From assembly GCA_016946835.1 (NCBI GenBank), contig JACVTC010000070.1, positions 667,501-722,500 of the forward strand: a DNA stretch of 55,000 nt. The letters run 5' to 3'. Positions 1-55,000 of this stretch are shown here, piece by piece. Made by a program: the position numbers and the translations under genes. Numbering within the stretch: the first letter of the stretch is position 1; every line of letters begins with the position of its first letter. This stretch comes from Neocallimastix lanati (nom. inval.). Lineage: Eukaryota > Neocallimastigomycota > Neocallimastigomycetes > Neocallimastigales > Neocallimastigaceae. The notes beneath the pieces are model-generated. The model saw only the letters and a program-made list of their open reading frames with translations, had not been told where the DNA came from and searched no databases.

Positions 1-439
1 TTGAAAGAACTATTATATGGAATTAGTCAAGATGGAAAAATAAATAAATGAAATATTCATGAATAGTAAATAAAAAAAAAAAAAATTTGTATTACTAAAT
101 AATATCTAATATAAATTAAACAGATTATGAATTGATTATTTTATATTTAAATTTTTAATTTCAAAAATATTTCATTTTCATCATTAATGTAAAAATATAT
201 ATATATATATTATTTAAATTAAAAAATAAATAAAAAATATATTTATAGAACATACTTAAATATTAAATGGTGGATTTTAATTTTTATTAATATATGATTT
301 AAATCTATTATTATTTATTTAAAATATTTTTAACCATACATATATAATTAAATATATTTATTTAAATATTTCGTTTAAAATTTTTTATTATAAATGGAAG
401 AAAATATAAATATTGAAATAAGTGACACTAATTGAGGAA
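1..439. other. AT-rich spacer
   Basis: No coding-like stretch is visible on either strand. The sequence is a mix of A and T runs and a short TA repeat near 197-210. It leads into the decayed transposon remnant that follows. Confidence 0.7.
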
Positions 440-458
440 AAGAACAAATTGTTATTTA

Positions 459-500
<42 letters not shown>

Positions 501-1215
501 TAATTTCTTAGTATATAGATGTACTGAATATAAAACTTTAAGTAAATGCAAATCTTTCATTATTTTTAAACGAAAATAAGAAAATTTTAAAATATGAAAG
601 TTAACATAATCATCTTAAAAAAGAATTTGATGTATCTATATCAATTGCAAAACATAAAATTAAAGATGAAATTAGAAAAAGTTCAATTCCTTTAAATATA
701 AAATCTAAACGAATGTTTAATGATGTTTCACAAGAAATAGGATTTATATGTCCTTAATAAAGAAATTAAATCACAAATAACAAGAAATATAAATAAACAA
801 ATACCTTCTTATGTAACAAAGTTTGTTGATAATGGAAAACGTAGAAATAATATTGTTAAATTATGGTTTAAATGTATAATTAATTTAAATGATATAAATA
901 ATATTTTGTAATAAATGACAGAATAATGATTAAATGAAAAAGAAAAAGATTATCTGGATTCGGTCACAATTATTATTAATAATTAAAATTATTCTTAATT
1001 AAAAATCCATAATTCTTTAAAATTTGAATAAAAAAAGAATATTAAAAACATCTTTATTATTAAATATTGTTTTTATATTTTTATGATATATAAGCCTTTT
1101 TAATTTTTAAATATATATATATATATTTTTTATTTTATTTTATTTTTAAATACTTTCTATTGATTTGAAGAATATTTTATTTTATAAATATGATGAAATT
1201 TTCAAAAATATTATA
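440..1215 (+). mobile_element. Decayed FLYWCH-type transposon remnant, copy 1
   Basis: The plus strand reads in broken frames as a FLYWCH-like zinc-finger start. A cysteine pair occurs in LVYRCTEYKTLSKCKSF (about 500-560). It is followed by an HNHLKKEFDVSIS segment near 608-640 and a helical stretch KHKIKDEIRKSSIPLNIKSK (about 650-715). Stops and frameshifts interrupt it, and a 38-nt poly-A run sits inside the reading frame at 461-498. FLYWCH fingers are commonly joined to MULE-type transposases, and this arrangement is one I recall from anaerobic fungi, unchecked. The 3' part (about 820-1215) is shared with the copy at 13945-14580, including a TGACAGARTAATGATYAAATGAAAAAG block. No intact catalytic domain remains. 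Ends are approximate and no target duplication was found. Confidence 0.55.
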
Positions 1216-3302
1216 ATTATTTAAATAATTATTTATTTTTAAAGAATATACTATTTTTTTAAAAAATACTTTATTTATATACTAAATATTTTAATAATAT
1301 TATAAATTATTAAAATATAAAGTATTAAATGTATTAACTAATACATTTTAACTATTATAATTAAATAATATATACTATCTAATAAATATTTTATAAATAA
1401 ATATATAATATATAAAGTAATAAATATTAAATATTAAATAAATAATATATTATTAAAAATATTATTGTAATTTTCTTATTTCAGTTCAAGTAACTTTTAA
1501 AGTTTTGCTTTAAATTTTTAAGTATCTATAATTAATAAGTTTTTATAATATAATTGAAATAGATATTTTGAATTTATATTTGATTTATTTTCAATTTTTT
1601 TTTAATATTATTATGAAAATATTATTTCATTTTGAAACAATCTAAAAATAATTTATTAATTATTCAATTTTTTATTTTTTATTTTTTTTATTTTTATTTT
1701 TATTTTTATTTCCCCATTTAATTAATTAAATTTATTATATTTTTTTTTTTTTTGAAAAATATTTATAAATTAAATTACTAACCTTCTTAACCACTTTAAT
1801 ATTTAAATAAATTTTAATATTTTATGTAAATATTAAAATTGATATAGTTAATTGATCAGTAAAATATAAATTTTAATTTATATTTAATTTTGTGGAATAA
1901 TTAAATATTAAAAAAAAAAAAATTTTTTTTTCTTTAAAAATGTTTTTTATATTACATTAATTATTAATAAATAAATAAATAAATAAATTTAAAATGGATT
2001 AAACATCAAAGCTTTAAACAATTTTTTTTTTTTTTTTTTTTTTTTTTTGATATTGAAAAATATTATTTGAAAAAAAACTGATTATAATTTATATATATAT
2101 ATATATAATTAATAATAAATAAAATAGAATTATAAGAAAAAAAAAATTTTGAATCTCAATTTTTTATATTTTATGATTAAATAAAAATATTTATTTAATA
2201 ATTTTATTATTAACTACTCTATATTGTATACACATTACTATTGATGTTACGTATTTAACAATATTGAATAATTATTCATTATATTAATTATTATTTTGGT
2301 GTTGCAACGATTTCAATATTTTTAAAAATTGTTAATATAGACAATTCATTGTGGATAAAAATATCCATATTTAAATAAATATTAATGTTTAAATAAGATT
2401 TTTTTTTCTTTCTTTATTTTTCATATAATAAAATATTTTTTTAAAATTAATGATTATATTTGACATTATTCATGAAAATAATTGAAAATTATAATTTAAA
2501 GATTTAAAATATTTTTTTAATAATAATAAATAAAAAATATGATTATTATTAATTAAAACTATTAAACTGTTATTTATAAAAAAATATTTTTAAAAAAGTT
2601 TGTTAAAGTTTTAAATAATTATTAATAAAATTAATTAAAAAAAAAAGGTAAAAATTAAAAATAATAAAAAATAATTTTTTTTCCGTCGTTAATCTTAATC
2701 TTTTTTTTTTTTTTTTTTTTTTTTTTTATTTTATTTTTTTTCTTTAAAAAAAAAAAAAAAAAGACAACGATTATACTACCATAAAAATTTAGAGTTCAAA
2801 AGAAATTTGAAAAAAATAAAAATTATTATAAAAAAAAAAAAAGATGTAGTGGATTACTTTCCGCACTTGTAATATTTTTTATAAATTAATAATAGTTTAA
2901 AAAATATATATATTATACATAAATATCTATTTAATGAAACTATTCTTGCAAACTAAAATTAAATTAAATATCTAATTAATAAAATAATTTAAATAAATAA
3001 ATATAAATAATTAAAATAAATAATTAAAATATAATAATTTAAATAAATAAGTATATATAATTAAAATAAATAATTAAAATATAATAATTTTAATAAATAA
3101 AAAATATAAATAATTAAAATAAATAATTAAAATAAATAATTAAAATAAAAATAGATAATTAATTAATACAAATAAATAAATAAATAGATTAATAAATAAA
3201 CAATTAATAATTATAAACTTTAATTATTAATTAAAAAAAAATAATAAAATAAATAAAATTTTTTGGTTTTTTTGTTAAATTAATTACTAATCATTTTTAT
3301 AA

Positions 3303-3335
<33 letters not shown>

Positions 3336-3895
3336 TACAAAAATAAAAACTATAAAATGAAAAAAATGGTACAATAAAATAAAGATTTTTCTCTTTATAA
3401 TTTTATTTTTATATCTTAAAAAAACAAAGAATAAAACATTTTTAAGCAGGTAATTATAAATTATCAAATAATTAATAAATTTTATTATATTATTTTTTAC
3501 TTATATTTTAATTAAAAATGAAATACACTAAACTAAAAATTATTATGCACGATATATTAATATAAACTATGTTTATATATATATTTATTTATTTATTTAT
3601 TTGTATGAATTTTAAATTAAATAACTATTTATTTAAATTTAAATATAAATAAAAAAAAAATTCTTTCGTCTAATTCAAATTATTTGAATTTAAAACATTT
3701 CTTTCTAAAATAAAAAATAAATAAACAAATATAAAAATTGTTTTAATTTAAATTTTATTAATAAAAATAAAAATAAATAATAAATAATAAATGTATTGAA
3801 ATTTAATAAAATAAAATTATCAAAATAAATAAATATAAAAAATTTTATTAAAAATAATAATAATAAATTAATAATAGTATAAAATAAAAAAAAAA
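1216..3895. other. AT-rich spacer, 5' flank of the flavoenzyme gene
   Basis: No gene is visible. It holds long homopolymers (T at 2022-2048 and 2701-2727), TA repeats (2091-2106, 3313-3336) and an irregular AATAAATAATTAAAAT-type repeat at about 2985-3215. A short less AT-rich patch at 2827-2875 has no recognisable content. The last 60 bases before the ATG at 3896 are A-rich, as is usual for 5' leaders here. Confidence 0.6.
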
Positions 3896-4852
3896 ATGGG
3901 TAAAAATAGAGTTTGTGAAATTCTTGGCATTGAAAAGCCAGTAATTCAAGCTCCAATGGCATGGATTACTTCTCCTGAACTTGTTGCTGCAGTTTCCAAT
4001 GCAGGAGGTCTCGGTGTTTTTGGTACTAGTGGTGGTTTTGAAGAAGAAATTAAAACTGTTGAAGGAACCATCGAAGAAATGAGAAAATGTATTCGCAAAG
4101 CTCGACAACTTACCGATAAACCTTTTGGTATGAATGTTTTTCCATCTACGGACGATCCATATGGATTTAGTAAAGCTACCATTCAACTTTGTAAGGAAGA
4201 AAATATTAAAATTCTTATTTTTGTAGGTAATGTTGTACCAGAAGAAATTTCTCAATTAAAAAAGGATGGTTTTATTATTGTTTTCAGAGAATCTAATCCA
4301 ACAGTAAATGGTGCTCTTGCTGCTGAAAAGGCCGGAGCAGATATTATTGTTACTACTGGTTGTGATGAAGGTGGTTGTGCTCCAATTCTTATTAATGGTA
4401 CCATGTCTATTGTAGCTTTAATATCTGAGTATGTTAAGATTCCAGTTGTTGCTGCTGGTGGTATTATCAATAGTAAGTTTGCTAAGGCTTCAGCTATTCT
4501 TGGAGCCGAAGGGGCATTCGTTGGTACTAGATTTATTCTTTCTAAAGAATGCCGTGCAGCTCAAGCCACAAAGGATGATATTATGACAACTAAACCAGAT
4601 GATTTTATTGTTTATGAAATCTTTGGTGGTCACTCCAGAATAAGAACCACTCCACATAGAATTGGTAAAGAAGGTTTAGCAGAAAATTCCAAAGGTAATA
4701 ATAATCCACGTTTAGGTAGTTTCTATCATGGTATGTTAAGAGGTAATGTGGATGAAGGTGTTATCACTGTTGCAAATGTGACTCCATTAATTAAATCCAT
4801 TGATTCTTGTGAAACAATTGTAAATGAAATTGCTGAAGGATATGAATATTAA
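3896..4852 (+). CDS. Nitronate monooxygenase / FabK-like FMN enzyme
   Basis: The 318-residue protein belongs to the nitronate monooxygenase (2-nitropropane dioxygenase)/FabK TIM-barrel family. These FMN enzymes oxidise nitronates such as propionate 3-nitronate or, in FabK, reduce enoyl-ACP. Visible signatures are IQAPMAWIT (18-25), the glycine-rich NAGGLG (35-40), GCDEGGC (155-161), the FMN-phosphate loop VVAAGGI (184-190) and GAFVGTRF (206-213). The length fits a complete single-domain member. In many nitronate monooxygenases the loop carrying the catalytic histidine reads EaGGH; here it reads DEGGC, with cysteine in the histidine place, so the substrate is uncertain. There is no signal peptide, hence probably cytosolic. 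The gene is intronless, starts in an AAAAAAATGGG context and is much richer in G+C than its flanks. A bacterial origin by transfer would be unsurprising but needs a tree. The ATG is the first in frame and directly precedes the conserved N-terminal barrel strand. Confidence 0.85.
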   Translation: MGKNRVCEILGIEKPVIQAPMAWITSPELVAAVSNAGGLGVFGTSGGFEEEIKTVEGTIEEMRKCIRKARQLTDKPFGMNVFPSTDDPYGFSKATIQLCKEENIKILIFVGNVVPEEISQLKKDGFIIVFRESNPTVNGALAAEKAGADIIVTTGCDEGGCAPILINGTMSIVALISEYVKIPVVAAGGIINSKFAKASAILGAEGAFVGTRFILSKECRAAQATKDDIMTTKPDDFIVYEIFGGHSRIRTTPHRIGKEGLAENSKGNNNPRLGSFYHGMLRGNVDEGVITVANVTPLIKSIDSCETIVNEIAEGYEY

Positions 4853-5252
4853 AAGAACATTTATAAATCATAATTATGAAATTATGAAATATATAATTCT
4901 GTAGAAGAAACTTTATATCCACTAAAAAAGAAAAAAAAAAAAAAAAAGAAAAAAAAAAAAAAAAGAAAAATGTGCAATTTCTTAAAAAAATAAAAATAAT
5001 AATAGTAACGGTTAAAAAAAAAAATATAATAAAATAAGAAGCATATATTTAAAAAATAAAATAAAATAAAATAAAAAAAACATAACATATGAATATATAT
5101 AATATATATATAAAAATAAAAAAAAAATTATATAAAAAGATATATAAAATAAAATTTTGTTGTAAAATAAAAAAAAAAAAAAAAAAAAAAGATAAATATT
5201 ATATCAATAATATTAAAAATATGAATAGTTCTATGAACCACTTTTGAATTGT

Positions 5253-5283
<31 letters not shown>

Positions 5284-5579
5284 TTTTTTTATTTTTCGAT
5301 CTCCTTATTTTTATTTTTTTGTTTTCTTTAAACTTTAAACATTAAAAGTAAAGATGTTTTTACTCCCTAACCTAAAAACAGTAGTATTATAATTAACAAT
5401 GATTATTTCTGAAATGTTTATTTTTTTTTTTTTTTTTTTTTTTTTTTCTCAACAAAAGTAATCACCATAAAAATAATTATAATTCACTTAAAAAAAAAAA
5501 AAAAATTTTTTTGTAAAAATAAAACAAAAAGTATTTTTAATCTATATATATAATTATATCCATATATACAGTGATATAA
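4853..5579. other. AT-rich spacer, 3' flank of the flavoenzyme gene
   Basis: This stretch holds poly-A, poly-T and TA runs (for example T at 5249-5281 and 5421-5447). There is no coding-like stretch. An open frame on the minus strand across 4882-5088 is pure Phe/Tyr low complexity and is not a gene. Confidence 0.6.
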
Positions 5580-5730
5580 CATTTGGTAAAATAATAGTAA
5601 TCGTAGTGATCGTGAAAATTTAGGAATATTGATATTAGTGATAGTGAAAATAGTAGTATTGTTACTCTAATAATGTAGGTCAAGTAACGAAAAATCGTGT
5701 TCATATTAGTAATTTTCTAAATAATAAGTG

Positions 5731-5766
<36 letters not shown>

Positions 5767-6360
5767 GATTTGATACCGATGAATATAACTTTCTTCTTTT
5801 GATGGAAGAGATGTAGACATTATTTAATATAAATTATAAAAAGGAATGGGGGATAATAAGTTTTATTTAATAATCAAATTATTTCTAGTGATTATTCAAA
5901 GACGCCATTCATCATGCGATCTACGGGCTTTCTCTTTACAGAAATTATACCTAGGGCTAGTACTCGACAAGGGTTGCTGTTTCGACGGTATAAATATATA
6001 AATACAAACTAACCAGGCTCGTCAACACTTAAGAAAATTCAGTTAAAACTGGCTAGCAGGGCCAATACCTCTCTCTGAAGAAGAAGAAGACCCTAATTTC
6101 TTTCAGCTTTCAGATTAGTAAATTCAAATTCTAATCTGGAATAAAAATTCACTTTTTAAAACAGAAATCATATAAATATGGAAGAGAGGTTTCATTGCCT
6201 ATGAACTTTTTTTTTTTCCTGAATTTACTTAAACACTTTATTTTTGAATATTACTTTTTTTTTTTTTTTTATTTCACATTACTATTTAAAATATTATATA
6301 TGTTCTAATTAAACAAAATAAATATTTTTATTTTTTTTTTTTTTTTTTTTTGTATAAAAA
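5580..6360 (+). mobile_element. Short LINE-derived copy carrying both ends
   Basis: A patch of markedly higher G+C. Block 5951-5975 (CCTAGGGCTAG...ACAAGGG) matches the putative 5' region of the long LINE relic at 33087-33111. The block from about 6085 to 6350 (CCCTAATTTCTTTCAG, GAAGAGAGGTTTCATTGCC, ATGAAC followed by poly-T, then TTTACTTAAACACTTTATTTTTGAATATTAC) matches that relic's 3' end at 36690-36900. The coding middle is missing, so this is an internally deleted or SINE-like derivative. The first part (5585-5700) reads as a decayed Asn/Ser-rich stretch in broken frames and may be outside the element. Borders are approximate. Confidence 0.55.
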
Positions 6361-6898
6361 ACATATACAATTAGCAAAAAAAAAATATATATATATATAT
6401 ATATATTATATATTCATAAAATTAATAAAAAAAAAAAAAAGTTTAAAATTCACAATAATTTCGACTGTATAAAAATTAAAAATCAAAAAAGTTTGGTTTT
6501 GGAATTTGGATATTAAAGACGGTTCTAATATGTCTTGGAATAACATTATTTCCAATTGGTCTTGTTCATTTATTTGATTATTAAAAAAGTTTATTTAAAA
6601 AAAAATAGATAGACACACATTTTTTTTTTTTTTGATTATATATTAATAATATCTAGATAGTGTTAATAATGATAATATATTATATATTATTTATAAGATT
6701 TACTATATATATGTTAATAAATTAATAAAAAAAAAAAAAAAAAAATTAATAAAAATGAATAAAAAGAAAATATTTATTAAAAATGAAATAAATAAAAATT
6801 GAACTCTTTAACATAATAATAAAGTAAAAACAATTTAAAAAAGTATATATAATATATAAATACGTTTAATTTTTATAATTTTAAGAAATATTAACAAA

Positions 6899-6929
<31 letters not shown>

Positions 6930-7670
6930 TAAAATATATTAATAAGTTTCACTACAATAAAATATCAAAAAGAAAACCAAAATAATATTAATAATAAAAT
7001 AAATATTGTTAGAATATATGAAATATATGTAATATAATTAATATATAAACCACAATGTATTAATATATAAGTATTTAATTTAGAATAATTAGTGAGAGTA
7101 ACCCTTCATCATATAGTGTATTAATAAAGTTGACATAATTATAAATCATTAATTACTGACTCTTAACAAATATAATATCTAACAAATATAATATTTAAAG
7201 AAATAAAAAAAACTTTTTTTTCTTATTATTATTATTTTTATTAATAATTTGTTTATATATTTATTTTTTTTTTTTTTAAATACAATTTTTTGTAATCAAT
7301 TATACATTACAAATCATTAAATTCTTCCAATAAACAATAAAAAATAACTACATTTTTAAATATAATTTCTTTATATAAATATACATAAATATATATATAT
7401 ATTATATATATTTTATTTCATTATATATTATTTAAATATATACAAACTAACGTAAAGACTATATCCTGGAAGAATTACTTTTTAAATTATTACTATAAAT
7501 ATTTAAGGTAAATTTAATTTTATTTATTAAATAAATAATTATTATTTTATTATTTAATTATTAATTTTTTCTTTTTCATTTATTTTTTTTTTTATTTATT
7601 TATTTTTTTTTTTTTTTTTTACTTTTATTTTTATTTTTATTTTTATTTTTATTATGAATAATTAATACTT
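6361..7670. other. AT-rich spacer
   Basis: No gene is supported. A patch at 6485-6590 is less AT-rich and has short open frames in more than one phase, but I could not match it to a known family. The remainder is homopolymers, TA repeats and AATA-type low complexity, with poly-T and TTTTTA runs at 7575-7650 just downstream of the lectin gene. Confidence 0.55.
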
Positions 7671-7701
7671 TAATAATAACCTGTTTTAATGGTTATTATT
7701 A
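7671..7701. terminator. Perfect inverted repeat just after the lectin gene stop
   Basis: Arms 7671-7681 (TAATAATAACC) and 7691-7701 (its exact complement) flank a 9-nt loop. The hairpin begins 3 nt beyond the stop codon of the minus-strand lectin gene. It could fold in the 3' UTR and mark or protect the transcript end. Function is inference. Confidence 0.4.
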
Positions 7702-7704
7702 TTT

Positions 7705-10137
7705 TTAATGATTATTTTTTCTACTTTTGGATTTAGTGGTTTTGGTTTTTTTAGTTTTGGTTTTTTTAGTTTTGGTTTTGGTAGTCTTGACTTTAGTAGT
7801 CTTAACTTTAGTAGTCTTGGTTTTCTTTGTCTTTGTTTTCTTAGTTTTAGTTTTAGTGATGGTGGTGGTAGTGGTAGTGGTGGCAGTAGTTGGGACTACG
7901 GGTCCTTCAATTTCATCGTATTGACCAACAATAGAACTTTTCCAAATTAAACCTGGTAAAACCATATTATTAATCTTACATTCGGTAACAAATGGATTAG
8001 ATGAGAAATAGACACATAATTTTTTATGGAAGGCATTAGTGTAATACGAGTTATCCTTGGCGTGATAAATATTGATAACATTATCATTAAATTTAAATTT
8101 ATATTGAGCCTTATTACATTCAACTAAATCAATATAATGTTTACCAAAATGATTTTTGGAATTACTAACATTTAAGCAATATTCAGTTGGGGTACCTACA
8201 TCACCTTTCTTACCATCGGATAAATGCATAAAGGAAGGTTCAGAAGTTGAAGTCAATAACCAGGTGTAATAAGAATTACTTTGCTTCAATTTAAGCTTTT
8301 TCATATTTCCAATCTTAGAAACACCTAAATATTTATTCTTTTTAACAGAGTTCTTTCCCTTATAGGTAAGGGCGGTATAAATAATTTTAATTTCAGGTGT
8401 TGGTTCAACAGAAATGGAAGTAGTCGTTGGTTCAACTTCAGTGGTTGTGGTAGTAGTTGTAGTTGTAGTAGTACTTGATTCTAATTCTGGATAGGAATAA
8501 GTAATTCTTTTATCATTTTTAATCACTAAATGATAGGATTGATCTTCTTCAATATAATCAATACTAACTCTATAATTTCCAATTTCTGAAGGGTTTCCCA
8601 TTTCAAAAATAACTTTACCATTTTCATCAAATAATTTTAAGATACCATTATTTTCAATTTCAAGGAAGTTCATTACCGCATCCGAAACATTAGTAAATAA
8701 GACTTCTAATTTGTTTTTGGTGGTATCGTCTGCAGTGTTATCTTCAAAGTATAATTTATTATCTTTATAATTGAAATAGAATTTAACGCTATTCTCCTTA
8801 TTGATAATTTTTTCAGTTTTATGTAATCTACTCATCTTAATTTCATCAGAACTCATATAGTAAAGATTTTGATCTCTTCTTGATTTTTCACCACAATAAT
8901 AAAATAATCTATAATATGGAGCGTCCAAATATGTTTTTATGTTTGGTAATTCTCCATTTTCAGAAAGTGTCCATAAATCATATTCATCTTTACCTGTATA
9001 TTCATCTTCTTCTTCTTCTTCTGCTTCTTCATCATCATCTTGTTCTTCCTCTTCCTTAGCATAAGCATTACCACTAGTTTGATCACTTATATATTCATCT
9101 TCATCCCAATAACAAGAATAATAACTATCAAAATTAACAAAAGTACCTTTCATAACATCTCTACAATAATTAATAAATTCACTATCTTTGTTTGATACGA
9201 AACAATCTCCATCCAGGTAATAGAGAGTTCTTTCATATTGATAACATAAATTTTGAAATTCTTCTTCACTTGGGTAAACAAAAGGTTCTGAGGGTCTCTC
9301 ATCAAAATCAGTGCCATCATAATTCTCATGTTGTATTTCGACGATTTGATGGAATTCTCCGTTATCCTTCTTCGTACAAAGGAACCAACTTTCGAAACCG
9401 AAATACTGATCTAATAATTCTTTATTATCACTTTTGGATTGAATTTCATTATCATCTTTATATGCTTCTTTAAGTAATTTTGATTGTAATTCTAAAATAT
9501 CTCCTTCCGCCTTATTTTCATATTCAGCATCACAACAAGCCATATCTTTTATTTTATTGTTGTAACAGACACGACTATAGGAACAATAGTAATTTTTTAA
9601 ATCATAGTTATAGGTATGGCCATTCTTTACTTTTGTACAGGTATCATTTACGGAATCGTAGGTTCCACCAATGTAGTCACATTTTTTTTGGTTATCACAA
9701 TAATGTTTATTTTTTATGGTGAGGGAACCTTCATCGGTTAAAACCACAGAATATTGGGAATCTAAAATATCGTCTTGTTCTTTTACAGTTTCCCAAATAG
9801 TATAATCATGAGCATCTTTAATAAGTATTTCAGCTCTATCAGATAAAACAATTTTATAAGGTGGACTGGCAAACCATACATTACTAGTATTACTTTGCCA
9901 TACAATTTTATCCTCATTTCTTAAAATGGCATTACCATCTTCCCCTAAATAAAATTGATATTTACCGTTGGGTGAAACAATAGCTTCATTTTCATTTAAA
10001 AATGTTTCATATGAACAAAGGTCAGTATTAGGAACATAGGTTCCATTATAAACATTATTAATTATTTGTTCAAATGAAAGACCAAATTTTAGAATTACAA
10101 AAGAATTAAGAATGATTTTAAAAAACCCAGATTTCAT
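7705..10137 (-). CDS. Secreted multi-lectin protein with Thr/Lys-rich tail
   Basis: The 810-residue product starts with a basic-hydrophobic leader (about 1-21), consistent with secretion. Residues about 50-145 look like a bulb-type (B-)lectin domain: SPNGKYQFYLGEDGNAILRN followed by IVWQSNTS and a second weaker repeat. A cysteine-rich segment follows (147-340). Next come an acidic run (361-380), a second B-lectin-like stretch (about 450-540, LEIENNGILKLFDENGKVIF), a Thr-only linker (555-566) and a region about 586-735. The last recalls a ricin-type beta-trefoil (YTWLL, CLNVSNS, VECNKAQYKFKF). The final 60 residues are Thr then KTK/TTKVK repeats. Fungal B-lectins bind mannose-like glycans; the basic repetitive tail suggests wall or polysaccharide anchoring (inference). 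There is no catalytic domain. The start is the only ATG giving a leader peptide. Domain calls are by eye; overall I call it an extracellular carbohydrate-binding protein of unknown role. Confidence 0.7.
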   Translation of the reverse strand: MKSGFFKIILNSFVILKFGLSFEQIINNVYNGTYVPNTDLCSYETFLNENEAIVSPNGKYQFYLGEDGNAILRNEDKIVWQSNTSNVWFASPPYKIVLSDRAEILIKDAHDYTIWETVKEQDDILDSQYSVVLTDEGSLTIKNKHYCDNQKKCDYIGGTYDSVNDTCTKVKNGHTYNYDLKNYYCSYSRVCYNNKIKDMACCDAEYENKAEGDILELQSKLLKEAYKDDNEIQSKSDNKELLDQYFGFESWFLCTKKDNGEFHQIVEIQHENYDGTDFDERPSEPFVYPSEEEFQNLCYQYERTLYYLDGDCFVSNKDSEFINYCRDVMKGTFVNFDSYYSCYWDEDEYISDQTSGNAYAKEEEEQDDDEEAEEEEEDEYTGKDEYDLWTLSENGELPNIKTYLDAPYYRLFYYCGEKSRRDQNLYYMSSDEIKMSRLHKTEKIINKENSVKFYFNYKDNKLYFEDNTADDTTKNKLEVLFTNVSDAVMNFLEIENNGILKLFDENGKVIFEMGNPSEIGNYRVSIDYIEEDQSYHLVIKNDKRITYSYPELESSTTTTTTTTTTTEVEPTTTSISVEPTPEIKIIYTALTYKGKNSVKKNKYLGVSKIGNMKKLKLKQSNSYYTWLLTSTSEPSFMHLSDGKKGDVGTPTEYCLNVSNSKNHFGKHYIDLVECNKAQYKFKFNDNVINIYHAKDNSYYTNAFHKKLCVYFSSNPFVTECKINNMVLPGLIWKSSIVGQYDEIEGPVVPTTATTTTTTTITKTKTKKTKTKKTKTTKVKTTKVKTTKTKTKKTKTKKTKTTKSKSRKNNH

Positions 10138-10302
10138 TTTATCTAAATTCTATTTTAAAATATATATATATATATTATTTAATATTATATTTAAATTTTA
10201 TAACAATAAATTTAAATTTAAATTCCTTTTTTTTTTTTTTTTATTTTTTTTATCTTTTTTTTTTTTTTTTTTTATATAGGTTAAAATGTTTTAAATTTAT
10301 AT

Positions 10303-10341
<39 letters not shown>

Positions 10342-11286
10342 AAAATAATTCATATTAAATTTTCCATTATTAGTATAAAAGAATTTATGTATATATGCAT
10401 AAATACCTAAAATAAAAAATTACCAAGAAATATAATGCCATATATATTTTGATTATATTCTATTATATATAAATTATAATAAATAAGTAATAGAATAGCA
10501 TTATGATATAGAATTTTTTTTTAAAAAAAAAAAACATTCTAATTCCAACTCTTATTATTGGTTTCAAAGTTAATATTATTCTGATAATTATTTTTATTAT
10601 TATTTAATTATTTTTAAAATTATATTAAATATTATTATTTATTATTATTTAATTATTTTTAAAATTATATTAAATATTATTATTTATTATTATTTATTAT
10701 TTATAATTATTATTATTTATAATTATTTATTATCTATTTTATTATTATTTATAATTATTTATTATTTTTTATTATTTATTATTTATATTATTATTATTTA
10801 TATTATTATTATTTTTATTTATTATTTATTATTTATATTATTATTATTTATATTATTATTATTTTTATTTATTATTTATTATTTATAATTATTTATAATT
10901 ATTATTTGGTATTATTTGGTATTATTTACAATTATATACAATTATTTATGATACAATTGAATAACAATTATTATTTTAATTATTATTATTCAAAGTTTAA
11001 TTTATATTCTTTTTTCTTATTCATGATGATTAATTAAATTTTAATTTAATTTAATTTAATTTAAAAATGTTTAAAATTTTATCCAACTTTAAATAGCATT
11101 TTAATAAATTTTGATTCATCTGTAATTAATTATCTAATCTTTTATTTGTTTATATATACTAAAATCAAAGGTGTGTTTTAACACGTGTTTAAATAAAATT
11201 TTTATAAAATTTTATAAATCTATGTCAATTTACTTATAACTATGAAGTGGCTAAATCATGGTCAATAAATTATATATTATTATTTA
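10138..11286. other. AT-rich spacer, 5' flank of the lectin gene
   Basis: Upstream of the minus-strand lectin gene. It holds a TA repeat (10160-10175), poly-T (10229-10273) and poly-A (10303-10339) runs and, at 10580-10925, an irregular ATTATTATTTATT array. No coding signal is seen. Confidence 0.55.
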
Positions 11287-11652
11287 TTTTTTATTTATTT
11301 ATTTATTTATTATTTATTATTTATTATTTATTATTTATTATTTATTATTTATTATTTATTTATTTATTTATTTATTATTTATTATTTATTATTTATTATT
11401 TATTATTTATTATTTATTATTTATTATTTATTATTTATTATTTATTATTTATTATTTATTATTTATTATTTATTATTTATTATTTATTATTTATTATTTA
11501 TTATTTATTATTTATTATTTATTATTTATTATTTATTATTTATTATTTATTATTTATTATTTATTATTTATTATTCGATTATTTATTATTTATTATTTAC
11601 TATTTATTATTTATTATTTATTTATTTATTTATTTATTTATTATTTATTTAA
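11287..11652. repeat. Heptanucleotide array (TTTATTA)n
   Basis: About 50 tandem copies of TTTATTA, with a few ATTT tetramer patches at both ends and single-base interruptions (for example near 11574). The complementary unit is TAATAAA, which contains AATAAA. Open frames across it, encoding Tyr/Leu/Phe/Ile repeats, are by-products of the repeat. Confidence 0.95.
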
Positions 11653-13008
11653 TGTTTATAATTAAAGATAAAAATAAAGTCAAAAAAAAATATTATCTAT
11701 AAAATTATTTTTTTTTTCATTTACTAAATAATATATTTTCAAAATAGAATAAAAAAAAAAACGTATATACAAGAAGAAGAAAAAAAAAATTAAAATGTTT
11801 AGTATTTCAAAAAAGCAAATAAATAAGCAAATAAGCAAATCAACGAAACTTTCTAACAATCAATGAATGATAGTTAATAAGTCTTAATGGACTAATAGAT
11901 GAAACAATTAAATTTATAAATATTATATGTACATAAATAAAATAAAATTTTTATGTATAGAAAATACATAAATTAATTTAAGAAAAAGAAAAAGAAAAAA
12001 AATAAAAAAAAAAAAAAAGTAAATAATAATTTAATAAATTTAATTATTACTAATCAATTAAAATAATGAATTATCTTAAACAAAAAAAAAAAAAAATATG
12101 TATAAATATATATATTTATTTATTTATATATTTATATATTAATTATTATCATATGAGTAATATGTCTCCACACTTTATTTATGCATTCTAAAACAATTTC
12201 CTCTCTGAACAATAACATCTTAGAAATAGATATATAATATTACATCTACATATTCTACATATATCCTAATACATGAAAAATAAAAAGAATTAAAAAAAAA
12301 TTAAAAAAAAAAAATAAAAAAAAATAAACGATAATAAAATATTTTATTTAAATATATTGTCACATTAAATGCTTTCAAGTATTCTTTAGTTTTATTCATT
12401 GGTTTTATATAAAGAATATTTTATTTAATATAAATTTTTTAAAGGAAATAAATAATAATTAATAATACTTTTTTAAAAAATATGTAAATTGAATGCCATA
12501 GATGTTCAATTTACTATTATAATTATTAATAAATAATATTTTGTAATTTTATAAATTAATTATGTATATAAGTATAAATTATATGCATTATAATAAAAAA
12601 AAAAAAAAAAAAAAATTTTTGATTAATTAATAATATTATTACTATATATCGAATTTGTTTTTTTTTTTTTTTATTATTATTATTTTTATGGAATATTTAA
12701 TTCTTAATTTGACAACAATATATATATGTGTATATTACATTTCAACATAACCACCATATTAAAAAAAAAAAAAAAAGTACAAATTGAATAAAATAAAATA
12801 AAAAGTGGAATAAGAATATAAATTACAGATTAATAAAATAAAAAATTAAATAATAGTATGTATTATACTATTAACAAATAATATTAAAGAAAATATTAAT
12901 AATTTTCTAAAAGAAATAATAAGCAATATACCCATATATAAAAAGAATTATTAATTCAAATAGAATTAAAATTTTTTAAATAATAATAATATTTAATATA
13001 TTATAATT
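11653..13008. other. AT-rich spacer
   Basis: No gene is visible on either strand. It has short poly-A and poly-T runs, TA repeats and a patch at 12150-12260 with slightly more C. None of it reads as coding. Confidence 0.55.
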
Positions 13009-13422
13009 GGGAGTATTACACTCTGTAATGTGGCTTTATAATATATGTGGCGTAATAAATAAACCGTTTAATGTAAAAGTGGCTCGCTTATATTAAATAA
13101 TAAAAGTATTTATTAAATAATAAAACATTATTTAATAATATTTAATTTCAGACATATATTTTAATGGATGTGGTGTATTTGGTGTATTTCGAATATATGC
13201 ATATCGAAATGTGGTATTCGTAATGTTGTAATTTAGCGTCATAAATTTAATATTTTTTAATACAATTATATTTTCTTAATTATTTCTTAACAAAAAAAGG
13301 ACTAATTAATAAATATTAATTTATATATTTATAAGAAATATTTAGATCTAAATAATAAAAATAAATAAATAATTAATAATTATATAAAAATTTTATTTTC
13401 TAGTAATAAAGACATATCTAAG

Positions 13423-13464
<42 letters not shown>

Positions 13465-13859
13465 TATTTCCTAATATAAATACTAAATATTGTATTTGGT
13501 ACTATAAAAAGAGTATTGGAGTTTAAAAAATAAAAAAAAAAAAGAATTATGAAATATAAGGAAGAGCTGCATTTCCCCAAATTGCATTTCGCAAGGTTGC
13601 ATTTCGACAAGTGGAGTATTGATATAAATAAATAAATAAATAAATAAATAAAGATTAATTCAAAATAATTTTTTTAAACATGTTTTTATTTAATATTAAT
13701 AATATTTAATTTTATTTATTGATTTATTTAGTTAATAATTTTCAAATTTGGCGAAATGCAACTTGGAGAAATGGTACATTTTTAATACGCCACATACTTT
13801 CAAAAAATTACGGAAATGCAAACCTGGCGAAATGCAATTTGGCGACATGCACCACTCCC
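13009..13859. mobile_element. MITE-like element(s) with GCATTTCGCC subterminal motifs
   Basis: The outer ends are GGGAGT (13009-13014) and ACTCCC (13854-13859), and GTGGCGTA (about 13047) pairs with TACGCCAC (13787-13794). Inside, a stronger inverted pair is clear: 13565-13606 (GAGCTGCATTTCCCCAAATTGC...) against 13812-13857. Both arms share the 12-mer AAATTGCATTTC and flanking GCATTTCG units. The word GCGAAATGCAA or its complement recurs at least five times. There is no transposase frame, so this is a non-autonomous DNA element, possibly a 295-bp one nested in or next to an 850-bp one. No clean target-site duplication was found and the superfamily is unassigned. Confidence 0.65.
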
Positions 13860-13944
13860 GAAATAAAAAATAATAATATATATTTACTATAAAGTAATTT
13901 CGAATTTACCTTTTGTAAAATCTGAATATATAAGTGATATTTAT

Positions 13945-14580
13945 AGTAAAATATGATATGAAACAAAAAAAAAAAAAAAAAAAAAAAAATTAGGAAAAAC
14001 TGATGAAATCAATATTTTAATTGAAAAATAAAGAAACTATAGAGTCTAAATTAATTGATAATGGAAGACCTAGAAATGATATTATTGAATTATGATTTAA
14101 ATGTTTAATAAATTAAAATGATATAATCATAATTTATAAATTAATGACAGAGTAATGATCAAATGAAAAAGATAATCTGAATTCCGTCAAAATTATTATT
14201 AATAATTAAAAATTATTCTTAATTAAAATCAATAATGGTTTAAAATTTTAATATTTTTTTGAAAATTTAATTTTTTTAAAAAATATTTTATTTTTTTAAT
14301 TAATATTTTATTTTTAAATAATACTTTATTTTTACAGGATATTATATTAATGTATTTATTTTTAAAGTAAAAATATAAACCTTTTTAATTTTAATTTTTT
14401 ATTAAAATAAAGAATACTTTATTTTAAAAAATAATTTTTTATATTTTTAATATTTATAATCCCTTTTAAATTTTAAATATATATATATATTATTTTAAAT
14501 ACTTTTTATAGATTTCAAAAATATTTTATTATTTTTTAAATATATACATATATAATGAAAATTTCAAGAGTATTTTATTT
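13945..14580 (+). mobile_element. Decayed FLYWCH-type transposon remnant, copy 2
   Basis: This is the 3' part of the element at 440-1215. Shared blocks include TTGATAATGGAA, TTAAATG, AATGACAGAGTAATGATCAA, and the TATTATTAATAATTAAA stretch near 14190. A tail around 14440-14580 (AAATACTTTTTATAGATTTC...) matches 1145-1215. Multiple stops break any frame. It lies 85 bp from the MITE-like element, so insertions cluster here. Confidence 0.55.
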
Positions 14581-16784
14581 TTATTATTTTTTTTTTTATT
14601 TTTTTAAAAATAAATGTAAAATAAATGATAAAATATTTAATTTTAAAAATATTTTTTAATATTTTTTGTTAAAATAATGATAAAGTAATATTTAATATTA
14701 TTAAATTTTAAAGATATATTTTTAATATATTTTTTTTGTTAAAATAATAATATTATTTAATTTTAAAGATCTATTTTAATATTTAAATATCAAAAATTAT
14801 ATATATATATATATATTTAAAATTTAAAAAAAAAAAAAAAATTAACCCATTTATATTTATTTCTAATTTTATTCAATTAAAAAATTAAAAATATGGGGCC
14901 TAAATTTCTAATTAAAATTTTTATTTATAAGCCACGTTCTGAAATATAACCTATTCCTATAAAAATTTATTTAGTTAATAATCATCATTATATATTATCT
15001 TTTATTATTATTATTATGATGACTTTTTTTTTTATGATAATTTATTATTTAATAATTCATCACCACATGTAATTAAGAAGCTAAAAAATTAAGGCAAAAA
15101 AAATAATAAGAAATCATACATTTTAAACATCACCTATATATATATATTTAAATAAAAAAAAAAGTATATACAAAAGAAAAAAAAAAAAAAAAAAAGCAAA
15201 AAAAAGTAGAATAAAAGAAAACTAATGAAAAGTATAAATAAAATTAAAAGTTAAAAAAATAAACCGAAACCAAAACGAAAAAAAAAAAAAAAAATCCAAG
15301 AGAAAATTATAAATATATTAGAGACAGACGTTAAATCAATTTTTTTAAAACAAAAAAAAAAAATTTAAATTTCTTGCATTTAATTGATCTGTTCCCCGGG
15401 GGAATACTAGTATAATAAACATATTTACCAATAAAACTTTCAGTATTTCTCCAGGAAGTTTATTACTGTGTTTAGATATTATTAATCTACATACTTTTTT
15501 TTTTTTTTTTTTATTTTTTATCTAAATAAATAATATTGAAAGAGTCGGTATATTTTTTTTCTGACTAAATAAAAAATAATAAAAGAAGACTCTTTCTAAC
15601 TTTTTAAAAATTTTTAAAAATCATCAAATTATCACCTTAGCACAAAAACTAGCTGTATATAGAAAGCAATAAATAGTTCCTTTAGATAGATTACAAATAG
15701 TAGTATTGGAGGTCTTATTTTTAAACCCAAAAAAACTCCAAAAAAAAACCTTGATTAAAAGCAGCTGCAGCTTGTGCTTTTTTAGTGATTTTTTTATTTA
15801 TTTATTTATTTATTTGATCTTAACAAAGGTGCATAATAAAGAACTGAACTAAGAGGATAAAGGAATCTAGAATATAAATTTTTCTAAAAGTGAAAATTTT
15901 ATATATATTAATATTATTTCATTTTATTTCATTTTATTTAATTTTATTTTATTATATTTAAAAAAAAAAAAAATTATATAAATATTAAAAAACTAATCAA
16001 TGTATATAAATGAATATACACAAATATATAAAAATATTCATTAGTATACATATAAAAAATATATATTTATCTATAATATTCAACATTACATGTAAAAATA
16101 TCTATATTTAAGTATATTAAAATAAGTTCTTAAATTGTAATATAAAAAATTTTTTTTTTTTTAGATTAGGAAAATATTTAATATTATCAAAAAAAAAAAA
16201 AAAGTATATATATATATATCATAATTTATTTTATTTCTCTAATAATTGTAATAATTCATATATATATATATATTTTAATATTATTTTTTTTTATTTATTT
16301 TTTTAACCTTTTTTTTGTGTTATTGTATATTAATATTTTATTTTTTACATTATTTAATTATATATTAATATAGTTAAATAAAATAGAATAGATTAGATTA
16401 GAATAAAAAAAAAATAATCTAAAATTTATTTATAATCTAAAATTATTATAACTATCATATTATTTCAATAATCATATATTTCTATTAAAAGAAATTTTTT
16501 TTATATATGTAAAACAAAATGAAACTTTTAATTAATTTATAATATTTATTATTATTATTAATTATTAATTATAATTAATTATTATTATTAATTATAAATA
16601 TTATTTTATGATTCATATATTTTGATAAGGATTGAATCTTTAATTTATTTAAAAATTAAACCATATATTAAACAGAATGTTGGTTTAATTTGCTATATTT
16701 ATGACTATTCTTATAGATATAAAAGTTAGAAAGATAATATAATGTACTAAATTATAGAATTTTATATCTCATTATTTGTTTATC

Positions 16785-16815
<31 letters not shown>

Positions 16816-16924
16816 AGAGAGAATAATAAATATGGAATTAATATTTATTATAATTAGTATAATTAATACATTTACCTATTGAAATGTTTTCAACAAATAT
16901 AATTAGTTGAACGATTATTATTTT

Positions 16925-17067
16925 AATTATTAATTAAACTACTTAGCACAAATAAAGCACAAATAATAATGATCATAGTAATAATAGTAATAATAATAAT
17001 AATAATAATAATGTAATAATAGTAATAATAAGGTAATAATAGTAATAGTAATTTTATTATTTTAATT
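16925..17067. repeat. Direct duplication, copy 1 (pair with 17581-17703)
   Basis: The block from TTAATTAAACTACTTAGCAC through TAATGATCATAGTAATAATA and GTAATAATAAGGTAATAATA recurs 650 bp away at 17581-17703 with few changes. Each copy carries a (TAA)n stretch of different length. This reads as a local segmental duplication. Confidence 0.85.
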
Positions 17068-17231
17068 GTTCTATTATGTTTTATTATCATTTTTATAATT
17101 TTTATTTTAAAAAATTAAATATATATATATATTATTTTAATTTTATTTTAAAAAAATAAAATATATATATGTATATGTATTTTAAAAGTAAATTTATTTA
17201 CATAAATATAAATATAATAGACTAAAAATTA

Positions 17232-17269
<38 letters not shown>

Positions 17270-17580
17270 TAGTACATAATAATAAAATATAATACATTAT
17301 TGTTAATTGGTTATAATTATTTAAATATATTTAATATTATAATAATTATTAATTAGTACTAATATTTTTTTATGTAAGCATATATTTATATTAAAATAAA
17401 ATTTTTTTAAAAGATTAGATTATATTCATTTGGGACTAAAACAAAATGTTTTTTTAAAATGATTATTTAGAAAAGAATAAATGATTCATTTTAATTTAAA
17501 TTATTTTTTGTATTTACATATTTTCATAATTTTATATCAAACTATAAATACAAATCTCTAAAATTTTAAAGAAAAATAAT

Positions 17581-17703
17581 AATTATTAATTAAACTACTT
17601 AGCACAAATAATAATGATCATAGTAATAATAATAATAATAATAATGATGTAATAATAGTAATAATAAGGTAATAATAGTAATAGTAAATTTATTATTTTA
17701 ATT
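17581..17703. repeat. Direct duplication, copy 2
   Basis: Second copy of the block at 16925-17067, shorter by a few TAA units and lacking a CACAAATAAAG duplication present in copy 1. Confidence 0.85.
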
Positions 17704-19506
17704 CATAAAATAATGAAAATAAATAAATAATTAAAAAAAAAAAAAAAAAAAGTAAAAATTAAATATTAAAGAGAAAGAAAATAAAGATTTATCTTTAGAT
17801 GCAATTATTTATTTATTCAAAATAATAATTTATAAAGTAATAGTCATTGATATAAAAAAAGAATAATTTTTTACAAAAACAGCTCTTTTTTAAAAATTAT
17901 AAATTTATTTTATATTCTTATTTCAACTTTTATATATGGTTTAGTAAAAAAAAAAAAATATATATATATATATATATATTAGGAATATAAAAAAATGTAT
18001 TTATTTATTTATTTAATTATTTATTACTATTTACTTTTTTTATTTATATATATATTGATATTTGTATATTGTATATATTGATATTTATTAATTTTTAGTT
18101 ATTAGCAATATAACATATTATTTATCCATTTTTGTATAATGATATATCCTTAAATTTGATCAATTTAAATATCATAAAAAAAGTAATAATAATAATAATA
18201 ATAATAATATTAAAAATAATATTAAAAAGATGGGCTGAAATTTAAATTAGTAGTACAAATTGAATAATAAATAAAAAAAAAAATATGGATATAAAATAGA
18301 TATAAATTAATTTAAATATATAAAAAATTTAATCATTTCTCTATCTATGAATTTAAATGAATTTAAATATAAATCTTTTAAATTTTTATTATAAATAATT
18401 TTTATTTTTATTCATAAAAATTGTTTATAAAAGAAATATTATAAAATATTGTAATTATTGATTATTGATTTATAATAAAAAATATATATATATTTTTTAT
18501 TTTTATTTTATTTTTCTATAACAAATACATTTAAATTTAAATTTAAATTGATGTATAAAGAAAAAGTGACTTTAGGTATTGAATTAAAAAAAATATATGT
18601 TAATAATAATGTAAAAGTTAATAGTAATGTAAAATAAAATAAAATAAAATAAAAATAAAATAAAATAAAAATAAAATAATAAAAAACAAAAAAAAAAAAA
18701 AAATATTAAAAAAAATATTTAACTTTCTAAATTAAATTTTAAAAGATTTTAATTTGATTTTTAATAATAAAATTAAAAATTAAATTTCCATAAAAAAACA
18801 AAAAAAAAACAAAAAAACAAAAAAAAAAATTAAATATTGAAATATATGAAAATTAATTAATTCAGAATAAATAAATAATTAAATAAATTTTAAATAGATT
18901 TAAAATAAAAGAAATAAAATAACATATTACAATACATTATATATAATATTTTATAATATAAATTATATCATAATATATGTAATAATATTTTATGTTTATA
19001 TTATTAATATATTAACATTTATATTGCATAAAATCAATTTCAATTTTTTTTTTTTTATTTTATTTTATGTTGATATGAAATTTTTATACATAATAAAAAC
19101 TAAGCAATACTTTTATGCCGAAGTGAAGTCATCTTATACACTGATTATTATTATATAAATGAATATTATATGCGTATAAATATTAATTCTAGTTAGTTTG
19201 AAGGAATAAATATAAATTTATCTATTAATTATTATCTCTCTCTCTCTCTAAATATATATATATATTTTTTATTATTATTTATTATTCAATATTATTCAAT
19301 ATCATTAATGTAAAGTTTTTTTTTTTTTTTTTTTTTTAAAGTAACTTAGTGAATAATTTTTTTAATATCTAAAATCTTTTCTGTAGAGGAGAATTGACTT
19401 AAGTGAGATGATTTAACTGCCAAGAAGATTTCCTTTTTTTTTTTTTTTTTATTTTATTACATTTACATTCAAGAATATTCAATTTATTTTTGGGGATTAT
19501 TATTTA

Positions 19507-19554
<48 letters not shown>

Positions 19555-19932
19555 TTGGTCTTAACTTGGTAGTCTTTAAAATTTTTATATTTCATTTCAG
19601 TTTATTTCATCGTATTTTTTTTAAAAATATCCAAAATCACTTATAATACTAAATATTTTATTAACATTAAGATATAACTTGTTGCTTATTAAAAAAAAAA
19701 TAATAATAATGATAATAAATATTAATCATTTTTGAAATAAAGGTATTAATCATATTATATAGTGGTCATAAAATAAAATAAAATAATATAAAATATAAGA
19801 AAAAAAATAAAATAAGAAAAAAATAATATAATCATATCAGATATTTGATATGGTAATATATATTGTCAGTGTTAATAATAGTTTGACATGTAGTGGATAT
19901 CAAAAATACTTCACTGTATTAATAAATCACCC

Positions 19933-19967
<35 letters not shown>

Positions 19968-21593
19968 TTTGTCACTCACTTTATTATTTATTAATACACT
20001 ATTTTAAATAAAATACATAAAATAGTATTAATATTCTTTAAATAATTATAATAATAATAGTAATTATAAATTATATAATTAAATAATTAAATAAAAAATT
20101 AAAAAATAAATAATTAATTAAATAAAAAATTAAAAAATAAATAATTAAATAATTAAATAATTAATAATAAATAAATAAATACATAAATACATAAATAAAT
20201 AAATAATTAGATAAATTAACCTTAACCCTTTAATAAAAAAGTAATTAATAATAGGAGAATTTAAAAAAAATCAAAAAATTTTAAAATGTGTTTACTTTCA
20301 ACCAATAATTTTAGGGGTATTATATGATTAACATTTGTTAATTTTAAACCAAAGAAATTAATGTTTTATCGAGAGTTATTAAAATTTTCAAATAAAAAAA
20401 ATATTTTTTAAATTTAATAAAATAGTTACACAAAAAATCTATTTTGTTTTTTTTTTAAACTCTCATATTAATAATACTAATAATAATAAACTTTGTTAAC
20501 TCATTGACAGTAATTAATACCCATATAGAATTGATTTTAATATCTTTTAGTTAACTGTCAACTAATTATTTCATATTCATCAATTGTTAACTAATATTGA
20601 TGTTTTTTTTTTAAATTTTTAACTTAACAATAGTCTTTTACAATTATTTTTAATACGAATTTCTTTTTTAATATTTTATATTATATTATTATATTACATT
20701 ATTATATACAATTACAATATATTATATTATGGAAAATAGAAAAAAGTGTTACAAGATGGATTTTTTTTTTTAATTTTCTTATTATATATTTTATTCTTCT
20801 AGATTATCTTGAAAGATTAATTAAATGATTAAAATAATAAATAATATTAACAGTAATAATAATAATAAATAATTAAATAATAAATAATAATATAATAAAT
20901 AATTAAATAATTAAATAATTAAATAATTAAATAATAAATAATAATAATTATGATTATTTGTTCTGTTTTAAAAAAAAGTAATATATTAATTATTAAATCT
21001 AATATATTAAAATATAATTTAAAATAAAAAAAAATTTTTTTAAACGTAGATTTTTGAAATTAATATAAATATTCAAAGTTTTCATCATTAACAAATTTTT
21101 TTATTTCATCATTATCCATAAAAATATTTTATTAATAAAAAAAATAAATATTTTTTTTTTTATATTTTCAAAATAAATTAAGAAAAGTTTTTAAATTGTT
21201 TATAATATAAATTATTATAATATCGTGTAACAATACTATAATAATTTTTCATACAAGAGATAAATTCTATAAAAGAAAGAATAATAAATAATAATAATAA
21301 TAAATAAGAAAAAATATTTCAACTTTTTAAAAAAAAGATTTTAAAAAAAAAATTTAAAAATACTATTTCAAAATATCGTGTAACAGTAAATACTATAAAA
21401 AAAAATATAGTTTATAAAAATAAATTTAATAAAAAAAAAAAAAATAAATTAAATAATTAATTTTAAAATAATTGCTAAGTATAGTTTTATTATAACAATA
21501 AAATAAAATAATAAATCTAAAAAAAAAAAAAAATTTTTTTCATTGAAATAAATAAAGTATTATATAATAAAAAAAAAAAAAAAAATAAACAAA

Positions 21594-24536
21594 ATGTCTG
21601 AAAGTAACAATTGGGGAGTCGGTACTAAGTGCATTCAAGAAGGTTACAGACCAGGAATCGGAGAAGCAAGAGTACTTCCAATTATTCAATCCACTACTTA
21701 CAAATATGAAGATATAGATCAAGTTGCTCGTCTTTTCTCACTTCAAGAATCTGGTAATAAGTATGGAAGAACTGGTAATCCAACAGCTAATGCTTTTGAA
21801 GCTAAAGTTGCTGCTCTTGAAGGTGGTGTTGGTGCTTTATCTACTGCATCAGGTCAATCTGCTATATTTTTAGCTATTTCTAATATTGTTCAAGCTGGTG
21901 ATCATGTTGTTGCTTCTAATGCTGTTTACGGAGGAACTTACACTTTATTAAGTGTCAGACTTAAGAAACTTGGTGTTGAAACTACCTTTGTAAATCCAGA
22001 AGATCCAATTGATGAATTAAGAAAGGTTTTCAAACCAAACACTAAAGTTATCATCGGTGAAACTATTGGTAATCCAGCTCTCGGTATTCTTGATTTCGAT
22101 AAATTTGCAACTCTTGCTAAGGAATTTGATGTTCCTTTCATTGTAGATAATACTCTCGCTACTCCATTTATCTGTAAACCATTGAAGCATGGTGCTAATG
22201 TTGTTATTAATTCGGCTACTAAATATATGGATGGACATGCTGTTGCTCTTGGTGGTGTAATTGTTGATGGTGGTTCCTATAATTGGGCTAATGGAAAGTT
22301 CCCAGACTTTACTGAACCAGATGAACAATACGCTAACACTTCTTACACTGGAAAATTCGGTAAAAAGGCTTATATTACTAAGGCAAGAGCTCAATACATT
22401 AGAGATTTTGGACCTACTATTGCTCCAATTCATGCCTTCCTCATTAATCTTGGTCTTGAAACTTTACATCTTAGAATGCCAAGACATAGTGAAAATGCCT
22501 ATAAGCTTGCAAAATTCCTTAAGAGTAACAAAAGGGTTAATTGGGTTAATTACCCAGGTCTTGAAGATAATGTAAATTATCCAAGAATTTCAAAGTATTT
22601 TGATTATCATGGTGCCAGTGGTGTCCTTACTTTCGGTTTAAAGGGTGGTAATGAAGCTATTAAAAAGTTCGCTGCCGCTCTTAAGGTTGCTGCTCTTGTC
22701 GTCCATGTTGGTGATGCCAGAACTAGTATTCTTCATCCAGCTACTAGTACTCATTCACAAATGAGTCCTGAACAAAGACATGAAGCTGGTATTCCAGATG
22801 ATATGATTCGTGTTTCCGTTGGTATCGAAGATTCTGAAGATATCATCGCTGACTTTGATCAAGCTATTCAAAAAGCTTTTGAAGGAGTGGAAGAAAAAGA
22901 AAAAGAAGAAGAACAAGAACAAGAACATGCTGATCTAATTACTGTTAATACTTCAAAATATTTTGATCTCAAATCCGCTCCAGTTCATGTTAAGGAAAAA
23001 TTAGGTATTGCTGTCGTCGATAATGCCTATCTTCCACAAACTAAGGATGAAAATATTTCAGAAGATTGGCTTGCCTTCGTCTCCGTTCCTACCTTCAAGA
23101 AAATTGAGAGTGAAAGACCAGGAGAAATAAAATCTTTCTTATCCGTTGGTACTGGTTCTGGACTTGATGTTCTTGCTGGTGCTGAAGTCTTTGGTGCTAA
23201 GAGACTTGCCTTCACTGATCTTCAAGAAAAGGTCGTTAAGGCTGCTGCTAAGAATGTCGAAAGGAATCTTTTAAAACCAGATGAAGTTGAAGTTAACGGC
23301 TATACCGGAGATCTTTTTGCTCCACTTAGAAATAAGGAAGATCCAGCTAGTCAACCACGTTTTGATGTTATCTATGAAAATCTTCCAAATGTTCCACTTG
23401 CTGAAGATAAGGAAGTTGAAGATAGTCGTAACAGTGGTCATTACCTTGAAAAACGTAAGGAAAGAATTCCAAAGGAAGTTCATGCTGCTATGCTTGATCT
23501 TCACTTCCTTGCCTTACAACAAGCTAGTGAATTCCTTGAAGAAAAGGGGGTTGTCTTATCTCTTATTGGTGGACGTGTCCCTCTTGATACCATCGTTAAT
23601 TTAGGAACACAAGCTGGTGTTAACTCTGAAATTATCAAATATAAATGGAAAGTCCAATCCGAACCGGAAGATGTCATTGGTGGTTACGCCAAACAAGAAG
23701 AAGAAGGTTATGGTCCATTCATCTTTTACAGATCAGCTGATCTTAAGAAGGCCTTTGAAGGAGTAAGCTTTGAAGAATCCGGAGAAAAAGCTCATGATAT
23801 TGAAAAGTCGATTGAAGATAAGAGATTAACCGCTACCGAAGCCTTTAAGCTTTGGAAATCTGGTGAAAGCATTGGTCATACGGTTGTCGTATTAAAATCA
23901 AGTGCCATCCCTTCAGAGAAAAATGATGTCGTAGAAGTTTTAGAAGAAACCGGGAGGCACTTCAGAGAAATTGTCCAAAAAAACAAAAACCAAAGCCAAG
24001 GACAAAACCAATCCATCGAAGTCGAAAAAGTTCTTTTGTACGGGTTGCCTTCCATTCCCAAGACGTTAAGTAAATCTGATTCTCCACTTTTAAAATTTAA
24101 AGAAGATGCCATCGCTCATGGAACTAAAGAAAATGAAAAACTTATCCAAGCTCTTGTTAAAATTTATGACCAATTACCATGGGAATATAACTATAAGACA
24201 AGGGAAGATCTACCAGGTGCTGAAGAAATGATTGGTTGGGCAGAATTAGTAGGACCAAATGCTCCTTATATTTCTAATGATTATGGTCTTGGTTTCTTAG
24301 TGATAGGACCAAATACTAAATATCCAGCACATTATCATCCTGCCATAGAAACCTATATAGTATTAAGTGGAACGGCATTATGGACGCTTGATGGTAAAAC
24401 CACTCGTAAACAACCAGGAGAGGTAATTCTTCATCCTTCTGGACATGTACATTCCATGCAAACCGAAGACGAAACTCTTTTAGCAATATATCTATGGACT
24501 GGAGATGATATTTTAACCTCTTCAGTTTATGTATAA
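21594..24536 (+). CDS. Fused sulfur enzyme: OAH sulfhydrylase-like, methyltransferase, DMSP-lyase-like cupin
   Basis: One intronless 980-residue frame with three domains. (1) Residues 1-430 form a full-length Cys/Met-metabolism PLP enzyme of the fungal Met17/O-acetylhomoserine sulfhydrylase type: YGRTGNPT (57-64), SGQSA (86-90), YGGTY (112-116), D185 in DNTLATP, the Schiff-base lysine K210 in SATKYMDGH, and R406 in IRVSVG. (2) A Glu/Gln/Lys linker (430-445) leads to a class I SAM methyltransferase: FLSVGTGSG (515-523), acidic D542, and DVIYENLP (591-598) where HemK-type enzymes have NPPY. Its later part (LIGGRVP 657-663; TATEAFKLWKSGESIGH 746-762) resembles plant methionine S-methyltransferase by memory. 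(3) Residues about 860-980 form a cupin like DddL-type DMSP lyases: H913, H915, E919, Y921 in HYHPAIETY, then HPSGHVH with H953, then YLWTGD. All key residues of all three parts are present. A cytosolic role in methionine/dimethylsulfonium chemistry is inference; the PLP part could simply make methionine or homocysteine. The ATG follows an A-rich leader and the usual Met17 N-terminus follows it. Confidence 0.88.
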   Translation: MSESNNWGVGTKCIQEGYRPGIGEARVLPIIQSTTYKYEDIDQVARLFSLQESGNKYGRTGNPTANAFEAKVAALEGGVGALSTASGQSAIFLAISNIVQAGDHVVASNAVYGGTYTLLSVRLKKLGVETTFVNPEDPIDELRKVFKPNTKVIIGETIGNPALGILDFDKFATLAKEFDVPFIVDNTLATPFICKPLKHGANVVINSATKYMDGHAVALGGVIVDGGSYNWANGKFPDFTEPDEQYANTSYTGKFGKKAYITKARAQYIRDFGPTIAPIHAFLINLGLETLHLRMPRHSENAYKLAKFLKSNKRVNWVNYPGLEDNVNYPRISKYFDYHGASGVLTFGLKGGNEAIKKFAAALKVAALVVHVGDARTSILHPATSTHSQMSPEQRHEAGIPDDMIRVSVGIEDSEDIIADFDQAIQKAFEGVEEKEKEEEQEQEHADLITVNTSKYFDLKSAPVHVKEKLGIAVVDNAYLPQTKDENISEDWLAFVSVPTFKKIESERPGEIKSFLSVGTGSGLDVLAGAEVFGAKRLAFTDLQEKVVKAAAKNVERNLLKPDEVEVNGYTGDLFAPLRNKEDPASQPRFDVIYENLPNVPLAEDKEVEDSRNSGHYLEKRKERIPKEVHAAMLDLHFLALQQASEFLEEKGVVLSLIGGRVPLDTIVNLGTQAGVNSEIIKYKWKVQSEPEDVIGGYAKQEEEGYGPFIFYRSADLKKAFEGVSFEESGEKAHDIEKSIEDKRLTATEAFKLWKSGESIGHTVVVLKSSAIPSEKNDVVEVLEETGRHFREIVQKNKNQSQGQNQSIEVEKVLLYGLPSIPKTLSKSDSPLLKFKEDAIAHGTKENEKLIQALVKIYDQLPWEYNYKTREDLPGAEEMIGWAELVGPNAPYISNDYGLGFLVIGPNTKYPAHYHPAIETYIVLSGTALWTLDGKTTRKQPGEVILHPSGHVHSMQTEDETLLAIYLWTGDDILTSSVYV

Positions 24537-24696
24537 GAAATTCATCCCTTTTTATTTATAATAATTTAAGTTAATAAACAAATAAACAAATAATAATAAT
24601 TCTATCAAATATATATTTAAAAAATCATTCATAAATAAATCCTATTTTACCTAGTTAGTAAATTTTTAATTACTTAATTTTTTTTTATTTTAACTT

Positions 24697-24727
<31 letters not shown>

Positions 24728-25018
24728 CATTAGTATTATCTCATAATATAGACAATAAATACTATATATGAAAAGAAAAGAATTGAAAAAAGAAAAAAAA
24801 AAATTAATTAATTGTTTAATATTAAAATAAGTATAGAAAAACAAAACAAAAAAACAAAAAAACAAAAAAAATAATTTTTTTTATCTAATTTAGTAGTTTT
24901 TCAAAAATGAACAAATAAATTTAAAAAAAAATCTAAATTATATCTAAATTTAATTATTTTCATAAAATAATAATAATAAAAAATAAAATTTTTAAATATT
25001 TAATAACTTTATTTAAAA

Positions 25019-25049
<31 letters not shown>

Positions 25050-27040
25050 CAAAATTAATAATAAAAAAGAATAAATAAATAAAAAAAAATATATATATAT
25101 ATATAAATATAAAAACTTTTTCTTTTTCCGTCTTATGATCTAAAGATATTGTTAAACTTTCTTGTTATTTTGAAAAAAAAAATAATAGATGTGAATTTTA
25201 TTTTATTGTTTAAATTTTTATTTATTAATTTATTTATACAAGGTTATATCTATTTTTTTATAATTACTAGTAATTTTTGATTTAGTTAATAAAGATATTT
25301 AAATTTATAATTATTATTTTAATTAACATTAATGAATATTATAAAGATAGTAATAACAATATATATATATATTTTTTTTAAATTTATATATAATAATTAT
25401 CAAACATAAAATACCATTATTATTTTAAATATGTCCCATTATTTTTTTAAATCCCCCATAACTGAGAAAATGCCTTTCTATTCTTAATTTAAAAAAGTTT
25501 GGTTCATTAAATAAACTTTTTGTAAAAGAATAACTACCTTACTAATTCAAAAACAAAAATTAAATATTTAAACATCATGTTTTTAATAACCAAAATGTTG
25601 AAAAATATATATAAATAATAATAATAAGATAGAATTGAAAAGTATTAAAGAAAGTTATCAATTACTATATTAATAATAGAGAAATAAATAATTAAGAATA
25701 GATTTTACAATAATAAGATTGACATCATGTTCACTTAATATTTTATATTTATTTAATAAATAAAATAATTTATGAGAGTTTTAAGGTCTTTTTTTTTTTT
25801 AAAAAAAAGATAACATTTTTAATTAATATATTTTTTTAATGCTAATATAGATATTTTTATTTTGTGAAATATGTTTATATAGGATGTTTATTATAAAATA
25901 TTTTAAATTATAAATTAAATATAAATAATATATATATATATAAATATAAATTTATAGGTAATGAATTTTAAAGTATTGTTTTATACAAATGAGCCATTAG
26001 AAAACAAGAAAATTGACAATAAATGAAGAATTAAAAATTTGAATCAGGTAACTTTAAAATAAGGATATTAAATAATTAATATTCTTACTTTAAAGAGTTT
26101 AAAAAAAAAAAAGAAAAAAGTTTGAAATAAAAATAAGATATTTTAAAGTTATTTTTCCATCTTCATATTTATTAAAGTAGATATATATTTTTAAATTATT
26201 ATTTATGTTTAATGTTCATGTACAATAATTTATGTTGATGGATAATCAATTAAAAATTATCAAAAATTCAAAGAAAATAGGAAAAAATATTATATCAACT
26301 TTTTTTTTTTTTTTTTTTTTCTTTGATTCATATTTATATAAATATTATCCAACTTCACAAAATAGAAAACTAAATATTATATTAAAAAATTTCCTAATTT
26401 CCCTAATTTGATATATGATATATATTTATTTTTTTTTTTTAATTTATTTTAATTAATTTTATTACTAAAATAATATTTATAAAAATTTTATTAAAATTAA
26501 TCTTATTTATTATGTTAATAAATAATTATTTATAAATTGTTATGGTAGAAATCAATTTTTCTTTGGTGTAATATTTTAATAAAAAACATTATTTAAAACT
26601 TATTTTTATTTTTATTTAATATTTAATATTTAATATTTAATATTTATTGCATATAATTATTTATTAGTATTTATTATTTATTATTTATTTATTTTACTTA
26701 ATGGTTCAATTGAATTTTAATAGTTTTTAAAAGTGAAAAAGAAATATCCTTTATAAATATATATATTCCTTTGTTTATTTTATAAATATTTAATGTTTTT
26801 TCAAACTTAATTATTAATTTCTTTTACAAATTTAATTATTAATTTCTTTTACAAATAATCTTTTTTATAAATAAAAAAATGTTAATAAATCATTTTCATA
26901 ATTATATGTTAACATGTAATTTCATATTTAGAATTCAAAATAATACCTGCCATAATTATAATTTTTTGTTTTTGTTTTTCTTTACTCTCAAAAATTATTA
27001 CTGAATGGAGTTTATTTATCATTTTATTTAATATTAATTA

Positions 27041-27238
27041 TTACTAATGAATATTGATATCAAAGCATTAATTATTATTAATATTTAAATAACACTAAAT
27101 ATATATATATAAAGATATAACATTGATTAGAAATAAATAATTACTAATGAATATTGATATCAAAGCATTAATTATTATTAATATTTAAATAACACTAAAT
27201 ATATATATATAAAGAATATAACATTGATTGAAAATAAA
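27041..27238. repeat. Two-copy 100-bp tandem duplication
   Basis: TTACTAATGAATATTGATAT at 27041 recurs exactly at 27141. The following 75 bases match apart from an added A and small changes near the end of copy 2. The period is 100 bp. No coding content. Confidence 0.92.
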
Positions 27239-27859
27239 TGAACTAAAAATGGAAAAATCATTATTAAATATATCATATATTGAGAGATTTATATTAATAT
27301 AGAAATGGTATATTATGATATAAAAATGTTTATATTAAATTTATCCAGATGTATCATATGTATCAATAAATATTTATTAAAATAAAACAAAAATATATGT
27401 AATATCTATTTATTACTATTATTAATATATATATTATATATTTCTTATTTCTATTTTTATCTTTATCTTTGTTTTTATTTTTATTTTTATTATTTTTATT
27501 TTTATTTTTATTTTTATTTTTTCTGGAATATTGACATTTAATATGTAAGTTTTTAATCTTTTAAAAATTTCCCAGTTTCCTAATTTGTCCACTTAGCTTT
27601 TGAATAGAAAAAACATATCTAAATATTTAAATAGTAATACTTTATTAAATTCTTTCATATTTTTAATATATAAAACTATTAAAGAATAATATAATTTTTT
27701 TTTTCCTTTTTAAAAATAAACCTTGATAAAACTAAAGTATGATAAATATTGATGTAGTGTAAAAAAGCAAAGTGCTAATAAAAATAAACTGAAATAAAAT
27801 ACATAAGGAAGTAAAAATAAATAAAGTATTAATAAAAATAAAATAATAAAATATTTAAT

Positions 27860-27917
<58 letters not shown>

Positions 27918-29469
27918 GCAACTTTTTAACCAAAATGAAAAAAAAAAAATATAGATAATAAAAATGAATTACTTTTTTATTTTTTTAGTATATTTTATTA
28001 TTGAAATAAATTATTTTTATTTTATTTTAATTTTTTTATTTTTATTTTTTTATTTTTTTATTTTTTTATTTTTCGTTTATTTTAGATTAATATTCATCAA
28101 CAATTAATAATAAATTAAAAAAAAAAAAAAACAATAGACCATATCTTTACAATGTATTTATAATGCTATATATTATATAATATAAATTATAATTATTAAT
28201 AATTTTTATTATTATTATAAATAAAGTTTTATTATTAATAATTATAATAATTAGTATTAATTTTAAATGCATTTTACAATGTTTCTAAAATGTAATTTAA
28301 AGCCATAATTTTTTAATATAAAGTAAATAAATAAATAGATTTAAAAAAAATAAAAAATAAAGCATAATTATTTTATCTTAACATTAAAAAATAGAAAAAC
28401 TAATTACTAATAATTAAAATTTAATACCTTTAAGAAAATATTAAAACTTATTTTATGTTTTACTGATATTTTATAATCAAACAATTTAATTATTTTAAAA
28501 TGCTTTATAATAAATTTTTATAAAATTTAATTAATATATTAAATATAATAATTTTTTTTTTTAAATAATAATATGTTTAAATGTTAATTTAAATAATTTT
28601 TATAGATTTAATTATAAGTTTTAATAATAACTTTTATTTAATATTTTATTAGTTATTTTATTTTATGACTTTTTTGTGAAAATTTTAAATGATTTTTATT
28701 ATTAATTCTAAGGAACTAATTTTTATTATAAAATTTTAATATTTTTATTATAATTATTGTTAACTATAATAATTACTTATCAAATATAAATATTAAATAA
28801 TATTATAATAATAAGATTATTGTAATTTGTAATAAATTATTATTAAATATCTCTAAAATATTTTTGAATATTATTACTATTTATTTACTTATTAATTAAT
28901 TATATATTTACCTATAATTATTATTTTAATACGTCACAATTACAATATAATACGCCATATTGTAAAAATAAATAATCCTGTTAATTTTAAATTTTATAAA
29001 TTAGTTTGAGTAGATCAGTCTTTATGGGAAAAATGACAATCAAAATAAATGAGTTGAGTATTATTAATTAAAGAACTTTAATTAATAGAAAAATTTATTC
29101 CTTGATTCCTTGATATTTAAATAAAAAATAAAAAAAAAAAATAAATTAAATATGTAAAGATATTAAAAAAAAAAAAATTTTTTTATTTATATTAAACTAT
29201 TTATTATAAGAATAATTTTTGACCTATGATAATTATACTTTTTTATTATTTTTTTAATTTTTATTATTTTTAACTTTTTTATTATTTTTTAATTTTTTTT
29301 ATTTTTTAAATTTAATTTAAAAAAAAAAAAAAAAAAAAATAAATATAGTTTTGTAATTAACATAAAAATTAAATTTTTTTGTATTAAATAATAATTAATA
29401 CCCAAAATTTAAATTATTATCATGATTATATTAAAAAATAAAATTTCCTTTTATAGATATATATCATAA

Positions 29470-29590
29470 TTAATATTAGTATTAAGGAAGAAATTTATAA
29501 ATAATTATACTTAAATAAAAAAGAAAAAACTAAAACAAAATAATAAAGTATATTTATTTATAAATTTCTTCCTTAATATTAATAATATAT
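29470..29590. repeat. Foldback with roughly 40-bp arms
   Basis: Arm 29470-29512 (core TTAAGGAAGAAATTTATAAAT) is the near-perfect complement of 29546-29590 (core ATTTATAAATTTCTTCCTTAA), with a loop of about 33 nt. It could be a tiny MITE or a structured transcript. No target duplication was identified. Confidence 0.75.
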
Positions 29591-29869
29591 ATAAGTTATT
29601 TAATATAAGTTTATACTTTTTAAAAAATAATATATAAATTATTATTATTTGCAAAGGTAACTTTTTAGTTTTATTTTTATATTTAATTTTATTATTATAT
29701 TATTATAGAAATACTTTCATTGAAAATAATTCAAGGAGTAATGAAATATTATTATTAAACCCTAGAAAAAGATCTTGATTCATTATGGCAATAAAAAAAT
29801 AAATAAATAAAAAATAATGTAATTACACATATAAGGAATAATCTAAAAGACATTATTAAAACAACAACT

Positions 29870-30214
29870 TAATCCAATAAACAACAAATCCCTTCATATA
29901 ATTGCTTATAGTCATAGTTTGTAATATTCCCTTAGTAACACTATAATCTAATAAACAATAAACCTTTTCATATTATTTAAAGTTTTTTATAATCCAATAA
30001 ACAACAAATTCATTCATATAATTGTTGAAAGTCATAATTTATAATATTTAATTAGTAACAGTATAATCCAGTAAATAACAAATTCTTTCATATAATTGTT
30101 TAAAGTCATAATTTGTAATATTTTTAATATTTCTTTAGTAACACTATAATCCAATAAACAACAAATTTTTTCATATAACTCTTAAAACAGTCAAACTTAA
30201 AATTGTTTGTAATA
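29870..30214. repeat. Five-unit divergent minisatellite
   Basis: Unit starts at 29870, 29944, 29990, 30064 and 30147, each TAATCYARTAAAYAA. Full units are about 74-83 bp and continue CTTTCATATAATTG, AAAGTCATAATTTGTAATAT and TTAGTAACACTA. The second unit is cut to 46 bp. It lies about 800 bp upstream of the GH43 gene; no coding content. Confidence 0.88.
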
Positions 30215-30988
30215 ATTAAGTATTAATAAAATAATTTTAATATATTTATTTTACCCTAGTTTTTAATTAATTTTAACTAATTTTAATTAATTTTATTTAT
30301 TTCTATTTAATTTTATTTTATAATTATTTTAAATAGTCAATATATTAAATATTTGAACAATAATTTTTTTTTTTTTTTTTTTTTAGGTGTATCGACTGGT
30401 TAAAATAAAGACTATTGATATACACTAAGAAAAAGAAAGAAAAGACAAAAAGACTATTTAGTAAACAAATTAAAAATATATATATTTATAATTATACATT
30501 AAAAAAATATATTATAAAATAAAGTTCTATTAAAAAAAAAGAAAAAAAAAGAGAAAAGTATTTTATCTTTTACATTCATATTAATATTTCATAAATTTAT
30601 TAAGAATTAAAATTTATGAATAATTTTATTAAATTAATTTAAAAATATATATATATATATATATAAAATTTTACTACTATTTAAAGAGGAAAAATTTTCT
30701 TTCAAAATGGAATTATTATCTTTTTTTTTTTTAAATACAATAGAAATTAAAAATTATTTTTTTAAATAAAAAAATAAAAAAATAAAAAAAAATAATAAAT
30801 AAAAAATCAAAAAAAAAAAATAATAATAATTATTTCAATATATAAAAAAAAAATTTAATATCAACATACATTAATATTAATAAAAAATATTAATAAAAAA
30901 AAAAAAAAAAAAAAAAGAAATAAAAAAATACAAAATAAATTAAAATAAAAAATAGAAATAAAAAATAAAAATAATAAATAAAATCAAA
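30215..30988. other. 5' flank of the GH43 gene
   Basis: AT-rich spacer with poly-T (30363-30384) and a TA repeat (30646-30664). The 200 bases before the ATG at 30989 are A-rich (runs up to about 20 A), like the leaders of the other genes. No specific promoter element can be named. Confidence 0.5.
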
Positions 30989-32455
30989 ATGTTTTGGTTA
31001 GCTCTTACTCTTCCACTTTTAGTAAAGGCACAAAATCCAATTATTCGTGACCAATTTACGGCTGATCCTACTGCACGTATATTTAATGACAAGGTGTACT
31101 TGTATCCTTCACACGATATTATTCCACCGGAAGGACAACGTCAAGATTGGTTCGCTATGGAGGATTACCATGTGTTCTCCTCCGAAAATCTTACAGAATG
31201 GACAGATCATGGTGTCATTGTTTCACAAAACAATGTTACCTGGGTCAAACCAAATGATTATTCTATGTGGGCACCAGATTGTGTATACAAAAATGGAAAC
31301 TATTATTTCTATTTCCCATCCGTTAGTGCTAAAGCTAATACATTTAATGTTGGTGTAGCCATCTCTGATAGCCCAGAAGGACCATTTGTTCCTGAACCGG
31401 AACCAATCAAAGGTGTTAATGGTATTGATCCATGTGTACTTCAAGCTTCCGATGGTAATGCCTATCTTTTCTATGGTAGAGGTTATTGTGCTAAGCTTAA
31501 TCCAAATATGAAGGAACTCGCCGATGATAATCCAGTAACAACTATTAATATTGGTAATTTCAAGATGAATTTTATTGGTTATGATTTACTTAGAGATCTT
31601 CCAAATAATCAAGCAGAAGGTCCATTTGCCTTTGAATACAATGATAACTTTTATTTAACCTATCCTTATGTTAGAAATGACACTGAAGTTCTTGCCTATG
31701 CCATGAGTAAGAATGTATTGGGTCCATACGAGTATAAGGGAATAATTATGGCTGAACATGAAAACGGATGTTGGACGAACCATCACAGTATCATTAATTA
31801 CAAGGGACAATGGTATTTATTCTATCATCATAATGCTTTCTCTCCAAACGATGATAAGCGTCGTTCGGTTCAAATTGAAAAGTTGTTCTTTAATCCAGAT
31901 GGTACTATTCAAGAAGTAAAAAAAACCATGCGTGGAGTAGGCATTAATCAAGCTACAGAAACCATTGAAATTGACCGTTACAGCAGTGCCAGTTCTGATG
32001 TCACCAACGGACTTATTAAAAAGGAGAATGCCTTCCCAGGTTTACAAGCAACTCTTCCTACCAAGGGTAGTTGGCTTAAATATACTGATGTTGATTTCAG
32101 CAGTATTGAAGATGGTCATATGATTATGAATGTTAAAGCCGATGATGATGTCAAGTTCTGTATTCGTGAAGGTAGTACTAAAGGTAAAGCCATTGCCTGT
32201 ATCACATTATCCTTAAGTTCCTCTTCTGCTGATATGAGAGGCCAATGGGTTAAGGCCTCTGCTGCATTAGAGTATGTTCCAGAGGGTGTTATTGATCTTG
32301 TCATGACCAATGAAGGAGAACATGCCGTTTCTGTTGATTGGGTAACCTTTAAAAACAGTGAAATTTCTGAAATCGAATCTGAAGTTGAAGAAGTATCAGC
32401 TAACGTTGAAGAAGAAGAAGAAGATAATGATTCTGATTCAGAAGATGAAATATAA
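30989..32455 (+). CDS. Secreted GH43 glycosidase (arabinosidase/xylosidase-type)
   Basis: The 488-residue protein starts with a short signal peptide, probably cut after VKA (12-14). Residues about 16-325 form a five-bladed GH43 catalytic domain. The expected triad is visible: general base D26 in TADPTARIF, pKa-tuning D147 in GIDPCVL and general acid E210 in AEGPF. H265/H266 in WTNHHS fits the histidine at the metal site of this clan. GH43 enzymes release arabinose or xylose from hemicellulose by inversion. The region about 335-455 (SWLKYTDVDF, VDWVTF) resembles a CBM6-type beta-sandwich of the kind often attached to GH43. The last 30 residues are almost all acidic plus Ser. No dockerin is present, unlike many gut-fungal hydrolases, so it is probably free or wall-held rather than cellulosomal (inference). 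Intronless, with A-rich leader. Such genes in these fungi are often thought to be bacterial in origin. The exact substrate cannot be read from the sequence. Confidence 0.87.
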   Translation: MFWLALTLPLLVKAQNPIIRDQFTADPTARIFNDKVYLYPSHDIIPPEGQRQDWFAMEDYHVFSSENLTEWTDHGVIVSQNNVTWVKPNDYSMWAPDCVYKNGNYYFYFPSVSAKANTFNVGVAISDSPEGPFVPEPEPIKGVNGIDPCVLQASDGNAYLFYGRGYCAKLNPNMKELADDNPVTTINIGNFKMNFIGYDLLRDLPNNQAEGPFAFEYNDNFYLTYPYVRNDTEVLAYAMSKNVLGPYEYKGIIMAEHENGCWTNHHSIINYKGQWYLFYHHNAFSPNDDKRRSVQIEKLFFNPDGTIQEVKKTMRGVGINQATETIEIDRYSSASSDVTNGLIKKENAFPGLQATLPTKGSWLKYTDVDFSSIEDGHMIMNVKADDDVKFCIREGSTKGKAIACITLSLSSSSADMRGQWVKASAALEYVPEGVIDLVMTNEGEHAVSVDWVTFKNSEISEIESEVEEVSANVEEEEEDNDSDSEDEI

Positions 32456-33079
<624 letters not shown>

Positions 33080-33506
33080 AGTAATGCCTAGGGCTAGGTA
33101 CCCGATAAGGGTTGTCTCCTGAGGAGCGCACTACCAGAAATTGGTGTCTCTGAGGGGTATATTATATTATACAAAAAAAAATATTAATAACAAACTTACC
33201 TATATTTATCTAATCACTCAGCTTATTTTTTAGTTTAAATTTGTAATAATTATTACTCAGCTTATTTTTTTTAGCTATAATTATTTCAAATTTAAACTTC
33301 AAATTCTACAGTATTATTATTTTTTGAATAATCTTACAATTATTGTGTACTATGAACTCAACTCTGTATAATTCAAACATTTTACCGTAGCATCCTCCAT
33401 TACGGATGTGTATTCAACAAATTTTACATGATATTCATTTATAAACTCAAAAAAATTGGTCAGTAAAAAAAAAAAAACTTTTTACAATTGTATCAATAAT
33501 TTATCT

Positions 33507-33543
<37 letters not shown>

Positions 33544-33769
33544 CATCTTTTCAATAGTTAGAAAAATTTTCACCAATATATGGTTCTTATTTTTATTATT
33601 AAAGTAAATGCTCTCTATGGTTACACCTTTAAGTGATTCTATGATTTGTTTATATGATGGTCTTCATTTCTCTGTTAAAATTAATTATAAAGAATGTAAA
33701 GGTTATTCAAATTCTAATGACCACAAATCCAATTATAATAAAATTAAAAAAAAAACTAAAAAAAAAAAA

Positions 33770-33807
<38 letters not shown>

Positions 33808-35762
33808 AAGAGAAAAATTAAATCCTTTATTGGTAGGCCCAGAAAATTCTATTCATGTCATCTTCACTCTAGCTCTTCTTTTCTTCAATTTATACTCTAG
33901 CTGGAATATAAATGGTTGGAATTCTGAAAAGAGAGATGGTATTATAAATAGATGGTGTTATATAATTTTTTTTTTTTTTTATGATTTGTTAATTTCTCAC
34001 AAATTTATTATATATGATATTATTTTGCATATATATAACTTATTATACTAAATATGGAGTATTATCATTTCTTGAAGTAATAATTTTATATTTCACATAG
34101 GATAAAAAAAAATTTTTTTATATTATTAAATATATATGGTATATTTATATTTAAAATAAATAGCAAATTAATCTCAAGAATAATAGAAATAGAAATTATA
34201 AATATATTTCACATATTCTAAACCATTATTATTACTAAAAATTTTTATGATAAATTATAAACTACAAAAAAAAAAAAAAAAAAAAATAAATAAATAAATA
34301 AATAATAAATAAATAAAAAAAATTTCTATCTTTCATATAAAATTATAATACCAACTTAAACTCGAATATTTGATCTTTCAATTTTTTTTTTTTTTTTTTT
34401 TTTATTGAAATAATTTCGCATTTCAATAATAATTATAATATATATATATATTCTATTTTATTTATTATGAATATTTAAGGTAAAATATTTAAAAATATAA
34501 TTATAAAACTTGGTAGGATTGATAGAAAGGTGTATTATTGTCCAAAAAAATTTTTTTTCGTTTTTTTTTTTTTTCTAAAAAAAAAAAATACATCAATAAT
34601 TTTTAAGGAATAATGAATAAGAAAATAATTAAAAATTATATTATTATAAATTATATAATGTATATAAGTGGTTTTTTAGCATCTTTAAAAATTCACTTTT
34701 CCTGTAAAATCTTATTTTAAAGCCTTCCCATGCTGTACTTAATTATTCTTATTTATTTATTTTTTTTTTATTATTTCCATGTTCAATTTCTTTTAATGCT
34801 TTTCTTTTTCTTTCATTGAATCCTAAATTAATTTCTTGTGATTGTTCGCAAAGATATTGATCTTCTTCATCTCTAATGGGCCCTTCATCATCTTCTTCTT
34901 TTTGATGTTGCTTGCTTAATTCTTTTTTCTTGAGTTACTTCAGTATAAACAAGATATTGTTTTTATTGACCTAATATTTTTATTGAGAAAGGCGCTTCAT
35001 CATCAAATTTCAATGGCTTCTATATTGTATTTTTTTGTTAGATAAAAGAACTTGTTTAGAAATAAAATACAATACGATTAGGTTAAGTATTGTATCAATT
35101 TTGAAATTCATTTTGAAATAATTAAGAGTAGTACTTGAATCCAATTTTAATGAAACATTATCAGATGATATGGTCAAAGAATTTATTAATACTTCAATCA
35201 GTGTCGGTAAAGAAATTAAAGCTTTTTTTATTCCCTCTAAATATAAAGGCTCCTGCTTTTCCACTGCCCAGAGTATGTAAAGAAAAATTTCAATTGCCAA
35301 AACATTTAGCATATGAAAATATTAAAAACCTTTCTCAGATTTCCCTTTCGATGGAGACTTATTTAGGTCAATTTACTCAGTATCATAAATTATGCAAAGC
35401 TTTGAGAAAAAAAAAAAAAAACAAACTTAAAAGCTCCTTACGCTCCAATCATTATAAAGCTAATATATTGTCAAAAATTAGTAACAATTTTATATATACA
35501 AAGACTATCATCGTGGTTGACGTGATCGCAAGAAGATCTCTAAACCTGTATATTCAGCTTCTATTCTTCTTCTGGTTAAGTCTAAATCTGGTCAGGATTT
35601 ATTTGATCTTAAGGATTAACTTAATCGTTTGTGCTGAACATTATAAAGACTTAGTTATATTTAAAAAAAAAAAAGGAACTCAACGGTTAGTGTTTTATGC
35701 CTTATCTTGTGATCTTCAAGTATTTCCAATTGCTAGCTTTTGTGCTTCTCTTCAAATTAAAT

Positions 35763-35802
<40 letters not shown>

Positions 35803-36621
35803 GGGAGAAATTCAATAATGTATCATTAAAAGATCTCATCAACCATATCCCTTCCATGCCATATTATTCTTGGTCAAAAAAAAAAAAAAAAAAAAAAAAA
35901 ATCACTGGTGCTCTACAAGAAAATTAAGAAAAAAGAATATTACTAAATTCAAAGAAGTTATTGAATCATATTATCTGTCTGATGTTGGTCAATTCCTAAA
36001 GGAATTAAAGGTATGAATTTATGATAACATCCAATTTATAAATACTAAAAATTTATTCATGCTCAGCCTTGAATTACCTTCATTTAAGATTAGGTTTTAA
36101 CTGGATCTGAAGATTAAGAGCTTCTTGCCATTAGAAGTGGTAGTGTTCCTGACGACAGTCCTAAATTCTGTCCTTATTATGGAAAAGGTGAACAAATCTT
36201 TTTTATCCATTAGATAGTTGAATGCTCTACCTTTTTTTTTTTTTTTTTTTTTTTATGTATGCATGTATGTATGTCGATGTAAACCTTTAGATTTTAATTG
36301 ATGATTTATTTATTTTTTTTTTTTTGCCAAAAGAAAAGTAAGGAATCTTTCCTTACTTCCTTCTTATTCTTAATATTTTAGAATATGAAAATAATTTATA
36401 AACAGGTATATTTATATATTCCTTTTTGGTGGAATTTTAACTTTAGATGAGCAACCATTCGATATTGGGGAATGAAGACATTTTAAGTACGTGAACAACT
36501 CCTAAAAAGTTCTCAGAGGTCTGTCTACTGATCCTTGGATATTGTGGGGCTTACGAGAATATTTTGCTAATATAATATCGATCATCAGTAGCGCTCTTGA
36601 GTTATTTTTTGAGAAGTTTAT

Positions 36622-36658
<37 letters not shown>

Positions 36659-36780
36659 CATTACCAAGAGCAAGAGCCAAGAGTGCCGATGAGGGAGAAG
36701 AACCATAATTTCTTTCAGAGTCGTCAATTTCAGCCCCTAATTCGGAATAAGTAATGTGGAGGTGAGGTTCGTTACCGATG

Positions 36781-36817
<37 letters not shown>

Positions 36818-36900
36818 AATTTATTTCTACACTTTATTTTGAATATATTACTATTTAAAAATATTATTATGTTCTTATTGGGCAAATAATATTTATTTTT
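33080..36900 (+). mobile_element. Wrecked LINE (non-LTR retrotransposon), full span
   Basis: A G+C-richer patchwork. The 5' block 33080-33165 matches 5951-5975. A Lys-rich ORF1-like piece lies at 33608-33800. At about 33899-33945 the frame reads SSWNINGWNSEKRDGI, the usual start of the APE-type endonuclease of LINEs. From about 35110 to 36240 broken frames give reverse-transcriptase C-terminal-like text (for example SLKDLINHIPSMPYYSW at 35838-35888). At 36130-36230 comes IRSGSVPDDSPKFCPYYGKG followed by H and C, the C-x2-C...H...C finger at LINE protein ends, with its second Cys mutated to Tyr. FLFGGILTLDEQPFDIGE follows (about 36419-36475). The 3' UTR (36690-36900) matches 6100-6350. Frameshifts, stops, and long poly-A/poly-T runs inside the frames show it is dead. 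The middle, 33990-34780, is nearly all A+T and unrecognisable. Confidence 0.7.
34787..35020 (-). pseudogene. Decayed acidic coding fragment, antisense within the LINE region
   Basis: Opposite to the LINE, the minus strand reads as coding text in two adjoining frames. One is KPLKFDDEAPFSIKILGQ, a stop, then YLVYTEVTQEKRIKQ (about 35020-34920). The other is ELSKQHQKEEDDEGPIRDEE, then a segment ending NERKRKALKEIEHG (about 34920-34785). At least one stop and one frameshift are needed. I do not recognise the family. It may be a gene fragment captured by or next to the element. Confidence 0.4.
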
Positions 36901-36910
36901 TTTTATTCTG

Positions 36911-36941
<31 letters not shown>

Positions 36942-37101
36942 CCGGTTTTTTTTTTTAAAAATAAGAAATATTCATGTAATTAATTAATAAATAAATAATT
37001 ATAAATAATAATTATAAATAATAATAAAAATATTAATAAACAATTATAAATGATAACTATAAATAATAATGATGTATAATAAAAATAAATAAATAATAAT
37101 T

Positions 37102-37133
<32 letters not shown>

Positions 37134-37439
37134 TTATAAATAATAATTATAATTAATAATAAAAATAAATAAATAATAATTATAAATAATAATAAATAAT
37201 AAATAATAATGATAATAATAGTAAATTAAAAAGTAATATATTTTTAAAAAGTAACACAAAATTAATTTCATTTATTTTTCTAAAAATTTCTATATATAAA
37301 GCTAATGATATTATTACTATTATTAAGAATTGATTATTATACAATAATGATTCTTTTTTTTTTTTTTTTTTAATTAATAAATATAAATATTAATATAAAT
37401 TTAGAAATATAATTTTTGATAAATAATAATAATTAATAC

Positions 37440-37555
37440 TATTATTATAATATTATTATTATGATATTATTATTATTATGATATTATTATTATTATGATA
37501 TTATTATTACGATATTATTATTATTATGATATTATTATTATGATATTATTTCATT
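37440..37555. repeat. Minisatellite based on ATTATTATTATGATATT
   Basis: Seven or so units ending in TATGATATT (one has TACGATATT), with variable numbers of ATT between them. Strand bias of G in each unit makes the periodicity obvious. Confidence 0.85.
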
Positions 37556-37909
37556 TGCTTATATTTCACTTTATTTAAATAAAAATGATAAAAAAATTTT
37601 TTTTTTTTATCATTGTAATTGAAATTAACTAGTAAATTAGTATATTTCATTTAAATTTTTCTTATTATTATCATAAAAGATAAAGGTAAAATATTTTTAA
37701 TACTATTTAATGTATTTGATTTTTTTTTTTTTTTTTATATATTCAATAATTATGATTAATTGAATTATATAAATATTTTTCTCATAAAACTTAAGTAATT
37801 GAGATATACATTTATAAATTCAGTTTTATAGAGACACTATTCTTAATCTTTATTTTATTTATGTTTAAAAGTTTTAAAACTTTTGAATAATAAAAAATTA
37901 TTAATACAT

Positions 37910-38098
37910 AATAATAATAAATAATAAATAATAAATAATAAATAATAAATAATAAATAATTAAATAATAAATAAATAAATAAATAAATAATTAATTAATT
38001 AATTGATAAATAATAAATAATAAATAAATAATAAATAATAAATAATAAATAAATAATAAATAATAAATAAATAATAAATAAATAATGACAAATAATAA
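37910..38098. repeat. Heptanucleotide array (TAATAAA)n, second locus
   Basis: Same 7-mer as 11287-11652 but in the opposite orientation, with interspersed AAAT tetramers. Unit contains AATAAA. Confidence 0.88.
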
Positions 38099-38623
38099 TA
38101 AATAAATAAAAATAAATATATATTATTTTTATTCATAATCCATAATCAAAATAAAATATTTAAATTAATATACTTTATTTTAAAATTTTCTTCCTTACAA
38201 TTTTTATTTTTATGTAAAAATTATTATAATAAAAGAATGAGGTTTTATTATTTTTAAAAATATTTTATATATAATATTATTTTTATTCAGAATCAAAATA
38301 AAATTTATATAGAAAAAATTATTTTTCAAATTTATTATCAAAAATAGAATTATATATATATATATATATATTTTTTTTTTTTGATGAATTTTATGATAAC
38401 TTTTATTCTTATTAAATTAAACAAATTTATAAAAAAAAATATATATTATTAAAATTTTATTAACTGTTCTTATAATAACCCTATATTAATAAAATATAAT
38501 TACATTGCATTTATATAATAATTAAAAAAATATTTTTATTTATTTTTTCTATATCACTGTAATCTTATAGTTATGATTAATTTTTATATTTTTTCAAAAA
38601 ATTTTATAATAAATAATTAGAAT

Positions 38624-38654
38624 AAATAAATAAATAAATAAATAAATAAATAGA

Positions 38655-38689
<35 letters not shown>

Positions 38690-38694
38690 ATAGA

Positions 38695-38725
<31 letters not shown>

Positions 38726-38727
38726 AA
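38624..38727. repeat. (AAAT)n tetranucleotide array
   Basis: About 24 AAAT units interrupted by two AGATA variants. It lies just downstream of the Asn/Ser-rich gene on its 3' side. Confidence 0.95.
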
Positions 38728-38752
38728 AAAGGAATATAAATAAATGCTTGTA

Positions 38753-38865
38753 TTATTTATGTAAATTATTTGGATGGTGATTACCAACATAAGATGATGA
38801 TAATGAATGGGTAGGAATACCTTCGTTAACATTTGTATTTCCCATTGCCATTATTTAATTGTCTA
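38753..38865 (-). pseudogene. Probable frameshifted C-terminus of the Asn/Ser-rich gene
   Basis: The main frame ends at 38826. In the next frame, just across that stop, the minus strand continues as coding-like text: GNTNVNEGIPTHSLSSSY, then VGNHHPNNLHK, with a stop at 38753-38755. Codons such as GAAGGT and ACCCATTCA match the gene's style and not the spacer. The shift must lie within 38842-38865, since the alternative frame is closed just upstream. Either a one-base assembly error or a real frameshift. Confidence 0.45.
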
Positions 38866-40452
38866 TTATGAGTATCTACAGCAACATTTGAAGTAGAAGA
38901 GACGGTATTCGATAGTACTGACCCATTGGATACATAATTATTCATGACAGGAACACTAATTATAGAATTTTTAATTTCTGGAATATTTGTTGAAGGTGAA
39001 ACCACAGATACCTCAGAGGCTGTATTAGATATTACAGGAATATTAGAGATGGAGTTATTAGATAGTTGAGGCACATTTGGAATAGGATTATTCTGTGGAA
39101 CATAAGGATTGGAAAGAATTTGAGGCATCACTTGTGTGTTGTAGACAGGACATGATATGAACGTTGAATTAGAAAGAGTGTTAGGAGCTAATGGAAAAGA
39201 GGATACAGAATTATTAGATACTGAATAGGAATTAAATGAGGAACACCCAGATATAGGTGGAGAAATGTTAGAGAAAGAATTAAATACGACCGATGTATTA
39301 GAAAGACTGTTGTTAGTTATTATATTAGGCAATGATGATATTGTAATATTTGAATGATTTGATAATGATGAGTTACTGTTGTAGATGGAATCATGAGGTA
39401 TTGATGAAAGATTTTGGATAGAACTATTAGATAGCGACGACGGCATATTTTGAAAAGAAATAGATGATATTGAAGAAGAGGAAGAAGAAGAAGAAGAACA
39501 AATGGAATTATTTGATAATGGTGATGTTTGAAAAACAGTTTTGGAAACTACTGAAGTATCATGGAAAGAATGATTCGATAGTGACAAAGTATTAGAAGCA
39601 TTACTGTAATCTTTTGGATATGGTAGTGCATTAATATTAGAAGGGAATTTATATCTCATATTATTATTTTCATTATTTTCCTTCTTACTATCGTTAATTA
39701 CATGGTTAATATCATTATTATTAGTTTTCTTTTCCATCGGATCTGAGTTATCATTATGATTATTAGCATTATCATAGGGACCACTACCTGAGCTGATATT
39801 AATATTAATATTATTAATATTATTATTATTATTATTATTATTTAATTTGTTGATTTCTTTATTAGAGTTTAGACGTTTATGTTTCTTTTCATTTTCAAAT
39901 TTGCTTAGTGATTTTTCTATTTTATTCATAATATCACCTTCATATTTACAGATATCAGAATAATTTTTATTTGAACAAATTTCTTTCCAAATATTATTAA
40001 CATGGGTACTATTGACACAATCTGGTCGGCCCCCGGTCTTCTTAAGGATAGCACTCCATAGAATTTTCATTTGAATAGGCGTTTTGGCCACCGTAGCCAA
40101 TGCTTTACATAAACGTTCATAGGATGGCTTAATTTCAAATTCTTCCAGTTGATCTAAAACTCTTCCGCAGAGTAAGTAACGGTAGGCTTCTATTTTTTTA
40201 TTTCAATTATATTTTTAATATAGATTTTTTTTTTTTTTTTTTTTTTTAATTTAAATATTTATTTTTTTTTTTTTTTTAAAATATATATATATATATAATG
40301 TTAATATTAGAATAAACAATAATAAAAATTATTATTATTATATATAAATTAATATTTATGGATATTTACGAGCTCTAAATAAATAAAATAATTGATATTT
40401 ACGGAAAGCATTTAAATATGATATAAAATAAATATATAAATATATTTATATA

Positions 40453-40509
<57 letters not shown>

Positions 40510-40786
40510 TTAAAAGGTAATTTAATATAAATACAATTAATAGTATATAATTTATTATTTAAGATATGATTTTAAATGTATTATATAGTATATTAGAAAT
40601 TATTATAAAACAAAAAATTGAGTATATTTACTGTGATATATTCCATTTAATTTTAATATATTCATTAAAGGTATAACCTTGATTTTTATATTCTTTTGAA
40701 TTAAGTGAATTTTGTATTTCTTTTATTAAAGCAACAAATTTTCTTTGTTTTTCAAAATAAACAGAATTTAAAATTGATTCAGTCAT
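38826..40786 (-). CDS. Asn/Ser-rich protein, conserved N-terminal region; three exons
   Basis: Proposed join on the minus strand: 40786-40632, 40374-40370 (a 5-nt microexon, AGCTC) and 40189-38826, giving 507 residues. Exon 1 starts MTESILNSVYFEKQRKF. Across the junctions the protein reads KWNIS-QA-QAYRYLLCG, then RVLDQLEEFEIKPSYERLCK and TPIQMKILWSAILKKTGGRP. This resembles, from memory, a bacterial plasmid/phage family with FeeYcrerWgiSrsrAYqLi...nErqaRpL, whose role is not well defined; I also associate it with gut-fungal hypothetical proteins. From about residue 165 on it is low complexity: Asn runs, then Ser/Asn/Pro/Val text. Without the junctions the third exon has no ATG; its first in-frame codons come from an AT-rich intron. 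Both introns use the first AG after a GTAAATAT donor. No signal peptide or membrane segment; function unknown. Confidence 0.6.
40190..40369 (-). other. Intron 2 of the Asn/Ser-rich gene
   Basis: 180 nt, donor GTAAATATCC, acceptor AAAAAAATAG. No AG occurs between donor and acceptor on the minus strand, so the acceptor is the first one met. Confidence 0.55.
40370..40374 (-). other. Candidate 5-nt microexon (AGCTC)
   Basis: Flanked by TTATTTAG upstream and GTAAATATCC downstream on the minus strand. With 2 nt left from exon 1 and 2 nt at the start of exon 3 it makes three whole codons (Gln-Ala-Gln). Skipping it breaks the frame. Confidence 0.5.
40375..40631 (-). other. Intron 1 of the Asn/Ser-rich gene
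   Basis: 257 nt, donor GTAAATATAC, acceptor TTTATTTAG. The only AG on the minus strand inside it is the acceptor. A (TAA)n tract (40457-40510 on the plus strand as TTA) lies within. Confidence 0.55.
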
Positions 40787-40818
40787 TAATATTAATATTA
40801 AATCTTTTAATATTAATG

Positions 40819-40870
<52 letters not shown>

Positions 40871-41256
40871 TATTAATTCTTATTTTTTTCTTAAAACTAA
40901 AAAAAAAAAAAAAATTTTTTTTATTAATTTTTATATATTGTAATTACTTTAAAATTTAATATTAATAGAAAATTTTTGTATAATTTAATATTTTACTTTA
41001 TCAATATATTTATTTATTATTTAAATTTTATTGTAAAAAATAATTCCAAATATCTACTAAATCAACAATTTAATCATACATTAAATGAAAGTGTTAAGAT
41101 TTAATAAAAAGAAAAGAAGAAAAAAAAAAAAAAAAAAAGTGAAAACCTTTTGAATTTATATATAATTATTAAATGCGGTTAAGTTTTGTATTGTATAAAT
41201 ATTTTATTTTAATATCACATAGCATAAATAATTATTATATTTAATTGTTATAATTA

Positions 41257-41288
<32 letters not shown>

Positions 41289-41833
41289 AACAATATCTTT
41301 AATATTAAATTATTGTAAATCTATTTTTATATATTATTATATTGTAACGGATAAAATAATAATTATTATTTATTTTATTATAATTAATTTATATCATCAT
41401 ATATGCATTGTAACTTATAAATAATAATTATTTATTTTATTATAATTAATTTACAAAAGTATATTAATTCTTTTCTTTTATTTTAAATTAAATCATATAT
41501 GCATTGTAACTAATAATTAATATTATTTATTTTATTATTATTAATTTATATATAATCATATATACATTGTAACTCATAATATCTTATTATTTAACATAAT
41601 ATAAAGTTATATATTCATATATAAATATTAATAAATTTAGTTATGTATTATAATTATGTTATATAACTTTAAAAAAATACTAATAAATTTATTAATTTAA
41701 ACATAAATTATCATGAATGCATTTATATTATAATGAAGAATTACCTGTGATATTAAATTAGTTATTTTTAGAAACCAACAATTTAGCTCGTTAGAATAAA
41801 TTGTTACCATAACACAAAATATTTATGAATATA

Positions 41834-41882
41834 TTTATTTTATTTTTATTATGTCTTAAAGACATAATAAAAATAAAATAAA
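41834..41882. repeat. Perfect 24-bp-arm palindrome with one-base centre
   Basis: Arm 41834-41857 ends ATTATGTCTT; centre A at 41858; arm 41859-41882 begins AAGACATAAT and is the exact complement throughout. A DNA cruciform or a very stable RNA hairpin is possible. Confidence 0.92.
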
Positions 41883-42186
41883 ATTTTAATGTAAAATAAT
41901 TTATATTACACAAAAATTAAAGAAAAAAAATTTTATATTATATAAAGTTTTTTAAATGATGTATTAATTTTTCAAAATTTTTGATGGATAATCAAAATAT
42001 ATATAAATATATGTAATATATAAAAATTATGAATAAAAGGTTAATATTCGATAATTATAAAAATAAAATAATAAAACTAAATAATAATAAAAAAATAGTT
42101 AATATAATAAAATATAATAATAATAATAGAAGAATAATAAAAGAATAATAGAAGAATAATTTTAAACAATAATATTTTAAAAATAT

Positions 42187-42353
42187 TAATATAGTATTTA
42201 TAAAATCTATAATATACTTTGTGTTGCTTTATAAAATTTATTTATTAATATAGTATTTATAAAATCTATTATAAACTTTGTTATTTTATAAAATTTATTA
42301 ATATAATATTTATAAAATCTATAATATACTTTGTTGCTTTTCAACAAAGTATA
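42187..42353. repeat. Three tandem 55-bp units ending in a hairpin
   Basis: Units begin TTAATATAGTATTTATAAAA (about 42187, 42245, 42298) and end ATACTTTGTTG or close variants. The last unit ends in a perfect 12-bp stem: 42325-42336 (TATACTTTGTTG) pairs with 42342-42353 around a CTTTT loop. Confidence 0.85.
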
Positions 42354-43599
42354 GCAAATAGTTTATTTTTATATTTATTTATTACAATATATCATCATAT
42401 AAAAAAGATATTTTTTTTTTTTTATCATTTCTTTGAAGATTAATTATATATGAAAAAGTAAAAAATATAACATTAATATAAAATTATATGATAGTTAAAA
42501 AGTCATATTATTATTTATGAAAGTATGATCCATAAATATAATTTATAATAATTCTTTTTAATATATAATTTTTAATAATTGTATTATTTTCAATAATAAA
42601 TTTTGAAAAAAATATTTATTTAATATTAAATATAAAATTAAAAAAAAAAAAAAAAAAAAAAATTAATAATATAATAGAATAATTATAACAATATATTTTA
42701 TTATTAATATTATTAAAATATATATATATATTTTTTAATTTCAAGTATATATATATATAAAATTATGGAAAAATTTTTTTTACCGATTTATATATAAAAT
42801 AATTTAATATATAAATATAAATATGTGATGGAAATTCTTTATTAAACTTTTTTTTTTTTATATTAAAATAGATTGTATATATATATTTTATACATATTTT
42901 AATGTGAAAGGTCATACTTTTATATATTTTTACATATTATTATTAATAATATTATTTTTATAATTATTTTTTTCCGTTAACATATTTTTTATTTATTAAA
43001 ACTGGTTCTATCATACATTGTTATAATTCATAATATTAACTACTGTCTTTTATTTATTTCTAAAAATACAGTCTTATTTTTATTTTATTGTACAAAATGA
43101 TTTTGATTATATAAATTTATTAATTGGTATAAAATTTGGTAGGTGGATAATTTTAGAAAAAATTTTATTGTCAGAATAGGTTTAATATAATAATAATTAA
43201 TGCTAATAATAATATAATAATAATAATGATGATGATGATGATGATGATTATAATAATAATAATAATAATAAATAATAACAATAATAAATAATAAATAATA
43301 AATAATAATCATAAATAATACCAATTAATAATAAATAATAATGATAAATAATAATACTATTAATACTAATACTAATAATAATACAATAATTAATAATAAT
43401 AAATAATTATAAATAATAATAATAATAAATAACAATAATAATAATAATAAATAATAATAATAATTATAAATAATAATAATAAATAATAAATTTTTAATAA
43501 TAAATAAAAAATTTATAAATAGTAATAATTAATAATATTAAATAATAATAAATAATAATAATAAATAATAATAAAAAAGATAATACTATTAATACTAAA

Positions 43600-43666
43600 A
43601 ATAATAATAAATAAATAATATAATTATAAATGGTATTAAATAATAATAATAATAATAAAATGTAAA

Positions 43667-43697
<31 letters not shown>

Positions 43698-44353
43698 TAT
43701 AAAAATAATAAAAATAATGATAAATAAATAATTATAAATGGTATTAAATAATAATAATAATAATAATAATAAAATATAAAAATAATAAAAATAATGATAA
43801 ATAAATAATTATAAATGGTATTAAATAATAATAATAATAATAATAATAAAATATAAAAATAATAAAAATAATGATAAATAAATAATTATAAATGGTATTA
43901 AATAATAATAATAATAATAATAATAAAATATAAAAATAATAAAAATAATGATAAATAAATAATTATAAATGGTATTAAATAATAATAATAATAATAATAA
44001 TACTAAAAATAATAATAAATAAATAATATAATTAATAATAATAAAATATAAAAATAATAAAAATGATAAATAAATAATTATAAATGGTATTAAATAATAA
44101 TAATAATAATAATAATACTAAAAATAATAATAAATAAATAATATAATTAATAATAATAAAATATAAAAATAATAAAAATGATAAATAAATAATTATAAAT
44201 GGTATTAAATAATAATAATAATAATAATAAAATATAAAAATAATAATAATTATAAATAATAATAATAATAATAATAAATAATTATAATAATTATATAATG
44301 GTATTAAATAATAATAATAATAATAATAAAATATAAAAATAATAATAATTATA

Positions 44354-44389
<36 letters not shown>

Positions 44390-44480
44390 TTATAATAATT
44401 ATAATAATAATAATAATAATACTAATACTAAAAATAATAAATAAATAAATAATTATAAATAGTATTAAATAATAAAAAAA
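43600..44480. repeat. Higher-order tandem array, 77-bp and 115-bp periods
   Basis: The marker AAATGGTATTAAATAATAAT occurs with GGTATT at 43632, 43740, 43817, 43894, 43971, 44086, 44201 and 44300. The spacing is 77 bp three times in a row with essentially identical units, then 115 bp twice, then 99 bp. The units are made of TAA runs plus AAAATATAAAAATAATAAAA. It looks recently amplified. Confidence 0.92.
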
Positions 44481-44989
44481 GATAATAATAATAATATATC
44501 GTCAATATTATTTCTTTTTATTTATAAAAAGAAATATATAGATATGCAATAGCAAAAAAAACTAATATATATATTACTTATATATGAAAAATATAAAATA
44601 AAAAATAAAAGAATGAAATATTTAAAATATATATATACATATAAAATACTATAGATAAATAAAATATAAAATGAAATACAAATAAATATAAACAATGATT
44701 TTTTTTTCAATTTTATTACTTTATTATTTAATATATATGAAAATAAAAAGAAAACACTCATAAAATTTTATTATTAAGAAAAAAACATTTAGCAATTTAC
44801 ATAAACTAATAACATTTTCATTAATAACTTTTTTTTTATTTGTTTGTATAAATACTGAATCACCTTATTTGGTTTATTCCTTTCAAGATTATATGTTTTA
44901 AATTTTTTTTCTAAAAAATATTTAGTACTGACTTCTTTTTTATTATTTTAATGTTAAAGGTGTGAATATATAATAAATAAAACATCATT
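44481..44989. other. AT-rich spacer
   Basis: No supported gene. A minus-strand open frame at 44522-44761 has only Phe/Ile/Tyr/Ser-type composition and no recognisable feature. Confidence 0.5.
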
Positions 44990-45610
44990 ATTGTTATCAG
45001 AAATGATAAAATCACTAGAAATATGTCTTCATGTTACGGAAGAGCTGATTGATCCATCATTTATTCATTGGATATTTTGAATGCTCTACTTTTTTTTTTT
45101 TTTTAAATTTGTTTGGGAAGTCAAATAAAGAAAAATTTTATACATATTTTGCTCATATTTAACAGCTTTTAGATTGATAGAATACCAATTTAATGAATTT
45201 TATTTATATGCTATTAATTGGTGAAACTTTAGTTTTTAAATTAGCTATAATTAAATATCAAGGGAATAAAAGTATATGTAAAAGAAACTTCAACTAGTTC
45301 TCCTTTAATATATTGATCCATTGTTAACTATATTAGTTATAAAGAATATATATATATATATTTTTTTTTATAAAAAATATCAATTAAGAACGAGATTCAA
45401 GAGAGCTATTAATAATAAAGACAATATATATTAAGTAATTTTCTAATCTAATAATATATGAAAATATTAGGACTTAGAATCCTTTAAGTTCTTCGAGTTT
45501 ATTAAATACAAATAATAATAACCGTTTGTCTCACCTACAATCTATGGACAATACTTTTTCTTAATTTGAGGGTTAGCTTAGCCAATACCTCATTATATAC
45601 TTTTTCAGAT
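44990..45610 (+). mobile_element. Second wrecked LINE 3' fragment
   Basis: Aligns by eye with the 3' part of the LINE at 36170-36690. TGTTACGGAAGAG...TCATTGGATATTTTGAATGCTCTAC then poly-T (45033-45104) matches 36172-36256, including the end of the zinc-finger codons. The stretch around 45218-45350 matches 36428-36565 (GGTGGAATTTTAACTTTAG...ATATTG). Near 45570, TAGCTTAGCCAATACCTC matches the short copy at 6052-6071. Heavily diverged and AT-drifted, so older than the other copies. Ends are approximate. Confidence 0.6.
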
Positions 45611-46681
45611 ATTATTTCTATATTTTACTAAATAATTTTTTTTCTTTAATAGAAATGTTTTTAAATTTACATCATAATACTATAATTGCTTTAAAAATTT
45701 ATTATTATATTACATTAATTTTATTTATTTATTTATTTATTTTTATAAAATTTTTACTTTTTAATAATAATTTTATTATGTCTTAAATTATTTTTTTATA
45801 TTTTACAGTCATTTTTTTTTGTTATACATTTTGCAGATATTTTTTTTTTCTTATTTCAATAAATTTATAAAATATTTTTCAGTTATAACTTTGATAGTAA
45901 TTCATAAAAAACAATAAGAACTTTAGCTTCCTATAATAACATAGATTAATTCTAATTTTTAATTATTTTGAATTTCAGTAAAATATTAGATATTTTGTTT
46001 TTTTTTAAATTTTTTTAAATAATAGATACTTATATAAAATACTTAAAAGGTTAACTTTTGAATTGATTATATGATTTATTAATTCAAATTAAATAATATT
46101 TGACTTTTTATATTGAAAATAATTCACATTTAATAATCAATAAATTACTTAAAAAAAATATTTATATATATATATAAATATATGTTAAGTATTATAGACT
46201 TTAAAAATTTAAACATTAACCTAAAACTAATACTTTAAAATTTTTTAGGTATTGAAAATCTTTCTGTAGAATTTTAAAAAATTGGTTGGAAACATTGTTT
46301 AAATTAATTATTTCTCAAATATGGAAATTAGTGTGATATTTTGGGAATGGGGAAAAAAAAAATTTAAAATAAAAATTAAAAAAAAAAAAAAAAAAAAATC
46401 CACTATTTAAAAATAGAAAAAAAGATAAAAAAAAAAAAAAAGAAAAAATTTTATTCATTTTTTTTTCTTTATTTTATAATCTAATTAATATTTATTATTA
46501 ATCTAACATATATTACTTTATAATTTAATATATTATTTAATTCAATAGAAAAATTTTTTATATTTAAACTTTGGTGCAAAATTAAGTAAATAAATTAAAA
46601 AAAAATTTAATTTAAAAAATTAAATACAAAATTAATTATAGAAATTACATTAAATGATGGTACTTTTTATATTTAATATTT

Positions 46682-46838
46682 CATATTTTATATTTTATTA
46701 TTTTATAATTTATATTTTATTATTTTATTATTTCTATATTTTATTATTTTATATTTTATATTTTATATTTTATATTTTATATTTTATATTTTATATTTTA
46801 TATTTTATAATTTATAATTTATATTTTATTTTTATTTA
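46682..46838. repeat. Heptanucleotide array (TATTTTA)n
   Basis: Irregular at first, then about ten clean copies of TATTTTA (46738-46808). Period 7 again, but a different heptamer from TTTATTA. Confidence 0.85.
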
Positions 46839-48916
46839 ATGATGGTAATTTACCTTAATCCTCTCTTTTTATTCTACTGTATTTTTTATTGTTTATTTTT
46901 ATATTATTTTTTATATTTATATTTATTGTTTATTTTTTATTGTTTATTTTTTAATTGTTTATTTAAGGTAAATAAAAAAAAAATTCCATCCAACTTGACT
47001 ATGAGAATGTTGATAAAATAATTTATTTATTTGTCCATCCATTGAACCACCCACTCATTTATTCATTCATTTGCATAAATAAAATAAATATATATGTAAA
47101 TATTTAATAATATATAAATAAATATATATATATATAAATAAATATATAAATATATAAATAAATATTTAATAATATAAAATAAATATTTAATAATATATGA
47201 ATAAATATTTAATAATATAAGTAAATATATAAATAAATATATAAATATATAAGTAAATATATAATAATATAAATAAATATATTATAACTTTTATTTAATT
47301 TTTTTATTATTTAATTTTTTTATTATTTAATTTTTTTTATTATTTAATTTTTTTATTATTTAATTTTTTTTTATTATTTAATTTTTTTATAGATATAATA
47401 AACTATAAAACAAAATTTAATATAAACATGATGAATAATAAAATGTAATAAATGAAATACGAAAAAAAAAATTTTTTTTTCGAATTATTTGTATTTTATT
47501 TATGATGTAATAGAAAAAAAAAAAAAGAAAATAAAAAAAATAATGTAAAAAATTAAAAAAAAAAAGGTTCAGTTTAACTAAATTTCTTTATTTATTATAT
47601 TTACTTCAGTATTATTAAGGCATTACATTAGATTTATTTATTTATCTTTTAATTTGGAAATCAATAATTATTAAAGGGAATTAGTTTTTATAAAAATTAA
47701 GAAATAAATCTTTTTATCAAAAATATATTTATATCTCAGTGAAACTCTAATCTAAAATATAGTATAAATAAATAAATAGATAATAAAAAATAGTATTGAA
47801 TAATATATATATAAATAGATAATAAAAAATAGTATAGAATAGTATAAAATAGTATAGAATAGTATAAAATAGTATATATATTGATAAATAAATAAATAAA
47901 TAGATAATTAACTACTACATAAACAAACCTTCCTTCTATACACTATCCTTCTATAAACTTAATAAATAGGTAAATAAATAAAAATATAGATATTATATAT
48001 TATTGGCTGTATTTCTACATAAACTTTATATATATATATTTTTTTTTCTGTGTATCTTATAATGAACACAATTAAAAACACACTCTAACCCATAAATATA
48101 TTTTTAATACTATTGAAACCAATTATTTCTATTTAAAATATATATATAAATATATAAGCAAACAAACAAACAAACAAAAAAAAAAAAAGGGTTCAACATC
48201 TTTCTATTTATGATTAAAATTGACTTCATATATGGAAATTAAAACAAGTACAAAATCTATATAATATCAATCTATTGATTTCCATATATTTCTATTATTT
48301 CATATTATTTCCTATTTATTTTAATTTATTAAAATTAAAATCTAAATTATTAAAAAATAAAAAAAAAAAATTAAAACAATTTAAAAAAAAAAAAAAAGGT
48401 AAATAAAATATATTTTGTATAGAATAAATTAAAAACGTATGAAATAACTGACTAATTAACTAACTAACTAACTAAATAAATAAATAAATAAATAAATAAA
48501 CATAAATATAAATAAATAAATAAATATAAATAAATAGATAAATAAATAAATAAATAGATAAATAAAGTTAATAATAATATAATTATTTAGTATAATTGAT
48601 TATATATTGTTTATTTTTTTATTTTTTTTTTAAATAATAAATTGCACTGTGGGTTAAATAGATCAACAAAAATCAAAATTAAATAATATACAACTCTATT
48701 TAATTTTTTTTTTATTGAATTCTTTTATAATTATTTATATTTATATTTTCATTTTTTTTATTATTTTTTATTTTTTATTTTATTTTATTTTATTTTATTT
48801 TTTTTTATAATTATTTTAAAATATGGATTAAACAAATAATAAATGTTCAAAAATGGAAATTTCTTTATTTTTTTTTTCTTTTCTAAGTTTTAATTTAAAT
48901 TATGATTTATAATAGA

Positions 48917-49190
48917 TTCATCTATTTATTATATTTAATTCTATTTATTATAATTAATTCTATTTATTATAACTAATTCTATTTATTATTAATTCTATTT
49001 ATTATATTTAAATAATCTATTTATTATAATTAATTCTATTTATTATATTTAAATAATTTATTTATTATAATTAATTCTATTTATTATAATTAATTCTATT
49101 TATTATATTTAATTCTATTTATTATATTTAATTCTATTTATTATATTTAATTCTATTTATTATATTTAATTCTATTTATTATAATTTAAA
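48917..49190. repeat. Minisatellite, 19-bp unit ATTCTATTTATTATATTTA
   Basis: About 14 units; the TTATATTTA part alternates with TTATAATTA, and one unit lacks it. Last five units are nearly identical. Confidence 0.9.
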
Positions 49191-49274
49191 AAGCTTTTTT
49201 TTTTCTTCATTTTGTAAATCATTAAAATTATTATATTCATTAAGATTTAATATTAAATTTTTATTTTTATTTTA

Positions 49275-49319
<45 letters not shown>

Positions 49320-49893
49320 CAAAATTAATATATTATAATTAAATGGAAATAATTTTGTTGGAAGTTTTAACAATTTTTAATTTAATATCAATAAAATACT
49401 TAATATTTATTGATTATATTGTAAACAATATATTAGTATAAATATTTATATATTATGGTTTATATAGTTTTTATATAGTAATTAAATTAATCATTAGTCA
49501 AAAATAAAAAAAAATTTTTTTTTATTAAATTACCGTTATGGAAATTAAACCTTAACTGATCATTACAAATGATTATAAATATATCCATATTTTCCCCATC
49601 TCCAAACCTTTTTTTTTTTTTTTTTTTTTAATTCTTTGAGTAATTAGAGAAAATTAAAATTATTATATTTTTTTTAAATATATTTAAGAAAAGTGTGTAA
49701 AGTTTTATAAATATATATTTTATAATATTCTTTTATTCAGTAGAAATATTAAAATAAAATATATATTTATTTATTAATAAAAAAAATATAATAATTTATG
49801 TTAAAATAAAGTATAAAATTATTTTCAATTCATTATTTTTAGTAATTTTTTTTTTTTTTTTTAAAAGTAATAACTAATAAGAAAAAGATAAAA

Positions 49894-51769
49894 ATGAGTA
49901 AAAATTACAATAAGCGTTTATTATTCTACACAATCATTAATTCAGTTGGTTTCTTCATTTTTGGTTGGGAAACCATTATGTTAAAGTAAGTCTCGATAAA
50001 TCTTTTTTATTTTTTATTTATTTATTTTTTTTTATTTTAAAAATATTATTATTATTTTTTTTTTTTTTTATATTATTTCAATTTATAATATTGATAATAA
50101 TAAGAACAAAAAAAAAAAAAAAAAAATTATTAAAGTACTTATTTGAAGATAGAAATAAGGTTGATATTTCCTTAAGAAAAAAAATGAAAAATTAAATATT
50201 AAATAATATTGGATAATAAATAGTGTTAGATTATATTGTTGAATAATAAATAAAATATATAATGTTTATTATATTAATAAAAATTTTTTTTCTTTTTTCT
50301 TTTAATATAATAATTATAATAAAATTAGTATTCTTTACTCAATGAGACCTTCATTTGGTGCTCAATTTGGATTATATACCTTTGATCCTAAAAAGCACTA
50401 TTGGGCTGAAAGTGAAGATAAAAATTTAAGAGAAATGATAATTACTCCTTCTTTTACTTTCGGTGGTATTGTAGGTATTCTTATTAACTTTTGTTTGATG
50501 GATACTATTGGACGTGTTAAATCTTTACGTATCGGTTCTTTTATCTACTTTGTTGGTACTTGTTTTCAAGTTTTCGGTAGTACTATGACTACTTTTGTTA
50601 TTGGTCGTACCATTTGTGGTTGTGCTTCCGGAATTGCTCTTTCCTTAGGTAATGTCTATCTTGCTGAAATTTCTCCAAAACAAGTTCGTGGTAAAACCGG
50701 TATTACTTGTGCTTTAGGTCTTAATGGTGGTATGTTTATTTCTTCTCTCTTTGAAACTTTATGTTTAAAATTAATTACTAAAAATATGACCGCTCAATGG
50801 AGAGTAGCTGTAGGAGGTTTATTAGTACCTTCCGCTCTCTTCTTAATCCTTGTTTGGTTCCTTCCAGAATCCCCTCGTTACTTATTATTAAAGAGGAAAG
50901 AGGATGAAGCCCTCAAAAATTTAGCTTATATTCGTCAAAAAGAAAGTACGGATCCATCCATTATTGGAGAATTTAGAGGTATTAGTTTTGGTGTTAACAA
51001 GCAACTTGCTCATGGGGCCTCTTCATGGCTTGATTTCTTTAGATCTAAATCGATGATCTATCGTATGATCGTTGTCATCATTTTACAACTTCTTCATCAA
51101 TTCGTCGGTATTAGTGTCATTGGATTTTATTCTACTCAAATTTATAGTAAGTACCTTGGTCTCTCCCTTGAAAAATATGGTGCTTGGCTTAATACCTTGA
51201 GTCAATTTATTTCCTTTGCTTTAGCTATTCCTGCCATTCATTTTGTTGAAAAAATTGGTAGAAGATTACTTTTTATTTGGGGTGCTATTGGTCTTGGTGT
51301 CTGTATGTATGCTATTTATGGTCTTTGTCATATTGTCGATGCTACCGGTATTAAAGCTTTAGGTTGGATTTGTGTTGGTTTCATTTACCTCTACAATATT
51401 ACCTATGCCTGGACTTGGGCTTCCGTTGTCTATGTATGGCAAGCCGAAGTTTTCCCAATTCGTATACGTGCCAAAGCTACCACAATTGGTAACATTTTCC
51501 ATCAATTTGGTGGTATTCTTGTTTCATCTACGACCACGACCTTAATGAAATATCTTTCTTACTATATATTTATAATTTACGGTACCTTCTGTATACTTGG
51601 TGCCATTTTCAGTTATTTATGTGTTAAAGAAACGAAGGGTATTCCATTAGAAGAAATGGATTACCTTTATGGTAAGAAACCAGAGGAACCAACAAAAGAT
51701 ATTAAAAAAGAAATTGAAGAAGATAGAAATATTAATAAAAAAATGGAATGTGATATTACTGAAGCTTAA
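49894..51769 (+). CDS. MFS sugar transporter, two exons
   Basis: Join 49894-49985 and 50329-51769, giving 510 residues. Exon 1 (MSKNYNKRLLFYTIINSVGF...) supplies the first membrane helix; without it the downstream frame would lack TM1. The AA left from exon 1 plus T opens exon 2 in frame (Asn-Ile-Leu-Tyr-Ser-Met). Sugar-porter marks are present: DTIGR (89-93), AEISPKQVRG (143-152), PESPRY (210-215), HQFVGISVIGFYST (287-300), EKIGRR (338-343), EVFPIRIRA (404-412) and KETKGIPLEE (464-473). About twelve helices are expected and the length is normal for hexose or xylose carriers of the plasma membrane. The tail is short and charged. Substrate cannot be told; uptake of sugars released by hydrolases such as the GH43 enzyme in this window fits the lifestyle. 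Start: the ATG at 49894 follows an A-rich leader. Confidence 0.9.
49986..50328 (+). other. Intron of the sugar transporter gene
   Basis: 343 nt, donor GTAAGTCTC, acceptor AAAATTAG. Very AT-rich with in-frame stops. Splicing restores a continuous sugar-porter frame across the junction. Confidence 0.88.
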
Positions 51770-52904
51770 ATAGAAATAAATAATAATAATAATAATTAAA
51801 AAAAAAAGGAAGTAAAAAAAAAATTATAATTAAAAGGAAATATAAATATATATATACACGACATATATATACCTATAGATAAAATACATATACATTTATA
51901 TAAATTTTTTTTTTTTCATTATTTTAGTACAAAATTTTTTTTAAAATATTAAATTAAGAACAATTAAGAACCAAAGTTAAAAAAAAAAAGGATAAAAATA
52001 AAAAAAATCACCAAATTAAGAAATAAAGAAAATTTTTCCAAAAAAAAAAAGAAAGAAAGTAAACTAAAACTAAAACAAAACTAAAATTAAAACTTTAAAA
52101 AAAATACAAAAAAATTCAAAAAAAAAATTTTTTTTTGGTAAAATTACATTTTTAGACATAAGGAAAAATATATATATAAATTTATTTTTTATAATATTCA
52201 TACCATTTTTTTTTCTTTTTTTATTATAAGAAAAAAAAAATTATCCATATAATAATTTTATTTAAGCAAACATTAAGATAAATATAATAATTAAATATAT
52301 CAAAAAGTTTTAATATATCAAAAAAATTTTTTTTATTTTTATAATTTTTTAAGGAAAATTATATATTAATTTTTATATATATAAATATAAATATAAATAT
52401 AAAATATAAAATATAAAATATAAACATTACTATAAATATAAACATATATATATTTAATCTTTTTTTTTTTTTTTTTATTTCTATTTTTATCATTCATTTT
52501 CAATTTTACTATCTTATTTTTAATATACAAATAACAAATTTATATATATGTATATGTTAAAATGAAAAAAAAAAAAAAAAAAAAACTATTGCAAATTCCA
52601 TTCATTGCAATAAAACCTTATCCTTTATATATACTTAATATTATGTAATATGTATATAATTTTAAAATAAAATAAAATAACATAACATAAATTTTTTTTT
52701 TAAAAAATATTTAAAAATATTTTAAAATTATTTTGGAGTGATTAATATATAATTATGTATATAAGTATAAAAAGAGTTGTTTTATTTATTTATTTATATC
52801 AGAAGAAGAATCTTTTTTTTTATACGGTACTGGGAGTACTTTTCCACTAATTCCACACTGCAAAAATTTAATTTGTTATACTTTATGAGATGATAAATTT
52901 ACCA
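51770..52904. other. 3' flank of the transporter and AT-rich spacer
   Basis: The stop is followed by AATAAATAATAATAATAA, which includes a canonical AATAAA about 5 nt beyond the stop codon. The rest is poly-A/T, TA repeats and ATATAAA-type low complexity. No gene. Confidence 0.55.
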
Positions 52905-53250
52905 TCTCTAAAGTAATGGTCTTTGTTCAATAGGTTCAAATCGAATTGTACTCGTACTACTACTACCAAGAGCGTCAATGCTGAAGAAACAGTAAAGAAA
53001 CAGGCCAGCAGGGCTAGCGCAACCAATGAAGATCATAATTTCGTATCTTAAAATTATGATTGTGAAAGACAAAATTAATTATTATACCTCAGTATAATAA
53101 TGCCCTTGTGAAGTCTTACAGATATTAATTAAATGAAACTAGAATACTTTATACCATTATTTTATTTTATTTTGGGTTTTATTTTTTGTTTGTTTATTTT
53201 TTTTTATTTTTATTTTTATTTTTTTTTTTTTCTTTTATTACATGTATTTT
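52905..53250 (+). mobile_element. Possible LINE 3' UTR remnant
   Basis: A G+C-richer patch containing ACCAAGAGCGTCAATGCTGAAG, AGGCCAGCAGGGCTAGCG and ACCAATGAAGATCATAATTTC. These recall 36661-36712 (ACCAAGAGC...CATAATTTC) and 6050-6075 (GGCTAGCAGGGCCAATACC). Order and spacing are similar but identity is modest. Confidence 0.4.
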
Positions 53251-53485
53251 ATCAAATATTTAATTAATAAAGATGAAACAAGTTTGCTGCCTTTAAAAAA
53301 AAAAAAAAAAAAAATTCTTCCTTCCATTCCTTGTTTCTATTCCAATAATAAAAAAAAAAAAGGAATGATCTTTCCAATTATAATAACTCTTAACCAGAGG
53401 TTTAACTTAGAGATTGCTATTTTACATTTTAACTTTATTTTTTATTAAATTTTATTTAATAATATTTTTTTTGATTTAATACATT

Positions 53486-53519
<34 letters not shown>

Positions 53520-53711
53520 TCTTAAAATATATTTAAATATTTATAATGTAAATATATACAATATATATTAATATTTTTTAATTTTTTTATTAAAAAATGT
53601 ATTTTCTTCTTAGTATATTATTAAAAAAAAAAAAAAAAAACTCTTAAATTCAAAAATTCATAAATAAATAATAATTGATAAGAAAAGTTATTTTGTATTT
53701 GCCTCATAAGA
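53251..53711. other. AT-rich spacer
   Basis: No gene. A patch with TTCCTTCCATTCCTTG (53318-53333) faces GGAATGA (53361-53367), a weak possible inverted pair. TA repeats at 53489-53507. Confidence 0.5.
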
Positions 53712-53847
53712 TTTAAATGAATCAATAAAACTTTTTTTTTTTTTATTATTTATTATGTTTTTATATTTAAATAAATATTAATTTAAAATAATTTAAAGAA
53801 TTAAATATATATATAAAAAAAAAAAAAGTTTTATTGATTCATTTAAA
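53712..53847. repeat. Foldback with perfect 33-bp arms
   Basis: Arm 53712-53744 (TTTAAATGAATCAATAAAAC plus 13 T) is the exact complement of 53815-53847 (13 A plus GTTTTATTGATTCATTTAAA). The loop is 70 bp of AT-rich sequence. No coding content. Confidence 0.93.
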
Positions 53848-54417
53848 GTTTGTAATTTTATTGGTAATATCTTTCTCTTCTTATTTTTATTCTTTCATTC
53901 TTTCATTATTTAAAATATATTTATTATTTATCTTTTTTTTTTTTTATAAAAAAAAATAAAATTACAAAATCAAACAAAATCAAACAAAACAAAATAAAAA
54001 TAAAAATAAAAATAAAATAGAAAAGATTCAATCACAAATTCAGAAACAAATATAAATAAAAGTACAAAAAAGATAAACTATTTAAAATAAGAAAAAAAAA
54101 AAAAAAAGTTTATTTATAAAATTTTTTATTTTATGTCATATTAAATTATTAACACTCTTTAATTAATTAATTAATTATATAATTATTTATTTAATTATTT
54201 AATTAATTAATTAATTAATTATTTATTTAATTATATAATTATTTATTTAATTATTTATTTAATTATTTAATTATTTGGAATCTAGAATTTTTATTCTTTT
54301 TCTTCTCTTTTTATTTTTTATTTTTTTATTTTTTATTATTTAATAGAAAAAAAAAAAAAAGAATTAGTTAATAATTAAAATTTAGGTTTACAATCATTAG
54401 TTAATAAATTTTTTTAA

Positions 54418-54600
54418 TAATAAATAAATAATAAATAATAAATAATAAATAGTAAATAGTAAATAATAAATAATAAATAATAAATAATAAATAATAAATA
54501 ATAAATAATAACATATTTAAATAATAAAATAAATAATAAATAAAAAATAATAAATAATAATAAATAATAAATAATAAATTATAATAAATAATAAATAATT
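54418..54600. repeat. Heptanucleotide array (TAATAAA)n, third locus
   Basis: Same 7-mer and orientation as 37910-38098, with TAGTAAA variants at 54447-54462. Confidence 0.88.
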
Positions 54601-54639
54601 AAATAATAAAAAAGAGTATTTATTAATAAATAATTAAAA

Positions 54640-54780
54640 TAATGGAATAATGGATTAATAAATAATAAATAAATAATGAAATAATGGAATAATGGATTAA
54701 TAAATAATAATTGAATAATGAAATAATGGAATAATGGATTAATAAATAATAAATAAATAATGGAATAATGGAATAATATA
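54640..54780. repeat. Minisatellite with AATGGAATAATGGATTAATA units
   Basis: Copies start at 54640, 54683 and 54725 (period about 42-43 bp), and a truncated fourth follows near 54758. Confidence 0.85.
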
Positions 54781-55000
54781 GTAAATGTTTAATTCTTGTT
54801 TTAATAACTTCTATAGATTATAAAACATCAATAAAGTTTTGATTTTCCATTATTTTGTATTTTTATTTTATTGGTTAATTCACTAAAAATTAATTTTATA
54901 AACTTTATTTTATAGTTAATTTAATATATAAATAAAAAGTTTACCAACAAAAAATTTTTTAAGATGTGTGAAATTACCATAAAATAAAATTATATTTAAA

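Follow-up and report, generated by a model that had tools for sequence, protein, structure and literature searches.

A rumen bacterial operon probably acquired and fused into a single three-domain gene in anaerobic gut fungi

Plant methionine S-methyltransferase (MMT) consists of a methyltransferase with a C-terminal aminotransferase domain. Cupins of the DMSP-lyase family, which according to Lei (2018) reportedly includes members of unknown function, require a sulfonium placed beta to a carboxylate. Transfer of an operon from bacteria to fungi is also said to have a precedent, i.e., the siderophore operon that Kominek (2019) reportedly traced from bacteria to yeasts. For MmtN, a bacterial methionine S-methyltransferase (PDB 7VVV, 7VVW and 7VVX), the accessible part of the published account describes methylation of the thioether sulfur of methionine as well as neighboring genes for DMSP synthesis or NRPSs (PMC9135737). 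The formation of methionine from methanethiol and O-acetylhomoserine, which is chemistry of the O-acetylhomoserine sulfhydrylase type (Met17/MetY), is described as a salvage step in the accessible part of a second source (PMC5893883).

In the window analyzed here (the whole stretch of 55,000 nucleotides from Neocallimastix lanati), relatives of a sulfhydrylase, MmtN and a DMSP lyase are encoded in one open reading frame that runs from ATG to stop on the forward strand (21594..24536; 980 codons plus stop, zero internal stops). This agrees with a sequence-only reading of the window, which had claimed a single three-domain frame and had placed K210, VGTGSG and H913/H915/E919/Y921/H953 where we found them. 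The codon usage of the gene correlates with that of four other genes in the window at r = 0.87-0.90, as compared to r = 0.36 for the Butyrivibrio operon discussed below, and its GC content is 37%, with 9 and 11% in the 1 kb flanks; the window-like codon usage and the AT-rich flanks indicate that the gene is part of the AT-rich genome. A search with residues 440-980 against 5.8 billion proteins, in which scores were computed for the 8000 candidates with the most words in common, found three further full-length fusions (P0002 to P0004; 84, 81 and 72% identical), indicating that the fusion did not arise by chance. A fourth match (P0005) looks chimeric. With the middle domain as query, 865 proteins were found; among the best 120 of these, the top matches were proteins from Anaeromyces robustus and Piromyces sp. 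E2 (83 and 81%), both annotated as partial, followed by solo proteins of approx. 320 amino acids, some from Piromyces or Neocallimastix and some from Fibrobacter.

The bacterial counterpart was mapped in 80 of the 81 loci of methyltransferase relatives in GTDB genomes, using tblastn with the three domains of the window; gene starts, gaps and neighbors were taken from mechanical gene calls, which may be wrong, chiefly in GC-rich loci. The same order of PLP gene, methyltransferase and cupin, for which the earlier reading had proposed a search, was found on one strand in 38 of the 80 loci, representing five phyla (Bacillota, Fibrobacterota, Pseudomonadota, Verrucomicrobiota and Acidobacteriota) and 12 of 35 taxa, some of which are named only to family or higher; taxa were counted because the loci are biased towards Fibrobacter (16) and Azoarcus/Zoogloeaceae (20). 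The PLP gene and the methyltransferase are separated by at most 300 bp in 30 of the 38 ordered loci and by 0.6-2.8 kb in the other eight, six of which are from Fibrobacterota; some Fibrobacter carry a gene on the opposite strand between the two. Overall, a PLP gene was found within 3 kb upstream of the methyltransferase in 32/63 loci (within 300 bp in 23/63), and 58 of the 74 loci with enough flank have a cupin at most 1 kb downstream of the methyltransferase; the methyltransferase and the cupin thus look like a pair. A cupin is present in 25 and a PLP gene in 12 of the 35 taxa; as the pair often occurs without an upstream PLP gene, the pathway may not depend on the PLP step. In the Butyrivibrio locus L001, a 60 bp gap is followed by an overlap of 8 bp, and the three genes are 82, 63 and 49% identical to domains 1, 2 and 3, respectively. 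The first gap (60 bp in L001 and 24 bp in a second locus, L002) corresponds in position to linker 1 of the fungal protein (residues 430-449; 22881..22940, forward strand), which is rich in Glu, Lys and Gln, differs in length among the four fusions and contains a 6-bp tandem repeat revealed by repeat finding (AAGAAC, 6.2 copies; 22891..22927, forward strand). No two-domain genes were seen among the gene calls in the 80 bacterial loci.

Trees of the three domains (subsets of 45, 31 and 30 rows; a quick method without bootstrap, with two very long branches in the PLP tree) group the fungal rows with Butyrivibrio, with SH-aLRT values of 99 for the methyltransferase, 100 for the PLP domain and 94, the weakest, for the cupin; Oxalobacter, Fibrobacter and Butyrivibrio are near the fungal proteins in all three. 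This agreement makes a single operon transfer followed by fusion the simplest history, and judging from gene order and trees the fungal gene is almost certainly derived from a bacterial operon, most likely one that came from a rumen bacterium and was fused into a single gene. Transfer of a bacterial gene that was already fused, of a kind not seen in the loci mapped here, may represent an alternative history. As in the yeast case attributed to Kominek, several genes of one operon would have been acquired together by a fungus; here, however, the genes became one reading frame. The gene seems to be a clear example of the conversion of a bacterial operon into one eukaryotic gene, and would illustrate how the function of a transferred operon can be preserved in a eukaryote in the absence of polycistronic translation.

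Domain 1 (residues 11-425; 21624..22868, forward strand) is a gamma-family PLP enzyme of the O-acetylhomoserine sulfhydrylase type by profile, with predicted substrate use. Pfam model Cys_Met_Meta_PP (PF01053) matches residues 11-425 at 399.5 bits, and the NCBI subfamily model TIGR01326 scores 548.7 bits against a cut-off of 495.1. The best-scoring model, equivalog NF005215, reaches 556.8 against a cut-off of 709, and the other narrower sulfhydrylase equivalogs and methionine gamma-lyase models, among the models listed, also remain below their cut-offs. K210 (22221..22223, forward strand; within SATKYMDGH), which we take to be the Schiff-base lysine, and Y57, R59, D185, S207 and R376, presumably cofactor residues, are kept in all 10 rows of an alignment of the window with 9 of 13 non-redundant PLP genes (those of L048, L053, L066 and L068 were omitted). 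The TIGR01326 score places the domain with Met17/MetY, from which it differs in that its operon or chain also encodes or contains a methyltransferase and a cupin, respectively.

Domain 3 (residues 771-980; 23904..24533, forward strand) is a DMSP-lyase-family cupin of the DddQ type with its active site kept, for which cleavage of DMSP is a putative activity. The Pfam DMSP_lyase model (PF16867) matches residues 827-963 (24072..24482, forward strand) at 87.0 bits against a cut-off of 27, and structure comparison revealed the DddQ fold including the N-terminal helices. Alignment to DddQ chains, including the Y131A mutant, matches the metal-ligand and active-Tyr sites. The active-site strand (Y910, H913, H915, E919 and Y921; 24321..24356, forward strand) aligns with DddQ YDWHSHQAEELY, and H953 (24450..24452, forward strand) is the third His of the cupin motif; beyond the DddQ alignment, the roles of these residues as metal ligands and active tyrosines are our assumption. 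Together with W968, they are kept in 33/33 rows, which represent the window and 32 of the 34 loci. Compared to DddQ, identity is about 22%, and the cupin here adjoins an MmtN-like gene, by which the loci were chosen.

Domain 2 (residues 450-769; 22941..23900, forward strand) is a SAM-dependent methyltransferase whose AF2 model (pLDDT 92.9) finds MmtN as its best fold match (Foldseek TM 0.52-0.55 by query length), consistent with a profile match to MmtN (E = 7.2e-9). On the other hand, the top matches in a sequence-profile search of the PDB were chains of the HemK type (E = 0.0017), with 7vvv following at E = 0.09, and Pfam assigned the middle part weakly to PrmA (23.9 bits against a cut-off of 22). 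In an alignment of 44 rows (39 of 46 non-redundant loci and five other sequences), G519, G521 and G523 of the SAM loop SVGTGSG (S517-G523; 23142..23162, forward strand), i.e., the GxGxG motif, are kept in 44/44, as are the SAM-ribose aspartate (Asp69 of MmtN) and Y594 to N599 of the motif YENLPN (residues 594-599; 23373..23390, forward strand), which occupies the site of CLPQ in MmtN. The site of Glu127, which binds methionine in MmtN (Asp in some), is L602 in a loop of middling model confidence and is L, V, I, A, T or S in 44/44 rows, as compared to D or E in 15/18 of an MmtN set drawn from the best 120 of 188 MmtN-like proteins; in addition, Cys121 is replaced by Asn and Tyr160 has no aligned counterpart. 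As Glu127 is not conserved, methylation of a thioether by domain 2 is a putative activity that we infer by analogy of fold. The operon also differs from the setting described in the accessible part of the MmtN account in that a sulfhydrylase and a cupin accompany the methyltransferase, rather than DMSP-synthesis or NRPS genes. Plant MMT is likewise a single polypeptide with one PLP-type and one MmtN-like domain (E = 1e-7 for a profile match to an approximate stretch of plant MMT); here, however, the PLP domain lies at the N-terminus and belongs to the Cys_Met_Meta_PP family, and a third domain, the cupin, is present.

Thioethers resist cleavage when oxygen is absent, but become good leaving groups once converted to a sulfonium; PLP relatives of domain 1 join thiols to homoserine, and relatives of the cupin eliminate a sulfonium located beta to a carboxylate. 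By analogy with these families, we propose that the protein performs a methylation-activated, oxygen-independent C-S cleavage in a pathway that also includes the PLP step, a reading to which we give somewhat less than an even chance. An ancestor of the gut fungi would have received a Butyrivibrio-like three-gene operon, the genes of which were fused in gene order. The PLP domain would join O-acetylhomoserine and a beta-carboxylate thiol (3-mercaptopropionate or cysteine being the simplest candidates) into an S-substituted homocysteine, the MmtN-fold domain would use SAM to methylate this thioether to a sulfonium, and the active Tyr of the cupin would remove the proton alpha to the carboxylate, expelling methionine and leaving acrylate (or aminoacrylate). 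The molecule shared by the three domains would thus be homocysteine S-substituted by 2-carboxyethyl (or 2-amino-2-carboxyethyl) and then S-methylated. The net reaction would convert thiol, O-acetylhomoserine and SAM to methionine, unsaturated acid, acetate and S-adenosylhomocysteine, moving the sulfur of an organic thiol into the methionine pool without oxygen. The exact order of the steps and the type of substrate are tentative, and doubtful as they stand. Similarly, it is possible, if on balance improbable, that this represents a new oxygen-independent pathway, present in five bacterial phyla and acquired in its entirety by gut fungi as a single enzyme, in which a homocysteine-based thioether is methylated to a sulfonium and cleaved by the cupin, yielding methionine directly from organic sulfur; the DMSP lyases would in that case form one branch within a larger group of sulfonium C-S lyases. 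Sulfide is usually present in the rumen, so the need for the proposed route is not obvious. The accessible part of a study on N. lanati reports cysteine as the only usable sulfur source, in a setting where need for cysteine and toxicity of other reducing agents were not separable (PMC8561657); this would fit the cystathionine variant of the mechanism. The route costs one SAM per methionine, which counts against it.

Genes near the bacterial operons include SsuA/NMT1-like importer genes in Fibrobacterales (L003), Oxalobacter (L020, together with a DUF1847 gene) and Rhodopseudomonas (L064), and MetQ- and MetI-like genes just under curated cut-offs in L066. In Rhodoblastus, the pair is followed by two genes resembling O-acetylhomoserine sulfhydrylases (approx. 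30 and 41% identical to domain 1), with a cystathionine beta-synthase-like gene nearby. MtaA/CmuA-type methyltransferase genes lie beside the operon at three verrucomicrobial loci and one acidobacterial locus, accompanied in L035 by RACo and a B12-binding (corrinoid) protein, and Rhodopseudomonas L049 carries NifX-, NifB- and NifH-like genes just upstream of the pair. Clustering of gene calls spreads these neighbor types to further loci. Taken together, these neighbors point to salvage of organic sulfur. In an unlikely alternative, 3-methylthiopropionate, a methionine breakdown product, would be methylated to DMSP and cleaved by the cupin to dimethyl sulfide and acrylate, the sulfhydrylase being linked only in so far as dimethyl sulfide is subsequently demethylated to methanethiol. 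The cupin is indeed closest to DMSP lyases, enzymes of the MtaA/CmuA type could demethylate dimethyl sulfide, and the NifB- and NifH-like genes of L049 are in keeping with such a route. However, no MtaA/CmuA-RACo or Nif clusters were found in the mapped neighborhood of the Butyrivibrio and Fibrobacter operons, or as neighbors within the window, although most neighbors in the bacterial loci carry no annotation.

Methyl capping of a thiol acid, elimination of methanethiol by the cupin and formation of methionine from methanethiol and O-acetylhomoserine by the PLP domain would give a net reaction identical to that proposed above, and the last step has the salvage precedent introduced at the outset. 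We nevertheless consider this quite unlikely, as a thiolate is a poorer leaving group than a thioether for the DMSP-lyase mechanism and the fold relative MmtN, in the accessible account, acts on a thioether. It is rather improbable as well that the PLP domain is simply a homocysteine synthase, with methyltransferase and cupin serving a function that is unrelated or has been lost, and the fusion merely maintaining their co-expression. In favor of this, conservation is much higher in the PLP domain than in the cupin (tree path to Butyrivibrio L001 of 0.34 vs 2.18), solo fungal paralogs of the methyltransferase carry V in place of R661 and Y in place of H762, a residue common to MmtN, and H762 is replaced by N in the most distant fusion (P0004); yet the active-site residues of the cupin are identical in all four fusions, and the methyltransferase of the window retains the invariant residues of its family.

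The sequence-only reading had identified a Met17-type enzyme, an MMT-like methyltransferase and a DMSP-lyase-like cupin, and these identities stand, including by the profile searches it had suggested; its proposed chain from methionine through S-methylmethionine to dimethyl sulfide is weakened by the lack of conservation of Glu127 in the alignments and by the need of the cupin for a beta-carboxylate sulfonium. Release of dimethyl sulfide from S-methylmethionine by gamma-cleavage in the PLP domain is conceivable in principle for this enzyme family and would agree with the MmtN fold of domain 2. The residue aligned with Arg132, which also binds methionine in MmtN, is E607 in a loop of low confidence (606-612, pLDDT < 50); the site is mixed (R in 5/44 rows), with R in only 10/18 of the MmtN set, and E is found at the site of Glu250, supplied in MmtN by the neighboring protomer, in 22/44. 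Such a route is very doubtful, however, as it would leave the cupin without a role despite its being a common neighbor of the methyltransferase, and, among the models listed, the PLP domain scores as a sulfhydrylase and does not reach the cut-off of any methionine gamma-lyase model. An assembly or gene-calling artefact, or bacterial contamination, has a negligible probability given four different sequences with the same fusion, codon usage like that of other window genes and AT-rich flanks.

In the open literature searched, which leaves most subscription journals out of scope and thus is weak evidence of absence, we found no description of the operon or of the fusion, in line with the earlier reading, no paper on a DMSP lyase together with anaerobic gut fungi, and nothing on such a fusion when DMSP lyase, cupin, methyltransferase, fusion and fungi were combined. 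The main texts of two gut-fungal genome papers do not mention a cupin, homoserine or methyltransferase, and the accessible part of a methionine-salvage review covering DMSP lyase, cupin and O-acetylhomoserine describes neither operon nor fusion. The proposed cleavage pathway would connect MmtN and the DMSP lyases, two enzyme families of the marine sulfur cycle, to methionine synthesis in microbes of the rumen and of other non-marine habitats. The operon is a defined three-gene module in at least 12 taxa, for which a single protein offers the whole predicted pathway for assay. Divergent members of the methyltransferase family that lack a cupin have exporter-like genes and a cysteine-synthase-like or weakly CntL-like gene beside them, and probably serve another role.

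Besides the fusions, gut fungi carry the methyltransferase as a diverged solo protein (P0012-P0015 and P0027), and these copies group with the fusions. In all five solo proteins, the residues corresponding to R661 and H762 of the 980-aa fusion are replaced by valine and tyrosine, respectively; because of these two replacements, the solo methyltransferase may have acquired a new role or be a dead enzyme.

Among the bacterial loci selected by their methyltransferase gene (L-numbers; coordinates are positions within the locus), the operon of PLP, methyltransferase and cupin genes is flanked by genes of one cluster in three verrucomicrobia and one acidobacterium (L034, L035, L046 and L050). In L035 these flanking genes are of the MtaA/CmuA type, and this locus additionally carries RACo and a corrinoid protein. 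A gene for a DUF1847 protein, identified as such in L020 (4581-5378), also recurs near the operon, with L030, L046, L050, L055, L060 and L075 assigned by clustering; no mention of this protein was found in the open literature searched.

In L049 (Rhodopseudomonas palustris JSC-3b), the methyltransferase-cupin pair is preceded by NifX-, NifB- and NifH-like genes (3191-5435); among those neighbours that were scanned, neither a D nor a K subunit was identified. Divergent methyltransferases in L061, L071, L072 and L079 adjoin a gene whose product weakly resembles CntL, an enzyme of staphylopine synthesis (L072 by a score of 19.9 bits, the other three by clustering), and L061 also carries an RhtB-like exporter; these loci perhaps represent a small-molecule pathway.

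Elsewhere in the fungal window are an uninterrupted nitronate monooxygenase-like gene (3896-4852; 318 aa), a GH43 glycosidase with CBM6 (30989-32455) and an MFS-type sugar transporter (50342-51769). An 810-aa protein encoded on the minus strand (7705-10137), for which no Pfam match was found, contains threonine runs and ends in Lys-Thr repeats.
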